64,000 nt of DNA from an uncultured Desulfovibrio sp. (GTDB lineage Bacteria; Desulfobacterota; Desulfovibrionia; Desulfovibrionales; Desulfovibrionaceae): the NCBI GenBank assembly GCA_913063155.1, contig CAJXYU010000002.1:124001-188000 (forward strand), given 5' to 3'. Under the pieces are notes generated by a model that did no database searches, had not been told where the DNA came from, and saw only the letters and a list, made by a program, of their open reading frames with translations. The position numbers and the translations under genes are program-made. The first letter of the stretch is position 1. Each line of letters opens with the position of its first letter. This document shows, piece after piece, positions 1 through 64,000 of this stretch.

Positions 1-253
1 TGCCCTTGAGCCATGTCTGTATGATGTAGGCCGCGCATCCCACACCCGGTGTTACGGCGATGGCCCCGGTGGGGCAGTTCATGGTGCAGGCCCCGCATTC
101 CATGCAGCCGTCCAGATCCATGATCTCGGCTTTTTTGCCGTTCAAGTGCACGACCCGCTGCGGGCAGACCGTTACGCACATGCCGCAGCCGACGCAGGCG
201 TCCTTGTTCAGCCGCAGGGTGGCAACTTTGTCGAGATACCGAAAGTCCTTCAT
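1..253 (-). CDS. hgcB: HgcB, 2[4Fe-4S] ferredoxin of mercury methylation (3' end cut by window)
   Basis: HgcB supplies electrons to HgcA to reduce its corrinoid cofactor during Hg(II) methylation. The first 84 codons are visible; the C-terminus, which in known HgcB ends in a Cys pair, lies outside the window. Two cluster motifs are seen: CVGCGMCVTVC (Cys 20, 23, 26, 30) and CMECGACTMNC (Cys 50, 53, 56, 60), the second being the signature that separates HgcB from ordinary ferredoxins. An extra Cys falls at position 73, matching the functionally studied Cys73 of strain ND132. The ATG overlaps the hgcA stop (ATGA) and is preceded by GGGAGG, so translation is probably coupled to hgcA. Confidence 0.95.
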   Translation of the reverse strand, partial: MKDFRYLDKVATLRLNKDACVGCGMCVTVCPQRVVHLNGKKAEIMDLDGCMECGACTMNCPTGAIAVTPGVGCAAYIIQTWLKG

Positions 254-1446
254 GCCGCACCTCCCGTAAATCCAGAGCCGATCCACAGGGCCAGCGCCGC
301 GAGGGCCGCCAACGCCTGAGCCGGAATGCCCCGGCGCATTTCCTTTTCCACCCCGGACGGTGAAGTATATGGGGTGGACCCCGTGAAGTTCATGGCCAGA
401 TAGGAGCTCGCCGCTGTGGCGAACAGCGTTGCCGCAACAATGCCTGATGTCCCGATGACGTTTGAAAAGGAGAGGGAGACGGCCAGGCTTAGAGGCAGAC
501 CCGTGACGATGCCTTTGATCCAGAACTGGCGGCCGGGCAACCAGGGCAGGAGGATGGGGGTGAGACAGGCTCCGGCGAAGATGCCGGCTCCGCCCGCGGC
601 CAGCGCCGCGGCTCCCCTGCTCCAGGCCGCTGCAAAGGAAAATATTCCGGGCCCTATGCCGGAGAGCGCAAATATGATCGCCGATACTATGAAAATGTAT
701 TTGCGCAGAATCCAGAATTCGACCGGGACGAGCACTGCGCGTTCCCTGAGAGTGAAGGTGACCGACCGCATGGTTTCGTCAGCTTTGTAGCCGGATTTGA
801 TGAAGCTCTTGAGGTCCGAGGCGCGCACCGGGCTGTATATGGCTTTGAAGTCGCAGAGATTGTTCAGCTTGTGGGCTGCAATGCCGGTGGCCGCCAACTG
901 GGGGACGATGACCTGTCGGTGGCTGACGATGTCGGCCAGTTGTGTGAGCAGGATGCGGCGGGCGAGTTCTTCCGTGGAGAAAAGTTGTTTTCCTGCCGCG
1001 CACCAAACGTTGATGCCCCGCGTGTCGAGGATGAGCAGCCAGGCGTCCAGCCCGTTCATTTCCTTGCGGACAATGTCGAAGGTCAGTTTGTAATTGGCCG
1101 TGGCCACCACGGGGGATTCGGGCGTCGGACTACCCACGCAATAGAGTCCGGGCGTCACTTTGTAGTTGTTGCGAGTGATCCCCAAGCGGGCCCGAAACGT
1201 GCCGAATCGGTCGCGCCAGGATAGTTTGGTGTGCACACGCGGTACGGCCCCGGCAGGCGTCTCCACAAAGTCTTTCACGTAATGGCGGATGGTGTATCCG
1301 GCTCGTTCGAAGATCCCGGACTCGGGATCGGGCTTCGGGCCTCAACAGACCCCCTCTTCAAGGGGCTTCGATTCCGGTATGACGTGTCGCGTGGAGCAGG
1401 AGCAATCCTGTGGTTGCAGCATCGGGGCCATTTTCAGTTCCTTCAT
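250..1446 (-). CDS. hgcA: HgcA, corrinoid-dependent mercury methyltransferase; frame contains one in-frame TGA (possible selenocysteine)
   Basis: HgcA transfers a methyl group from its corrinoid to Hg(II). A cytosolic corrinoid-binding domain with the cap-helix motif NVWCAAGK is followed by a membrane domain of about five helices. From the GTG at 1278 the protein is 342 aa and the cobalt-coordinating Cys is residue 93, the number used for ND132 HgcA; but no Shine-Dalgarno precedes that GTG. The ATG at 1446 has GGAGG four bases upstream and overlaps the arsR stop (ATGA). From there the frame is 398 codons, interrupted only by TGA at 1344-1342 (codon 35) right after a Cys codon, and a SECIS-like hairpin follows. 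HgcA identity is certain; selenocysteine insertion is an inference. Alternatives are GTG initiation or a nonsense mutation. Confidence 0.93.
1308..1344 (-). promoter_or_regulatory. Candidate UGA codon plus bacterial SECIS-like stem-loop within hgcA
   Basis: On the minus strand the TGA (1344-1342) is followed after 18 bases by an apical loop GAGTCC (1323-1318) closed by a perfect 6-bp stem GATCCC/GGGATC (1329-1324 with 1317-1312). A lower stem CGAA/TTCG (1337-1334 with 1311-1308) pairs after a 4-base bulge. Spacing of 16-37 bases, a loop of 3-14 bases with G among its first two positions, and a stem of at least 4 bp are the published criteria for bacterial SECIS elements, and all are met. SelB recognition cannot be shown from sequence alone; the codons for PDPESGI could produce this palindrome by chance. 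Confidence 0.55.
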
Positions 1447-1775
1447 TGTTCCTCCAATAGTGTTTCAACCATGTCGTGGAAACGTTTGAGAACGTTTTTG
1501 TCCACGCAGTAGCAACTCTTCGGACCATCCACCTCGCCCTGGATCAGACCGGACCGGCGCAGAATTTTGAGGTGCTGGCTCACCGTGGATTGGGCCAGGG
1601 GCATGACCTCGACTATTTGTCCGCAGACGCAGCGGTCCATTCTTATGAGATGCTGGAGGATCTGGACACGGGCCGGGTGCCCGAGTGCTTTGCACAAGGT
1701 GGCGAATTCCTCATTGCCGGAAGTGTTTCGCGGCGCAGCTTTGGCAGGCGGACAGCAGTGTTTTTGTTTCATCAT
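1443..1775 (-). CDS. ArsR/SmtB-family metalloregulator of the hgcAB operon
   Basis: A winged-helix repressor of 110 aa from the ATG at 1775. It contains ALGHPARVQILQHL, the recognition region STVSQHLKILRRSGLI and a wing ending in CYCVDK. Cys-rich sites typical of metal or metalloid sensing are visible: HCCPP near the N-terminus and CVCGQIVEV before the recognition helix. A longer frame back to a TTG at 1835 is open but would run through the promoter and operator. The gene is first in an arsR-hgcA-hgcB unit with ATGA overlaps at both junctions. An ArsR-like gene next to hgcA is known in Pseudodesulfovibrio methylators. The ligand is not deducible from sequence; As(III), Hg(II) and others are possible. 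Confidence 0.9.
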   Translation of the reverse strand: MMKQKHCCPPAKAAPRNTSGNEEFATLCKALGHPARVQILQHLIRMDRCVCGQIVEVMPLAQSTVSQHLKILRRSGLIQGEVDGPKSCYCVDKNVLKRFHDMVETLLEEQ

Positions 1776-1795
1776 ATGCGGTGTCTTGTTTATTG

Positions 1796-1811
1796 ATCGT
1801 TGATCGACGAT
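1796..1811. promoter_or_regulatory. Candidate ArsR operator palindrome
   Basis: ATCGTTGATCGACGAT is a 16-bp near-perfect palindrome with one mismatched base pair per turn. It lies 21 bp upstream of the chosen arsR ATG and overlaps the proposed -10. Its position and symmetry suggest autoregulation; binding is inferred. Confidence 0.5.
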
Positions 1812-1835
1812 AAGCGATTTTGTGAGGCGGGTCAA
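1807..1835 (-). promoter_or_regulatory. Putative sigma-70 promoter of arsR-hgcAB
   Basis: Minus strand: TTGACC (-35, 1835-1830), a 17-base spacer, then TATCGT (-10, 1812-1807). The -10 overlaps the palindromic site at 1796-1811, as expected for a promoter repressed by a bound ArsR dimer. Confidence 0.5.
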
Positions 1836-1892
1836 CAGTTGTGGAAGATCTGGAAGTGCAGGAGAGAGAGGCGGGAAAACGGAGTTGATGCG

Positions 1893-2804
1893 TTACGAGG
1901 TGGCGAATCTCCGTTGCTTGCGGACTATCCAGAGGCTTTCGCCGGAGTAGATGATCAAAGCTGTCCAGATGCAGCCGAAGGTGATCAGGCTGTTGGTGGT
2001 GAAGGGTTCCTTGTAGACGAATACGCCGAGCAGGAACGCGATGCTGGGCGCGGTGTATTGCAGGATGCCCAGGGTTGTCAGGCGGAGCCTGCGCGCTCCG
2101 AAGGCGAATCCGAACAAGGGCATGGAAGTGGCGATACCCGCGCCGATGAGGAAGAGATCATTGTGCAGCGATCCGTGCAGGAAGGAGGCCTGTCCGGTAT
2201 ATGCCAGATAGATCAAGTACCCCAGAGCCAGGGGGGTGATGATGGCGGTTTCCACCAGCAGGCCGGGCAGGGATTCCATGGGCGCGGTCTTGCGTATGAG
2301 TCCGTAGAGCGCAAAGGTCACGGCGAGAGCCAGGGCCAGCCAGGGCATGTGCCCGATTCCGACAATGGAGTTGACGACTCCGGCAAAGGCGCAACAAATG
2401 GCGATGATCTGCAGCTTGGTCATGCGTTCGCGCAGGAGCACGAATCCGAGCACCGCGTTCATGAGCGGGTTGATGTAGTAGCCCAGGCTGGTGGCCAGTA
2501 CGTGCCCGTTGGTCACGCACCAGATGTACATGAGCCAGTTGCTGGCCAGCAGCAGGCTGCTGACGGTGAACATGCCCATGGTCTTGAGGGACTTCATGGG
2601 GATCAGAGTTTCGCGCCAGCGTTTCTGGACGGTTACCAGCAATCCTGCGAAGGCCAGAGACCAGACAATACGGTGGCACAGGATTTCCAATGAAGGAACT
2701 CCTTGTAATTGCTTCCAATAGATGGGCAAAAGTCCCCATCCGACGAATGCGGCCAGGGCTGCATAAAATCCCGAAGTGCTGACTTGTTGCGTTTTGTTAT
2801 TCAT
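1893..2804 (-). CDS. rarD: RarD-type EamA/DMT-family permease
   Basis: A 303-aa inner-membrane protein with about ten hydrophobic helices, matching the RarD family of the drug/metabolite transporter superfamily. The N-terminal signature GWGLLPIYWKQL and the following CHRIVWSLAF segment are characteristic, and the length is normal for the family. Substrate is unknown in most species. The gene stands alone, transcribed toward arsR; an inverted repeat lies just upstream of its start. EamA membership is sure, transport function inferred. Confidence 0.88.
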   Translation of the reverse strand: MNNKTQQVSTSGFYAALAAFVGWGLLPIYWKQLQGVPSLEILCHRIVWSLAFAGLLVTVQKRWRETLIPMKSLKTMGMFTVSSLLLASNWLMYIWCVTNGHVLATSLGYYINPLMNAVLGFVLLRERMTKLQIIAICCAFAGVVNSIVGIGHMPWLALALAVTFALYGLIRKTAPMESLPGLLVETAIITPLALGYLIYLAYTGQASFLHGSLHNDLFLIGAGIATSMPLFGFAFGARRLRLTTLGILQYTAPSIAFLLGVFVYKEPFTTNSLITFGCIWTALIIYSGESLWIVRKQRRFATS

Positions 2805-3123
2805 TTCAGTGTATTGTATGTAGTATGGGTGGTGTAAGATGGGAAATTACACCCGGGGTGGTCGGAGGTAAAGATATTATTTGTTGTCCGAAGTTCATGT
2901 TTTTTCCCTGATTTTGTTGATTTCCCTTGCCATAAATCCGCAGCGAGGATACCGAAGTTATTGGAAGATCGTATTCGGTATTTGTCGGCGGACTGAGGTC
3001 TTCCCGGTGGTCTACCGAGTCTGCGGGCAGCTTTCGTCGGGTTTCTTGATCGGTTTTACGGGAGATGTGTAGGTTCACTTCCAACCGGAGCGATTCAGGC
3101 CTGATTGTTTTAAGGAGTATGTT
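2805..3123. other. 319-bp intergenic region between rarD and the RRM gene
   Basis: It holds the divergent promoters and the inverted repeat at 2831-2853. The part next to the RRM gene is T-rich and may be a long 5' leader, as in many cold-responsive RNA-binding protein genes. Short open frames here have no convincing ribosome-binding site or family resemblance. No RNA gene was recognised. Confidence 0.4.
2831..2853. promoter_or_regulatory. Inverted repeat upstream of rarD
   Basis: GGTGTAA at 2831-2837 and TTACACC at 2847-2853 form a perfect 7-bp inverted repeat with a 9-base spacer, 27 bp upstream of the rarD start codon. It could be an operator or a short leader hairpin; no regulator is assigned. 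Confidence 0.3.
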
Positions 3124-3384
3124 GTGGCTAAGAACATTTATGTAGGGAATCTTCCCTGGAGTTCCTCCGAGGACGAAGTGCGCCAAGCTTTCGCCGTTCA
3201 TGGAGAAGTCCTTTCCGTCAAACTGGTCAATGACCGGGAAACCGGTCGTCCCCGTGGCTTCGGCTTTGTCGAGATGGAAGACGCTGATGCTGAAAAGGCA
3301 ATTGAAGCTTTGGATGGTGAAGACTTCGGTGGTCGCCGTCTCAAGGTGAACGAAGCACGGCCACGTCCCCAGCGTCGCTGGTAG
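3124..3384 (+). CDS. RRM-domain RNA-binding protein
   Basis: An 86-aa single RNA-recognition-motif protein. The two RNP motifs are clear: IYVGNLPW (RNP2, residues 5-12) and RGFGFVEM (RNP1, about residues 44-51), followed by a short basic tail ending RPRPQRRW. It starts at GTG, with AAGGAG upstream. Such short RRM proteins occur in cyanobacteria and deltaproteobacteria and are thought to act as RNA chaperones, often cold-induced. It is monocistronic, with a strong terminator directly downstream. Confidence 0.9.
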   Translation: MAKNIYVGNLPWSSSEDEVRQAFAVHGEVLSVKLVNDRETGRPRGFGFVEMEDADAEKAIEALDGEDFGGRRLKVNEARPRPQRRW

Positions 3385-3393
3385 ACGAAATGA

Positions 3394-3425
3394 CCCCCCG
3401 GCCCTCGGGCCGGGGGCTTCTTTAT
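3394..3425 (+). terminator. Intrinsic terminator after the RRM gene
   Basis: CCCCCGGCCC and GGGCCGGGGG form a 10-bp GC stem around a two-base loop, followed by CTTCTTTATT. It lies between convergent genes. Confidence 0.8.
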
Positions 3426-3441
3426 TGGGGGGGAGGGCGCC

Positions 3442-6351
3442 TCAGTCCTGGATGGGAATGTCGAAGATGAAGTCGCTTCCCTTGTCCGGAACCGACTCCA
3501 CCCATATCTTTCCACCATAGCGGGCCACCAGTTCCCTGCAGATGGCCAGGCCGAGCCCGGTGCCTTCCTTGGCTCCGCTCAGGGTGTCGCCGTGCCGCCT
3601 TTTCTGAAATTTCTCGAAGATTTTTGACTGGTCTTCTTTCGGGATACCGATGCCCGTGTCTGAAACAATGAAGCGGATCATCTCTCTTTTCCCTTTTACC
3701 GTGATACGCACCTCACCCTCTTTCGTGAATTTGTGGGCGTTGTGCAGCAGATTGATGAGCACCTGCTGCATGCGGTCCGGGTCCACTGTGATCCTCGGCA
3801 GATCTTCTGCAATGTCGAGCTTGAGGGTCACTCCCTGCGTTTCGGCGAATTGGCCCATGACCGAGTCGTAGGCGGCCCGGGCTATGTCCCCCGGGGCGGT
3901 CTGCCTGTCGTTCCACTCCATGCGGCCGGACTCGATGCGGTTCAGGTCCAGGAAGTCGTTGATGAGCCTTGTCAGCCTTTCTCCTTCGCTTTCCACTATC
4001 TTGAGATTTTGCTTGATGCGCTTGGCTTGTTTGCCGAAAGCCGGGCTTTCCTCGTTGTGGGGGGCGAAATAGCGTTCAAAGTCCTTGAGAGTCAGTTTGG
4101 CAAAGCCCCTGATGGAGGTCAGAGGGGTACGCAATTCATGGGAAATTGATGAAATGAGCGCGGATTTGAGCTTGTCCAGTTCCTGCAGGCGCTGGTTGGC
4201 GTCTTCCAGTTCCTTTGCCTTGTCCACCAGTTGGCGGGTGCGCTCAAGGACCATGGATTCCAGTTGTTCATTGAGCCTGAAAAGTTCCTCTTCGGTGCCT
4301 TTGCGGTCGATGGCGATGCCCACCTGTTCGGAAACCGCGGTCATGAGTTTGATGTCCGCGTCCGAATAATGGTCCTTGTTGGAATAGTGCTGTACGGCCA
4401 TGGCGCCGATGGCCGTGCCCCTGACCACCAGCGGTACTCCCAGCCACACGGCGGCCGGAGGCTCCTGCACTTCGGGGATATCGCCGCAGCTTTCCCGTTC
4501 GTCCTTGTCCCGGGTGATGAACAGAGGTTTTTGTGAGCGAATGACCTTCAGGGACAGGATGTCTTCATTCACCGTTGCAAGGTCGATGTCATGAAAGTCC
4601 TTGATTTCTTCGTCATGATGATACGGAAAAACGATCCTGTTGTTATCCTCGTCCATGAGAGCGATGAAGAAGTTGGTGGCGTCCACGGCCTTGTTCAGGA
4701 TTTTGTGAATGGTGCGGTAGAGTTCCTGAAGGTCCGACGTGGTGCTGACCGCATTGGATATTTCGTAAAGCACCTGAGTGGTCCGCTGGTTGATCTTTCG
4801 TTGAGTGATGTCCTCGATGAATCCCTCATAGTACAGGAGGTTTCCGTTGTCGTCATTGACCATGCGGGAAGACTCGGACACCCAGATGACCGAACCGTCC
4901 CTGCGCCTGAGCTGCAGTTCGTGGTTGTGAATGCGGCCATGTTTCTTCAGGAGCTCCGTCTTTGTTTCGCAGTCGGCTTCGTTGACGTAGATTTGGGTTT
5001 CTATGTCCGTGACCGCCCCAATCATCTCTTGGGGAGTCGCGTACCCGAAGATGGCGGCAAAGGATTGGTTCATCGTCAGGAATCGGCCGTCCGGCGTGCT
5101 TTGGTACAGGCCCTCAATGGCGTTTTCGAACAGGGCCCGGTAGCGCTCCTCCGCTTGCTTGCGCCGGGTTATGTCGCGCATGGCCGTCACCCGCGTCTTT
5201 TTCCCCCGAAACATGAAGGTCTTGCCCTGGAATTCAACCGGGAAGGCGGAGCCGTCCTTGCGGATGGCGATCACTTCGTATGCTTCCTCATACCCTTCCT
5301 TGATATGTTTGCGGGTCAGGTTCTTGTATTCGGCGGCCACGAAATCGGGCGTATACGCCCCCGTGAATTCGCTGTGTTGGTACCCGAGCATCTCGCAGGC
5401 CGCATGGTTCGCAGCCAGGATGATGCCGTTTTCGGAGATGAGGATGCCTTCGAAGGTGGCTCGGGAGAGTGCGTTGTGCAGCTCTTCGCTTTCCTTGAGG
5501 GCCTGCTCGGCATATTTGCGTTCCGTGATGTCCGTGTGTGTGCCGGAAAGCCGGTAAGGCTTGCCCTCCTCATTCCTCAGGCAGCCGCCGCGACCGTGAA
5601 TCCACCGCCAGCTGCCGTTTTTGTGCCGCATGCGGTATTCGACCTGGAACTGGTCCGCATCACCGTAGATGCATGTCTGGTTCGCTTTCAGCGTTCGTTC
5701 CAGGTCGTCGGGGTGTATCCGTTTCGTCCACTCCTCATGGGTGTTGGGGAGTTCGTCGTCAGTATAGCCGATCATTTCCTTGTAGCGCGGCGAGTAGTAG
5801 ACTTCACCGGTTTTCACGTCCCAGTCCCAGATTCCGTCGTTGGCGCCGCGCACCACCAGGGCATAGCGCTCCTCGCTTTTGCGCAGTGCGTCCTGGGCCT
5901 TCTTCAATTCCGTGACATCCACCATGCAGCCCCGGTTGCCTACGACCTTGCCGCCGCGCTTGAGCACCTGTGGGTAGGTTTTGACATAGAAGATGGTGCC
6001 GTCCAATTTGACGGCCTTGATGACTCTGGGAGGCACCTGTTCGCCGCGCTCAACTCTTTGGAATCGTTCTCTGGTGATGGCCTGATCGTCCGGGTGGATG
6101 AAATCCGTGGCCTTTCTTCCCTGCCATTTGAAGGAGGGAGATCCGCCGAAGAGGATGGTGCATTCGGTGTTGAGGTTGAGCAGGACGCCTGTGGGGTCTG
6201 TTTCGTAAACAGGGAAGGGAAGACTGCGGAGCACTTCCCACTCCTCGGCCATGTTGTCGGACAGCATTCTTTCGAGATCGGCTATCCGGCTTTGATGTGC
6301 CTTGATATCGGCGAGAAGTTCTTTTTTGGTCTTCCTGTTGTTGCTGGCCAT
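3442..6351 (-). CDS. Soluble sensor histidine kinase with four PAS domains and a GAF domain
   Basis: A 969-aa protein without membrane helices, so probably a cytoplasmic sensor. Order: a short N-terminal coiled coil; PAS domains at about 35-150, 160-280, 285-400 and 405-520; GAF at about 525-680; a coiled-coil linker; HisKA with phospho-acceptor His738 in SSISHELRTPLTSIRGF; HATPase with N box NLLHNAHKFT, G1 DTGIGIP and G2 GTGLGLAI. All catalytic motifs look intact. No response regulator is adjacent, so it is an orphan kinase and its signal cannot be told. Confidence 0.92.
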   Translation of the reverse strand: MASNNRKTKKELLADIKAHQSRIADLERMLSDNMAEEWEVLRSLPFPVYETDPTGVLLNLNTECTILFGGSPSFKWQGRKATDFIHPDDQAITRERFQRVERGEQVPPRVIKAVKLDGTIFYVKTYPQVLKRGGKVVGNRGCMVDVTELKKAQDALRKSEERYALVVRGANDGIWDWDVKTGEVYYSPRYKEMIGYTDDELPNTHEEWTKRIHPDDLERTLKANQTCIYGDADQFQVEYRMRHKNGSWRWIHGRGGCLRNEEGKPYRLSGTHTDITERKYAEQALKESEELHNALSRATFEGILISENGIILAANHAACEMLGYQHSEFTGAYTPDFVAAEYKNLTRKHIKEGYEEAYEVIAIRKDGSAFPVEFQGKTFMFRGKKTRVTAMRDITRRKQAEERYRALFENAIEGLYQSTPDGRFLTMNQSFAAIFGYATPQEMIGAVTDIETQIYVNEADCETKTELLKKHGRIHNHELQLRRRDGSVIWVSESSRMVNDDNGNLLYYEGFIEDITQRKINQRTTQVLYEISNAVSTTSDLQELYRTIHKILNKAVDATNFFIALMDEDNNRIVFPYHHDEEIKDFHDIDLATVNEDILSLKVIRSQKPLFITRDKDERESCGDIPEVQEPPAAVWLGVPLVVRGTAIGAMAVQHYSNKDHYSDADIKLMTAVSEQVGIAIDRKGTEEELFRLNEQLESMVLERTRQLVDKAKELEDANQRLQELDKLKSALISSISHELRTPLTSIRGFAKLTLKDFERYFAPHNEESPAFGKQAKRIKQNLKIVESEGERLTRLINDFLDLNRIESGRMEWNDRQTAPGDIARAAYDSVMGQFAETQGVTLKLDIAEDLPRITVDPDRMQQVLINLLHNAHKFTKEGEVRITVKGKREMIRFIVSDTGIGIPKEDQSKIFEKFQKRRHGDTLSGAKEGTGLGLAICRELVARYGGKIWVESVPDKGSDFIFDIPIQD

Positions 6352-6582
6352 TCAGAGCCCCCAAGTGAAGTGACATGCCTGGTGGAGAGTACTTTAAATA
6401 TGTTGTAATATGAAGGATGTTATTTTCATTTTGCCCGCAAGTATGCCGTTGATCCTGAGAAAGGGGATCGTTTTTGAAACAGGCTTTTTTGAAGCATCAT
6501 TTTCAGAGAAAAAGTGGACTGCCTTGGAGGGAAAAAACTTTGGTGACATTTTTTCAAACTTTTTGCGGGGCATGTTTTTGTT
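6352..6582. other. AT-rich gap upstream of the permease, possibly a decayed 5' part of the permease gene
   Basis: About 230 bp, noticeably richer in A/T than its surroundings. From 6410 one frame reads to 6572 and ends in [12 protein letters not shown], which resembles the family's N-terminal 'GxxxTL' segment but is one frame off from the downstream permease. T-rich runs at 6571-6590 could hide a frameshift. It may equally be plain non-coding sequence. Confidence 0.3.
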
Positions 6583-7188
6583 TTGCCTTTGTCCGTGCCG
6601 CATTTGATTGTTGTTCTCTTTTTCGGCTTTGTTCTCGGTACCATTTCCGGCTTCATGAAGCTGTCGCACAACTTTTTCTCCCGAAAACTTGCCGGAATTT
6701 ATATTGAATCAATACGTGGCACACCCATGATCGTACAGGCTTTGTTCCTGTATTTCGGGGTGCCCATGGCGTTGGGCCTGCGTATTCCTCCCGTGGTGGC
6801 CGGTATCATCGTCATCGCCGTGAACAGCGGCGCGTACATCGCGGAGATCGTTCGCGGCGCGGTGCAGTCCATCAACCCCGGCCAAATGGAAGCAGGCCGC
6901 TCCATCGGCCTGAACCGTTCCCAGACCATGCGCTACGTCATTTGGCCCCAGGCCTTCAAACGCATGATACCGCCCTTGGGCAACCAGTTCATCATCAGTC
7001 TGAAGGATACGTCCCTGCTGACCGTCATCGGCGTGGGCGAACTGACTCGCACCGGTCAGGAAATCGTGGCCGTGAACTTCCGCGCCTTTGAAGTCTACAT
7101 TGCCGTCGCCATCGTATATCTGGTCATGACCCTGAGCATTGCAAAGGGACTTCGTATGCTTGAAAAACGTTTGCAGATTGTGAAGTAG
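6583..7188 (+). CDS. Polar amino-acid ABC transporter permease (short N-terminus)
   Basis: HisM/GlnP-type inner-membrane subunit, 201 aa from a TTG. It contains the conserved [19 protein letters not shown] segment, the EAA loop [20 protein letters not shown] that docks the ATPase, and the late motif [17 protein letters not shown]. Family members usually have about 20-25 further N-terminal residues including a 'VTL' motif; here these are missing or out of frame. There is no good ribosome-binding site at the TTG. The ATPase gene follows 11 bp downstream, but no solute-binding gene precedes it. Family assignment is firm; the start, and whether the gene is intact, are uncertain. Confidence 0.8.
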
Positions 7189-7199
7189 GGGGGTCCGAA

Positions 7200-7931
7200 A
7201 TGATCAAGATAGAAAAATTGCATAAGAGTTTCGGCGATCTCAAGGTCCTCAAAGGCGTCGACCTGCATGTGAAGGCAGGCGAGGTCGTGGTTATTCTCGG
7301 GCCGTCCGGGTCCGGTAAGTCCACTGTCCTGCGTTGCATCAACAAGCTGGAAGAACCCACTGCCGGTCGCATCCTGGTCGATGGTGACGACATCATGGAC
7401 CAGAAGACGGATATCAACTATGTCCGCAGCGAAGCCACCATGGTCTTTCAGCAGTTCAATCTCTTCCCGCACATGACCGTGCTGGAGAATGTGACGCTCG
7501 GCCCCATCAAGGTGCGCAAGTGGAGCAAGGCCGACGCGAACAAGCTGGGTCTGGAACTGCTGGACAAGGTGGGACTGAAGGACAAGGCACACAACTATCC
7601 CGAGCAGCTCTCAGGCGGCCAGAAGCAACGTGTGGCCATCGCCCGTTCCCTGGCCCTCAAGCCCAAGGTCATTCTCTTCGACGAACCCACATCGGCCCTG
7701 GACCCGGAATTGGTTGGCGAGGTGCTGGAAGTCATGAAGCAGCTCGCCCGTGAAGGCATGACCATGGTTGTGGTCACGCACGAAATGGGTTTTGCCAAGG
7801 AAGTGGCGGACAGGGTCATCTTCATCGACGAAGGCGTTGTGAAGGTGGACAAGGATCCTCATGAATTCTTTTCCGATCCGGATCATCCGAGACTCAGGGA
7901 TTTTCTGAGCAAGGTCGTCCTTCATACTTAG
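7200..7931 (+). CDS. Polar amino-acid ABC transporter ATP-binding protein (GlnQ-like)
   Basis: A 243-aa ATPase of the polar amino-acid uptake family. Walker [10 protein letters not shown] (about residues 34-42), signature [15 protein letters not shown], Walker [13 protein letters not shown] and the switch His in [10 protein letters not shown] are all intact. Full length for the family. It follows the permease with a GGGGGG-type ribosome-binding site, and a terminator follows. Substrate is uncertain (Gln, Glu, His, Arg or cystine type). It may work with solute-binding proteins encoded elsewhere. Confidence 0.92.
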
Positions 7932-7960
7932 GCTTCAGCATATCTGCATGAGCTTTCGAG

Positions 7961-7986
7961 AACCCCGCTTTCGCGGGGTTTTTCAT
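7961..7986 (+). terminator. Intrinsic terminator after the ABC ATPase gene
   Basis: AACCCCGC and GCGGGGTT pair around a TTTC loop and are followed by TTTC at 7981-7984. Confidence 0.8.
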
Positions 7987-8059
7987 TAATAATAGCCATC
8001 TATCCATTTTATATATAGACTGCAGCGATCGGAAACGAGCCAAATAAAGGGGGGTACCC

Positions 8060-9754
8060 ATGATCAGGAAGATATCCATCAACGCCCGCATGCTGTTGTT
8101 GACCGGGATCATGGCCGTGTTCACTTTCGCTTGTCTGTATGTCTTCACCCAAGGGGTCAGTTCCGTGGGAGATATCGGCGTCGACAGCGCAGTGCAGGCC
8201 ATGGTCAATGGTGAAAAACGGAAACTTCAGGTGGGCACGCATTCCATGGCCGTGAGTCTTGGAGCGGCCGTCAAGGGGCAGGCTGGTGAAGAGGCGGTGG
8301 AAACCATTCGAAGACTGGTGGACGAAATCCGTTTTGAAGACGACAAGTCCGGGTATTATTTTGTTTACAGGGGAACGGTGAACGTGGCCCTTCCCGCCAA
8401 GAAGGAACTCCAGGGAAAAGACCTCGACAATCTGGCCGACAAGAACGGCGTTCACCCGGTTCGGGAGATGAACAATGTGTCGCGGGCCGGCGGCGGGTTC
8501 GTGGAGTACATCTGGCCCAAACCCGGCAAGGGCGACCAACCGAAGCTTTCCTACGCCGAACCCATTCCCGGAACCGACATGTGGATTGGCACCGGGGTCT
8601 ATCTGGATAACGTGGGGGATGAGAAGGCCAGGATCGGTTCGGCCATCGACGATGTCACGGGCGATTATATCTGGGGCATCGGCCTTGCAGTGGTGGGTTT
8701 CTTCGCCCTGATCATTCTGCCCATTTCCCTGCTCATCAACGGCAGTATCATCAAGCCCTTGAATACTTCTCTCGAGGCTGCGGAGCAGGTGGCCCGCGGC
8801 GATCTGACTCGTGTCTTCAGTGTCGAGTATGACGATTTGCCGGGCAGGCTCAATGCCGCACTCGAGCGAATGACCGAACAACTCAAGAATATCGTGATCC
8901 AGGTTCAGAACGGCGCGGGAAACGTTGCCGGGGGCAGCAGCGAGGTGAGCGAATCTTCCAACGACCTTTCGGCCGGTGCGTCGCGACAGGCCGCTTCCGT
9001 GGAAGAGGTTTCTTCCGCTGTGGAGCAGATGCTGTCCAACATCGGGCAGAACACTCAGAACGCACAGGAAACTGAAAAGATCGCATCCACCTCGGCCCGA
9101 GACGCCCAAAGCGGTGGGGACATCATGCTTGAGGCTGTCGAGTCCATGAAGGAAATAGCTGAAAAGATAGGCATCATCGAAGAGATTGCCCGTCAGACCA
9201 ACCTGCTGGCCCTCAATGCCGCCATCGAGGCGGCCCGTGCCGGCGAGGCGGGTAAGGGATTTGCGGTGGTTGCCGCCGAAGTTCGAAAACTGGCCGAACG
9301 GTCCGGCACCGCCGCCGCAGAAATCAGTGAGCTTTCCTCCCAGACCCTGGGCAAGGCCGACAAGGCCGGGGACGTGCTCAAGAAGATGGTGCCCGACATC
9401 CAGAAGACGGCCGAGTTGGTGCAGAACATCGCATCCGCAAGCATCGAGCAGAATACCGGCGCCGAGGAGATCAACAAGGCCATTCAGGAACTGGACCAGG
9501 TCATACAGCAGAACGCTGCGGCCTCGGAAGAACTTGCTTCCACCTCCGAGGAACTGACCGGCCAGGCTTCCCAGCTCCGTGAAATCATGCTCTTCTTCAA
9601 GACCGGGGAAAGTTCCGGCGGTGGTGGCGGTCCGGCTAAGGCGCAGGTGCGCCGCGCCGCTCCGGCATTGCCGCAACGGAAACCTGCGACCGCCGGAAAA
9701 AGCTTGAACGGCGGTGTGGAACTGGCAATGGATGAGGATTTTGAACGCTTTTAG
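8060..9754 (+). CDS. Methyl-accepting chemotaxis protein with periplasmic Cache domain
   Basis: A 564-aa chemoreceptor. One membrane helix near residues 11-30 precedes a periplasmic single-Cache domain (about 40-205, including the typical YYFVYRG and WIGTGVYLD strands). A second helix (about 208-232) leads to HAMP and the long methyl-accepting coiled coil. The CheA/CheW-binding hairpin tip [20 protein letters not shown] is intact. It ends in an acidic tail DEDFERF, which could be a tether for adaptation enzymes (inference). The ligand is unknown; Cache domains of this class often bind small organic acids. Ribosome-binding site AAAGGGGGG. Confidence 0.93.
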
Positions 9755-9777
9755 TCTTTACGGAGACAACGCAAGAA

Positions 9778-9802
9778 GGCCCGCCAATGGCGGGCCTTTT
9801 TT
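9778..9802 (+). terminator. Intrinsic terminator after the chemoreceptor gene
   Basis: GGCCCGCC (9778-9785), loop AAT, GGCGGGCC (9789-9796), then six T. It overlaps the 3' end of the convergent EAL gene. Confidence 0.85.
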
Positions 9803-12800
9803 ATGTGCTTTTGAATGGCTGCTTCCTGATCAGTTTTTCCAGCTCCTCGGGTTTTACGGGAGGGGAAAACAGGAACCCCTGTACATTGTCGCACCCCAAC
9901 CTTTTGAGGGAAGAGAGCTGTCTTTGCGACTCCACCCCTTTGGCCACTGTACGCATGTCCAGGCTTTCGCCCATGGTCACGATGGTGGTCATGAAGGCTT
10001 CGCCCTCGGCCCGATTGTTTTCCAGCATATCGATGAATGCTTTGTCGATTTTGATGGTCCGCAGGGGAATGTGGTTGAGTTGGAACAGGGAAGAGTACCC
10101 GGTTCCGAAGTCGTCCAGGGCGAATCCCACCCCCAGGGTGCTCAACTCGTTGATGATGGGAACCACTGAGTCGTAGTTGTCCATGAGGGTTTTTTCGGTG
10201 ATCTCGATTTCAAGCCGGTTCGGCGGCAGCCCGGTTCTGTCCAGGATTTCGTTGACCTGCCCGATGAGTTTGCCTCGCTTCAATGGTTGGGCCGACAGGT
10301 TTACGGACATGATCAGGTTCATGCCGAGTTTTTCCTTCCAGGCCATGCACTGATTGCACGCTTCCTCCATGACGTGCAGGTCGATGGTCCGGATGAGGCT
10401 GGTGCCCTCGGCGAAAGGGATGAATTCGGAGGGCTGTACCAGACTGCCGTCGGGACGCCGTAAGCGCACCAACGCCTCCACCGCGTATATTTCGCCGGTA
10501 TCGAGCTTGACTTGAGGCTGATACCAGACCTCCAGTTGATTGCTTTCGAGCGCCTTGCGCAGTTCGGCTTCGAGTTCGAGTTGCGACATGGCCTGGGTAT
10601 TGAGATCTTCGGTGTAAAGGCTGAACATGTTTTTCCCGGAGGCCTTGGCCCGGAGCAGGGCCAGGTCCGCATTGCGCATGAGTGATTCCGCCGAGCCCCC
10701 GTCCAGCGGGTAAAGGACGATACCGATGCACGCGGTCAGGTATACGGGCGTCTCATCGGACATGAAAGCCTCATCGAACAGTTGAAGGACCTTTTGCGCC
10801 AGATGGGTCACGTCCGAAGGAGAGGTCGACGTTTCCGTCAGGATGGCGAATGCATCCTCTCCGAGCCTGGCCACGGTGTCGTTGTTGCGCAGGGAGCTTC
10901 GCAGCCGCCGTCCCACTTGACGCAGAAGGGTATTCCCGGCTTCGAAGCCGAGTTCCTCGTTGGGAGTGTTGAAGTCATCGATGTCCAGGAACAGGACTCC
11001 CACCAGAGAACCTTTGCGTTTGGCCGTCTCCACAGCATGCGCCAGGCGTTCCTGGAAAAGCTGCCTGTTCGGCAGGTCCGTGATCGTATCGTAAAAGGCC
11101 TTGTGGGCCAGTTCCCGTTCGGTCAGTTTGCTGTCGGTGATGTCCCGCAGCGATGCGATGCTCATTTTGGTCCCCGGGAAAAGGGCCACGGTCAGTTCAA
11201 CGTTGCGCACTTCCCCAGCGCCATTGATGAATCTTGTTTCATACCGCTTGGGAACCGAGGATTCATCGATGTGGCGCATGCGGTGATATTCCTTCATCCA
11301 CGGCAGGTCGTCGGGGTGGAAGCACTTGTCCCAGCTCAATCCCGACTCCACATCCTCTTTGGAATAGCCGGACATGTTGTAGAATTCGCTGTTGCCCAAG
11401 GCGATGGTGGTGTCTTCGTTGACGATGACGCTTGCCGTGCCTGTATTCATGAAGATGGTGCGGTAGCGGATTTCGGATTCTTCCAAGGCCTTTTGCGTCC
11501 GCTCCAGTTCGTCGATGCTGACAAAGGTCTCCAGCAGGTAGGAAATTCCTTTCCGGGTAATGGGTACGACTGATTTGAGGATGGGAATTTTTTCACCGTT
11601 CGCTTTGATGAGCAGCCTGCGGCGCTGGTCATGGGACTGGTTATGGTCCAGAATGGGGCATTCCCTCTTCTCGTTGGGGCAGACAAAACCATGGCACATG
11701 CGGCCGACAATCTTTTCGCAGGGCAGGCCGATCATCTCGCAGGCATAGGGATTGGCCTCGACGATGTTCCGGGTGTCCACGGAAATCAGCAGCACTCCCA
11801 CTTGCAGGGAACGCATCATATTGTCGAGGAACCGTTCCTCTTCCTTGACCTGCTGGATCATTCCGTTGACGTCCTTGGCGAGTGCGGTGATCTCGTCGTT
11901 GCCGGGGATGGCGATATCGTAGGCCTCGTTTGGGTCCTGGGCCACCCGTTTGGCCTGCTTGGCCAGAGAGGAAATACGACCGAGCACCCGTTTTTGCATC
12001 AACCAGATGGCAAGGCTGCCGATAAGGAAGCAGGCCAGGCTGATGATGGCGAAATTGAGCCGGACCAGCTCTTTTCCAGCCCGTAAGAGGTTCCTGGGTT
12101 CTCGGATGGTCAGTTGCAGTGCCGGTATGCCGCTGATGTCGTGCAGAGTGTAGGTCGCGTGAAGATATCCGCCTTCACTCCAAACATGGGACGGCTTGTC
12201 GTCCATGCTTGTTTTTCCCTGGGCCAGAAAGGCCGTCAGGTGAATGCGCGCGTTTTTGGCGCTTTCTTCCAGGGCGTCGATATTGAGAATCTGGCCCATG
12301 AGCAACCAGCCCCGATAGGGACCTTCCTCGTTGCTGGTCAGTATCTGCTCGCAGGCCAGTACCCAGAGGGTTCCGTCCATTCGGGCGATTCCCTGGAAGC
12401 CTTTTCCGGTGAAGCGTTTGCCCCAAGGCGCCACTCTGCTGAAGACGAAGTCCTCGAAATCCCAGGGGATGGGTGACAGGCTGTTTTCGTCCGGCCCGAG
12501 GTATGCTCCCCAGACCACCTGCCCCATGGTGTCGTAGAAACCGATGAGATTGATGGCCGATGAGGTGAAGGTGGACACGGGGAGATTCGATTGGATGAAT
12601 TCCTGGTTGCGGTCCATCACAAAGGCATAGGTGTCGTCCCACCATGCCCAGTCCCGAACAAGCATGTTCAGGGCGCGCGACTGTTCCAGCGGCAGCGATC
12701 GTACCCGCTCCAGGTCGCCGAGTATGCGTTTGCGCTCAATGTCCTGGAAACGGGGAAATAGGGTCGCCGTGGAGGTGAAGTAGGTGACGGACGCAAGTAT

Positions 12801-12851
12801 GCCGAAGGCGAGTACGAGGATGAGGAATGTGGTTTTTCTCAGTGACAGCAT
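9801..12851 (-). CDS. CHASE4-HAMP-PAS-PAS-GGDEF-EAL protein, probable c-di-GMP phosphodiesterase
   Basis: A 1016-aa membrane protein. Helix 1 (about 8-28) and helix 2 (about 270-290) flank an extracytoplasmic CHASE4 domain; HAMP, two PAS domains, GGDEF and EAL follow. The diguanylate cyclase signature is degenerate (RLGEDAF in place of GGDEF), so synthesis is unlikely. The EAL domain keeps EALVRL, the VNLSAQ Asn, EITE, DDFGTGYSS and IKIDKAFI, the residues for metal binding and hydrolysis, so it should degrade c-di-GMP. The first PAS carries a Cys cluster, CHGFVCPNEKRECPI. No nearby partner genes. The roles of individual domains are inferred from motif state. Confidence 0.9.
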   Translation of the reverse strand: MLSLRKTTFLILVLAFGILASVTYFTSTATLFPRFQDIERKRILGDLERVRSLPLEQSRALNMLVRDWAWWDDTYAFVMDRNQEFIQSNLPVSTFTSSAINLIGFYDTMGQVVWGAYLGPDENSLSPIPWDFEDFVFSRVAPWGKRFTGKGFQGIARMDGTLWVLACEQILTSNEEGPYRGWLLMGQILNIDALEESAKNARIHLTAFLAQGKTSMDDKPSHVWSEGGYLHATYTLHDISGIPALQLTIREPRNLLRAGKELVRLNFAIISLACFLIGSLAIWLMQKRVLGRISSLAKQAKRVAQDPNEAYDIAIPGNDEITALAKDVNGMIQQVKEEERFLDNMMRSLQVGVLLISVDTRNIVEANPYACEMIGLPCEKIVGRMCHGFVCPNEKRECPILDHNQSHDQRRRLLIKANGEKIPILKSVVPITRKGISYLLETFVSIDELERTQKALEESEIRYRTIFMNTGTASVIVNEDTTIALGNSEFYNMSGYSKEDVESGLSWDKCFHPDDLPWMKEYHRMRHIDESSVPKRYETRFINGAGEVRNVELTVALFPGTKMSIASLRDITDSKLTERELAHKAFYDTITDLPNRQLFQERLAHAVETAKRKGSLVGVLFLDIDDFNTPNEELGFEAGNTLLRQVGRRLRSSLRNNDTVARLGEDAFAILTETSTSPSDVTHLAQKVLQLFDEAFMSDETPVYLTACIGIVLYPLDGGSAESLMRNADLALLRAKASGKNMFSLYTEDLNTQAMSQLELEAELRKALESNQLEVWYQPQVKLDTGEIYAVEALVRLRRPDGSLVQPSEFIPFAEGTSLIRTIDLHVMEEACNQCMAWKEKLGMNLIMSVNLSAQPLKRGKLIGQVNEILDRTGLPPNRLEIEITEKTLMDNYDSVVPIINELSTLGVGFALDDFGTGYSSLFQLNHIPLRTIKIDKAFIDMLENNRAEGEAFMTTIVTMGESLDMRTVAKGVESQRQLSSLKRLGCDNVQGFLFSPPVKPEELEKLIRKQPFKST

Positions 12852-13014
12852 GGCCTGTTCCGTTGCTGTGGGTTGTCGCGGCCCGGGGGATCTGTCTTTA
12901 TTCTCAACTATGATTCCTTTGCTGCGGTTTCAATTATTTACTTTGAAATGCTTGCCGGCTTCAAAAGAGACGTTTAATTTCCTGCTGGTGAACTCAAGAA
13001 ATATTCAGGTGGAC

Positions 13015-14316
13015 ATGCGCGAAACAACCCCCAGGATCCTTTACGTCGAATCAACGACTCGGTGCAATCTGTCCTGCTCCATGTGCGTCAAGCAGGCAGA
13101 GCACTCCTGCATACCCGAGCGGGATATGCCTTTTTCGGTTTACGAAAAACTTCTCCCTGCTTTTCCCTCACTCGAGGGACTGGTGCTGAACGGCATAGGG
13201 GAACCCCTTCTTCATCCGCGTCTGGCCGATATGGTCGGGTTTGCCAGAGAACACATGCCGGCTGAAGCCTGGATCGGCTTTCAGACCAATGGTCTGCTTT
13301 TGAACCGGGACAAGGCGTTCAAGCTGGTACGGGCCGGTCTCGATACGGTGTGCATTTCCGTGGATGCCGTCTTCGGTGACGGGGAGAACCTCAGCCATGG
13401 CGGGGAAGACGTGACGCCGGTGGCGCGGGCCTTTGTCGCGTTGCGAGAGGTGGGCGAGCGGCTTGGCGTGCAGGTGCGGTCGGGCGTCGAGTTCGTGCTT
13501 ATGCGCGATACGTTTCGGGCGCTGCCGAGGAGTCTGGAGTGGGCCGCGGGCCAAGGGGCTTCCTTTGCCATCGTCACCCATATGCTGCCTTATGGGACGG
13601 AGGTGGAGCGGCAAGCCGTGTTCAACCCCAATACTCGTGAAAGTCTGGAGTTTTTCCGCCAATGGCAGGCCTTTGCCAGGGAGCGGGGCCATGACCTGAC
13701 CGAATACCTTGGGGGATTGTGGCGTTTTCCCAAAGACGACCGCCGCAAAGCCTTGGAAAAATTTGTGGCCGACATGCACCGCGAAGCTGCGCGACAGGGG
13801 CTGCCACTCCATTTGAGCAATCTTGTGAAGTGGTCCGCTCCCGAAGTCGAGGCCGAACAGGAGGAACTGCAGAGAGTGCTCCGCAGGGCCGAACAGGTGG
13901 CGGCGGATTCTGGTCTGGAACTGGTCCTGCCTCCACAAGCGGCCGCTTTGAATCGGCGTTGCGATTTCATGGAAAAGGGCGTCATGCACATTTCTCCGGA
14001 CGGCGGAGTTCACCCTTGCTATTCCCTTTGGCATGAGTATTCATCGTGCATGGATGGAGAGCTTAAGCACATCACGCCGCGCTCATTCGGCAACGTTTTG
14101 GACCGGGACGTACTTTCCATCTGGAACGACCCGGCATATGCGGAGTTTCGAAAGGCCGTGCTGGAGTATGATTATCCCTATTGCGGCAATTGCAACGTTG
14201 CTCCTTGCAGCGACGTGCGGGGGTATGCAGAAGGATTCATCAAGGATTGCTATGGGATCGAGGTCCCTTGCGGACACTGCGAATGGTGCATGGGAGGAGT
14301 CCGCTGTCTTGTGTGA
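13015..14316 (+). CDS. Radical SAM/SPASM-type protein
   Basis: A 433-aa enzyme from the ATG at 13015 (AGGTGG upstream). The frame is open further upstream but that part overlaps the divergent gene and lacks family character. CNLSCSMC (Cys 17, 21, 24) binds the S-adenosylmethionine-cleaving [4Fe-4S] cluster; GIGEPLLHP and FQTNGLLL are core radical-SAM strands. The C-terminal third is very Cys-rich (YCGNCNVAPC, CGHCEWCMGGVRC), as in SPASM domains holding extra clusters. It resembles the Geobacter/Desulfovibrio subgroup described as putative metalloenzyme maturases, which I recall only from general knowledge. No substrate peptide gene is evident nearby. Confidence 0.85.
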   Translation: MRETTPRILYVESTTRCNLSCSMCVKQAEHSCIPERDMPFSVYEKLLPAFPSLEGLVLNGIGEPLLHPRLADMVGFAREHMPAEAWIGFQTNGLLLNRDKAFKLVRAGLDTVCISVDAVFGDGENLSHGGEDVTPVARAFVALREVGERLGVQVRSGVEFVLMRDTFRALPRSLEWAAGQGASFAIVTHMLPYGTEVERQAVFNPNTRESLEFFRQWQAFARERGHDLTEYLGGLWRFPKDDRRKALEKFVADMHREAARQGLPLHLSNLVKWSAPEVEAEQEELQRVLRRAEQVAADSGLELVLPPQAAALNRRCDFMEKGVMHISPDGGVHPCYSLWHEYSSCMDGELKHITPRSFGNVLDRDVLSIWNDPAYAEFRKAVLEYDYPYCGNCNVAPCSDVRGYAEGFIKDCYGIEVPCGHCEWCMGGVRCLV

Positions 14317-14350
14317 ACCACTTTGTAATATTTGATCGATAATAATTTTA

Positions 14351-14391
14351 GAAAAAACTGTTGTGTGTTGTCATGCATAACGGTTTTTTTA
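14351..14391 (+). terminator. Probable terminator after the radical SAM gene
   Basis: AAAAACTGTT and AACGGTTTTT pair (one T-G wobble) across a 16-base loop, and the 3' arm merges into seven T. AT-rich, so weaker than others here. Confidence 0.5.
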
Positions 14392-14514
14392 TCGCCTGTC
14401 GGCCTGCAACCCGACGGGGTATTGGATGGTTCCGAAAGGCAACCCCGGGGTATCATGTGACGGATAATAAGATTTCCGTGGATATTCTTATCGTTCTGGA
14501 ATAGGAGCAATAGT

Positions 14515-15297
14515 ATGAAACACTTGTTTGCCGTTCTGTGCCTGTTCGCTTTTTGGGGAACCGGCTCCGCCGCCAGAGCCGAGGCCCTCACCCTGGCCGC
14601 TGATGAGTGGTGTCCCTACAACTGTGCGGTCACCGATCCACTGAAAGGGTACGTCGTCGACATCGTTCAGGAGATATTCGGCAAGGAAGGCATGGTATTG
14701 AGGTATGTCACCACCTCCTGGGAGGATGCTCTGGAGGGAACCCGTTCCGGGATGTATGACGGAGCCATAGGGGCGGCCAAGGACGAGGCGCCGGATTTTG
14801 TCTATCCCGAACAGGAGATAGGCCGGAGCGGCAACGATCTGTTCGTGCCCAAGGATTCGACCTGGACATATCAGGGCACTACCTCCCTCAAGGGGAAGCG
14901 GCTCGGAGTCATACGGAACTATTACTACGGCGAAATCCTGTCCGAGTATCTGGAAAACGCCGTGGAGGGAGTGGATATCATTTATGCCCTGAGCGCCCAG
15001 CCCTTGCGCGAAAATTTGGAGCGGTTGATCAACGGACAGATCGACGTCCTCGTGGATGATTACAACGTTGCGGTCTATACGGCCCGGGACATGGGGCTGG
15101 AAAAAAAGATCCGTCAGGCCGGGGCCGTTGGAGACTGGGACCCTGTGTATATCGCCTTTTCTCCCAACAACCCAAGGGCCCGGGTCTATGCCAGAATGCT
15201 CGACGAAGGCGTCAGGAAACTGCGCAGCTCGGGCAGGCTCAAGGAAATCATGCAGAAATACGGCCTTGATGACTGGCGAAACGCCATGGTCAAATGA
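14515..15297 (+). CDS. Periplasmic solute-binding protein, family 3
   Basis: A 260-aa exported protein with a signal peptide (hydrophobic core LFAVLCLFAFWGTG, probable cleavage after ARA). It has the family-3 fold hallmarks: an early DEWCPYNC strand, GYVVDIVQEIF, then DGAIGAAKDEAPDFVYP and a C-terminal LKEIMQKYGL helix. Ribosome-binding site AGGAG. It stands alone without permease or ATPase genes, so it may serve a remote transporter (for instance the one at 6.6-7.9 kb, which lacks a binding protein) or a sensor. Its last bases overlap the convergent small gene by 8 bp. Confidence 0.85.
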   Translation: MKHLFAVLCLFAFWGTGSAARAEALTLAADEWCPYNCAVTDPLKGYVVDIVQEIFGKEGMVLRYVTTSWEDALEGTRSGMYDGAIGAAKDEAPDFVYPEQEIGRSGNDLFVPKDSTWTYQGTTSLKGKRLGVIRNYYYGEILSEYLENAVEGVDIIYALSAQPLRENLERLINGQIDVLVDDYNVAVYTARDMGLEKKIRQAGAVGDWDPVYIAFSPNNPRARVYARMLDEGVRKLRSSGRLKEIMQKYGLDDWRNAMVK

Positions 15298-15589
15298 CGA
15301 ACTCCATGTCCGTGAACAACTTGTCCTCGTCGTACAGACCCGGGTGCTCGGTCATGAGTCCGGACATGGTTTTGAAGTAGCCGTCCCAACCTTTGGTTTC
15401 CGCATATTTTTTCTTGTCCACGAACACCTTGAATGTCGTGCCCTTGGAGCATTTGGTCATGTTCAGCTCCAGAACACCCTGCGGGGTGGTCTCGGTCCAG
15501 AATGCGGACCACGCACTCCTGTCCCCTTCTGTTTTCTTGTACTTTTCAAAATAGGCCTCGAAGATAGATTCTATTTTTCCACGTTCCAT
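15290..15589 (-). CDS. Conserved small hypothetical protein
   Basis: A 99-aa soluble, charged protein that I do not recognise by family. Support for coding: an excellent AAGGAGG ribosome-binding site six bases before the ATG and normal codon use. It has a helical N-terminus (residues 1-30), then a mixed strand region with FKVFVDKKKYAET. Convergent with, and overlapping by 8 bp, the solute-binding gene; upstream is the divergent TPR gene. Confidence 0.7.
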   Translation of the reverse strand: MERGKIESIFEAYFEKYKKTEGDRSAWSAFWTETTPQGVLELNMTKCSKGTTFKVFVDKKKYAETKGWDGYFKTMSGLMTEHPGLYDEDKLFTDMEFVI

Positions 15590-15768
15590 GCGGGCCTCCT
15601 TTTTCGCAAGGGTGCATGAAAAGGGCGCGCGTCACAACTGCGAAGGAATCTTCACTGACGTCTCACTTTAAACGGGTTGATTGTTGGCTTTGCCTCAAGT
15701 ATTTTCAACCGAGCTTTTCAAGACAAATCAAAGGGCGCCGTTTTTTCGAAGGGCGAGGAAGGGAATAC

Positions 15769-16581
15769 ATGTCGGAAGAAACCAAAGAATACGAGGTGAT
15801 GGGGGTCTACTCTCATAGCACCAAGTATCAATATCAGTTCGGAGAGCGGGCTTCCCGCTATCGCCATGGCACCTATTGGTTTGTCCGCAAGATCGATGAC
15901 CGCAATTACGAAGTCCAGCCGCTGAACGCCAACAACATTCCCGCAGGCACACGCAAGATCGTGGACCATGAAACTTTCACCCGCTACTACACACCGGAGT
16001 TGGAGTATTACCGCAACAACATGATGCCCTGTCTGGAGTCGCTTCAGAAAAAGGTGCGCATGGGGAGGCGGTATTTTAACTTGGGAAGGCTGGACGAAGC
16101 CGAGCGCACCTTTTGCGAAGCCATCATCATGAATTCCGAGGATGTCGACGCCAATATGGGGCTCGGTGGGGTGTATGCGGAACAGCGCGAGTTTTCCAAA
16201 TTGCGCCAGATCATAGACAAGCTGGTGTCCATTGACGACGTGTTTCGTGAGGAGCAGCGCCACAAATTCAATGAATTCGGTATAGACTTACGCAAACGGG
16301 AACTTTTCGACGATGCCATCCGCTTTTACCGCAAGGCCTTGGAAGTGGATGATCGCGATGAGCACCTGCATTTCAACATCGCCCGCGCCTATCATGGCAA
16401 GGGAGAGATCGAAAAGGCCACGGAACACTTGAGGCTTGCCCTGCGCATCAATCCCCGCCTGCGCGAGGCCGAGGCCTTCCTCGTTTCCATCCGCCGTGAA
16501 CTCAAGAACCGGCAGGATGATCGGGAAAAGGAACGCGAGTGGAACGAGAGCAACAGGAAACAGGGCATTTCCCTGGATTAG
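15769..16581 (+). CDS. TPR-repeat protein
   Basis: 270 aa from the ATG at 15769, chosen because GGAAGGG precedes it and the family-like sequence begins there. The first ~100 residues form a basic/aromatic domain (YRHGTYWFVRKIDDRNYEV) of unknown type. Residues ~110-250 hold tetratricopeptide repeats, e.g. GRRYFNLGRLDEAERTFCEA and HFNIARAYHGKGEIEKATEH. Cytoplasmic; probably a protein-interaction scaffold. The N-terminal domain plus TPR arrangement is common in Desulfovibrio, but I know of no assigned function. Its stop overlaps the convergent GT9 gene by 4 bp. Confidence 0.8.
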   Translation: MSEETKEYEVMGVYSHSTKYQYQFGERASRYRHGTYWFVRKIDDRNYEVQPLNANNIPAGTRKIVDHETFTRYYTPELEYYRNNMMPCLESLQKKVRMGRRYFNLGRLDEAERTFCEAIIMNSEDVDANMGLGGVYAEQREFSKLRQIIDKLVSIDDVFREEQRHKFNEFGIDLRKRELFDDAIRFYRKALEVDDRDEHLHFNIARAYHGKGEIEKATEHLRLALRINPRLREAEAFLVSIRRELKNRQDDREKEREWNESNRKQGISLD

Positions 16582-17552
16582 GCGGACTGATTCAGGCCGT
16601 CGATTTTTTCCAGCACCGCATCCAGCACAGTCCGGACCTCCACGTCCCGTACATTCACTCCGCAATGGCCTGAGTTGAGGTTGGTGTGCATGTCTCCAAG
16701 CGGCCGCCAGCAGTGGTAGGTATGTTCCGCCAGAATGGTCACCATGGGAACGTTCACTGCGGCCGCCAGATGCATGGGGCCGGTGGAGCTGGTGACCATG
16801 AGGTCGCAGGTCTGCATGAACGCGCCCAGCGCCTCCAGACTGCCGCCCGGGTAGCGGATGCAGCGGTCCGACCATTCAAATTCTTCGAACAGTTCCTCGT
16901 CCCCTGGGCCGCCGATGATGTAGGCCTCTACAGGACGATCTTCCTGAATTCGTTTGACCAGTTCCCGGAATTTTCCGGCAGGCCAGCGGGTATGCTGCTT
17001 TTTGGCATTGCCGATGAACACCCCGATACGCGACAAACCCGCTTTTCTGGGGAACTGGGCCGAGGCGTGGGCCAGCAGGGCGTCGCTCAGGGGATAGACC
17101 ATGGAAGTGTCTGCGGATGGTGCGCCCAGGGCCTCCATGAGCCGAAGCTGCTTGTCCACCATGTGCTCGTCGGTGACTTCCGGTATGGTGAAGGTAAAGA
17201 ATTTTTCTGTTTTTTTGACCTTGTAGGAAGCGCGCAGCGGGGCTGTCGTGCACTTCGCCAACATGGCCGCAGTCTTGGAGCGGCCGTTCAGTTCGATGAC
17301 CCAGTCGTATCGTCCGGCCCAAAGCTTGAATATGTTCAGGGGCCAGCGCCAGATTTTTTTGGGGTGGAAGACGTGGATGTTGTCCAGGTGCGGGTTGTTG
17401 CGGACCACCATGTGGTTGCCGTCGCTGGCCGCCAAGTCGATGCGCGCATCGGGAAACCGCCGCCGCAGGGCGCGGATGGCCGGGGTGGTGGTGAAAATGT
17501 CGCCGATGCGGTCGATGCGGATGAGCAGTATCTTTTCAGGGGTTGTATTCAT
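16578..17552 (-). CDS. Glycosyltransferase family 9 (heptosyltransferase-like)
   Basis: A 324-aa protein with the GT-B fold of ADP-heptose:LPS heptosyltransferases. Family signatures: ILLIRIDRIGDIFTTTPAIR at the N-terminus, GVFIGNAKKQHTRWP, and the donor-site segment DLMVTSSTGPMHLAAAVNVP. Likely cytosolic or membrane-peripheral, acting in LPS core or surface-glycan assembly. It is the last gene of a four-gene minus-strand unit; its ATG directly follows the stop of the dienelactone-hydrolase gene. The exact sugar donor is unknown. Confidence 0.88.
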   Translation of the reverse strand: MNTTPEKILLIRIDRIGDIFTTTPAIRALRRRFPDARIDLAASDGNHMVVRNNPHLDNIHVFHPKKIWRWPLNIFKLWAGRYDWVIELNGRSKTAAMLAKCTTAPLRASYKVKKTEKFFTFTIPEVTDEHMVDKQLRLMEALGAPSADTSMVYPLSDALLAHASAQFPRKAGLSRIGVFIGNAKKQHTRWPAGKFRELVKRIQEDRPVEAYIIGGPGDEELFEEFEWSDRCIRYPGGSLEALGAFMQTCDLMVTSSTGPMHLAAAVNVPMVTILAEHTYHCWRPLGDMHTNLNSGHCGVNVRDVEVRTVLDAVLEKIDGLNQSA

Positions 17553-18281
17553 TTATTCCATTTCATTTAGGAGTTCAGCGTAGAATCGAAGCAGTGTACC
17601 CCAAGCCCGTCCGGCAGTCTTGGGGCAGTAAGCCGACCCGGTGGAAGGATCGGTTACCAGGGTTTCATTGGAAAAGCCATGCCCGACGTCCGTGTAGATC
17701 ATGATTCTGCAGTCTGTTCCGGCCCGCTCCATTTCCTCGGCAAAGGTCGGGATTTCATCCATGGGGACCACTTTGTCCTGTGCTCCGTGCAGGACGAGGA
17801 GCTTGCCGCGTATGTCCCCCGGGGAGCACGGGAAAGGGGTATTGAGATAGCCGTAAAAGCTCGCCGCCCCAAGCAGGTCGGCACCCGATCTCGCCAGTTC
17901 GAGCACGGTGCAGCCGCCAAAGGAGAATCCGAGCGCCAGAAGCTTGGCCGCGTCCACAAAAGGGCTTGCGGCCAACGTTGTCAAACCGGCCTGCGCCCTT
18001 CGCCGCATGAGTCGGCGATTTCCCCTGTAAATGCGTGAGTGGTGGCTGGCCTCACTATGGTTTTGCGGCCGTATTCCCGCACCGTACATGTCGCAGGCAA
18101 AAACCGCATATCCTTCGGCAGCGAGCCGGTCCGCATGGGCGAGCACATATTCGCCGAGCCCCGTGAATTCGTGGACGAGCAGCACTCCGGGGCGAGGAAC
18201 CTGGCATGCGGCATCGGCGACCATGACGCCTTCAAGGGGAGTTCCTTCGTGCTCGTAGGGAATCAGTGTTCGCGTGATCAT
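17553..18281 (-). CDS. Dienelactone hydrolase-family alpha/beta hydrolase
   Basis: 242 aa from the ATG at 18281, which overlaps the stop of the preceding sialidase-like gene (ATGA). A catalytic triad is visible: nucleophile Ser in GFSFGGC (classical dienelactone hydrolases use Cys here), Asp in HGAQDKVVP and His in DVGHGFSNE. The oxyanion-side motif LLVHEFTGLGEY is typical. A cytosolic hydrolase of unknown ester or lactone. Its tight coupling to the CoA-ligase and sialidase-fold genes suggests a shared pathway (inference). Confidence 0.85.
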   Translation of the reverse strand: MITRTLIPYEHEGTPLEGVMVADAACQVPRPGVLLVHEFTGLGEYVLAHADRLAAEGYAVFACDMYGAGIRPQNHSEASHHSRIYRGNRRLMRRRAQAGLTTLAASPFVDAAKLLALGFSFGGCTVLELARSGADLLGAASFYGYLNTPFPCSPGDIRGKLLVLHGAQDKVVPMDEIPTFAEEMERAGTDCRIMIYTDVGHGFSNETLVTDPSTGSAYCPKTAGRAWGTLLRFYAELLNEME

Positions 18282-19828
18282 GCAAAATCCTGTTCCGAGA
18301 AGAACGTCCCCAGAATGTGTGCGGACCTGCTTGGTTCGTACTCTTCCTCGTCCGAACCGCCGTGGTGGTAGGCGCACAGGAAGCGGCTGTCTTCAAGGGC
18401 GACCCAGCCCGAGTAACCGAAATCTCCGGGATTGGCCTCGCGGTCGTTCTTTAGTTCCAGGACATGGTTCCGTTTCCACTGGTCGGGCAGGAGACCGTCC
18501 TCGGCCTTCCATTCCCAAGAGTAGCCGCGATGGTAGCCCAATTCCACGGTGTTCAGGCTGACCCGTTTCCAGACGCAATCCACGGCGTTGTCTTCGAATG
18601 GATAGGGCGAGCCGAAAAGGACGGGCCGCGTCTCGGCGTCATCATCCGGCACGTCCAGCACCAGGCGTTCCTCACCGTTCACCAGCAGGGTGCATTGGCC
18701 GTTGTCGTAGGCCAGCCTGAGAGTGTTGAACGTTTCTTTGGGTATGTCCACAGGCGTTGCTTCCTCCATATCCTCGCGGACGAACTCGGGCACGATTCTG
18801 TCCGGCAGCAGCTTCCACCACAACCCGGCGAATCTCAGGCCGCAGCCGTTTACCTGGGCCCGGTCGACCCTGACTTCGACTTCAAGGTCGGCAGTGGCGT
18901 GCCTCGGGTCCGTGAGGGGACGCAAGGCGTATCGAACCACCAGTTCCGGGCCTTCCGGGCTGGTGACGCGCAGTCCTTCATTCGTGAATTGCGGGTTGCC
19001 GGGCGCATACCCGTGGACCTTGAAGTCGTCGAGGTCCTCCAGGCTGCCAAGCCAGGCGGCCGTGCCCCGATCCGGGCCCACATCCCGGTAGGTCACCAGC
19101 AGCTTGCCCGACGGGGTCAGGCCCAGTGTGGGGCGGTGGCCGATGAGCGGCGTGGGCCGCGGGTCGGACCATGTCCTGCCGTTGTCATGGCTTTCACAGA
19201 GATACATGGGTTCGTACACGAAGCTGTTTTCCCGCAGCAGGGCGATGATTCGTTCGTCCGGCAGGAGGCACATGGACGCTTCACACAGGACCAGGTTTCG
19301 GTCACGGGCCATGACCGAAAGCGGTTTCCAGCTGATGCCCCGGTTTTGGGAAAAGTAGACCATCTGTTCGGTGGAGGCCTGCCTTACGGCCGGGTGCGGG
19401 AAAGTCCCCCGGTGATTGTGCGCGGCGGTGATCAGCATGTTCGGCTCCACTTCGATGGCCTTGTCGATGAGGCCGTGCTGGATGCCGCTGATCGTGCAGT
19501 CGGCCCAGTGGGTTCCGTTGTCGCTGCTCCAGAGAAAGGTGTTTCCAATGTCCTGCATGAGCAGAATGTGTCCGTCCGGCAGTACGGTCAGGCGCGGGCA
19601 GTGACTGCGCTCGGCGCGGAGGATGCGCGACTCCGACCATGTCCGGCCGCTGTCGTCGCTGTGCTTGCTCATCAGGAAACGGCGGCCGCCCACATGCTGG
19701 TCGTACTCGTTGTAGGCCACGATCAGCCGACCGGACCGGGTGGCGCAGATATCCGGAAAGCACAGGTAGTGGCCTGCCCGCCTGTCGATGACCGTGTGGC
19801 GCTGGGCATTGTCGCTGATGCTTGGCAT
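18278..19828 (-). CDS. Sialidase-fold (BNR-repeat) protein with inserted beta-sandwich
   Basis: 516 aa with Asp-box repeats of six-bladed sialidases: SDDSGRTWSE, SSDNGTHWAD, SQNRGISWKP and SHDNGRTWSD. Between about residues 255 and 430 the propeller is interrupted by a LamG/concanavalin-like stretch (LRFAGLWWKLL, TLRLAYDNGQCTLLVNGEE). The last blade resumes with FGYSGWVALEDSRFLCAYHHGG. No signal peptide, so probably cytoplasmic, which is unusual for a secreted-type sialidase. Ribosome-binding site AAGGAG; it follows the ligase gene by 15 bp. Substrate is unknown; sialic acid hydrolysis should not be assumed. Confidence 0.82.
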   Translation of the reverse strand: MPSISDNAQRHTVIDRRAGHYLCFPDICATRSGRLIVAYNEYDQHVGGRRFLMSKHSDDSGRTWSESRILRAERSHCPRLTVLPDGHILLMQDIGNTFLWSSDNGTHWADCTISGIQHGLIDKAIEVEPNMLITAAHNHRGTFPHPAVRQASTEQMVYFSQNRGISWKPLSVMARDRNLVLCEASMCLLPDERIIALLRENSFVYEPMYLCESHDNGRTWSDPRPTPLIGHRPTLGLTPSGKLLVTYRDVGPDRGTAAWLGSLEDLDDFKVHGYAPGNPQFTNEGLRVTSPEGPELVVRYALRPLTDPRHATADLEVEVRVDRAQVNGCGLRFAGLWWKLLPDRIVPEFVREDMEEATPVDIPKETFNTLRLAYDNGQCTLLVNGEERLVLDVPDDDAETRPVLFGSPYPFEDNAVDCVWKRVSLNTVELGYHRGYSWEWKAEDGLLPDQWKRNHVLELKNDREANPGDFGYSGWVALEDSRFLCAYHHGGSDEEEYEPSRSAHILGTFFSEQDFA

Positions 19829-19843
19829 GGGGGCTCCTTGGGG

Positions 19844-21139
19844 TTAGTCGTCGTTGCGGTCGTCCAGAACCCGCTTGGTTTTGGCAAAGCTGCGCGGCAG
19901 CTCGCCCGCGTCGACCACCCGGACCTCGCTGCGCACGAGAATGCGTTTGCGTATTTCGTCCGCAACGGTCCTGGCGATGCCCGCATCATCGGTTCGGGAC
20001 ATGCCCGGATTGCGCTCCACCTTGATGGTCATGTGATCCAATCCGTCCCTGCGGTGCAGATTGATCTGGTATTCCGCGGAAAGCTCGGGCACAGGCTCCA
20101 GCACCTCGGCGATTTGTCCGGGGTAGATGTTCACGCCCCGGAAGATGAACATGTCGTCCGAGCGTCCCTGGATTTTGTCGTGGCGCGGCATGCACACCCC
20201 GCAGGAACAGGCGCCGGGCAGCAGTCTGGTCAGGTCCCGGGTGCGGTAGCGGATGAGCGGGGAGCCTTCTTTGCACAGGGTGGTGACCACCATTTCGCCC
20301 AACTGCCCCGGTTCCACGGGCTGCAAAGTGGCTGGATCGAGTATTTCCAGGATGTAAAGGTCGGCCCAGTAGTGGATGCCTTCGTGGGCCTCGCATTCCA
20401 GCCCGGCTCCAGGTCCGTAGAGTTCCGTCATGCCGGTGATGTCGAAGCTGTGTTCCAGGCCCAGGGATTCCTCGAACTGCCTGCGCATTTTTTCCGAATG
20501 GGCCTCGCCGCCGAAAATGACCCTCTTGAGGGCCAGCTTGTCGCGCAGGCCCAGTTTATCCACCTGTTCGCCCATGAGCAGGGCCATGGAGGCCGTGGAG
20601 CATAGGCAGGTGGTTTGGAGGTCCTCCAGGATCTGGAGCTGTATTTCCAGCAGGCCCGGGCCCACGGGCAGGGTCATGGCTCCGAACCGCTCACTGCCCA
20701 GTTGGAAACCGGCCCCGGCGGTCCACAGGCCGTAGCCCACGCAGACCTGGACGCGGTCTTCCACGGTCAGTCCGGCCAATTCGTAGCAGCGGGCGAACAT
20801 ATCTTGCCAGGTGTCGATGTCCTGCCGGGTGTAGGAGAGAATTTTGCGTTTCCCCGTGGTGCCGCTGGAGCCATGGATGCGGACAACGTCCTTCTGGGGA
20901 ACGGATAGCAGCGGGAACGGATAGCCGTCCTTGAGGTCGTCGGCCGTGGTGAAGGGCAATTTCTGCAGGTCGTCCAGGGTTTGGATGGAGTTGGGCCCGA
21001 TTCCCGCATCGTCCAGGCGTTGCCGGTAGAACGGGCTGCCGTTGCAGGCGTGGGCCACGGTCCACTTGAGGCCTTTGAGTTGTCTTGCCGCCATCTGTCC
21101 GGCGGAAAGGGAAGGGATGAAACGGTGTTCGGGGGACAT
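19844..21139 (-). CDS. Phenylacetate-CoA ligase-family AMP-forming enzyme
   Basis: 431 aa from the ATG at 21139 (AAGGAG seven bases upstream), the usual PaaK length. The adenylate-forming signature HGSSGTTGKRKILSYT (about residues 90-105) and the downstream GRSDDMFIFRGVNIYP are present, as is a CSCGVC segment typical of PaaK-like ligases. It would activate an aryl- or other carboxylic acid to its CoA thioester; in anaerobes related enzymes work with ferredoxin oxidoreductases on aromatic amino acids. No other phenylacetate genes are adjacent. It leads the four-gene unit with sialidase-fold, DLH and GT9 genes. Confidence 0.88.
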   Translation of the reverse strand: MSPEHRFIPSLSAGQMAARQLKGLKWTVAHACNGSPFYRQRLDDAGIGPNSIQTLDDLQKLPFTTADDLKDGYPFPLLSVPQKDVVRIHGSSGTTGKRKILSYTRQDIDTWQDMFARCYELAGLTVEDRVQVCVGYGLWTAGAGFQLGSERFGAMTLPVGPGLLEIQLQILEDLQTTCLCSTASMALLMGEQVDKLGLRDKLALKRVIFGGEAHSEKMRRQFEESLGLEHSFDITGMTELYGPGAGLECEAHEGIHYWADLYILEILDPATLQPVEPGQLGEMVVTTLCKEGSPLIRYRTRDLTRLLPGACSCGVCMPRHDKIQGRSDDMFIFRGVNIYPGQIAEVLEPVPELSAEYQINLHRRDGLDHMTIKVERNPGMSRTDDAGIARTVADEIRKRILVRSEVRVVDAGELPRSFAKTKRVLDDRNDD

Positions 21140-21267
21140 GTGCGCTCCTTGGCTGCGGGCCTCGCGTTCTTGTGCGCGTCGTGAAAATGGGATAGCTCTC
21201 TTTAAGTCCGTCAACCGGTTATTCATGCAGGAAAAGTGTCCAACCTTCAAGTCGGAAGGCCGCCAAC

Positions 21268-22077
21268 GTGGAAAACCCCGTATTCTGGAATCTGCACCTC
21301 GCTCCCGTGTATTCCGTATCCATTGCAGCTGTGCTCGGCTTGGTGGCGGGCAGTTTCTATACCGTCTGCATCCATCGTTACGTTGCGGGAATTTCCGTCA
21401 TTCGTCCGCTCCGGTCAATGTGCCCGCATTGCGGCGCGACGCTGAAGTGGTACGACAACATTCCCCTGTTGAGTTTTCTGGTGTTGCGCGGACGGTGCCG
21501 TCAGTGCCGGACTGCCATAGGCGTCTTCTATCCCGCTGTGGAGAGCGTCTCCATGGCTTGGGCTGTCGCCCTGGCGCTCAAGTTCGGCCTGTCATTTCCC
21601 TGGCTCGTCCATATGGTTTTCGGGGGGCTGTTCATTGTTGGCGGTTTCATTGATTTCAAACTCTACATCCTGCCCAACAGGATAACCCTGGGCGGCGCGG
21701 CGCTGGCCCTGGCGGTCAAGGCCCTTTTCGGCTGGGCGGCGTTTCAGGGGGCGTTGCTCGGGGCCTGCGCGGGAGCCGGTTTTTTCTGGGTGTTGCAGCA
21801 GTTCTATCGCATCGTGCGCAAAGAGGAGGGCCTCGGCACCGGCGACGTAAAGCTCATGCTCTGCATTGGAGCGTTGGTGGGCGTTGGCGGGCTGCCGTTC
21901 ACCATTCTGACGGCCGCATTCTCCGCCCTGGCCGCCAGTGGCGTATATATGGGGCTTCCCGGCGGCAGAGGACTCAAGACCCGTATTCCTTTCGGACCGT
22001 TCCTGTGTTTCGGGGCAATGCTCCACATCCTGGCAGGCAGAGAGGTGCTGGCCTGGTATTTTTCCCTCTATGGATAA
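21268..22077 (+). CDS. pilD: Prepilin peptidase / N-methyltransferase (A24)
   Basis: A 269-aa polytopic membrane protease that cleaves and N-methylates type IV prepilins or type II pseudopilins. The N-terminal GSF motif is followed by the zinc tetrad CPHC...CRQC of the methylase part. The catalytic aspartates lie in GGFIDFKLYILPN and GLGTGDVKLM. Eight hydrophobic helices. It starts at GTG, with GGAAGG upstream. No pilus structural genes are within the window, so it serves loci elsewhere. Confidence 0.92.
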   Translation: MENPVFWNLHLAPVYSVSIAAVLGLVAGSFYTVCIHRYVAGISVIRPLRSMCPHCGATLKWYDNIPLLSFLVLRGRCRQCRTAIGVFYPAVESVSMAWAVALALKFGLSFPWLVHMVFGGLFIVGGFIDFKLYILPNRITLGGAALALAVKALFGWAAFQGALLGACAGAGFFWVLQQFYRIVRKEEGLGTGDVKLMLCIGALVGVGGLPFTILTAAFSALAASGVYMGLPGGRGLKTRIPFGPFLCFGAMLHILAGREVLAWYFSLYG

Positions 22078-22830
22078 CTAGCGGCCTCTGTCCGGTCTGT
22101 GGGATTCCACCAAGGTGACCGGTGTGGTCTTTTTCTTTGGGGCGGTCCTGACCGATTTGGACCGTTTGGCGGACGCGAGTTCGGTTTTCACGGCCAGGGG
22201 AGCCCGTGCGGCTTCCGGGTGCTTGAGAAAGGAAATGACCTTGCGCACGCCATCCACTTTCTGGACGTGGGCTATGATTTTGCGGCGTTCTTGTCCATCG
22301 TTGATGACTCCGAGCAGGATCACGTCGCGCTGGATCACTTCCACACGCAGCGGAGTGCTGGAGACGTCCAGGTCGGCCATCAGGTTGGCCTTGATTTTTG
22401 AGGATATGAGGTAATTGCGGGCCGTTGAGCCATCTTCCGAAGCTTCGGAGAGGTACAGACGACGGATGACGCGTTTCTTGTCCGGAATGGTCTTCATGAT
22501 CTTCATGACTTCCCTCAACTCCGCCTCGTTGTCGTATTCGCCCACCAGATAGACTTTCCCATAGTAGCAGTAAGGCGTGATGCCTACGGGATCGATTTTC
22601 CTGTTCTTGATGAATTCGGCCTTGATATGGCCTTCCAGGAGGCAGTCCTTCATCTGCTGGTTCGTACTTCGTTCGTCGACGGCCGTTTCGTAGGTGCAGG
22701 CGGCGCCGTCGAACATGGAGGAAAAGTAGGAAGGGGCGCCCGGAATGAACCCGATCATGACCGGCACGGCAGAACAACCTCCGAAGACGGCAAGGGTGGT
22801 CAGCAGGAATGTCGACAATACGAGTTTCAT
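22078..22830 (-). CDS. BON-domain lipoprotein (large)
   Basis: A 250-aa lipoprotein with lipobox FGGC (Cys near residue 19). Two BON-like regions can be seen: IKAEFIKNRKIDPVGI...VYLVGEY and LISSKIKANLMADLDV...VILLGVINDGQERRKI. The C-terminal ~45 residues are basic and repetitive (KRSKSVRTAPKKKTT). BON domains are thought to associate with envelope or membrane surfaces (as in OsmY). It ends against the convergent pilD gene and has a paralogue 190 bp upstream. Confidence 0.82.
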   Translation of the reverse strand: MKLVLSTFLLTTLAVFGGCSAVPVMIGFIPGAPSYFSSMFDGAACTYETAVDERSTNQQMKDCLLEGHIKAEFIKNRKIDPVGITPYCYYGKVYLVGEYDNEAELREVMKIMKTIPDKKRVIRRLYLSEASEDGSTARNYLISSKIKANLMADLDVSSTPLRVEVIQRDVILLGVINDGQERRKIIAHVQKVDGVRKVISFLKHPEAARAPLAVKTELASAKRSKSVRTAPKKKTTPVTLVESHRPDRGR

Positions 22831-23019
22831 GGACAGCTCCCTCTTTATGTTGCCAGGATGTTTCAGCTAAGCAACTTTCCTGCCGGCGGGAAATACTGCT
22901 TTTCCTCAGGGCATTCGGGAATATCTTCCATGAAAAATGGAATTGTTTGGTAGGGCGATCTATTTATTGTGGACGAACTGAGGCGGTCAGGAACTGAGAA
23001 AGATGATCAAGCGCGGGTT

Positions 23020-23613
23020 TTACTGGGCCACCACCACATAGTCGATGACCTTGGAGATGCCTGGAGTGGTGCGGGCGGTTTCCAGTGCTTGCAGTTTGAT
23101 CTGCTTCGAGGAGGCCGGGCCCATGACGATGGCGTTGGATTGGACCACCGTGACCCGCAGAGGGCTTTTGCCGAGTTGCCGGTCCTGTTTGAAGCGTTTG
23201 TAGAGCTTGCCCCTGAGTTTTTGGTCGTCGGGGAATTTGTTGTGCTGGGAAAGGGGAAAGAAATGGGTGGTCAGGGATTTTATGCCCTGGACGGATTGGG
23301 CTACTTCCGTGGCCCGTTTGCCGTTGCTGCGGTTCAGAACTTCGCCCACAAGGTAGACGTGCCCGCCGAAGGAAAAGGGCTGCAACTCGGGATAGCCTTT
23401 GATGAGAAGGCGCTCGTCCATGCGCCGCTCGATAACCGCATCATTGCAGTCGAAGGGCCTGTTGAACGCCACCCGCTCCCGGGGCAGATAGTCGTCGGCC
23501 AGCATGGCGGCGTCATAGCCGGTCATGCCCATCCCGGCCACCTGCACCACTGCAGGGGTTGCGCATCCTCCGCACAAGAGGAAAATCAGGCTGAGCAAAA
23601 GGAACCGGATCAT
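23020..23613 (-). CDS. BON-domain lipoprotein (small)
   Basis: A 197-aa lipoprotein with lipobox LCGGC. Like its downstream neighbour it has two BON-type modules (FGGHVYLVGEVLNRSNGKRA and VTVVQSNAIVMGPASSKQIK). An early segment, DAAMLADDYLPRERVAF, is shared in character with single-domain BON lipoproteins of Desulfovibrio. It is probably periplasmic and lipid-anchored. Upstream lies the GT39 gene on the same strand, 70 bp away. Confidence 0.8.
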   Translation of the reverse strand: MIRFLLLSLIFLLCGGCATPAVVQVAGMGMTGYDAAMLADDYLPRERVAFNRPFDCNDAVIERRMDERLLIKGYPELQPFSFGGHVYLVGEVLNRSNGKRATEVAQSVQGIKSLTTHFFPLSQHNKFPDDQKLRGKLYKRFKQDRQLGKSPLRVTVVQSNAIVMGPASSKQIKLQALETARTTPGISKVIDYVVVAQ

Positions 23614-23683
23614 GACACTCCAGAATAGTGAAACTCTTGAAAATGTCTAAACTGTCCGGTCCGTTTGGTCAACATGCGAGGCC

Positions 23684-25312
23684 TTATTCCTTGATGACCA
23701 ATAGGTAGGTATCTCCGGAAATGATTTGGCTGTTGACCACGAACAGCTCTACCGGTCTGTTTTTCCACTCGTCCCAATGCCGTTTGCGGATGGCCAGGAC
23801 CACCTTGTCGTTCTGCTTCAGGTGGGCCAGAAGCTTGTCCCATTTCCCTGTTTCATACAGGTTGTGACCGGCGTAATAAGTGAAGATCCCTGGATAGGTT
23901 TTGAAGGACATGGGCGTATATCCTTGGGCCACATAGGTTTTCATGAGCTCGGCCTGGGGTTTTGGGCTCATGGTTTGCTCCAGGGACGGGGCCACCAGAA
24001 GTCCCACCGGATAGATCCAGAGGACTACCGCGAGACAGAGCAGTAACGAATTCGTCTGCGGACCGGCATTACGCCGGAAGTAGAGCAGGGCCCCGGCTCC
24101 AACAAGCACCAGTGCGGACAGGGCGAGACCGCGTACCGGGATTTGGACCGGCGCGAAATCAGCGCCGATGAACAGCCCCGCGCCGAGGACGGCGCAGAAA
24201 CAGGCCATTACGATCCAGAGTCTTCGGCCGCGGCGTTCCTTGAGGGAGAGCAGCGGCTCGGCGATGAGCAGAGCCATGGCGGGGAACATGGGCAGGATGT
24301 AGATGAGCACCTTGCCGCTCAGGCAGGAAAGCAACACGAAGGTTCCCAGAAACAGGCACCAGAGAAACGAACGCCTGCCGTTGCCCTGGGTGCGTTCACG
24401 CAGAATGGAGGACCAAAGGTGTTTTGTGAAGAGTTTTTTCCCGGGGAGCGCCATGGGAAAGAGAGTCCAGGGCAGCCATGCCAGGGGAAGGGCGATGAAA
24501 TAATATCTCAGCGGCTCCTTGTGATGAAAGGTGTTTGTAGCGCGCTGCACCACCTGCTGGCCGATGACCGTATCCAGGAAAAAGGACGGCCCTTGCACCA
24601 TCACCACCCCGAGAATCCACAGGGACATGATGCCCAACAGTGTTCCCACCCCTGCCAGGAAGCGCATGGTGAAGAGGGTCTTGGCCTGCCCGCGCCAGAG
24701 AGCCCAGATCAACAGGGTCAGGAGCGGAACGATGAATCCGAGCGGGCCTTTGATGAGGGTCGCCACGGCGGCCATGGCGAATCCGCCGACAGGCCATGCG
24801 AAGCCCCGGGCCCCGGTGTCGAGAGATCGGAAAAAGCAGGCGCAGGAGGCGATGATGAAGGCCGTGAAGAGCAGGTCCATCCTGGAATAGTGGAACAGGC
24901 CCACCAGGAAGAGGTTGGTCAGCAGGATGAGTACGCCGGCAAGGGACACGTCCTTGTCGAATCCCAGGGTGCGCGCCAGCGCATAGGCCGCGAACAGGAA
25001 GAGCAGGCCGGACAGGGCCGCGCCCAGGAAAAATACCGTGGGCATGTCTGCCGGGGTTAGCTTGTCCAGCAGCCAGAGGAACCAGAAGTACACGGGCGGT
25101 TTGTCCGGGTAGGGCATGCCGTTGAGGGAGAGGACCATCCAATCGCCGTTCTGCACCAGATTCTGGTAGGCGTTGGCGTAGCGGACCTCGTCCGAAAACC
25201 ACAGGGCGCGATTGTTCAGGGTGAACCATGTCTGGGCCGCCACGGTCAGGGTCATGAACAGCCAGGGGTGGTTTTTGCAGATATTCCAGATGCGCTGGGC
25301 AAGAGTATTCAT
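23684..25312 (-). CDS. ArnT-like glycosyltransferase family 39 membrane protein
   Basis: A 542-aa polytopic protein with about 11-12 helices and a C-terminal soluble part. WFSDEVRYANAYQNL carries the acidic residues typical of the first periplasmic loop of undecaprenyl-phosphate-sugar transferases (ArnT/PMT superfamily), and YPDKPPVYFWFLWL is a classical GT39 motif. It probably transfers a sugar from a polyprenyl carrier to lipid A or another envelope acceptor. It starts one base after the PAP2 phosphatase stop, a pairing that fits polyprenyl-phosphate recycling (inference). Confidence 0.87.
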   Translation of the reverse strand: MNTLAQRIWNICKNHPWLFMTLTVAAQTWFTLNNRALWFSDEVRYANAYQNLVQNGDWMVLSLNGMPYPDKPPVYFWFLWLLDKLTPADMPTVFFLGAALSGLLFLFAAYALARTLGFDKDVSLAGVLILLTNLFLVGLFHYSRMDLLFTAFIIASCACFFRSLDTGARGFAWPVGGFAMAAVATLIKGPLGFIVPLLTLLIWALWRGQAKTLFTMRFLAGVGTLLGIMSLWILGVVMVQGPSFFLDTVIGQQVVQRATNTFHHKEPLRYYFIALPLAWLPWTLFPMALPGKKLFTKHLWSSILRERTQGNGRRSFLWCLFLGTFVLLSCLSGKVLIYILPMFPAMALLIAEPLLSLKERRGRRLWIVMACFCAVLGAGLFIGADFAPVQIPVRGLALSALVLVGAGALLYFRRNAGPQTNSLLLCLAVVLWIYPVGLLVAPSLEQTMSPKPQAELMKTYVAQGYTPMSFKTYPGIFTYYAGHNLYETGKWDKLLAHLKQNDKVVLAIRKRHWDEWKNRPVELFVVNSQIISGDTYLLVIKE

Positions 25313-25313
25313 T

Positions 25314-25922
25314 TTAGTCCTTGGGAGCGAATGTGTTGATGGCGAAACCGGTCACCGAGCCGAGCAGCCATCCGAAGAAGACGTCCGTGGGGTGGTGCCA
25401 GCCGAGGTAAATGCGCGAAAAGGCCACGATACCGATGGCGAGGCCGATGAGCAGGGAAAAGAACGTCCGGCGTCTGCGCAGGGCGAACGGCAGGGCTGCC
25501 CCTGTAATTTCGGTGGTGTGGCCCGAGGGCAGGGAGTGCATGGAACCGCTGTGGCTCATGGGCTGGTACAGTCCTTCCACACCCGGTCTGGGTCTGCCGA
25601 TGGTGATCTTGAGGAAGCGCACGGCCGCCAGGGCTATGATCAGCTGCATGAGAAGGTAGACGCCCACGAACCTGGCCAGTTTGGCGTCGCGGGTGCGCCA
25701 GGCCCGGAACAGGATCGCCGCGTAAATGAAGTAGAATACGGCGTTGCCGTAGTCCGTGATGGCCTGGAAGACGGGGGTCAGTACCGGCGCGGTCCGGCGG
25801 TAGGTCGCGAAGTAGTCCGTCACCTCGGTTTCCGAGCCGAACGCGAAGAAAAGCACGGCCAGGGCCGCCAGCAACGGGGCCGAGGCTGTGAGCCAATCGA
25901 AAATTGTTCGCTGTATGCGCAT
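25314..25922 (-). CDS. PAP2-family membrane phosphatase
   Basis: 202 aa from the ATG at 25922; a frame back to a TTG at 25958 is possible but less likely. The three phosphatase motifs are complete: KITIGRPRP, LPSGHT and SRIYLGWHHPTD, with about five helices. Likely a lipid-phosphate or undecaprenyl-diphosphate phosphatase acting at the periplasmic face. Operonic with the GT39 gene downstream and perhaps with the small gene upstream. Confidence 0.88.
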   Translation of the reverse strand: MRIQRTIFDWLTASAPLLAALAVLFFAFGSETEVTDYFATYRRTAPVLTPVFQAITDYGNAVFYFIYAAILFRAWRTRDAKLARFVGVYLLMQLIIALAAVRFLKITIGRPRPGVEGLYQPMSHSGSMHSLPSGHTTEITGAALPFALRRRRTFFSLLIGLAIGIVAFSRIYLGWHHPTDVFFGWLLGSVTGFAINTFAPKD

Positions 25923-25966
25923 TGCATTGCTTGTAGGCTGAAAGGGAGACGGGGGCAAGGCGGCTG

Positions 25967-26158
25967 CTAACCGTCGCCGTTTTCGCCGTAGGGGTCGAAG
26001 GAATATCGTTCCCAGACCTCCTGGGTGGCTCCCAGTTCCTTAAGGATGTCGCCGAGGCTCTTTCCTTCCTTTTTCCAGTATTTGTAGGCGTGGTCCGCAC
26101 ATTCGAAAGGGATGATGAGATCGCCTTTTTCGTTGAGGTAAGGCATGTTGTTGTCCAT
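25967..26158 (-). CDS. Conserved small protein, function unknown
   Basis: A 63-aa acidic, probably cytosolic protein. The pattern YLNEKGDLIIPFECADHAYKYW then GDILKELGAT and VWERYSFDPYG resembles a short protein I associate with Desulfovibrio genomes, but no function is known to me. Ribosome-binding site is poor; the ATG at 26146 is an alternative start. It sits between a strong terminator and the PAP2 gene, 44 bp upstream of the latter. Confidence 0.6.
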   Translation of the reverse strand: MDNNMPYLNEKGDLIIPFECADHAYKYWKKEGKSLGDILKELGATQEVWERYSFDPYGENGDG

Positions 26159-26205
26159 GAGGGGGAGTTATTTCAGGAAAATCGGTTCAGTTCAAGTTTT
26201 TCCAC

Positions 26206-26258
26206 ACAGACGAAATCCCCCTCTGCCGGGACGGCAGAGGGGGATTTCGTCTGTTTTT
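26206..26258 (-). terminator. Long perfect-stem terminator after the Maf gene
   Basis: A 22-bp perfect inverted repeat (26206-26227 with 26233-26254) encloses a 5-base loop. It ends the minus-strand Maf transcript; the plus-strand side carries TTTTT and could act in both directions. Confidence 0.85.
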
Positions 26259-26270
26259 ATGTCCGATGGG

Positions 26271-28043
26271 TCAGGCGGCGGCTTCTCCCGGCCCCTGGGC
26301 CACGCAGCGATCCACTTCCCTGATCTTTTTGAGAATTTTCTTGGCGATGCGTTTGAACTCACCCAGATCCTTGGGCTCGTAATGGTGTTTGGCTCTTGTC
26401 AGGCCTGCCAGATCGATGGTTTCGTTGAACAGGTAGGGGATGTAGAGCGGTTCGCTCTTCACGAACATCTCCACCTGTTGGATGGTCTGGTGTATTTCAT
26501 TTTGGTTTTGGGCGACTTTCTTGAACAGCTTGCTGAGCCGTTTTTCCACATTGCGGAGTGAAACCGTCCATTCGTGGCTCATGGGCGCTACAATGAACTT
26601 GCTGCCGTGTTTGTGGCAATCCATGAGGTTGCCCATGAAGGTGTCCACACTGCCGGGCGCAGAGGCCAACAGCCCTTTCTGATGGCATTGACCCAAGTCC
26701 ACCATGTGGGTGCCTTCGATGACCGCTCCGCCGCCGTAGAGGTTGAAGATGGCCATGTCCGATTTGCGGATATCCTGCTCCATTTCCCGTTTCGAGGTCA
26801 GGTACTGCACGGTGGAGATGATCTCCTCGCCGTGTGCGTTTTTAAGTCTCTGGTGGAACTTGGGATTGAATGTGCGAACAGCCCGAGAAGCGTGGTGTCC
26901 CTCGGAGTGAGAGCGGTCTCCTGCCCATGCGAAATCCTGCCCGACAAGGACGATGTGACTGACCTGCACCCAACGCAGGAAGCGGGTCAGGGTAAGGCTG
27001 ACGTTGCCGCCGGCGTCAAGAACCAGTTCTCGGCCCTGCATGACGAAAGTGCCCATGCCGCCCAAGGTCCACAAGGGGATGGTGGGGCCGGGGTAACGCT
27101 CCACCAGTTCCGGGTTGCATTTTGTGGAATAGACCAGGGGAACGTCTTTTGCGAATTCGGGGTCGAGATGGTCGTAGGACCGCAGCATGCTGTCGTCGTA
27201 GTCGATGGCCAGGCAGAAGTTGGGTTTGAGGCCGTGTCTCTGCAGGATGGGCATGCTCTGAAGGGCGGTGGTGTAAAGGGCGTATCCCCTGTTTTCCTTG
27301 AGCTTGGGCGCGAATTCGGCCAGGGAAGGCCCTGCGCCGAGGATGACGGCGCCAACGCCTTTGCCGCGTCCTTCAAGAGGCAGCAGGCTGCCGTCGTTCA
27401 TGGCTCGTTTGAAGTTTTTGAGTTCGTTGCCCACCATGATGTCCTGGCGGAAACGCAGAGTGGCCAGTTCAACGGTGAAGTTTTCCAGTTTCTGTTTCAC
27501 AACCCGGCTCCACTTGGCGTATTCCGGCCCCAGTTGCTGGCTGGGGATATCCAGGCGCATGTGGATCTGGCCGTAGATATACTGCAGGTCCAGGTTCTTG
27601 ATGACCTGGAACAAGTAGTTCTCGTCCGGGAGACAGAAGTGCAGTTTCTTTGCCGCTATGAAAGGTTCGAAATCGGTCTGCCCCAGGCAGGCCATAAGCA
27701 TTTCGGGCCGGGGCTCCAAGACTATGACCTTGTGGGAGTCCGGGGAGTTCATGAGCAGGTGGTTGATGCCGTACCCCAGGTTGCACCCCACGATGATGGT
27801 GGCGCTTGTGTGGGCCTTTTCCGGTCCGGGCACCCACTTCTCGTAGAACTGGAACGGTGGTATGGTTTCAAACATTCCGGTTCCGTTCTCGAGTTTCCAA
27901 TCGAGAATTTTCCATTTGTTTTCAAAAAGCTTCTCGTGCAGAGCCTGCTCGTCATATTTCTGGCCGGAGAGCCATTTGAATATTGGATGACCAATTTTTT
28001 CAAATAGTTCGAGGTTCTTTTTGATAAAGGGGTAACCTGCCAT
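26271..28043 (-). CDS. Motility accessory factor-type (DUF115) glycosyltransferase
   Basis: 590 aa from the ATG at 28043 (AAAGGA upstream). The central domain (about 210-420) carries GAGPSLAEFAPKLKEN and PNFCLAIDYDDSM, typical of the Maf/DUF115 family that modifies flagellins with nonulosonic acids; GQDFAW and GVNLSLT-like strands follow. Cytosolic. Flagellar genes are not in the window. Function as a flagellin glycosyltransferase is family-based inference. It is monocistronic and divergent from the cysteine synthase fusion. Confidence 0.82.
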   Translation of the reverse strand: MAGYPFIKKNLELFEKIGHPIFKWLSGQKYDEQALHEKLFENKWKILDWKLENGTGMFETIPPFQFYEKWVPGPEKAHTSATIIVGCNLGYGINHLLMNSPDSHKVIVLEPRPEMLMACLGQTDFEPFIAAKKLHFCLPDENYLFQVIKNLDLQYIYGQIHMRLDIPSQQLGPEYAKWSRVVKQKLENFTVELATLRFRQDIMVGNELKNFKRAMNDGSLLPLEGRGKGVGAVILGAGPSLAEFAPKLKENRGYALYTTALQSMPILQRHGLKPNFCLAIDYDDSMLRSYDHLDPEFAKDVPLVYSTKCNPELVERYPGPTIPLWTLGGMGTFVMQGRELVLDAGGNVSLTLTRFLRWVQVSHIVLVGQDFAWAGDRSHSEGHHASRAVRTFNPKFHQRLKNAHGEEIISTVQYLTSKREMEQDIRKSDMAIFNLYGGGAVIEGTHMVDLGQCHQKGLLASAPGSVDTFMGNLMDCHKHGSKFIVAPMSHEWTVSLRNVEKRLSKLFKKVAQNQNEIHQTIQQVEMFVKSEPLYIPYLFNETIDLAGLTRAKHHYEPKDLGEFKRIAKKILKKIREVDRCVAQGPGEAAA

Positions 28044-28179
28044 TTCTTGGTCCTTTCGTTGCGGTTTATCCGTTGCCGTGAAGGAAATGCACTTTGTGTG
28101 CCAGTTGCAGAGACTACGAATATGACCTACGTTGCCCGAAGATGATGCCAATTTTTCCCCGTGATTCCAAGGAAGTGTC

Positions 28180-30456
28180 ATGAAAAGCCGCATTCTCGAT
28201 TATATCGGCGATACGCCGTTGGTTGAAATCCGCAATCTGCTTCCCGGTTCCGACGTCAAGATTTTGGCCAAGATCGAATCCTGCAATCCCGGCGGCTCCA
28301 TCAAGGACCGGGTGGCCAAGGCCATGATCGAGGCGGCCGAGGCCTCCGGCGAACTGACCTCCGGGAAGACTGTCATCGAGGCTACCAGCGGCAACACCGG
28401 TATCGGACTGGCAATGGTCTGTGCGGTCAAAGGGTACAGGATCAAACTGTTCATGTCCGAGAACGCCAGCGAGGAGCGCAAGATGATCATGCGCGCCTAC
28501 GGGGCGGACATCGGGTTGACCCCCGGCCACATGGGTACGGACGGAGCCATTGAACTGGCCTACCGCCTGGCCCGCGAAGAACCGGGCAAATACGTGCTGG
28601 TGGACCAGTACAACAATCCGGCCTGCGTGGACGCGCACTACAACGGCACCGGCCTGGAGATATGGGAACAGACCGGGGGCGAAGTGACCCACGTGGTCTG
28701 TACCCTGGGAACTTCGGGCACGGCCATCGGATGCGCCAAGCGTTTGCACGAGATGGGCGACGTGCACGTGGCCGCGGTGGAGCCGTACGCCGGACACAGG
28801 ATTCAGGGACTCAAGAACATGCACGAGTCCTACCCGCCGGGCATTTACGACAAGTCTCAACTCGATGAAATTCTGCATGTGGAGGATGAAGAAGCCTTTG
28901 ACATGTGCAGAAGACTGGCGCGCGAGGAAGGGCTTTTCGTGGGCATGAGCTCCGGGGCGGCCATGGCCGGGGCGCTCAAGCTGGCGCAAGGGGTGAAACG
29001 GGGACTCATCGTGGTCATCCTGCCCGACGGCGGCGAACGCTACCTGAGCACGCCGCTTTTTGCCCCGAAGGATACCCAGGGACTGTCGGTCCACGACGTG
29101 GCGCGGGGCATGAAAAGCCTGAGCACTTCTGACGGCATGGGACTTTACACCATGGGGCCGAGCCTGGACAATCCGGACGGTCTGGATTCCTGGCGGCGGC
29201 TGGTCATGCTGGACGTCATGGCCCGTTATCTTCAGTCTCGCAACATTGCCTGCAGCACGGCGGCCGGACTCGCCGACATGGACGACCGCACCCTTGCCGC
29301 CGCGCGTGCGTCCGGTCGGAGCAGGGCCGACTATGTGGAAGCCACGCGCACGGGCATTATGGAACGGGCGGCGCAAATGGGCGTCATGGAGACCATGGGG
29401 TGGCCTCTGGCGGATGCCGGGCGCGAAACCGCGTTGGAGTTGTGCCGCAAGCTGCTGGGCAAGGGGCTGGCCTACGAGAAGCTGCGCAGCGTGTATTTCG
29501 ACGTGTTCCGCGACGCACGATACGGCGAACTGGGCACCCAGGACATGGAGAAGGTTTCGGCGGGCAGGACCGTTGACCTGGATGCTTACGTCAAGGACAA
29601 TCCTTTGGATTTTACTCTGTTCAAGCGCGCCACTCTGCAGGATTTGAAACTGGGCGACGTGCTGGAGACTCCGTGGGGCAACGTGCGGCCCACCTGGTTT
29701 CTGCAGCATGCGGCGGCGGCCCTGACCGGCCTTTCGCGCATCGATGTCTTCGTGGGCAGCGAGGCGCACCGTTTTCCACATCTGGAAAATCTGCGGGCCA
29801 TCTGGTCGGTGGCGGGCAAGGAACTTCAGGCCTGGATGGTGGGCAAGCATGTGACCGCTGAAGAGGGCGTGACCTTGGCGGACGTCATCGAGCAGGCGGG
29901 CAATGCCCGTGCCGTCCGGTTCTGGCTGCTTTCCGGTTTCTACCGCAAGTCCCTGTCCGCAAGCGGTGAAGGCGTGGCCATGTGGACCCGGAACTGGCGC
30001 AAGGTTCAGGAAGGCGCGGCAAACCTGTGCCTTGCCTCGGCCAATCGTGGCAGCGACGTGACCGAAGAGGCGGAGCAGGCCGTGTTCGACCTCAAGGCCG
30101 GGTTCGGCGAGGCCATGGAAAACGATCTTTCCCTGCATCATTTCTGGCCGGTGCTGTTCCGGTTCATCAAACAGGTCAACGGCTGGTGCGCCAAGGGCGA
30201 CCTTTCCGGCGCAGCCGTCCGCCTGTGCCTGGACCAGCTCATGGCCGTGGACGACGTGCTCGGCATCCTGGATCGTCGTCATCTTCCCGTGGCTCTCTCT
30301 GCGCTTCCCGAGGACGTGCAGCAGATGGTGGCCGACCGCCAGAAGGCTCGTGCCGCCAAAGACTATGCAGAATCCGACCGGATGCGCGACGCCATCGCCG
30401 CACAGGGATTCCGGGTTGAGGACGCCGCGTCCGGCCCGAGAGTCTTTCCGGCCTAA
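28180..30456 (+). CDS. Cysteine synthase fused to a degenerate cysteinyl-tRNA synthetase-like domain
   Basis: 758 aa. Residues 1-300 are a complete PLP-dependent O-acetylserine sulfhydrylase: NPGGSIKDR with the PLP Lys, TSGNTGIG, and GTSGTAIG phosphate loop. Residues ~320-758 resemble CysRS: LYTMGPSLDNPDGLDSWRRL sits where CysRS has its Cys-GPTVY and HIGH motif, FPHLEN matches the FPHHEN region, and the end (QKARAAKDYAESDRMRDAIA) matches the CysRS C-terminus. HIGH and KMSKS are both lost and the first zinc Cys is Met, so aminoacylation is unlikely. The tail may bind tRNA or sense Cys-tRNA status (speculation). A nitroreductase gene follows. Confidence 0.88.
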   Translation: MKSRILDYIGDTPLVEIRNLLPGSDVKILAKIESCNPGGSIKDRVAKAMIEAAEASGELTSGKTVIEATSGNTGIGLAMVCAVKGYRIKLFMSENASEERKMIMRAYGADIGLTPGHMGTDGAIELAYRLAREEPGKYVLVDQYNNPACVDAHYNGTGLEIWEQTGGEVTHVVCTLGTSGTAIGCAKRLHEMGDVHVAAVEPYAGHRIQGLKNMHESYPPGIYDKSQLDEILHVEDEEAFDMCRRLAREEGLFVGMSSGAAMAGALKLAQGVKRGLIVVILPDGGERYLSTPLFAPKDTQGLSVHDVARGMKSLSTSDGMGLYTMGPSLDNPDGLDSWRRLVMLDVMARYLQSRNIACSTAAGLADMDDRTLAAARASGRSRADYVEATRTGIMERAAQMGVMETMGWPLADAGRETALELCRKLLGKGLAYEKLRSVYFDVFRDARYGELGTQDMEKVSAGRTVDLDAYVKDNPLDFTLFKRATLQDLKLGDVLETPWGNVRPTWFLQHAAAALTGLSRIDVFVGSEAHRFPHLENLRAIWSVAGKELQAWMVGKHVTAEEGVTLADVIEQAGNARAVRFWLLSGFYRKSLSASGEGVAMWTRNWRKVQEGAANLCLASANRGSDVTEEAEQAVFDLKAGFGEAMENDLSLHHFWPVLFRFIKQVNGWCAKGDLSGAAVRLCLDQLMAVDDVLGILDRRHLPVALSALPEDVQQMVADRQKARAAKDYAESDRMRDAIAAQGFRVEDAASGPRVFPA

Positions 30457-30473
30457 ACCGAAGAGGTGTCATC

Positions 30474-31028
30474 ATGAAATTGCTTGAGCCCATCGTCACC
30501 CGCCGCAGCATTCGCAAATTCAAGGACGACCCCGTTTCGGACGCACAGGTGGAGCTGCTGCTGCAGGCGGCCCATCTGGCGCCCTCCGGCAGCAACACGC
30601 AGCCGTGGACCTACATCGTGGTGCGTTCCGAGGAAACGCGCCGCAAGGTCATGGAGGTTTCGCACGAACAGAAGTGGATGATGCAGGCCCCGGTGTTCCT
30701 GGTTTGCGTGGCCGATTTGGGCGTGCGCATCAAGGAAGGCGATCTGCCCGCCATCAATGAGGAAAGCGCGTTGCCGGAAGTGAAGCTCATCATCCGGGAC
30801 GCCGCCATCAGTGTGGACCACCTGGTGCTTCAGGCCGAATCCATGGGGCTGGGCACCTGTTGGGTAGCCTGGTTCAGGAACGAGGAAATCCGTCCGGTGC
30901 TCGGTATTCCCGACAGCCACTACGTGGTGGCCGTGGTGCCGGTGGGCGTGCCCGATCAGACTCCCATGCCCCGCCCCCGCAAGGAGTTCGGCTCCATGAT
31001 CTACAGGGAGAAGTGGGGACAGAGCTAA
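30474..31028 (+). CDS. Nitroreductase-family flavoprotein
   Basis: A 184-aa FMN-dependent oxidoreductase. The N-terminal RRSIRKFKDDPV (FMN phosphate contacts) and HLAPSGSNTQPW (substrate/FMN) motifs are typical, and GLGTCWVAWF lies in the FMN-binding C-terminal half. It lies 17 bp after the cysteine synthase fusion and is likely co-transcribed. The natural substrate is unknown; the family reduces nitroaromatics, quinones and flavins. Confidence 0.88.
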   Translation: MKLLEPIVTRRSIRKFKDDPVSDAQVELLLQAAHLAPSGSNTQPWTYIVVRSEETRRKVMEVSHEQKWMMQAPVFLVCVADLGVRIKEGDLPAINEESALPEVKLIIRDAAISVDHLVLQAESMGLGTCWVAWFRNEEIRPVLGIPDSHYVVAVVPVGVPDQTPMPRPRKEFGSMIYREKWGQS

Positions 31029-31182
31029 GCTGCCCCCGTATCAGGTTTCATCGGCCTCCACCCTCCGCAAAACGGCTTGCCTGTGTCCGGAGTATTGCCG
31101 GAGGAACGAAGTTTGTTTGCGCCATATCGTATTTTGTGTATTGATGGGAGCATCGGAGTGACTCCAAGCAAGGGGGCAAGCG

Positions 31183-32106
31183 ATGCAATCCATCGTCCAA
31201 TGTGCTGTCCTGGCGCTCTTGATTGCCGTGACCGGGTGCGCTCACGTGCAGGGATCGAATTTCGCCAAATTCCATGAGGCCGTCGCCGAGGTCCAGAAAA
31301 GCGTGGACTCGGTTTCCGAGGACAACCTGGAGGCCAACAAGGAGTTCTTCATCGAATCGGTCGTGAAACAGGAAGTGAGCCTGCCGCAGCTGGGCCTCAG
31401 CTTCCTGGATGCCGATGGCGAGGATCCGTATTTCTGGAAGCCCCGGTCCACCATCCTGTACCTGGAACTCAAACGCGCCCATTTCGGCCTGCTCAAACTC
31501 AACGCCGCGCTTCTGAAATACGCGGCGGTCCTGGAGACTCTGGCCACCACCGACTTTCTCAGCCATGCCGAGATGCAGCAGATGGCCCGGGACATCAATA
31601 CCAATTCGCTTCAGGCCATGGCCGCCCTCGAAATAGACCTGGGTGACGACTTTGACGGCGCATTGCTGGGCACTGCCGCGGCCGCGCTTATGGAGCGGTA
31701 CGTGCTCACCAGGCAGAAAGCCCTTCTGTATGAACTCATCGAGGCGAATCAGGGAGCGGTGCGGCAGGTCTGCGACCACGTCATTGACTACATTCGGGTG
31801 GGGTTGCTGCCTGATGTTACGGCCGGCTATCAGGACCGCCTTGAATCCGCCCTTGGGGACAGCAGTGGGCTTCTGACAAGGCGGGAACAGGTGGAGGCCG
31901 TTCTCAAGGTCAATGAGGACACAGTGGAATTGCTGGAACTGCTCAAATCCATCGAGTTGGTCTACGCCGCCCTGCCCGCAGCCCACCGCGATCTGCAGAA
32001 GACGGATGGCGACAGCGTGCTGGCCGGGATCAACAGCTTGTTCGATTACGCCATTCGTTTGCAGGGCGTGTACGATTCCATGCAAAAGAAAGGAGCTGAA
32101 TCATGA
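31183..32106 (+). CDS. Hypothetical lipoprotein
   Basis: A 307-aa lipoprotein: signal peptide with lipobox VTGC (Cys at residue 19), ribosome-binding site AAGGGGG. The mature part is almost entirely helical with no further membrane segment. It includes EAVAEVQKSVDSVSEDNLEA and AEMQQMARDINTNSLQAMAA. No family recognised. It overlaps the next gene by ATGA, suggesting the two products are made in a fixed ratio. Confidence 0.75.
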   Translation: MQSIVQCAVLALLIAVTGCAHVQGSNFAKFHEAVAEVQKSVDSVSEDNLEANKEFFIESVVKQEVSLPQLGLSFLDADGEDPYFWKPRSTILYLELKRAHFGLLKLNAALLKYAAVLETLATTDFLSHAEMQQMARDINTNSLQAMAALEIDLGDDFDGALLGTAAAALMERYVLTRQKALLYELIEANQGAVRQVCDHVIDYIRVGLLPDVTAGYQDRLESALGDSSGLLTRREQVEAVLKVNEDTVELLELLKSIELVYAALPAAHRDLQKTDGDSVLAGINSLFDYAIRLQGVYDSMQKKGAES

Positions 32107-32489
32107 GTGCTGAACGGAAACAGAAGATTCGTTTCATCAATGTGCTCGCGTCCCTGCGCAACGAGCTCTATTTCGAGCGTTTGGAACAGTTGGAGGCGGC
32201 CCGCAATCCGGATATTCCGGATGCAAGGCGCAAGGAGCACCTGGAATGGGCGCAGGCCCTCGAGGGCTGGTCAAAACGTATCAAGGTGGAAATGGACGAG
32301 CTTCGCACCGGTTTTCTCCGCCAGTGGCTGGACGGCGCCGACGTCATGGTCCAAGAGATGGCCAGAGCGACTGCAAAGGTGGATGAGGTCCATAAGGACA
32401 TGGAACAGACTGTCGAGGACGCCCAGGTCTTCGTGCGGCTGGTGGGCAAGCTTGATGACGTTATCGGCATCGTCAGGCCGTTCCTCTGA
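32103..32489 (+). CDS. Hypothetical helical protein coupled to the upstream lipoprotein
   Basis: A 128-aa protein without signal peptide, predicted almost all helical from its composition (e.g. FINVLASLRNELYFERLEQL; EMARATAKVDEVHKDMEQTV). Start codon overlaps the stop of the lipoprotein gene (ATGA). No family recognised. Followed by a strong bidirectional terminator. Confidence 0.7.
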   Translation: MSAERKQKIRFINVLASLRNELYFERLEQLEAARNPDIPDARRKEHLEWAQALEGWSKRIKVEMDELRTGFLRQWLDGADVMVQEMARATAKVDEVHKDMEQTVEDAQVFVRLVGKLDDVIGIVRPFL

Positions 32490-32534
32490 AGACTGGCGGA
32501 AAACGGTGGAGTATGACTTTTTAGCCAAAATCAA

Positions 32535-32570
32535 CAAGAAAAGGGCTGCCTGATGGCAGCCCTTTTCTTG
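32535..32570. terminator. Bidirectional intrinsic terminator
   Basis: A 16-bp perfect stem (32535-32550 with 32555-32570) around a TGAT loop, with A-rich and T-rich flanks on opposite sides. It separates the convergent helical-protein and sigma-54 activator genes. Confidence 0.85.
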
Positions 32571-32589
32571 TGATTCATGTGTCGGCCCG

Positions 32590-34164
32590 TTATTCGAGCT
32601 TCTTTTTTCTGCGTGACTTGTGCTGCGAGAACCGCTTCACATCGATGCCGTACTTTTTCACCTTGTAGTTGACGATACGGTACGACACGCGCAGGTCGCG
32701 GGCGGCCTGGAGCATGTTCCCGGAGGTCTTCTTCAGGGAATCCACCAGCAGCTCCTGTTCGAACTTGGCCACGGCCTCGCCGAAGCTCAGATTGGTGCCC
32801 GTCGCGGAACTTTCCGCGGTCTGCAGGGTGGGCGGCAGGTGGTAGGTGCGGATGACTTCCTCTTCGCAGACCAGCACGGCGCGCTCCACGCAGTTTCGCA
32901 GTTCGCGTACGTTGCCGGGCCAGTGGTACATGGTCAGCAGTTCTATGGCCGGGGTGGAGATACGCTTGACCTCCTTGCTGTATTCATTGGTAAACTCCTC
33001 CAGGAAGTGCTCGCTGAGGGGCAGGATGTCCTCGCGGCGTTCCTTGAGCGGGGGAATGAAAACCGGGAATACGTTGATGCGGTAATAGAGGTCTTCGCGG
33101 AACAGTCCCTTTTCCAGCAGGTCTTCCAGGGGTTGGTGTGTGGCGCAGATGAGCCGCACGTCCACGGTGATGGTCTGCTCGGAGCCCACGCGCTGGATTT
33201 CCTTTTCCTGGATGGCGCGCAGGACCTTGGCCTGAGCGTCCAGGGAGAGTTCACCAATTTCGTCCAGGAACAGGGTGCCCTGGTCGGCCACTTCAAAAAG
33301 ACCCCGTTTGGTCTGGAATGCCCCGGTAAATGCGCCTTTCTGGTGCCCGAAGAGCTCGGACTCAATGAGTTCCGAGGGCAGGGCCGCGCAGTTGAGCTTG
33401 ATGAGCGGCTTGTCGGCACGTGGGCTGGTCGCGTGAATGTACTCGGCCAGTAGTTCCTTCCCGGTGCCGGACTCGCCGCGCAGCAGGACGGTGGCGCGGC
33501 TGGGAGCCACTTGGCGAGCCTGGCGCAGGACCATGCGCATGGCCTTGGAGGCGGCCACGAAGTTGGCCGGAGGCGGCGCATCGCCGGCCTGGGCGATGAC
33601 ACCCTGGGCCAGCAGGTGGTTCTGCATGGCCATCTCTTCCTGAAGTTGGGCCACCTGATGGGCAATGAACCCGGCCACCACTTCCAGGAAGCTCTTGTGT
33701 CCGAGCATGTCGTCCATGGGAATGAGCGGCACGTCCACGCTCAGTGCACCGATGACGTCGGTCTTCCCCTTGGAGCGGTTGATGATGGGAACGCAGATGA
33801 AGCCGAGCTTTTTGAGTTCATCCTCGGAGCGGCCGAAGGCCTTGTTCAGGAATTCGGGGTCGTCCGACATGCGCGGCACGATGATGGACTCGCCCTTTTC
33901 GAACACGCGTCCGATGACACCGCGACCCGGCGCGTAGGTCACCTCGTCGGCGGCGGCAGGGCTGTGTGTCAGGGAGAGCTTCAGGTTCTCGGTCTTGGGA
34001 TCCATGATGACCATGAAGGCCCGCACGTATCCCATGTCTTCGGCCAGAAGCCTGAGCAGGGTGTTCAGGCTCTCCTCCAGGGGAACCTGTTTGGCCAATT
34101 CTTCCTGTACCTGCTTCATCGTCGTCAGGTACGCGATGTCCGGAGCGTCCTGCGTCTGTATCAT
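32590..34164 (-). CDS. Sigma-54-dependent transcriptional activator with GAF domain
   Basis: A 524-aa enhancer-binding protein of NifA architecture. GAF is at about 20-170. The AAA+ domain (about 200-430) has Walker A GESGTGKE, the sigma-54 contact loop GAFTGAF, and Walker [12 protein letters not shown] Fis-type helix-turn-helix lies near residues 480-515 ([20 protein letters not shown]). The ligand is unknown. It lies 18 bp downstream of iorB on the same strand, so it may be co-transcribed with, and regulate, the indolepyruvate oxidoreductase genes (inference). Confidence 0.92.
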
Positions 34165-34182
34165 GTGTCTTCCGTTGTCTGT

Positions 34183-34782
34183 TTAGGCTTCGGACATGGC
34201 CGCGAAGCCAAGTTCGAGCGCCTTGAGGTTAACATCGACGATCTTGGCCGGCATGTTGGCCTTGATGGTCTCTGCGATCGTCTCCTTGTCCATGGGCACG
34301 GCTCCGGTGGCGACCAATGCGCCGATAAGCGCGATGTTGCCCGACTGCACGGCGCCGGCTTCCTGGCCGAGGCTCTGGCAGGGCAGGTAATGGGCCCTGT
34401 CCGTGCATTCGGCCACGCGGGCCTGGACTTCTTCTATCTTTACGTTCTCCATTTTGCCCATGGACACGGCCAGGGGCGGAAGGAATTCGGTACTGGAGAG
34501 CACCAGGCCGCCTTTGCGCAGATAGGGCATGGCGCGCAAGGTTTCCAGCGGCTCGAAGCCCATGAGGATGTCGGCTTCGCCGGCTCCGATCTTGGGACTT
34601 TTGCAGCCGATGAGCACCGTGGATTCGACCACGCCGCCGCGCTGGGCCATGCCGTGGATTTCGCCGGAGGTGACGGGCAGGCCCGCGGCCAGGACGGATT
34701 TCGCCAGCAGCGTGGTTGCGGTCAGGGTACCCTGGCCGCCCACGCCGGTCATCATTATGCGGATGGGGGTGATGTCGCTCAT
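34183..34782 (-). CDS. iorB: Indolepyruvate:ferredoxin oxidoreductase beta subunit
   Basis: A 199-aa gamma-domain subunit of the 2-oxoacid:ferredoxin oxidoreductase family. MTGVGGQGTLTATTLLA near the N-terminus and GEIHGMAQRGG are the family hallmarks; AGEADILMGFEPLETLRA follows. With IorA it oxidatively decarboxylates arylpyruvates from aromatic amino acids to aryl-acetyl-CoA, reducing ferredoxin. Its ATG directly follows the iorA stop. Confidence 0.93.
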   Translation of the reverse strand: MSDITPIRIMMTGVGGQGTLTATTLLAKSVLAAGLPVTSGEIHGMAQRGGVVESTVLIGCKSPKIGAGEADILMGFEPLETLRAMPYLRKGGLVLSSTEFLPPLAVSMGKMENVKIEEVQARVAECTDRAHYLPCQSLGQEAGAVQSGNIALIGALVATGAVPMDKETIAETIKANMPAKIVDVNLKALELGFAAMSEA

Positions 34783-36618
34783 TTAGCTTCCCCTTTTCTT
34801 GGACTTGATGTGGTTGCATACCTGCAGGCAGAGCATGCAACCGTTGCAGAGGATCGGATTCACCGCGGCCTTGTCGCCGACCTTGTAGAAGGCCGGGCAG
34901 GCCAGTTTGTCCAGACATTCGGCGCGGCCGGTACATGAGTCCGCCACATAGGCGATCATGGGCGGCGTCTTCTTGTACACGCGGCGGGCGTGCAGCGGAC
35001 ACGGCTCGCGGGCGATGAGTACGCGCACTCCGCTCATTTCCTTGAGCTCTTCCAAAGCGGCCAGCGTTTTCTTCTGATTCAGCGGATTCACCTGACGAAT
35101 CTGCGTCACGCCCAGGCCTTCGCAGGCCTTGGCTACGTCCAGCCTGTGCTCGTTGTCTCCCAGAATGGTCTTTTCCACACCCGGGTGAGGCTGGTGGCCT
35201 GTCATGGCCGTGGTATGGTTGTCCAGGATGACCAGCAGAATGTCGTGATTGTTGAATACTGCGCTGGCCAGGCCGGTGAGTCCGGAGTGGAAGAAGGTGG
35301 AGTCGCCGATGAAGGCCACGACAGGCTTATCCGAGGCCACTGATGCGCCGCAGCCCGCGGAGATGGACGACCCCATGCAGATCAGGAAATCGGCCATGGA
35401 CAGGGGCGGCAGCAGGCCCAGGGTATAGCACCCGATGTCCGAGGAGTAGAGGGCGTCGTCGCCGAAAACCTTACGGGCGGCGAAGAAGGTGGCCCGGTGC
35501 GGACAGCCTGCACAGAGGTTCGGCGGACGCTGCGGCAGCTCCGACGGTATGCAGGAGTCGCATTCGAAGGTCTGCTCGCCGACCTGGGCGCGCAGGGCGT
35601 TGGCCACCATGGTCACATTGAATTCGCCGGTGCGGGGCAGCAGCCCCTTGCCTTGGATCTCGATGTCGATCTTCTGTTCCTGCGCCAGCACGCGCAGGTC
35701 GTTTTCAAGGATCGGCTCCAGCTCTTCGATGACGATGACCTTCTTGAGTCCTTTCATGAAGTCCAGGGCCATGTTTTCGGGCAGCGGATAAGTGAAGCCC
35801 AGTTCCATGATCTTGAATGCGCCTTCCAGGCCGGTTTCCTTAAGGGCGTCGGTCAGGTAGGCGCGGCTGATGCCGGTTGCGGCGATGCCGATTTCTCCGT
35901 TGCCGTATATCTTATTGTAAGGAGATTTTTCAGCTTCTTTTCTGAGTTCATCAAGCTTGTCCAGCAGGCGTTCATGCATGGTGCGGGCAAAGGCCGGGAT
36001 GGGAACGAACCGGCTGGGATTGCGGGTGAAGCCTGCCGGGGTGCCGGGATCGGGAGCCGGGCCGAACTTCACGGGGCCGCGCAGGTGGTTGACGCGGGTT
36101 GTAGTGCGCAGCAGGAACGGCTGTTCCAGTTTTCTGGAAAGAACCAAGCCATCGCGGGCCATATCCTTGGCTTCCTGGGCGGAGCCGGGCTCCAGCACCG
36201 GGATGCCCGCCAGGCGGGCGTAGTAGCGGTTGTCCTGCTCATTCTGGCTGGAGTGGCAACCCGGGTCGTCGGCGGAAAGCAGCATGAGGCCGCCGGGGGC
36301 GCCTGTATAGGCCAGGGTCATGAGCGGGTCGGCGGCAACGTTGACGCCCACGTGCTTCATGGTGGTCAGGGTCATTGCTCCAGACAGGCTTGCCCCGCCG
36401 CCCACTTCCAGGGCGACCTTTTCGTTGGTGGAGTACTCGAAATAGTACTTTCCTTCGGGCGAAAGCCGGTAGAAGGTGTCGGGGACCTCGGAAGAGGGGG
36501 TGCCGGGGTAGCAGGTAACCACCTGGATTCCTGCCTCGATGGCGCCGCGAACGATGGCTTCGTTGCCCAGCAGCAAGTGTGTGGCGCCGCCCTCCGCAGC
36601 AAGAAGTGGATTGGCCAT
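34783..36618 (-). CDS. iorA: Indolepyruvate:ferredoxin oxidoreductase alpha subunit
   Basis: 611 aa. N-terminal pyrimidine-binding domain (GIQVVTCYPGTPSSEVPD), central linker, then the thiamine-diphosphate domain with GDSTFFHSGLTGLASAV and NHTTAMTGHQPHPG. The C-terminus has ferredoxin-type Cys motifs: CTGRAECLDKLACP and CNGCMLCLQVC. Length and domain order match archaeal and deltaproteobacterial IorA. In a YfgM-iorA-iorB-activator cluster. Probable role is aromatic amino-acid fermentation or its reverse; direction cannot be told. Confidence 0.95.
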   Translation of the reverse strand: MANPLLAAEGGATHLLLGNEAIVRGAIEAGIQVVTCYPGTPSSEVPDTFYRLSPEGKYYFEYSTNEKVALEVGGGASLSGAMTLTTMKHVGVNVAADPLMTLAYTGAPGGLMLLSADDPGCHSSQNEQDNRYYARLAGIPVLEPGSAQEAKDMARDGLVLSRKLEQPFLLRTTTRVNHLRGPVKFGPAPDPGTPAGFTRNPSRFVPIPAFARTMHERLLDKLDELRKEAEKSPYNKIYGNGEIGIAATGISRAYLTDALKETGLEGAFKIMELGFTYPLPENMALDFMKGLKKVIVIEELEPILENDLRVLAQEQKIDIEIQGKGLLPRTGEFNVTMVANALRAQVGEQTFECDSCIPSELPQRPPNLCAGCPHRATFFAARKVFGDDALYSSDIGCYTLGLLPPLSMADFLICMGSSISAGCGASVASDKPVVAFIGDSTFFHSGLTGLASAVFNNHDILLVILDNHTTAMTGHQPHPGVEKTILGDNEHRLDVAKACEGLGVTQIRQVNPLNQKKTLAALEELKEMSGVRVLIAREPCPLHARRVYKKTPPMIAYVADSCTGRAECLDKLACPAFYKVGDKAAVNPILCNGCMLCLQVCNHIKSKKRGS

Positions 36619-36636
36619 GTAAGTCTCCGTGGAACT

Positions 36637-37338
36637 TTATTTGTTCTTCAACTGGTTGAGCTTGTATTCGACGAATTGCTTGTCCGTGGAGCCGGTTTCC
36701 TGCAATTTTTCCAGGGCCGCAATGGCGGCGGCGGTGTCTCCGGCCTGTTCGGCGGCAACAGACAGCTGGCGGTTGGCGGGGACGATCAAGGCAACCATCT
36801 TTTTCTTGGCTGGGTCATTTTTCTGCAGGCTTGCGGTTTCTTTGTCCAGGAAGGCCGTCACATCCTTGAGGATGGTGACAGCTTCGCCGGGCTTGCCGGC
36901 AAGCATCAGAGCCTTGGTTTTGCCCAACCGGGCCACGATACGGGTGTCGCCGTCCGTGTCGCCGGCGAGTTCGCCGTAATATTCGACTGCCTTGTCATAT
37001 TTTTTTTCATCCAGGCACAAGGTGGCCAGTTCGAAGAGAACGGCCGGAGCTGCATCGGCCGGAGCGCTTTCCGCAAGTTTTTCCAGCTTTGTAATTCGTT
37101 CCTCGCCGGAGGCGCTCAGGAGGATTTCACCCAGTTGGTTCTGCACCTTGGCCATGGCGTGGGCGTTGTACCAGCGGATGCCGGTCCACAGGGCGACAAC
37201 CGCCAGAACGGCAGCCAGACCGATGATGACTTGGGTCTTGTATTTGAGAACCGTGTCGATGGCCGGTTTGACGCCTTCGGGAAGGTTCTGCTCAAATTCG
37301 TTTGTGTGTGCGGTCTGTTGGGTGTTTTGTTCGACCAT
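36637..37338 (-). CDS. YfgM-like tetratricopeptide membrane protein
   Basis: 233 aa with one N-terminal membrane helix (about residues 37-56, VIIGLAAVLAVVALWTGIRW) and a periplasmic helical-repeat domain (VLFELATLCLDEKKYDKAVE, ALMLAGKPGEAVTIL). This is the topology of YfgM, a partner of SecYEG/PpiD, but sequence identity alone is not enough to assign that function. It lies 18 bp upstream of iorA, same strand. Confidence 0.75.
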   Translation of the reverse strand: MVEQNTQQTAHTNEFEQNLPEGVKPAIDTVLKYKTQVIIGLAAVLAVVALWTGIRWYNAHAMAKVQNQLGEILLSASGEERITKLEKLAESAPADAAPAVLFELATLCLDEKKYDKAVEYYGELAGDTDGDTRIVARLGKTKALMLAGKPGEAVTILKDVTAFLDKETASLQKNDPAKKKMVALIVPANRQLSVAAEQAGDTAAAIAALEKLQETGSTDKQFVEYKLNQLKNK

Positions 37339-37391
37339 TGAAGGGGTGCCTCCATGTGCATGTATTCGAATGAATTACCTTGAAAACTGAG

Positions 37392-37414
37392 GCCTGTCGG
37401 ACCTTCCGACGGGC
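37392..37414. promoter_or_regulatory. Leader hairpin upstream of the yfgM-like/iorAB unit
   Basis: GCCTGTCGGA and TCCGACGGGC form a 10-bp stem (one T-G wobble) with a 3-base loop, 54 bp upstream of the minus-strand ATG at 37338. It could stabilise the leader or be part of a regulatory site. Confidence 0.3.
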
Positions 37415-37690
37415 AAAAATGGGTGATAAGCAAAATTGTAAAAAAGGTCAAAGCCAAAATCCGAAAAATGGCCGAATCCGTCTTGAAAATGAAGGCCGTG
37501 TACTGGATCGTAGCAATGGAATGACAAAAAAGGCAAATTTCTTTTCTACTGTTTTCTGGTGATGTTCATGAAAATCCGCTTTATTTCATTGTCCGATGAG
37601 TCATCGTGCGTCTGAATGAAAAGCTGTTTCCTTGTAAAGTCGGAGAATAAAGTTTTTGTATAAACGCTTGTTGCCGAATAATCGTTTTTA

Positions 37691-37720
37691 TTGACGAAAA
37701 AAGGTGCAGGCCGGTATAAT
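37691..37720 (+). promoter_or_regulatory. Sigma-70 promoter of proA
   Basis: TTGACG (-35, 37691-37696), 18-base spacer, TATAAT (-10, 37715-37720), a perfect -10 consensus. The proA ATG lies about 57 bp downstream. Confidence 0.7.
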
Positions 37721-37777
37721 GAAAAATTCATACGATCACTACAAAGGACACTACACGCACAGTGGAGGAATTTACAT

Positions 37778-39037
37778 ATGGGCATTCGCGAACAGATGAT
37801 GGATATGGGGAAGCGGGCCAAGGCCGCGGCCAGGAAACTGGCCAATGCGTCCGGCGCGTCCAAACAGCAGGCGCTTTTGAACTTGGCGGACCTGCTGGAA
37901 AGCAGGGCCGGCGATATATTCGAGGCCAACCGCATGGACCTGGAGGCCGCCGAGGAAAACGGCTTGGACAAGGCCAAGGTCCAGAGGTTGACTATTACCG
38001 ACAAGGTATTGAATTCCATGATCCAGGGGTGCCGCGACGTGGCCGCCATGTCCGACCCCATAGGTGAGATCGAATCCATGGCGAAGCGTCCCAACGGGAT
38101 GCTCGTGGGTCGCATGCGCATTCCGCTGGGAGTGGTGGCCATGATTTACGAATCTCGTCCCAATGCCACCATCGACGCGGGGATTCTTTGTCTCAAGGCG
38201 GGCAACGCCACCATTCTTCGCGGCGGCAAGGAGGCCTTTCATTCCAACAGGGCACTGGCCGGGCTCATGCATCAGGCCCTGGAAGTCGCGGGACTGCCCC
38301 GGGATGCCGTGCAGGTCCCGCCTACCACGGATCGCGATGCCGTCACCGAGATGCTCAAGTTGGATGAATATATCGACGTGGTCATTCCGCGCGGCGGTGA
38401 AGGGCTCATCCGCGCAGTGACTCAGCAGGCGTCCATGCCTGTGCTCAAGCATTACAAGGGCGTCTGCCACATTTATGCGGATGACTCCTGTGACATTGAG
38501 AGGGCTCTGCCCGTCATCGAGAACGCCAAGGTGCAGTATCCCAGCGGCTGCAATGCACTGGAGTGCCTGTTGGTGCACCGCGACGTGGCCGCCGATCTCC
38601 TGCCCAAGGTGGCAGAACGCATGGGGCCCAAGGGCGTGAGCTTCAAGGCCTGTCCCGAATCCCTGCCCCTGCTGGGCGAGTATGCCCAGGCCGCAACGGA
38701 TCGGGACTGGGGCTATGAGTTTCTGGACCTGATCATGAGCGTGCGGGTGGTTTCCGGCATGGATGAGGCCATGGATTTCATCGCCGAAAACGGCTCCAAC
38801 CATACCGAGTCCATCCTCACCGCAAGTCACGAGAACGCCATGCGCTTCATCCGCGAGGTGGACGCTTCTCTGGTGGTGGCCAACTCCACCACGCGGTTCA
38901 ACGATGGCGCGCAGCTCGGTTTGGGGGCCGAAATCGGCATCTCCACATCCAAGTTGCACGCCTACGGCCCCATGGGTATCAAGGAGCTGACCTCGGCCAA
39001 ATTCGTGCTGTTGGGCGACTGGCAGATTCGTGAGTAG
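37778..39037 (+). CDS. proA: Gamma-glutamyl phosphate reductase
   Basis: NADPH-dependent second step of proline synthesis. 419 aa from the ATG at 37778 (GGAGG upstream); E. coli ProA has 417. The catalytic Cys lies in YPSGCNALECLLVH, the substrate pocket in MIYESRPNATIDAG and the NADP region in FNDGAQLGLGAEIGIST. No proB is adjacent. It has its own promoter and terminator and so is monocistronic. Confidence 0.96.
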   Translation: MGIREQMMDMGKRAKAAARKLANASGASKQQALLNLADLLESRAGDIFEANRMDLEAAEENGLDKAKVQRLTITDKVLNSMIQGCRDVAAMSDPIGEIESMAKRPNGMLVGRMRIPLGVVAMIYESRPNATIDAGILCLKAGNATILRGGKEAFHSNRALAGLMHQALEVAGLPRDAVQVPPTTDRDAVTEMLKLDEYIDVVIPRGGEGLIRAVTQQASMPVLKHYKGVCHIYADDSCDIERALPVIENAKVQYPSGCNALECLLVHRDVAADLLPKVAERMGPKGVSFKACPESLPLLGEYAQAATDRDWGYEFLDLIMSVRVVSGMDEAMDFIAENGSNHTESILTASHENAMRFIREVDASLVVANSTTRFNDGAQLGLGAEIGISTSKLHAYGPMGIKELTSAKFVLLGDWQIRE

Positions 39038-39063
39038 TCCCCTGCAAGAGAGTGCGACTCATC

Positions 39064-39092
39064 AGGACGCTCCATCCGGGGCGTCCTTTTTT
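39064..39092 (+). terminator. Intrinsic terminator after proA
   Basis: AGGACGCTCC and GGGGCGTCCT pair (one wobble) around ATCC, followed by six T. Confidence 0.85.
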
Positions 39093-39184
39093 CTGGACGT
39101 ATTGTTGCCACTGTCGGCCTTCTGAAGTAAAACTTCCTTCGGCGAATATCCTGTTGCCTTGATAACATTTTCAGGAGAACACAG

Positions 39185-39598
39185 ATGCAGGAAGCAGCAC
39201 TCAAAGAGTTCATCGACGGTTGGTCGGACAATGGTAGCGGCGCCAAGGATATTTTTCTTGGCCTCAAGGCTCATCTCGAAGGCCTGGAGGGCGTTGAATT
39301 CGATTTCAAGGCCCGACCGGGCGTGACTTACTCGCTGCGCGCCAAGCACGTCAGCCAGACGGATCGTCCGTTGTTCGCCATGGTGGACGTCATTGACGAC
39401 GACCCCGGCGACCGTTGGCTCTCAGTGTGCTTCTACGGTGAATATATCTCCGACCCGGACGAGCTGGGCGACTTCGTACCAGGCGGTCTGTTGGGCGAGG
39501 ACGCCGCCTGTTTCGATGTGGCGGATATGGACGACTCCCTGTTTGCCTATGTCAAGGAACGGCTTTCCGAAGCTTGCGCCAGCGCGGCAAAAGGTTGA
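39185..39598 (+). CDS. Conserved hypothetical protein upstream of nadD
   Basis: A 137-aa acidic cytosolic protein; ribosome-binding site AGGAGA. It has an N-terminal helix (ALKEFIDGW), a beta-rich middle (VEFDFKARPGVTYSLRAKH, FAMVDVIDDDPGDRWLSVCF) and an acidic end. It resembles a family of ~135-aa Desulfovibrio proteins without known function. Probably in one unit with nadD, 40 bp downstream. Confidence 0.75.
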   Translation: MQEAALKEFIDGWSDNGSGAKDIFLGLKAHLEGLEGVEFDFKARPGVTYSLRAKHVSQTDRPLFAMVDVIDDDPGDRWLSVCFYGEYISDPDELGDFVPGGLLGEDAACFDVADMDDSLFAYVKERLSEACASAAKG

Positions 39599-39638
39599 TA
39601 TCTCATTGGTAGGTAAAGTTGCGTATTCAGGAGACGGC

Positions 39639-40301
39639 ATGAAGATCGGATTACTGGGCGGTAGTTTCAACCCCATCCATACCGGCCATGTGCGCATGGC
39701 CATCGAAGTGCGCGAACGGCTTGAACTGGATCGGGTGGAACTCATTCCTGCAAAGCAGCCGCCGCACAAGCCCGACGAGGGCATGCTGCCCTTTGAGTTG
39801 CGCCTGGCCATGGTGGATGCAGCCATCGGCGACATTCCCGGCCTCGGCTCGAATCCCATCGAAGGGGAACGCCCGGGACCGTCCTTCACCTGCGACACAC
39901 TGACCTGCTACCAAACCGAGAAACCACAGGCCGAGGTCTTCTTCATCATGGGTGCGGCCACTTTTCTGGAGTTGGGCAATTGGCGGCGGGGCATGGAGAT
40001 CCCTGACCTGGCCAATCTTGTTGTGGTCACCCGCTGGACCGCCACGGAGCGCGTGGCCGGCTTTATCCGCGAGAGCTGGCCACACGCCGAAGAGCTCGGG
40101 GACGACCAATGGAAGTTTCCCTCCGGCAGAATGCTGCACCGCCTGGATATTCCCAGACTGGACATCAAGGCGGGCGAACTTCGCTTCCGCTGGAAGGAAC
40201 GGCGTGATCTGACACTGCTTGTGCCGGACTCGGTACGGGATATGTTGGAAGAGCGCGAGGTCGAGATTGCACAATATTGGGGCGGGCGTCTCCCGAAATA
40301 G
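39639..40301 (+). CDS. nadD: Nicotinate-nucleotide adenylyltransferase
   Basis: Adenylates nicotinate mononucleotide in NAD synthesis. 220 aa from the ATG at 39639 (CAGGAG upstream). The nucleotidyltransferase signature GGSFNPIHTGH is at residues 7-17. The usual C-terminal ISSTxxR motif reads LDIKAGELR here, a notable departure; the following LLVPDSV segment is normal. The family assignment is secure; the substitution could alter phosphate binding. Confidence 0.9.
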   Translation: MKIGLLGGSFNPIHTGHVRMAIEVRERLELDRVELIPAKQPPHKPDEGMLPFELRLAMVDAAIGDIPGLGSNPIEGERPGPSFTCDTLTCYQTEKPQAEVFFIMGAATFLELGNWRRGMEIPDLANLVVVTRWTATERVAGFIRESWPHAEELGDDQWKFPSGRMLHRLDIPRLDIKAGELRFRWKERRDLTLLVPDSVRDMLEEREVEIAQYWGGRLPK

Positions 40302-40343
40302 CCCGTTTTCCCACGCGCAGGCGGTCTTTTCCAGCCGGCCTGC

Positions 40344-41306
40344 CTACAGGACGGCGATGTTGGCGTCCGAAAGCACGTTCACCAGTCGCATGAATGCATC
40401 GCGATTGGCGAATCCCTTGTCGTCCCGTATGGTCTTGAGGGCTTCAAACGGCGTGTAGGCGGTGCGGTAGTGCTGCTTTCGGGTCAGCCTGTCGTAGTAG
40501 TCGCAAAGGCTGACGATGCGGGCGTAAAAGGGAACGTCGTCCCCTTTGAGTTTTCCCGGAAACCCTTTGCCGTCCTCCCGTTCGTGGTGGAAAAGGACAC
40601 AATGGATGCCTTCCGGCGGCAAGGGGATGGCCGCGCATGCCTGCACCCCCAGGACCGGGTGGGTGTCCCATTTTTGCTTTTCTCCGTACTTCATGAGATC
40701 CGGATCGATTTTGAGCAGTTCGGGGTCGAGTTTGAGTTTGCCGTAATCGTGCAGCATGGCCCCGGCCCCGCATTCGCCCAGCAGTTCCTCGCCGCCGTCG
40801 AATGTCAGCAGCACGCTGGCCGTGAGCACGGTGGTGCCCAGTCCGTGGTGGTAAATATCGTACCCGTCCGACATGAGTTTGGAGAGTTCGCGCAGTCCCT
40901 CGGGGCTTTTGAAGATGGAAGCGCTCTCGGTGATGAATTTTTCGAACCGGTCGTACTGTTGTTTGAGGATGGAGGGCGGCAGTTTTTTTTCGAAGAGGTC
41001 CCGCGCCACCGAGCCGGCCGAGCGGGTCCAGGCTTCGGCCCGGGCGTGGATGGGGATGGAACCGTCGGACAGGACGCGGGCAATGTGTTTTTCCACATAG
41101 GCGTTCAGTTCGTGCTCCTCCTCGGCGTTCACGTACAGGGTGGTGATATCCTGCAGTTCCAGCCGAAGTTGATGTTCGGGCGAAAACTGCTCACCCGAGA
41201 CGGAGTAGAGCACATACCTGTCGTCCTGCTTCAGGTAGGTCACGAAATTGGCCTTGGTGTGCGGAAGGATGACCCTGGTGGGGACGGGGATGTAGAGGTC
41301 AGACAT
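40344..41306 (-). CDS. HD-GYP-type c-di-GMP phosphodiesterase family protein
   Basis: 320 aa from the ATG at 41306 (CCGGAGC upstream). The first ~130 residues form an N-terminal domain common to a Desulfovibrio HD-GYP subgroup. The HD domain has HHGLGT, AMLHDYGKL (HD metal ligands) and HHEREDGKGFPG, where the classical GYP triplet reads GFP. Metal ligands look complete, so hydrolysis of c-di-GMP is plausible. Not linked to neighbours functionally. Confidence 0.87.
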   Translation of the reverse strand: MSDLYIPVPTRVILPHTKANFVTYLKQDDRYVLYSVSGEQFSPEHQLRLELQDITTLYVNAEEEHELNAYVEKHIARVLSDGSIPIHARAEAWTRSAGSVARDLFEKKLPPSILKQQYDRFEKFITESASIFKSPEGLRELSKLMSDGYDIYHHGLGTTVLTASVLLTFDGGEELLGECGAGAMLHDYGKLKLDPELLKIDPDLMKYGEKQKWDTHPVLGVQACAAIPLPPEGIHCVLFHHEREDGKGFPGKLKGDDVPFYARIVSLCDYYDRLTRKQHYRTAYTPFEALKTIRDDKGFANRDAFMRLVNVLSDANIAVL

Positions 41307-41379
41307 GATTTGCTCCGGAGCTGGCATTGCACATGTGTGGTTCTCTGCAAAGATTATGCTCAAACGGTCTGGCCGGACA

Positions 41380-42393
41380 TTATTGTTTTAAGGTAATGCG
41401 TATCGCGTCCATGGCCGCCTCCGGGGTGATGGAGGTCAGGCATTCCAGTCCTCTGGAACATCCCGAGCCGCCGTGCAGGGAGCATGGGCGGCATTTCATT
41501 TCCTTTTCCAGCACGATATCCCGGGGCCCGGCGGGAAAGAAACCCCAGGCCTTGGCGGTGGGGCCGAAAAAAGCCACAACGGGGGTGCCCACGGCGGAAG
41601 CCAGGTGCATGGGGCCGGAGTCGTTGGTGACCATGACGTTCGCTTCGGCCAGCAGGGCGCAGGTTTCGCGCAGGGTGGTTTCGTTGGTGAAGTCCTGCCG
41701 CCCGGGGGCGAATCCGGTCTGACTGCGGCCCACGATGAACCAGTCGATGTGGGCCTCGTCCAGCTTTTGAATGAGCGTATGCCAGTGCTCCTCGGGCCAT
41801 TGTTTGGAGGGGTGCGTGGCATAGGGATGCAGGGCCACCAGAGGACCGTTTCCGCGCACTGCCGCCAGGTCTTCACACGCCGCGTTTTTTTCCTCGTCGC
41901 GTAGTTTGATGACGGGCGGCAGCAGGCCCGGCTCGGGGGGGGGATCGACCAAAGCCAGAGCGTATCGCTGGAGCACGTTGGTCCTTTCCAGCCTTCTGCG
42001 GTATTTATCCGATCTGGTGCGGCTGTACAGGCGGCGTTCCAGTCCGAACTTGGGGTAGCGGTGCGTCGGTCCTTTCCAGCGCAGGGAAAGGAGACGCGAG
42101 CGCAGAGTCCCGTGCAGGTCGATGAGCGGCATGTGTCCCAGTTCTGCGGCCAGTTCGCCGCAGTATTTGAACCAGCCGGTAAAACTTTTGAGCGATTTTT
42201 CGTCCACGGTGACGATGTCGTCGATGGCCGGGTGGTTTTCCAGTACGGAAGCGGAGGATTCGCGAGTAATGAAGGTGAAGCGCAGATCGCGGGTTCGGTT
42301 CCAGTGGGCGAGAACCCCGGTTGTCAGGACGATGTCTCCCAGGTGGCTGAGACGGAAGACCGCCGCTCTATTGATTTTTTTGTCTAGCTTCAT
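41380..42393 (-). CDS. Glycosyltransferase family 9 (heptosyltransferase-like)
   Basis: A 337-aa GT-B enzyme. The N-terminal AAVFRLSHLGDIVLTTGVLA, the middle VALHPYATHPSKQWPEEHW (family heptosyltransferase motif) and the donor-site EANVMVTNDSGPMHLASAVG are clear. C-terminal CRPCSLHGGSGCSRGLECL resembles the Cys-rich end of WaaF/WaaC-like proteins. Likely acts in LPS inner-core assembly. Its start is divergent from the CNNM gene. Confidence 0.9.
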   Translation of the reverse strand: MKLDKKINRAAVFRLSHLGDIVLTTGVLAHWNRTRDLRFTFITRESSASVLENHPAIDDIVTVDEKSLKSFTGWFKYCGELAAELGHMPLIDLHGTLRSRLLSLRWKGPTHRYPKFGLERRLYSRTRSDKYRRRLERTNVLQRYALALVDPPPEPGLLPPVIKLRDEEKNAACEDLAAVRGNGPLVALHPYATHPSKQWPEEHWHTLIQKLDEAHIDWFIVGRSQTGFAPGRQDFTNETTLRETCALLAEANVMVTNDSGPMHLASAVGTPVVAFFGPTAKAWGFFPAGPRDIVLEKEMKCRPCSLHGGSGCSRGLECLTSITPEAAMDAIRITLKQ

Positions 42394-42553
42394 TGTATGT
42401 CTTTTTCCGGAAAGCGGGTCGCGGCATCAGTGTGCCGGAAACCTCCCGCAAGTCAAGCCCCTTACGTGTTGCGGTGCGGGTGGGCTTCTGATAGACTGCC
42501 GACACTGTAAAAATGACTTCAGGTCCGCTTTTGCGAGGTAACGAACACAATCC

Positions 42554-43627
42554 ATGATAGAACTCATTTTGGCCGTCGGTCTGGCGGTATTCGTCTCCAC
42601 CTTCTGCTCCCTTGCCGAAGCGGCGCTTTATTCCCTGCCCATAAGCAAGATCGAAAGGATCAAGAAGCGCAAGAAACGGACCGGAGCCTCTCTTGAGAAG
42701 CTGCGCAAAAACGTGGAAGAGCCCATCACGGCCATCCTGACGCTGAACACCGTGGCTCACACCGCAGGCGCCTCCGTCGCAGGCTGGGCCTGGGCCGAAC
42801 TCTATGGTGAGCATACCCTGTGGATGTTCACGGTTGCATTCACGATAGTAATTCTTATTATTTCAGAAATACTGCCCAAGACCATAGGGGTGGTCTACAA
42901 CGAGCAGATCGCTCCGCCCCTGGCCCCTGTCATCGGCTGGCTGGTCTGGGTGTTCAAGCCTGCGGTTGCGGCCCTCGGCGTGCTCGGGCGGTTGGTGCGC
43001 GGCAAGCGCAAGGGGCCGGAACACAGCGAGGCCGACATCATGGCCATTGCCAGCCTGACAAGGCGATCCGGCATCATCAAGCCGTACGAGGAGCAGTCCA
43101 TCAAGAATATCCTGCTTCTCGACAACAAGACCGTGGACGAGGTCATGACTCCGCGCACCGTGGTCTTTTCGCTGCCCGCGGACATGACCGTGGCCGAGGC
43201 TCGCGAACACCACCCCACGTGGCCTCACAGCCGCATACCGGTCTATGGCGACGATCCCGAGGACATCGTGGGCGTTGCCTACCGCAGACAGGTGTTCGAG
43301 GCCCTGGCCGACGACCGGGACGATCTCAAGCTCAGCGACCTTATGCGTCCGGTGCGTTTCGTGCTCGAAAGCCTGACTCTGGACAAGGTGCTGGTGAAGT
43401 TCCTGGGCAGCCGCACGCATATGTTCGTGGTTCTCGACGAGTACGGCGGTGTGGCCGGGGTCGTCACTCTGGAAGATGTTCTGGAGGAGATCCTGGGCAG
43501 TGAAATCGTGGACGAAACCGACCAAGTGGTGGATATGCGCGAACTGGCGCGCATCCAGCGCGATGAACTTTTGAGACAACGGAAACTGGAAACCGGGAAA
43601 GCCGGGCTTCCGGACAAGGAAAAATAA
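42554..43627 (+). CDS. CNNM/CorC-type membrane protein with CBS pair
   Basis: A 357-aa protein with three to four helices of the CNNM (DUF21) domain (about 1-180) followed by two CBS domains (about 195-330: VDEVMTPRTVVFSLP and VLDEYGGVAGVVTLEDVLEE). The C-terminal CorC/HlyC transporter-associated domain of longer homologues is absent. Probably Mg2+/divalent cation efflux rather than haemolysin. Its TAA overlaps the ccmE start (TAATG), so expression may be linked. Confidence 0.88.
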   Translation: MIELILAVGLAVFVSTFCSLAEAALYSLPISKIERIKKRKKRTGASLEKLRKNVEEPITAILTLNTVAHTAGASVAGWAWAELYGEHTLWMFTVAFTIVILIISEILPKTIGVVYNEQIAPPLAPVIGWLVWVFKPAVAALGVLGRLVRGKRKGPEHSEADIMAIASLTRRSGIIKPYEEQSIKNILLLDNKTVDEVMTPRTVVFSLPADMTVAEAREHHPTWPHSRIPVYGDDPEDIVGVAYRRQVFEALADDRDDLKLSDLMRPVRFVLESLTLDKVLVKFLGSRTHMFVVLDEYGGVAGVVTLEDVLEEILGSEIVDETDQVVDMRELARIQRDELLRQRKLETGKAGLPDKEK

Positions 43628-44058
43628 TGTCGAAAAAATCCAATAAAGCCGTCTATCTCGTGGCCATGCTGCTCTTCCTGGGCGGCCTGGGATATCTGAT
43701 TGTTTCCGGACTTTCCGAGGATAGTACCTATTTCCTGAACGTTTCCGAGGCATTGGCCATGGAAGAAGGGCAGTTCGACAAGGCCCGGCTCTTCGGCAAG
43801 GTCTCGCCGCAACACCTCGAACGCACCCCCGGCGCGCTGGGCGTGGATTTCGATCTGGTGGACAAGATGAACGGCGCCAACGTCATCCGCGTCTCCTACA
43901 AGGGGGCCGTTCCCGATACGTTCAAGGAAAATGTGGAGGTCATCGTCGAAGGGCGTTACGACCCGGCCAGGAATGTGTTCAGGGCCAAGTCCCTGGTGAC
44001 CAAGTGCCCTTCCAAATATCGCGAAAAAAGCGATGAAATGGAAAAACAGAAAGCCTAG
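43627..44058 (+). CDS. ccmE: Cytochrome c maturation haem chaperone CcmE, Cys-type
   Basis: 143 aa: an N-terminal membrane anchor (about residues 8-28) and a periplasmic OB-fold domain. Classical CcmE binds haem covalently through a His in a HxxxY motif; here the site is C127PSKY131, i.e. CxxxY. Such Cys-type CcmE proteins are known from archaea and Desulfovibrio and function in Ccm systems lacking CcmG and CcmH. CcmE carries haem from CcmC to CcmF. A terminator-like hairpin separates it from ccmF. Confidence 0.93.
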   Translation: MSKKSNKAVYLVAMLLFLGGLGYLIVSGLSEDSTYFLNVSEALAMEEGQFDKARLFGKVSPQHLERTPGALGVDFDLVDKMNGANVIRVSYKGAVPDTFKENVEVIVEGRYDPARNVFRAKSLVTKCPSKYREKSDEMEKQKA

Positions 44059-44138
44059 CGCTGTGGTGTGAAATTTTCTTCACATGTTTGTCGCGGTTTT
44101 TGGCACGAATTAAAACGCCGACTCCGACGTTAACCCCG

Positions 44139-44160
44139 ACCCGTCCCTGACGGGTTTTTC
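44139..44160 (+). terminator. Terminator-like hairpin between ccmE and ccmF
   Basis: ACCCGTC, loop CCT, GACGGGT and four more T. It ends 14 bases before the ccmF ATG, so it could end the ccmE transcript or attenuate read-through into ccmFABCD. Confidence 0.6.
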
Positions 44161-44173
44161 TACAGGAGCTTGC

Positions 44174-46060
44174 ATGCAGCTGACCGCCTACATAGGACTC
44201 CTTTTCGCCTTGCTGATCTCCCTGTTCTCGGCCGGTGTGGCCGCCTGGGCCGCCTGGAGCGACCGGGACGACATCAAACCCCTGATCGAATACGGCAATA
44301 TCGCCGCAGCCATGGGCGTGGTCTTTTCCTCCCTGATCCTGCTCATGGCCCTGGCGGCGCGGAACTATTCCTTCATGTATGTGTACGAACAGGTGGACAA
44401 TACCCTGAGCTTCGTCTACACCCTCACCGCTTTCTGGGGGGGGCGTGAAGGATCTCTGCTCTTCTGGGAACTGATCATCGCCGTCAGCGGTGTGGTTTAT
44501 CTCTATTCCCCCAGCTACAAGGCCCTGGCGCCGCGCACCAAGCTCTACTTCTGGGCCATTTTCATGACCATCCAGGCCTTCTTCCTGCTGCTGCTCACCG
44601 GCTGGAGCAACCCTTTCATGACCTTGGTGCCCGCGCCTGCCGACGGCCGCGGCCTCAATCCGCTGCTGCGCAACCCGGGCATGATTTTCCATCCGCCGCT
44701 CCTGTTCCTGGGATTTGCCGGGTACACCATCCCGGCGGCCTGCGCCCTGGCTTCCAGCCTGGCGGGTGAGGAAAAATCCTGGGTCAAGCTGACCCGCAAC
44801 TGGAACATCCTGGCCTGGGTCTTCCTGACCGCGGGCATCGTGCTGGGCGGTTGGTGGTCCTACATGGAACTGGGCTGGGGCGGCTACTGGGCATGGGACC
44901 CGGTGGAAAACGCTTCCCTGATTCCCTGGTTTTCGGGCACCGCCTTTCTGCATACAGCCCTCATCGAGCAGCGGCGCGGCGCACTGCAGCGTACCAACGT
45001 CTTTCTCATGGGCCTGACCTTTCTGCTCTGCATTTTCAGCACGTACCTGACCCGCAGCGGAGTCATTGAATCCCTGCATACCTTCGGTGAATCCGGGGTT
45101 TCGGCACCCCTCTTCATCTCCATGGTGGTGGGATTGGCTCTGACCTTGATAGGTACCTTCATGGGCGAACAGCACGTGAAGCGCTCCCTGAGCGATTTCA
45201 TGAGTCGGCAGGGTATGTTGGTCGCCGCGGCCTGGTTTTTCCTGGCGTTGGGCTTCGTCGTCACCCTGGGCACCATGTGGCCCGTGGTCAGCAAGCTCTG
45301 GAGCACCGAATCCGTGGGGCTCGGTCCGGACTTCTACAACCGGGTCTGCCTGCCTTTCCTCAGTCTGCTTGTCTTTGTTTTCGCCATCTGTCCCTGGCTG
45401 GGCTGGCGCGGCGGCATCCGCCACATGCGCGGCATGTTGGGAGCCTGCGGCGTTTTCGTGGGCACGGCGATAGTGCTTTTCGCTCTGGGCATGGCCAAGC
45501 CCCTGGCAGTGTTTGGTGCGGCCTCGGCTCTGACCGCCTGCGCCACCATCGTCATGCTGTTCGTCTTTTATCCGGGCATGCGCACAAGCCGCCAGTCCTG
45601 GGGCCAATACGGTATCCACTTGGGCGTGGCGTTGCTGGCTCTGGGTATCGCTTTCTCCGGCCCCTACAAGGAAGAGAGAGAAGTGCTTCTGGCCAAGGGG
45701 GAAAGCGTGCAATTGCAGGACTACACGCTGACTTTTGTCAACTCCAGGCAGGATGCCACCCCTGAATTCAAGGCGCGGCTCACCGGCGTCATCGAGGTAA
45801 GCCGGGGCAATGAAAAGTTGGGCCTGCTGCATCCCGAGAAACGCATTTACCGCAACTTTCCGCGTCAGCAGTTTGCCGAGGTCTCGGTCATCCCGAGCCT
45901 GGGCGATGAAATCTACGCCACCGTACTGGGCGTCGACGAAAGCGGCCGGGTCAGCTTCAAGGTCAGCGTCAACCCGCTGGTGAATTGGATCTGGATCGGA
46001 GGGACGCTCATGTGTCTGTTCGGTTTTCTGCTGCTCAAACGGCATCGCGAGGTAATCTGA
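44174..46060 (+). CDS. ccmF: Cytochrome c haem lyase subunit CcmF
   Basis: A 628-aa polytopic membrane protein with about 14-15 helices. The haem-handling tryptophan-rich motif is GGYWAWDPVENASLIPW, with conserved His residues in adjoining loops. It ligates haem delivered by CcmE to apocytochrome CXXCH motifs. Ribosome-binding site CAGGAG. Followed after 4 bp by ccmA. Confidence 0.95.
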   Translation: MQLTAYIGLLFALLISLFSAGVAAWAAWSDRDDIKPLIEYGNIAAAMGVVFSSLILLMALAARNYSFMYVYEQVDNTLSFVYTLTAFWGGREGSLLFWELIIAVSGVVYLYSPSYKALAPRTKLYFWAIFMTIQAFFLLLLTGWSNPFMTLVPAPADGRGLNPLLRNPGMIFHPPLLFLGFAGYTIPAACALASSLAGEEKSWVKLTRNWNILAWVFLTAGIVLGGWWSYMELGWGGYWAWDPVENASLIPWFSGTAFLHTALIEQRRGALQRTNVFLMGLTFLLCIFSTYLTRSGVIESLHTFGESGVSAPLFISMVVGLALTLIGTFMGEQHVKRSLSDFMSRQGMLVAAAWFFLALGFVVTLGTMWPVVSKLWSTESVGLGPDFYNRVCLPFLSLLVFVFAICPWLGWRGGIRHMRGMLGACGVFVGTAIVLFALGMAKPLAVFGAASALTACATIVMLFVFYPGMRTSRQSWGQYGIHLGVALLALGIAFSGPYKEEREVLLAKGESVQLQDYTLTFVNSRQDATPEFKARLTGVIEVSRGNEKLGLLHPEKRIYRNFPRQQFAEVSVIPSLGDEIYATVLGVDESGRVSFKVSVNPLVNWIWIGGTLMCLFGFLLLKRHREVI

Positions 46061-46064
46061 GTTC

Positions 46065-46733
46065 ATGGCCGGTACCTCCGACATACTTTTGTCCGTCAAA
46101 AAGGTAGCCAAGTTTTTCGGCCCCAAGCTGGTGTTTAAGGACGTCAGCTGCGAGCTCCGGGCGGGCGAGGTCCTGCTTGTGGCCGGTCCCAACGGCGCGG
46201 GCAAGTCTACGCTCATGAAGATCATGGCCGGTCTGTCGCGCCCTGCGGCAGGGGAAGTCTGCCTGAAGCTCGATCCCGAGCAGGTGGCTTATCTGGGGCA
46301 TGCCACCTTCATCTACCCGGGGCTGTCGGCCCGGGCCAACCTGTCCTTCTGGGCAGGCATGTACGGCCTGAAGCCTTCGCAGGAGGAATTGGACGCCGTT
46401 CTGGAACGGGTGGGGCTATTGCGCGCCGCCGAGGAAAAGGCGGGCGGATTCTCGCGTGGCATGGCCCAGCGCCTGAATCTTGCCCGCGTCTATCTGGTAC
46501 AGCCCGGTCTGATCTTCCTGGATGAACCGGGCACCGGACTGGACGTGAAGTCTTTGGCCACTTTGCGTAGGGAGATCGACGCATTTCGCGGGATGGGCGT
46601 GTCCATCGTCTGGGTCAGCCATCATTTGCTGGAAGATGTGAACATGGCAGACACGGTGCTTTCGCTGGCCAACCGTCGTATGGACTATTACGGCCCGGCC
46701 TCCGGGTTCGATGCCGGGAGCCTGGTATGCTGA
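46065..46733 (+). CDS. ccmA: Haem exporter ATP-binding protein CcmA
   Basis: A 222-aa ABC ATPase: Walker A GPNGAGKST, signature FSRGMAQR and Walker B LIFLDEPGTGLD. With CcmB it forms the ABC module that releases holo-CcmE from CcmC. Lies between ccmF and ccmB and overlaps ccmB by 7 bp. Confidence 0.93.
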   Translation: MAGTSDILLSVKKVAKFFGPKLVFKDVSCELRAGEVLLVAGPNGAGKSTLMKIMAGLSRPAAGEVCLKLDPEQVAYLGHATFIYPGLSARANLSFWAGMYGLKPSQEELDAVLERVGLLRAAEEKAGGFSRGMAQRLNLARVYLVQPGLIFLDEPGTGLDVKSLATLRREIDAFRGMGVSIVWVSHHLLEDVNMADTVLSLANRRMDYYGPASGFDAGSLVC

Positions 46734-47404
46734 GACGAGCCGCACTGATCGCCGCCAAGGACCTCAGGCTTTCCGTTTCGGGTGGACAGGGGTTGGTTCA
46801 GGCCGTACTGCTCGGTTTGCTGCTCATCTTCCTATTCAGCCTGTCCAAGCCGTTGGGCGGCGCCATTTCGTCCCAGGCCGCCGGGGCCATTTTCTGGCTT
46901 TCCTCGGCGTTCGGACTGGTCCTGATCTTCAATGATCTTTTCAGCCTGGAAGAGTCGAACGGCGCTCGGCTCGGCCTGCTGTCCTCGCCCGTGCCCGTGC
47001 ATGCGGTCTGGGTAGGCAAGGGAGTGGCCGGGCTTTGTCTGCTGCTCATTACTCAGATCGTCTTTCTTCCGGCCTCCATCGCCTTTCTGGGGCAGTCCGT
47101 GAACGGCTCCTTCAGGCTCATGGTTCTGACCGTGTTGCTGGCCGACATCGGTCTGGTGGTCCTGGGGGCGCTGCTGGGTGCGCTTTCCCAGGGGCAGGGT
47201 GCCCGTGAGTCCCTGCTGTCCGTGATCATTTTTCCCTTGCTGCTGCCCGTTCTCCTGGGCGGCATTACCCTGTTCGGCATGGCTCTGTCGGGGGAGGATA
47301 TGGCCGAGGCGGACAAATGGCTTGGCGTCATCGGCGCCTTTGACGGTGTTTTTTCCGGGGCGGGGCTGATCCTGTTCCCGTTCGTATACAGCGGCGAAGA
47401 GTAG
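46727..47404 (+). CDS. ccmB: Haem exporter membrane subunit CcmB
   Basis: 225 aa with six hydrophobic helices. The N-terminal AALIAAKDLRLSVSGGQG is the cytoplasmic coupling segment typical of CcmB, and LLGALSQGQGARESLLSVIIFPLLLPV-type helices match the family. Starts inside ccmA (overlap of 7 bp); ccmC follows 11 bp later. Confidence 0.92.
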   Translation: MLRRAALIAAKDLRLSVSGGQGLVQAVLLGLLLIFLFSLSKPLGGAISSQAAGAIFWLSSAFGLVLIFNDLFSLEESNGARLGLLSSPVPVHAVWVGKGVAGLCLLLITQIVFLPASIAFLGQSVNGSFRLMVLTVLLADIGLVVLGALLGALSQGQGARESLLSVIIFPLLLPVLLGGITLFGMALSGEDMAEADKWLGVIGAFDGVFSGAGLILFPFVYSGEE

Positions 47405-47415
47405 GAGCGAAAACA

Positions 47416-48081
47416 ATGGACAAGGCAAAATTGCTGGCCATCCTGGCCGCACCGGCCCTGGTGCTGCACCAGTGGATGATCTGGTTCTACGCGCCCGTGG
47501 CCCAGTCCGGTCCGGTTCAGAAGATATTTTACATGCATCTGCCGTGTTCCTGGTGGGCGCTGGTGAGCTTTTTCATCGTCTTCGGGGCCAGCGGCCTGTA
47601 CCTGATCACCCGCGACGACAAGTACGACCGTTTGGCGGGAGCATCCGCCGAACTGGGCGTGCTGTTGGCCACACTGGCCCTGGGAACCGGCTCCACGTGG
47701 GCCCGTGCCGAATGGGGCTACTGGTGGCTTTGGGACCCCAAGCTGACCACCACGCTCATCATGTGGTACGTCTATGCCGGCTATCTTGTCCTTCGGGCCT
47801 CGCCCGTGGGCGGCAGCCGCAGGGCGCTTGTCTGCGCCGTGCTCGGCGTGGTGGCGTTCCTGGACGTGCCCCTGGTGTTTTTCGCGGCCAAACTGTGGGG
47901 CAGCGCCCATCCGGACGGCGTGGCCCGGCAGGGCAGCGGCATGACCGCACCCATGTGGCGCACCTTCTTCATGGGCCTGGCGGCCTTCGGCTTGCTTTGG
48001 GGCGGCGTCCTCATGGCTCGCGTGAGGCAGTTTTCTCAGAGGGCGCGGCTCGACGCCCTGCTGGTCTGGGACGAGGAATAG
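47416..48081 (+). CDS. ccmC: Haem-delivery membrane protein CcmC
   Basis: 221 aa with six helices. The tryptophan-rich haem motif WGYWWLWDPKLTTTLI is intact, with His in QKIFYMHLPCSW and in the later loop GSAHPDG. CcmC loads haem on CcmE. Ribosome-binding site AGGAG. Followed by ccmD. Confidence 0.94.
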   Translation: MDKAKLLAILAAPALVLHQWMIWFYAPVAQSGPVQKIFYMHLPCSWWALVSFFIVFGASGLYLITRDDKYDRLAGASAELGVLLATLALGTGSTWARAEWGYWWLWDPKLTTTLIMWYVYAGYLVLRASPVGGSRRALVCAVLGVVAFLDVPLVFFAAKLWGSAHPDGVARQGSGMTAPMWRTFFMGLAAFGLLWGGVLMARVRQFSQRARLDALLVWDEE

Positions 48082-48122
48082 CAGTCAATACATTCGATAA
48101 ACCCGCAACACGGAGATTTTCC

Positions 48123-48269
48123 ATGTCAGCGATCACATACCTTTTCATCGCCAACGTCATTGTCTGGCTCGGACTGGCCGGATACGTCGTTTTCCTGACG
48201 GGTCGTTCCAAGGCCCTGGACCGCCGCATCAGGCAGCTGGAAATGCTGGGGGAAGACAATGGCCGCTAA
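48123..48269 (+). CDS. ccmD: CcmD-like small membrane protein
   Basis: 48 aa: a single N-terminal helix (TYLFIANVIVWLGLAGYVVF) followed by a basic cytoplasmic coil (RSKALDRRIRQLEML). This is the topology and position of CcmD, needed to release holo-CcmE from CcmABC. Start ATG follows CGGAGA. Overlaps the next gene by 11 bp. Confidence 0.85.
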   Translation: MSAITYLFIANVIVWLGLAGYVVFLTGRSKALDRRIRQLEMLGEDNGR

Positions 48270-48840
48270 CATCAACCTTCTAGGGCGCAAGGTCCTGCTC
48301 ACAGGTATCTTTCTGAGTCTGGCCGCCATGTTCGTGTCTTCCATCCTGTACAGGGTGGAACATCCCAATCTGACCGTGCAGAGCAAACAGCAGCGACATG
48401 CCCCCGAAGGGATGCGACAAATGGGCATGGGCGGGCTCAAGGAGATGATGGCCAAGGTCGAGTCCGAGCCCGAAAACGTGAACAACCTCATCGAGCTCAG
48501 CAACGCCTTTCTCATGATGCGCGCCTGGGACAGGGCGCTGGTGTTCTTGGAAAAGGCCCGTGCCCTGCAGCCGGACAACCTCATGATCCTCAAGAGCGTG
48601 GGTATCTGCTACTTCCAGAAGCAGAAATACGAGGAGGCCGTGGAGGTTTATGAGCATATTCTTGGGCTGGACGACAAGGATGCTTTGGCTCATTATAATC
48701 TTGGTATTATTTTCAGGCACTTCCTCCATGATCCGGAAAGCTCCGCCAGGCATTTCCGCGCCGTGCTTGACTTGGCGCATAATGATGAGGAAATGAAGAA
48801 AAACGCCCGAAGTGAGCTCAAGGAACTCGGAAAGTTGTAA
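48259..48840 (+). CDS. TPR membrane protein of the ccm operon (CcmI/NrfG-like)
   Basis: 193 aa: an N-terminal membrane helix (VLLTGIFLSLAAMFVSSIL) and a periplasmic TPR domain (e.g. AWDRALVFLEKARALQPDNL; YEEAVEVYEHILGLDDKDAL). By position it plays the apocytochrome-handling part of CcmI/CcmH-C; no CcmG thioredoxin or CcmH CxxC protein follows, and the operon appears to end here. Confidence 0.85.
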   Translation: MAANINLLGRKVLLTGIFLSLAAMFVSSILYRVEHPNLTVQSKQQRHAPEGMRQMGMGGLKEMMAKVESEPENVNNLIELSNAFLMMRAWDRALVFLEKARALQPDNLMILKSVGICYFQKQKYEEAVEVYEHILGLDDKDALAHYNLGIIFRHFLHDPESSARHFRAVLDLAHNDEEMKKNARSELKELGKL

Positions 48841-48878
48841 CTTGTTGAAATTGTTGGCCGCCGCCACGGCTGGCATTG

Positions 48879-48906
48879 TTGACATGTTTGGTAAATTCTC
48901 TAGAAT
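48879..48906 (+). promoter_or_regulatory. Sigma-70 promoter of the liv operon
   Basis: TTGACA (48879-48884), 16-base spacer, TAGAAT (48901-48906). About 118 bp upstream of livK, giving a leader with a GC hairpin (48959-48989: AGCGGGGGGC with GCCGCCCGCT, one mismatch). Confidence 0.65.
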
Positions 48907-49024
48907 GCTTACTTTCCGCCTTTAGTTCTTTTACAATTGGTAACAAGTGTCACCGTTTAGCGGGGGGCGCACCCGTTGCCGCCCGCTTGAATCGTTGGAA
49001 ACTCTAAGATGAGGAGAGGAAAGA

Positions 49025-50167
49025 ATGAGAGGGAAACTGAGTTTCGTGCTCATGGCGTTCGCGCTCATGGGCCTGCTGCTCGCTGGTTGCGGCGGTGAAG
49101 ACAAGAAGGAAGCCGAGGCTCCGGCCAAGAAATTGATTCTCGGTGTTGCCGGCGCCCACAGCGGCGACCTGGCTTCCTACGGGCTGCCCACCGTCAACGC
49201 AGCCAAGCTTGTTGCTGCCGACATCAACGCCAAGGGCGGCGTGCTCGGCATGCAGGTGGAAGTGGTCGCCCAGGATGACCAGTGCAAACCTGAAATGGCC
49301 ACCAATGCCGCCACCAAGCTGATGTCCGACGACGTGAAGATCGTTCTCGGCCACATCTGCTCCGGCGCCACCAAGGCCGCCCTTGAAATCTACCGGGACG
49401 GCAAGATCGTCTGCATGTCCCCCTCCGCCACCAACCCGCCTCTGACCCAGAGCGGCGACTATCCAAATTTCTTCCGCACCATCGCATCCGACGACGCGCA
49501 GGCCATGTTGGAAGTGGAGTTCGCCAAAAAGCTCGGTCTCAAGAAACTCGCCGTCATTCACGACAAGGGTGACTACGGCAAGGGCTTTGCCGTCTTCTGC
49601 AAACAGTTCCTGGAAGCCGACAGCGGTATGGAAGTGGTTCTGTTCGAAGGAGTCACCCCCGGCGCGGTGGACTATTCCGCTGTCGTCCAGAAGATCAAGA
49701 ATTCCGGCGCTGACGGAGTCATCTACGGCGGCTACCATCCGGAAGCCTCCAAGATCGTCACCACGATGCGCAAAAAGGGCGTTGAGATTCCCTTCCTGTC
49801 CGATGACGGCGTGAAGGACGACACCTTCATCAAAGTCGCCGGCGAATATGCTGAAGGCGTTTATGCCACCGGCCCCCGCGACATTTCCGCCAACCCGCTG
49901 TACGCAGTGGCCGAAGAAGCCCATAAGAAGGAGTTCGGTTCCGATCCCGGCGCATTCTTCTTCCAGGCCTATGCAGCCTCCCAGGCGCTGCTGAACGCCG
50001 TGGAAAAGGCCGGCGGCACCGATTACGACAAGGTCGTGGAAGCGCTGCGCACCCAGTACGTTGAAACGCCTCTCGGCAAGATCAAGTTCGACGAACGTGG
50101 TGATGCGGAAGGCGTCGGCTTCTCCGTGTATCAGGTCAAGAACGGCCAGTACGTGGAACTCAAGTAG
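49025..50167 (+). CDS. livK: Branched-chain amino-acid ABC transporter binding protein
   Basis: A 380-aa lipoprotein (lipobox LLAGC, near residue 22) of the type I periplasmic-binding (LivJ/LivK) family. GVAGAHSGDLASYGLPTVNA starts the fold, CSGATKAALEIYRDG and ATNPPLTQSG follow in the ligand pocket, and IYGGYHPEASKIVTTMR is typical. Ribosome-binding site GAGGAGAG. First gene of livKHMGF. The range of substrates (Leu/Ile/Val or other amides) is not certain. Confidence 0.92.
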   Translation: MRGKLSFVLMAFALMGLLLAGCGGEDKKEAEAPAKKLILGVAGAHSGDLASYGLPTVNAAKLVAADINAKGGVLGMQVEVVAQDDQCKPEMATNAATKLMSDDVKIVLGHICSGATKAALEIYRDGKIVCMSPSATNPPLTQSGDYPNFFRTIASDDAQAMLEVEFAKKLGLKKLAVIHDKGDYGKGFAVFCKQFLEADSGMEVVLFEGVTPGAVDYSAVVQKIKNSGADGVIYGGYHPEASKIVTTMRKKGVEIPFLSDDGVKDDTFIKVAGEYAEGVYATGPRDISANPLYAVAEEAHKKEFGSDPGAFFFQAYAASQALLNAVEKAGGTDYDKVVEALRTQYVETPLGKIKFDERGDAEGVGFSVYQVKNGQYVELK

Positions 50168-50191
50168 CATAAACGGAAACGCGTTTCAGAA

Positions 50192-50215
50192 GGGGACGGG
50201 CAAGGGCCCGTCCCC
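50192..50215 (+). other. Inter-cistronic hairpin livK-livH
   Basis: A perfect 10-bp GC stem (GGGGACGGGC with GCCCGTCCCC, loop AAGG) without a T-run. Such hairpins behind binding-protein genes commonly protect the upstream mRNA and lower permease expression. A 12-bp palindrome GAAACGCGTTTC lies just before it (50176-50187). Confidence 0.6.
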
Positions 50216-50247
50216 TGATTGCGTACAGAAGGCATATAGGAAAACTG

Positions 50248-51150
50248 ATGGAATATTTCCTTGAACTATTCTTCGGCGGACTTACCCGTGGAAGTATCTA
50301 CGCCCTGATCGCCCTTGGCTATACCATGGTCTACGGGATCATCGAGCTGATCAACTTCGCTCACGGCGAGATTTACATGATCGGAGCATTCACCGGACTC
50401 ATCGTGGCCGGTGTGCTTGGCGCTCTCGGCTTTCCGGGCAGCGCCATTCTTGTTTTCGCCATTGTGGCTGCGGTCATCTATTCGGCCGCATACGGCTTCA
50501 CCATCGAGAAGATCGCGTACAGACCCTTGCGCGGCGCAGCGCGGCTTTCCCCGCTGATCTCCGCCATCGGTATGTCCATCTTTTTGCAGAACTACGTGAT
50601 GCTGGCCCAGACCTCCGACTTTCTGCCCTTCCCGAGCCTGCTTCCGGAACTCGGTTTCGTGAAGCACTTCAAGGGAATCCTCGGCAGTTCCGATTTCATC
50701 ATCATCGTGACCACCATCGTGGTCTGCGTGGCGCTGACCTTGTTCATCAAGTACACCAAGATGGGCAAGGCCATGCGCGCCACTGCCCAGAACCGCACAA
50801 TGGCCCAGCTTGTCGGCGTCAGCGTGGATACCGTCATCTCGGTCACCTTCATCATCGGCTCCAGCCTGGCGGCGGTGGGGGGCGTGCTCATAGCCTCGCA
50901 TATCGGCCAAATCAACTACTACATCGGCTTCATAGCCGGGCTGAAGGCTTTCACCGCGGCGGTTCTCGGGGGCATCGGGTCCATCCCCGGCGCAATGCTG
51001 GGCGGCTTGGTGCTCGGTCTCACCGAAGCGTTCGCCACGGGCTACGTGTCCTCGGACTACGAGGACGTGTTTGCCTTCGCCCTGTTGGTCCTGATTCTTA
51101 TCTTCAGGCCGTCGGGCATCATGGGTAAAGAGAAGATTCAAAAAGTGTAA
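50248..51150 (+). CDS. livH: Branched-chain amino-acid ABC permease LivH
   Basis: A 300-aa membrane permease with about eight helices. Motifs: GLTRGSIYALIALGYTMVYG and INFAHGEIYMIGAF near the start, and the EAA-like loop GLKAFTAAVLGGIGSIPGAM. Second gene in the liv operon, separated from livK by the mRNA hairpin. Confidence 0.94.
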   Translation: MEYFLELFFGGLTRGSIYALIALGYTMVYGIIELINFAHGEIYMIGAFTGLIVAGVLGALGFPGSAILVFAIVAAVIYSAAYGFTIEKIAYRPLRGAARLSPLISAIGMSIFLQNYVMLAQTSDFLPFPSLLPELGFVKHFKGILGSSDFIIIVTTIVVCVALTLFIKYTKMGKAMRATAQNRTMAQLVGVSVDTVISVTFIIGSSLAAVGGVLIASHIGQINYYIGFIAGLKAFTAAVLGGIGSIPGAMLGGLVLGLTEAFATGYVSSDYEDVFAFALLVLILIFRPSGIMGKEKIQKV

Positions 51151-51204
51151 ATAATTGCGGCCGGTTCGGATTTGCCGCATCAAATAGATTTCAAGGAACA
51201 CAAC

Positions 51205-52497
51205 GTGAGCAACGTGACAAAAGCAGATACGGGCGCATCGCAAAACCCAGTGGCGTTCTTTCTGACCGCCGGGTGCGAGAGTTTCGCCGAGTCGCTGAGG
51301 AAGTCCGTCCTTGCAAGCCTGTGGTTCATCTTCCTGACGTTTCCCATCATGGTCATCAAGGTGGATACCATCAACAAGACCATAGATTGGCGATGGATGA
51401 ACATGGCTTACATCGGCATCGGTACCTTTGTGCTCTCCTTTGTCTGGCGCTGGGCGCTGGCCCGCAAGGAGCTGACCAAGGAAGAGAGCACCAGGGAAAA
51501 TATTTCGGAAAAGATGTTGGACCGGATCAGTTCCAACTCCTACGCCAAATACGGTTTCCTGGCCCTGTTCGCGGCCGCGGCCGTGGTATTTCCCCACGCA
51601 GTGGGCATGTACCAGACCAACATCATGATCTCCTGCCTCATCTACATCGTGCTCGGCCTCGGCTTGAACATGGTGGTGGGCATAGCCGGGCTGCTGCACC
51701 TGGGCTATGTGGCCTTCTACGCGGTGGGGGCATACTCCTACGCCCTGCTGAACATGCACTACGGCATCGGCTTCTGGACCGCGCTTCCCATCGGTGCGTT
51801 GTTCGGCGTGGTCTTCGCCGTGCTGTTGGGCCTGCCGGTCCTGCGGCTGCGAGGCGACTATCTGGCCATCGTCACCTTGGGTTTCGGGGAGATCGTACGT
51901 CTCGTGCTGGAGAATTGGGGGGATGTGACCATGGGACCCAGCGGCATCTCCGGAATCGATCGCCCGGGATTCTTCGGCGTCAAGTTCGGGGTCATGGATT
52001 CCATCACCTACGCCTACTACATCATGTTGGGGCTGCTGATCTTCACCATTTTCGTCATCAACCGGTTGCAGAACTCCAGGTTGGGCAGGGCGCTTCTGGC
52101 CCTGCGGGAAGACGAAATCGCCAGTCAGGCCATGGGCATCGACCGGACCAAGGCCAAACTGCTGGCGTTCGCCCTGGGGTCCTGCTGGGCAGGTCTGGCC
52201 GGCGTGGTCTTCGCGGCCAAGACGACCTTCATCAATCCGGCCAGCTTCACCTTCTGGGAATCGGCCATCGTTCTGTCCGTGGTGGTCATCGGCGGGATGG
52301 GCTCCATCCGCGGCGTCATCGCGGGGGCCGTCATCCTGGTTCTCATGCCCGAATACCTGCGGGCATTCTCCGAATTCCGGATGCTTGTTTTCGGTGCGAC
52401 CATGGTGCTTGTCATGGTCTTCCGCCCGCAGGGGCTGATCAGCGCCAAGCGCAAGATATACACATACGTCAAGGGAAAGAGCGCGACCAATGAGTAA
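51205..52497 (+). CDS. livM: Branched-chain amino-acid ABC permease LivM
   Basis: 430 aa from the GTG at 51205 (CAAGGAA upstream), preferred over a TTG at 51172. N-terminal ~100 residues form an additional region with two helices, as in longer LivM proteins. The conserved core has GLGLNMVVGIAGLLHLGYVA, LRLRGDYLAIVTLGFGEIVR and GGMGSIRGVIAG. Overlaps livG by 8 bp. Confidence 0.92.
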   Translation: MSNVTKADTGASQNPVAFFLTAGCESFAESLRKSVLASLWFIFLTFPIMVIKVDTINKTIDWRWMNMAYIGIGTFVLSFVWRWALARKELTKEESTRENISEKMLDRISSNSYAKYGFLALFAAAAVVFPHAVGMYQTNIMISCLIYIVLGLGLNMVVGIAGLLHLGYVAFYAVGAYSYALLNMHYGIGFWTALPIGALFGVVFAVLLGLPVLRLRGDYLAIVTLGFGEIVRLVLENWGDVTMGPSGISGIDRPGFFGVKFGVMDSITYAYYIMLGLLIFTIFVINRLQNSRLGRALLALREDEIASQAMGIDRTKAKLLAFALGSCWAGLAGVVFAAKTTFINPASFTFWESAIVLSVVVIGGMGSIRGVIAGAVILVLMPEYLRAFSEFRMLVFGATMVLVMVFRPQGLISAKRKIYTYVKGKSATNE

Positions 52498-53273
52498 TCC
52501 CGTACTGCAAGTCAACGACATTAGCATGGACTTCGGGGGCATCCGCGCTCTCGATGAAATCCAACTGGATGTGCGCCAGGGAGAAATCGCGGCGCTCATA
52601 GGACCTAACGGTGCGGGCAAGACCACCTTCTTCAACTGCATCACCGGCATCTATACTCCCACCACCGGGGATGTACTGGTGTCGCCGGAGGGGGGAGCTG
52701 CCAAACGCATCAACGGTATGAAGCCCAATCTGGTCACCGAGTTGGGCATGGCCCGCACCTTCCAGAACATCCGACTGTTTCCGTCCATGACCGTTTTGGA
52801 AAACGTTATGATCGGCACGCACTGCCGCACCCGGTCAGGGCTGTGGGGGGCCGTGACCCGCAACCGGGCCACCCGCAAGGAAGAGGCGGATACCATCGAA
52901 AAGAGCTTTCATCTGCTGGAGCTCATGAATCTGGAGCAGTACAGTAATGAACTGGCCTGCAATCTGCCTTACGGCAAGCAGCGCCGCCTGGAGATCGCCC
53001 GCGCCCTGGCCACCGGCCCGTTCCTGTTGCTGCTGGACGAGCCGGCCGCAGGCATGAACCCGCAGGAAACCATGGCTCTCAAGGAACTTGTTCTGGACAT
53101 TCGCGAGCGGTTCAATATCTCCATCCTGCTCATCGAACACGACATGAAGATGGTCATGAGCACCTCGGACCGCGTGTTCGTCCTTGAATACGGCCGCCTC
53201 ATCGCGCACGGCACCCCGAAAGAGGTCAGTGAAAATCCGGCGGTCATCAAGGCGTATCTCGGGGAGGATGAAG

Positions 53274-53281
<8 letters not shown>
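52490..53281 (+). CDS. livG: Branched-chain amino-acid ABC ATPase LivG
   Basis: 263 aa. Walker A GPNGAGKTT, signature LPYGKQRRLEIARAL, Walker B LLLLDEPAAGMN and ending EVSENPAVIKAYLGED are standard LivG features. Overlaps both neighbours by 8 bp, so translation is coupled. Confidence 0.94.
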
Positions 53282-55516
<2,235 letters not shown>

Positions 55517-55557
55517 GCCTCAAGGTATACTGCCGCCCGCAAAACGGAGACATATAC

Positions 55558-57105
55558 ATGCTTAATCAAGACAAAGTCATTATCCTGGACTTCGGTTCCC
55601 AGTTCACCCAGCTCATTGCTCGGCGCATCCGCGAGGCTGGCGTGTACTCCGAAATCCATCCCTGCAATGTCGACCCGGAAAAGGTGAAGGCCCTGAATCC
55701 TCAGGCCCTGATCCTGTCCGGCGGTCCCTCCAGCGTCCTGGAAGGCGGTTGCCCGGATCTGCACCCCGATTTCATGAGTTGGGGACTGCCGACGCTCGGC
55801 ATCTGTTACGGCATGCAGCTGTTGGCCCATACCATGGGTGGTAAGGTGGTTTCCTCCACGGACCGTGAATACGGCCGCGCCGAGTTCTCGGCCATGAATG
55901 ACTGCCCGCTGTTTGAAGGCATCGAGAACAAGGAAAGCCTGACGGTCTGGATGTCCCACGGCGACCGCGTGGAAGCCATTCCTCCGGGATTCGAACGCAT
56001 GGGCAAGACCGAATCCATCGAGTTCGGCGCCATGGGTAACGTGGAAAAGAAAATCTACGCCCTTCAGTTCCATCCCGAGGTGGCCCACACCGACCAGGGC
56101 GCCCAGATCATCAACAACTTCCTGTTCAAGGTGGCCGCTCTCAAGCCGTCCTGGTCCATGTCCTCCTTTGTGGAAACCTGCGTCACGGACCTCAAGAAAC
56201 AGGTTGGTGACGACAAGGTCGTGCTCGGACTGTCCGGCGGCATCGACTCCACCGTGGCGGCCGTGCTGCTGCACAAGGCCATCGGCAAGAACCTGCATTG
56301 CATCTTCGTGGACAACGGGTTGCTGCGTATGGGCGAACGCGAGGAGGTCATCGGCTTCCTGGAGGAACACTTCGACCTCAACGTCAAGGTGGTGGACGCC
56401 GCCGACGAATTTCTGGGTAAGCTCAAAGGCGTCAAGGACCCCGAGGAAAAGCGCAAGATCATCGGTTACACCTTCATCGACGTCTTCGACCGTGAGGCCA
56501 AGGCCATCGAAGGCGTGAAGTTCCTGGGCCAGGGCACCCTGTACCCGGACGTCATCGAGTCCGAGTCCTTCAAGGGCCCTTCCGCGGTCATCAAGAGTCA
56601 CCACAATGTGGGCGGCCTGCCCGAGAAGATGAACCTCAAGCTGGTGGAGCCGCTGCGCGAACTGTTCAAGGACGAAGTGCGCCGAGCCGCCTACGAGCTG
56701 GGACTTCCCGAGCACATTATCTGGCGTCATCCGTTCCCGGGACCGGGGCTGTCCATCCGCGTCATCGGCGAGATCACCGAGGAACGTTTGGAAATCCTGC
56801 GCCTTGCCGATCGCATCGTGCAGAACGAACTTATTGCCTCGGACTGGTATCGTAAGGTATGGCAAGGCTTCGCCGTGTTGCTGCCGCTGAAGACCGTCGG
56901 TGTCATGGGGGACGACCGCACCTATGAAAACGTCATCGCGCTTCGCATCGTGGACAGCATCGACGCCATGACTGCGGACTGGACCCGCATGCCTTCCGAA
57001 CTGCTGGCGCGCATGTCCAACCGCATCATCAACGAGGTCAAGGGTGTCAACCGCGTGGTTCTGGATATCTCCTCCAAGCCGCCGAGCACCATTGAATGGG
57101 AATAG
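55558..57105 (+). CDS. guaA: GMP synthase (glutamine-hydrolysing)
   Basis: Aminates XMP to GMP. 515 aa. Class I glutaminase with nucleophile Cys in [11 protein letters not shown] and His/Glu in [12 protein letters not shown] pyrophosphatase P-loop [15 protein letters not shown]-terminal dimerisation region ending [17 protein letters not shown]. Normal length. 41 bp after guaB and probably co-transcribed. Confidence 0.98.
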
Positions 57106-57134
57106 GCTTTTACACAGACTGACAAGGAAGAAAT

Positions 57135-57494
57135 ATGTTTGGAATAGGCGGACCCGAGCTCCTCATCATCGTCGTTGTCGCTCTTATCGTTATCGGTCCC
57201 GCCAAGCTGCCGCAGATGATGCGCAGCTTGGGCAAGGGCATTGCCGAATTCAAACGCATGAGCAATGACGTGAAGAGCACGTTGGATCATGAGATCCAGC
57301 AGGCCGAATCCGATACGCGCAAGAAAGAGGCCGAGCAGGCCTTGGCCGAAAAGAAGGCCAGGGAAGCAGTTGAAGCGGAGCAGGCCCTGGCCGAGAAACG
57401 GGCTCGGGAAGCTGCAGAGGCCGAAAAGGCGCCGACTGTTGATGCTGAGAGCGCCGCCGAAAACTCCAAGGACGAAAGCAAGGAGTCTGCATGA
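57135..57494 (+). CDS. tatB: Twin-arginine translocase TatA/TatB-family subunit
   Basis: 119 aa with the N-terminal helix [20 protein letters not shown], amphipathic helix [18 protein letters not shown] and a charged C-terminal region with near-repeats ([12 protein letters not shown] / [12 protein letters not shown]). Glu near residue 8 and length favour TatB over TatA. Overlaps tatC (ATGA). Confidence 0.9.
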
Positions 57495-58669
57495 GTTCGG
57501 ACAAGGATCTGAAGCCCGAACCCGAAGAACGGGAAGATCTCACTCCAGCTTCGTCCGAAGAAGCCGACAACGGGACCGGAGAAGACTCCGGTCCCGCTTC
57601 CGATATTTCCACGTCTGATGTTTCCGCCTCCGATCAGGACGATCCCGGGCTTGACCAGGAATTGCCTGCCGAAGCTTCCGACACGGAAGGTGAGGAGAGC
57701 ACAAATGAAACAAGTGACGAGATCGACGAACCGGACGTAGAGGACGAGGGCGAAGAGGAAGACTCCTCCAACATGAGTCTTCTCGATCATCTGGGCGAAT
57801 TGCGTACCCGGTTGGTGCGTTGCTTCCTGGCTGTGGCCGTGGGCATGGTCGCCTGCTACGGCTTTGCCGAACAAATGTTCGACATCCTCATGAAGCCCAT
57901 GCAGGCGGTGCTCAAGAAGCACGCCGCAAGCCAGATGGTCCTGCCCGAGGACTTCTTCGTCAACCTGCAACAGTCCCTGGCCCAGGCGCTGCAGAATACG
58001 GATTTCAAATATTACGACAAGCTGGGCGTCTTTGTGGATACCCTCAAGGAATCCCTCGGCCCCTTGGCCATGAGCGGACACTTCCAGTACACCTACCCGG
58101 CCGAGGCGTTCTTCGCCCACATCAAAATCGCCATCGTCGCGGGCATATTTCTCATGAGCCCGATTCTTTTCGCACAGATCTGGGGATTCATTGCGCCGGG
58201 CCTGTACGCCCACGAACGCAAGTGGATCGTGCCCATGGCCATTGTGTCCGCGTTCTTTTTCACCGCGGGCGGTCTGTTCGGATACTTTGTCGTCTTTCCG
58301 TTCGGGTTCGATTTTTTCGCCAGTTTCGCCTCGTCCGACATCGCGTTCACGCCTAAGTTGAACGAGTACCTGAGCTTCTGCCTCAAGCTTCTTTTCGCTT
58401 TCGGCATTGTATTCGAACTGCCCTTGTTCATCTTCTTCCTGGCGCGGCTCGGTTTGGTGAGCTCCAAGGGGCTACGTCAGAAACGCAAGTACGCGATTTT
58501 GCTTTCCTTTGTGACTGCCGCCGTTCTGACCCCGCCCGATCCGTTCACCCAGTGCCTCATGGCCGGGCCGCTGATCATTCTCTACGAGCTCGGGGTGTGG
58601 GTCGCCTTTTTCTTCGGCAAGAAGGAAAAGGAGCCTGAGCCTGGCGGCGAAGCCGGGCAAGAGGCCTAG
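57491..58669 (+). CDS. tatC: Twin-arginine translocase TatC with acidic N-terminal extension
   Basis: 392 aa, clearly longer than the usual ~250. Residues 1-95 are acidic, Ser/Glu/Asp-rich and probably disordered. TatC proper begins at [14 protein letters not shown] and has six helices, including [19 protein letters not shown] and [17 protein letters not shown]. The first periplasmic loop has about 45 additional residues (around residues 150-200). C-terminal tail [10 protein letters not shown]. Coupled to tatB; a terminator follows. Confidence 0.92.
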
Positions 58670-58677
58670 ACATCCAA

Positions 58678-58720
58678 CCGGGTGCGATGCGAAATTGTAA
58701 ACGTCGTACCCGGTTTTCTT
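58678..58720 (+). terminator. Intrinsic terminator after tatC
   Basis: CCGGGTGCGA and TCGTACCCGG pair (one wobble) across a 16-base loop and lead into TTTTCTTTTC. Confidence 0.7.
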
Positions 58721-58762
58721 TTCTAGAGTTTTCCTATATTGTCCCCGAAAAAGGAGAATAAG

Positions 58763-59350
58763 GTGAGTCATCGGCAAGCGTCCGTGGTGCGCAAGACCAA
58801 TGAAACGGACATCGAACTGAAGCTGTCCCTGGATGGCGAAGGCAAGAACGACATCGATACGGGTGTCGGTTTCGCCGACCATATGCTCGACCTCATGTGT
58901 TTTTGGGGCGGGTTCGACCTTTTCCTGAAGTGCAGAGGCGACCTGCATATCGACAGTCACCATACCCTGGAAGATATTGCGCTTTGTCTGGGGCAGGCGT
59001 TCTCCGAAGCCTTGGACGACCGCAAGGGGATTGTTCGTGTGGGCTGGGCCAAAGTTCCCATGGACGAGGCTTTGGCCGAAGTGGTCGTCGATCTTTCCGG
59101 AAGACCTTATCTGGTGTATGATGACAGTCTGCTGCCGGGCATTGTTGCCGGCGATGAAAAGGATATATGGCGTGAGTTTCTGAAGTCGTTTGCCTTCAAG
59201 GCAGGCATGAACCTGCACGTCTCGTTCGAATACGGCCTCAACGGCCACCATCTGCTGGAGGCGGCTTTCAAGGCCTTGGGCATGTCCCTCGGCGCGGCGG
59301 TCCGCATCGGCCGTAAGGGTGTTTCCAGTACAAAAGGGAGTCTCGACTGA
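58763..59350 (+). CDS. hisB: Imidazoleglycerol-phosphate dehydratase
   Basis: Dehydrates imidazoleglycerol phosphate in histidine synthesis. 195 aa from the GTG at 58763 (AAGGAG upstream). Mn-binding motifs [16 protein letters not shown] and [16 protein letters not shown] are intact. Single-domain form without the HolPase half of enteric HisB. Stop overlaps the lipoprotein start (ATG inside TGATG). Confidence 0.95.
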
Positions 59351-60006
59351 TGAAGCGACTGGTTAATCTCGTCTCGCTGGCGGCTTTTGCCGGCTGCCTT
59401 TTCCTGCTGGCCGGTTGCGGCACACCCAGGCCCCAGGCTACTGCCGCGCGTCCCGTAGGTTCTCTGGCCGTGGCCGGATTTACCAACCCGACGCATTCAT
59501 GGCAACTGCTGGCCGGCTATATCCCTGTAGAGGGCGCAAAGCCTTTGAACCAGGCGATTCTGTCCAAGCTTGACGGTACGCTGCAGGATACCCTCAATGC
59601 CCATCAGGTGGTCGACTACAAGCCTGCGGCCATTACCCTTCAGTGCCAGAAGGTCGTGACCTTCGAAGAGGCCGGCGTCCCTCGCATGTCCGCGCTCAAG
59701 TATTGGCTGGGAGTGGGCAAATGCATGTCCGTGGACTATCTGCTGGTGCCCCAGGTCATTGAATGGAACGAGCGGCAGGGCGGTGAAATGGGCGTCGAAG
59801 CTCCGGCTTCCGTTGTGCTCGATTTTTTCCTGCTCGACATCAAGAATCAGAGTGTCATGCGGGCTCATTTCGAGGAAACCCAGGAATCCCTGACTGAGAA
59901 CATATTCAAGGCCAACAAGTTCTTCAGCCGCGGCGGCAAGTGGGTCTCTGCCCATGAGCTGGCCGCAGAAGGCATGGACGTCAAGTTGTTGGAGCTCGGG
60001 TTATGA
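59350..60006 (+). CDS. Hypothetical lipoprotein within the his cluster
   Basis: A 218-aa lipoprotein (lipobox LLAGC near residue 23). The mature part contains [23 protein letters not shown] and [19 protein letters not shown], the strand pattern of proteins that assemble in the periplasm or outer membrane like the GNA1162/CsgG-type lipoproteins (weak similarity). Overlaps hisB upstream and hisA downstream, so it is translated with them, though no role in histidine synthesis is evident. Confidence 0.8.
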
Positions 60007-60734
60007 TTCTTTTCCCCGCTGTCGACATCAAGGACGGCAAATGCGTTCGCCTTGCGCAGGGCAAGGAGAACGAAGTCACGGTCTTTTCCGACGATCCGGT
60101 CGGCCCCGCACTGCAATGGGCCGGACTCGGTTGCCGTTTTCTTCACGTGGTTGACCTTGACGGGGCCTTTTCCGGCAAGCCCAAGAACTATGACCTCATC
60201 AAGCGTATTTGCTCGGAGATCAATATCCCGGTGCAACTGGGCGGCGGTATCCGCGACATCGATATCGCCAAAGCCTACATCGAAGCGGGCGTGACCCGGT
60301 TGATCATAGGCACCATGGCCCTGGAGGAGCCCGAACAGTTCGCCGATCTGTGCAAGGCCTTGCCCGGCAAGATCGGCGTATCCCTGGACGCCGTGGACGG
60401 AGCGCTCAAGACCAAGGGATGGGTTGAGGATTCCGGACTCATGATCGAGGACGTCTTGCCTCGCATGGAAGAAAACGGCGTGTCTTTCATCATTTACACG
60501 GATATTGCCCGAGACGGCATGCAGACCGGGGTGAACCTGGATGCTCTGGAACGCCTTTGCGCCCTGACTTCCATTCCGGTCATTGCCGCCGGCGGCGTGC
60601 ACACCATCGCCGATATCATGAACCTCTATCCGCTTTCGAAAAAGGGGCTGGAAGGGGCCATTTCCGGCCGGGCCATCTACACCGGAACCCTGGATGTGAA
60701 AGAGGCCAACGATTGGATCGACGCCCAGAGCTAA
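60003..60734 (+). CDS. hisA: Phosphoribosylformimino-5-aminoimidazole carboxamide ribotide isomerase
   Basis: A 243-aa TIM-barrel isomerase of histidine synthesis. [17 protein letters not shown] with the catalytic Asp at the N-terminus, [12 protein letters not shown], and the second Asp in YTDIARDGM are typical. ATGA overlap with the lipoprotein gene. Last gene in the unit, followed by a bidirectional terminator. Confidence 0.96.
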
Positions 60735-60755
60735 CCGTCAGCCTTTAAAATGAAC

Positions 60756-60797
60756 AAAAACCGGAACAGGCCTGACCTGCTCCGGTTTTTGTTTTTT
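60756..60797. terminator. Bidirectional terminator after hisA
   Basis: AAAAACCGGAACAGG and CCTGCTCCGGTTTTT pair (one mismatch) around CCTGA, followed by GTTTTTT. It also ends the convergent membrane-protein transcript. Confidence 0.8.
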
Positions 60798-60813
60798 CTG
60801 GGCGGCCCAGTCC

Positions 60814-61260
60814 TCAAGTGTTTTCAACGGCTGTTGCGATAAGTTTTTTCGTTTCGGCACACAAGTGATGTTCGTGGGCGAACCGTACGCGCTGAAGGGC
60901 GGGCAGGCCGAAGACCACCGTGGCAAACGCCATGAGGCCCACGAAGCTTTTTTGCAGGACGATGTGTACGGCTAGCAGGAGCATCAGGGCCATGCAGGCC
61001 ACGAAGAAGGCTTCCACACTGCGGCGAAGGCCGTACCTGCCTGTGAAAACAGTTCGACCGTTTTTTTCGTGGAGTCGTGCTCTAACGTGATGGGCAAGCA
61101 GGCTGTCACGCGTTCCCTGTGCCGTGATGGTGTTGTTGCTCAGCGAGATCCGTGATTTGATCTTCGCTGTTTTCAGCGTCTTTTCCAGACGTTTTCGGCT
61201 GGTTTTCAGGTCGGATTCGCTTTCGAACGTAAAGTGTTCGGTGCGGAAAAGGCTGAGCAT
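60814..61260 (-). CDS. Hypothetical membrane protein
   Basis: A 148-aa protein of unknown family. Its cytoplasmic N-terminus (residues 1-80, with RKRLEKTLKTAKIKSRISLS) is followed by two hydrophobic helices (about 84-104 and 108-125) and a short tail. Starts directly after the stop of the GT2 gene (TAG-ATG). Confidence 0.7.
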   Translation of the reverse strand: MLSLFRTEHFTFESESDLKTSRKRLEKTLKTAKIKSRISLSNNTITAQGTRDSLLAHHVRARLHEKNGRTVFTGRYGLRRSVEAFFVACMALMLLLAVHIVLQKSFVGLMAFATVVFGLPALQRVRFAHEHHLCAETKKLIATAVENT

Positions 61261-62028
61261 CTAGCGGCCCCAGTCTCCCTTTTCTTCCACTCGGAGGTAT
61301 TTCTGGAAGGTGTAATAGAAGCCGGCCAGGGCATTGCAGAAGCCTGCAAGACCGTCCAGAAAACCGAGTTTCAGGAAATACAGCTTGATGAATTTGACTT
61401 TGGCGTGTGCCATTGCACGAAGAAATCCACCTTTTCTTCCCTTTTTGCGTAAATCCTTTGCTCCTTCTTCCGCGTAGTAGTTGATCTTTTCCATGTGCTC
61501 GAAAAAGGAGTTGTAAGGATAATGGAGAATGTCTCCTGCAAGCTTTTTCGTATCGCCGAGGGGTTCGAAGTGGTAATGAGCGCCACTGGCGGTTACTTTC
61601 ATTTTGCCGTTTTTGAATACCCTGAAGAGGTAGTCCGGGTACCATCCCGAGTGTTTCATGAACCGGTTGAAGTAGAATGAGGATCTCGGTGTGTAGTAAC
61701 CGGCCGTTTTTTCGTTGAGTTTGTTGGCCTTTTCAAGGGCCGATATGATGTTCCCGCGAAGCTCGTCCGTGAGAATTTCATCCTGGTCCAGGCTTACGAT
61801 CCAGTCTGTCTTGATTTCGCCAAGGGCGAATTCGAACTGCTTGACCGGACCGGGCCAGGGACGGATGCTTACTTTTGCGCCGCATTTTTCGGCGATTTCC
61901 ACGGTCCTGTCCGTGCTCTGAGAGTCCACCACGAAAAGTTCGTCGCAAAAGTCCAGGGATTTCAAGCAATCTTCCAGCCAGCGTTCGCCGTTATACGTCA
62001 GGATCAGCCCGGTGACGGTTTGATTCAT
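61261..62028 (-). CDS. Glycosyltransferase family 2 (LPS core type)
   Basis: A 255-aa GT-A enzyme of the WaaE/KdtX group that adds glucose or similar to the LPS inner core. Seen: GLILTYNGERWLEDCLKSL, ELFVVDSQSTDRTVEIAEK, nucleotide-sugar Asp in WIVSLDQDEIL, and YPDYLFRVFKNGKMKVT. C-terminal amphipathic region. Probably operonic with the membrane protein downstream. Confidence 0.88.
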   Translation of the reverse strand: MNQTVTGLILTYNGERWLEDCLKSLDFCDELFVVDSQSTDRTVEIAEKCGAKVSIRPWPGPVKQFEFALGEIKTDWIVSLDQDEILTDELRGNIISALEKANKLNEKTAGYYTPRSSFYFNRFMKHSGWYPDYLFRVFKNGKMKVTASGAHYHFEPLGDTKKLAGDILHYPYNSFFEHMEKINYYAEEGAKDLRKKGRKGGFLRAMAHAKVKFIKLYFLKLGFLDGLAGFCNALAGFYYTFQKYLRVEEKGDWGR

Positions 62029-62150
62029 GTATATTCCTTTGGGGTTGAAATTCGCGCGAATCTTACATGGTTCGTCAGCACAGGTCCAATGGGATTATCA
62101 TGGCGCCTTGCATAGGAGATTCATAGCATATAACAAAGCAGGGAAACCGT

Positions 62151-62846
62151 ATGAAACGATTGCATGTGCTTCTTTTTTTGTTTTTTGGCCTTTTACTTTT
62201 TCCTGTGGACTCCAACGCGGAGCAGATTTTCGTTTGCGGTGGGACGGAGGTTTTTGGCGAAGGGCCTGTCTCGGTGCTGCGCGAAGCCTATGCCGCCTTG
62301 GGGTACACCCTGGTGATGAAGCGGGTTCCCAGCGCCCGGAGCCTCGTCGAGTCCAACTCCGGCAGATGCGACGGGGAGTTGGGCCGTATTGCGGATATTT
62401 CAATGAGATTTCCCAACCTGATCCAGGTGGATGTTCCTATTTTCTGGATAGACCTGGTCGCAATCAGCACGCGAAAGGATCGGAACATCAGGACATGGAA
62501 GGATCTTTCCGGTAAAAGCGTGTCCTACCAGACCGGAGCCTTGATCATTGAAGACAACTTGCCCCCGACGTTGAAGCGGGTGGTCAAATCCCCGACTCCC
62601 GGAAAAGCACTGGATCTGCTTCGGCAAGGGCGCGTGGACGTCGTCGTGGATACCCGCAGGGATGCGGAGAGGGCTCTGGAGGATATGGATTGGAGCGGCG
62701 CCGTTATTCACGAACCTCCCCTGGAGCAGGTGAACATTTATCACTACGTGCACAAGAAGAACCGTGCGTTGGTCCCGAAGCTCGAAGCCGTGTTGCGGAA
62801 GATGCAGAAGCAGGGACGCATCAGGAGCATATTGCAAGACCACTGA
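62151..62846 (+). CDS. Periplasmic solute-binding protein, family 3 (tandem copy 1)
   Basis: 231 aa with a signal peptide (LHVLLFLFFGLLLFPVDSNA). Family-3-like core: VLREAYAALGYTLVMKRVPS, CDGELGRIADISMRFPNLI and LLRQGRVDVVVDTRRDAE. No transport genes adjoin. Its last ~35 codons are nearly the same as those of the next gene, while the remainder has diverged more. Confidence 0.82.
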   Translation: MKRLHVLLFLFFGLLLFPVDSNAEQIFVCGGTEVFGEGPVSVLREAYAALGYTLVMKRVPSARSLVESNSGRCDGELGRIADISMRFPNLIQVDVPIFWIDLVAISTRKDRNIRTWKDLSGKSVSYQTGALIIEDNLPPTLKRVVKSPTPGKALDLLRQGRVDVVVDTRRDAERALEDMDWSGAVIHEPPLEQVNIYHYVHKKNRALVPKLEAVLRKMQKQGRIRSILQDH

Positions 62847-62892
62847 GTCATAAACGCCGTTCGCCCGGGACGCTCCAGGCAGTGGAGACCAT

Positions 62893-63579
62893 ATGCCTCA
62901 AAAGAAATTTTTGTTACTGACGTTCGCCCTTTTGCTCACAGCAACGGCGGCTTTCGCCTTCCGGAATTTCATCATTTGCGGTACTGACTTCATGCCTTTC
63001 GGGCCGGGGCCGGAAAAAGTACTGCGTGAAGCGTATGCGGCCCTCGGCTATAACTTGGTGGTTCATCGCATGCCAATCCCCAGAAGTCTTGAAGAAAGCA
63101 ATATGGGCCGTTTCGAAGGGGAGCTGGCACGTGTCGGCGGCATAGAAAGCCGGTACAAAAATCTGGTGCGCGTCGATGTCCCCATATTCGACCTTGAGGT
63201 TGTGGCCGTCACAAAGGACAAGAGCCGCAGGATACGTGAATGGAGTGACTTGGGCGGTTTGACGGTTGCCTATCCGAGGGGGGCGATCATCATGGAACAG
63301 AATCTGCCGGAAAATGTGGGGCATCTTGCGCCGTTCCTTTCTCTTGAGAAAGGTATGGCTCTGCTTCTGGCCGGTCGGGCCGATGTGCTGCTCTCCAGCA
63401 GGAAAAATCTCGCAGGGGACGACCTTGAGGGACTGTACGTTCAGGAACCTCCTTTGGAGCATGTCCATGTCTATCATTACCTGCATAAGAAAAACCGTGC
63501 GTTGGTTCCGAAGCTTGAAGCCGTGTTGCGGAAGATGCGGGAGCAGGGACGCATCGCCAGGATTTTGAATAAGGACTGA
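62893..63579 (+). CDS. Periplasmic solute-binding protein, family 3 (tandem copy 2)
   Basis: 228 aa with a signal peptide (LLLTFALLLTATAAFA) and GGAGA ribosome-binding site. Parallels copy 1 throughout: VLREAYAALGYNLVVHRMPI, GELARVGGIESRYKNLV, ALVPKLEAVLRKMREQGRIA. Probably arose by tandem duplication. An antiporter gene follows 77 bp downstream, with no obvious functional link. Confidence 0.82.
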   Translation: MPQKKFLLLTFALLLTATAAFAFRNFIICGTDFMPFGPGPEKVLREAYAALGYNLVVHRMPIPRSLEESNMGRFEGELARVGGIESRYKNLVRVDVPIFDLEVVAVTKDKSRRIREWSDLGGLTVAYPRGAIIMEQNLPENVGHLAPFLSLEKGMALLLAGRADVLLSSRKNLAGDDLEGLYVQEPPLEHVHVYHYLHKKNRALVPKLEAVLRKMREQGRIARILNKD

Positions 63580-63656
63580 ATTTGATTTCTCTGGATTTTC
63601 TTCGTGGAACGCGTTACCTCCACTGCGATTGAATGAAGTCTTAAAAGGGGAATTAA

Positions 63657-64000
63657 GTGAAGGAAAACAAGTCCAACGCCATGGCCCTGGCTCCGCTGGG
63701 GCTTTTTCTTGCCATATTCATCGGGACCGGCGTGTACCTCACCGCCAGCGGTACGAACATGGCTTTCTATCAGCTGTCGGCCACGGTTGCCATTCTACCC
63801 GCCATCATCTGGGCCGTGATCATGGGGCGCGAAACCATATCCGAGAAGATCAACATCTTCCTGTCGGGCGTGGGCGACATCAACATCATCACCATGTGCA
63901 TGATCTATCTTTTGGCAGGCGGTTTCGCCGCGGTGGCCAAATCCATCGGCGGGGTCGAGGCCACGGTCAACTTCGGGCTGTCCGTCATCCCGGCCGCCAT
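63657..64000 (+). CDS. NhaC-like Na+/H+ antiporter (5' part; cut by window end)
   Basis: About 115 residues are visible from the GTG at 63657 (AAAAGGGGA upstream). The first helices (LAPLGLFLAIFIGTGVYLTA; ATVAILPAIIWAVIMGRETI) and KINIFLSGVGDINIITMCMI then LLAGGFAAVAKSIGGVEATV match the NhaC family. Likely sodium/proton exchange at the inner membrane. The remainder lies outside the window. Confidence 0.85.
   Translation, partial: MKENKSNAMALAPLGLFLAIFIGTGVYLTASGTNMAFYQLSATVAILPAIIWAVIMGRETISEKINIFLSGVGDINIITMCMIYLLAGGFAAVAKSIGGVEATVNFGLSVIPAA

Follow-up and report, generated by a model that had tools for sequence, protein, structure and literature searches.

A UGA codon most probably read as selenocysteine in the hgcA gene of an uncultured Desulfovibrio sp.

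Described selenocysteine forms and the hgcA locus

Selenocysteine (Sec) has been reported for both HgcA and its partner HgcB. In a table of a 2026 review (PMC13188914), as far as its accessible text goes, HgcA is listed with the motif CU and HgcB with the motif GVGU, both with reference to Haft & Gwadz 2023, and Sec in HgcA is mentioned in the accessible text of a 2024 PNAS paper (PMC11588087). The terms searched for were absent from the main text of the 2008 ocean-sampling paper that the review cites for HgcA. An earlier note on the DNA analysed here had claimed that no report of a selenocysteine HgcA was known; the review and the PNAS paper contradict this. Judging from these portions, Sec-containing HgcA is already in print, and the present locus is a further member and not a new kind. 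Biochemical results are also available. According to the accessible part of PMC7305189, Cys73 of HgcB is essential, the loss of both C-terminal cysteines lowers activity by 95%, and a comparison with MerA is drawn. In the accessible part of PMC11588087, a 37-kDa recombinant HgcA of strain ND132 was active in E. coli lysates.

The stretch of DNA that was analysed (64,000 nucleotides, "the window") contains the following features:

1443..1775, minus strand: gene for an ArsR/SmtB-type metalloregulator, immediately 5' of hgcA (NF033788, 70.2 bits, cut-off 55)
250..1446, minus strand: full hgcA frame, 398 residues with Sec35 and the cap-helix Cys149 (NF040863, 430.2 bits, cut-off 275)
1279..1446, minus strand: 56-residue tail at the N-terminus, containing Cys-Sec-Gly-Pro-Lys-Pro (translation and AlphaFold2 model)
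1342..1344, minus strand: in-frame UGA, most probably a selenocysteine codon, behind the Cys codon 1347-1345 (frame and relatives)
1312..1329, minus strand: SECIS-like hairpin, 7-bp stem 1329-1323/1318-1312, loop 1322-1319 (folding against shuffles)
1..253, minus strand: hgcB, which extends 35 bases past the window edge (NF040864, 122 bits, cut-off 99)

The genes arsR, hgcA and hgcB follow one another on the minus strand, each overlapping the next. The hgcA ATG (1446-1444) overlaps the arsR stop as ATGA (1446-1443) and is preceded by GGAGG, as had been claimed, the distance to GGAGG being 4 bases, and the hgcB ATG (253-251) overlaps the hgcA stop codon TGA (252-250). It was also verified that the frame is open down to 250 with a single internal terminator, TGA 1344-1342, which directly follows a TGT (Cys) codon. 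The product of 398 residues would begin MKELK and contain EEGVC-U-GPKPDPESG. Its assignment to HgcA is based on the NF040863 match above the cut-off, the cap helix NVWCAAGK, a five-helix membrane domain and the adjoining hgcB, which has Cys instead of Sec at GVG[C/U]. The NCBIfam model NF040863 matches residues 68-393 only, and the tail lies outside the curated model. An alternative start, GTG 1278, would yield an ORF of 342 codons, in which Cys149 of the full protein becomes Cys93. The sequence 5' of this GTG contains nothing resembling a Shine-Dalgarno motif, in agreement with the earlier note. A pseudogene, a frameshift and a sequencing error were ruled out, as the identical UGA and frame were found again in relatives.

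Evidence for recoding of the UGA

The column of the UGA was read in two sets of loci. For the first set 288 family genomes were searched, of which 57 had a match, and 55 of these were obtained in whole or in part, and G242 as a fragment. It also comprised the best 80 of 288 relatives, a sampling that leans towards sequences near the query. In each locus the reading frame 5' of the HgcA core was examined, and 127 of 137 loci were distinct and usable; excluded were three loci cut upstream, one with an N run, one fragment and five with duplicate DNA. Among the 127 usable loci, drawn in part from the best 80 of 288 relatives, the column was occupied by UGA in 68, by Cys in 48 and by another residue in 11, while UAA or UAG occurred in none of them. 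Cys directly preceded the UGA in 67 of the 68 UGA-type loci, and a Cys-Cys pair replaced Cys-Sec in 40 of the 127. The column is thus conserved as Cys or UGA, and the earlier proposal that Sec stands in a Cys position of HgcA is strongly supported by the UGA/Cys exchange together with the hairpin and the Sec machinery described below. Within the genus of the window, all 20 scorable hgcA genes (22 in total) had the UGA. Over the 20 codons 3' of the UGA the third codon positions were the most variable in the 68 loci (entropy 1.53 versus 0.93 and 0.80 at the other two), indicating that coding constraint persists beyond the UGA. P37 and G50 were invariant in 54 aligned full-length HgcA proteins; residue 35 was invariant as well, by selection, because the set had been chosen as UGA-type.

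The second set was drawn evenly over the phylum. From 395 genomes, 118 exceeded the HgcA cut-off, and 108 of these were read and gave 110 HgcA loci; left out were G000 and G033-G035, which had already been collected, and G304, G324, G364, G416, G429 and G514, which had truncated matches. The two sets overlap to some extent, as L241/L054 and L242/L064 look alike. In-frame UGAs clustered 15-19 codons before the HgcA core, where 42 were counted, versus 0-4 in every other 5-codon bin within 35 codons, and this pile-up is beyond chance. Four of 49 UGAs were discarded as stray (L213, L214, L225 and L255), a judgement made on context and prior to the selA search; the genomes of L225 and L255 were then found to be devoid of selA. 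The other 45 of the 110 loci had an accepted Sec-like site, located exactly 18 codons before the core in 34 cases and at 15-19 codons in 41. The residue before Sec was not Cys in nine of the 45 sites. In five loci (L184, L186, L191, L199, L228) it was G or T, and in four of them (L186, L191, L199, L228) a Cys follows the Sec, forming a reversed U-C pair. The scoring rule found neither UGA nor CC in 27 of the 110 loci, a rough number, because some core starts were extrapolated and one site (L193) was missed. Given these 27 loci, a Cys-Sec or Cys-Cys pair seems not to be needed in every HgcA.

The putative SECIS element was assessed by comparing single-sequence folding energies with those of synonymous-codon shuffles. 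In the window the stem GATCCCG/CGGGATC (7 bp) encloses the loop AGTC, and its energy was reached by none of 500 shuffles (z -3.2). The earlier note had placed a stem-loop 18 bases after the UGA; the hairpin is indeed present, and the spacing from UGA to loop turned out to be 19 bases. In the first set 38 of the 68 UGA genes were at or under the 5% level (mean z -2.09), and five of 38 Cys-Cys genes were (mean z -0.37), two of the 40 Cys-Cys loci having not been placed in the comparison. In the phylum sample the hairpin reached this level in 34 of 45 loci (mean z -2.54), and control windows shifted by -60, +60 and +120 bases did so in 0, 4 and 3 of 45, respectively. One stem position has both partners at second codon positions; here 62 of the 68 loci show C-G and four show T-A. 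When the longer stretch 3-48 was folded, the signal was weak (8/68 loci, mean z -0.60), and RNAalifold returned no consensus structure on the ungapped set.

The genome of the window was searched for the Sec machinery, and selA (607.6 bits), selB (393.7 bits), selC and selD (323.4 bits) were all found. The tRNA-Sec scored 76.9 bits (gathering cut-off 47) and was called tRNA-SeC with the anticodon tca by ARAGORN. The model is not specific by itself, as it exceeded the cut-off in five of 14 controls, and a second match above the cut-off in the same genome was a tRNA-Trp. The selD gene (G000:C1:501474-502400) carries an in-frame TGA of its own, and the selenophosphate synthetase of this genome is probably a selenoprotein itself. 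Among the family genomes with the UGA, selB was above the cut-off in 35 of 37, one of which (G278) was judged by E-value only; the two others are 82% and 67% complete. In the phylum sample selA was present in 103 of 108 genomes and in all 45 with an accepted site. The five genomes without selA contain none of the 45 sites (Fisher p 0.07), an association that is weak because nearly every sampled genome has selA.

Further Sec positions and the partner HgcB

The position of the Sec codon was found to vary. In the seven genomes of the genus g23 the column that usually holds the UGA has Cys or is lost. Six of these genomes (L122, L125, L128, L132, L134, L136) have a C-UGA-PP[KR] motif 53-82 codons before the core, not 16-23, and a hairpin at or under the 5% level was found at four of these six sites, the other two having values of 0.06 and 0.09. 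The seventh genome (L139) has no UGA in its tail, which contains seven CC pairs in a Pro-rich sequence. A similar far-upstream site occurs in L137, outside the six g23 loci. A far-upstream C-UGA-PP was also seen in L193, which belongs to another family of the phylum and was overlooked by the scoring rule.

The neighbouring hgcB genes could be scored in 122 of the 127 loci, and HgcB had Sec at GVG[C/U] in 17 of them. The loci with GVGU are L069, L083, L085-L087, L090, L091, L093, L094, L099-L102, L104, L105, L109 and L111. None of the 17 HgcB-Sec loci had a UGA in the hgcA column. The 122 pairs divide into 64 with HgcA-Sec and HgcB-Cys, 17 with HgcB-Sec and no HgcA-Sec and 41 with neither, and none of the 122 combines both (Fisher 7.7e-7). 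Of the 64 HgcB-Cys calls, 44 were made by script and 20, with GCGC for GVGC, were read by eye as Cys. On the tree, four and two changes suffice, the absence of HgcA-Sec beside HgcB-Sec depending on about two, and an independent-pairs test was not significant (p 1). In the phylum sample HgcB had Cys in all 106 pairs scored of 110, with no HgcB-Sec among them, and this sample therefore provides no further test of the exclusion. The apparent mutual exclusion of HgcA-Sec and HgcB-Sec, with few independent origins, is regarded as a lead from the sequence comparison. It is tempting to speculate, although we consider it doubtful, that each HgcAB has one relocatable Sec as key mercury ligand, never two at once, placed either close to the corrinoid domain of HgcA (16-23 codons before the core), on an extended tail of HgcA (53-82 codons before the core, as in g23 and one further genome), or at Cys73 of HgcB; if so, all three positions would serve one transfer step. 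Neither the far-upstream site nor the alternation between HgcA and HgcB was found mentioned in the accessible portions of the literature on Sec HgcA and HgcB, which is no proof of their being unreported, and the variation in Sec position may be new.

Possible function of the tail and comparison with known proteins

The UGA/Cys exchange, the hairpin and the Sec machinery strongly support Sec in the HgcA of the window, which is very probably a selenoprotein with UGA 1344-1342 read as Sec. SelB with Sec-tRNA would bind the hairpin that directly follows the UGA, and the codon would be decoded as selenocysteine. The resulting HgcA would carry its Cys-Sec pair before the corrinoid domain, on a 56-residue N-terminal tail that is flexible in at least its first 20 residues. 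In the AlphaFold2 model (mean pLDDT 89.8 over 398 residues) the pLDDT was 45-47 at residues 1-20, which are probably disordered, and 66 at residues 31-40 around Sec35. The closest PDB matches of the model were 9a0b, the published HgcAB model, and CFeSP. As a soft ligand of high affinity, the Cys-Sec pair could capture Hg(II), or alternatively take it from thiols or from the Cys-Cys tail of HgcB, and could then present it to the corrinoid or take the product off the corrinoid. Such a role in mercury handling is the somewhat favoured function, because 40 of 127 loci have Cys-Cys where the others may have Cys-Sec, because the UGA-free tail of L139 has seven CC pairs, because HgcB has its own Cys pair that is required for full activity (PMC7305189, accessible part), and because an ArsR gene lies immediately upstream. 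A flexible tail that bears a Cys-Sec pair would suit a mercury relay with HgcB. For the explanation as a whole, a Sec-containing HgcA whose tail pair most likely serves as a mercury ligand, we estimate a probability of roughly 0.85.

It is very improbable that the UGA is a true stop, which would end a leader peptide of 34 residues and leave HgcA to start at or close to GTG 1278, in line with the published numbering. The published C93 is indeed residue 93, the cap-helix Cys, of the GTG-started ORF of the window, and the 37-kDa recombinant HgcA was active in lysates (PMC11588087, accessible part). However, none of the 68 terminators in the column is UAA or UAG, Cys exchanges with UGA, coding constraint is found 3' of it, the hairpin is selected beyond coding need, and GTG 1278 has no ribosome site. 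The computed mass of the window HgcA is 42.9 kDa in full and 36.6 kDa without the tail. Since the published numbering begins 3' of the UGA and the tail-less mass is 36.6 kDa, the ND132 construct was, as far as the accessible text goes, probably devoid of the tail. As this presumably tail-less protein was active in lysates, the tail is probably dispensable for the chemistry itself.

Two other readings accept Sec and assign it another role. Cys-Sec pairs are known as redox motifs, and a selenenylsulfide could reduce or protect the corrinoid or Cys93 with no binding of mercury. The nine of 45 sites without a preceding Cys lend no support to a strict two-ligand Hg site, and none to a redox pair of Cys and Sec. 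The multiplied Cys pairs in the UGA-free tail of L139 argue against a redox function, and both HgcB and the regulator encoded upstream suit metal handling; we regard the redox role as unlikely. It is still less likely that the main effect is regulatory, with ribosomes halting at the UGA under low selenium, and HgcA and methylmercury tracking selenium. The UGA lies near the gene start, 5' of the entire catalytic domain, which fits this reading, but the Cys exchange in the UGA column and the Cys-rich tails would be left unexplained.

The Cys-Sec tail would couple methylmercury formation to the cellular selenium supply, and biochemistry with short-form HgcA may overlook a mercury-capture step. 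The large subunit of CFeSP (CODH/ACS) shares the corrinoid domain with HgcA by sequence and fold, the match being confined to that domain, and it is not known to have the membrane domain of HgcA. In the described Sec form of HgcB (NF040864, GVGU) the partner protein carries the Sec at GVG[C/U], where the hgcB of the window has Cys. The described Sec form of HgcA (NF040863), compared via the table in the accessible text of PMC13188914, belongs to the same family and has the same CU motif as the protein of the window. The genus of the window includes Pseudodesulfovibrio records (L012/L043, L010/L040 and L015/L044 are identical over the compared DNA), and on this basis Pseudodesulfovibrio mercurii ND132 (PMC7305189, PMC11588087, accessible parts) is judged to belong to it. 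HgcA of this genus, as annotated and cloned, is probably without the conserved Cys-Sec tail: the published numbering of ND132 HgcA, as far as seen in these accessible parts, starts 3' of the UGA, whereas the frame of the window starts 5' of it.
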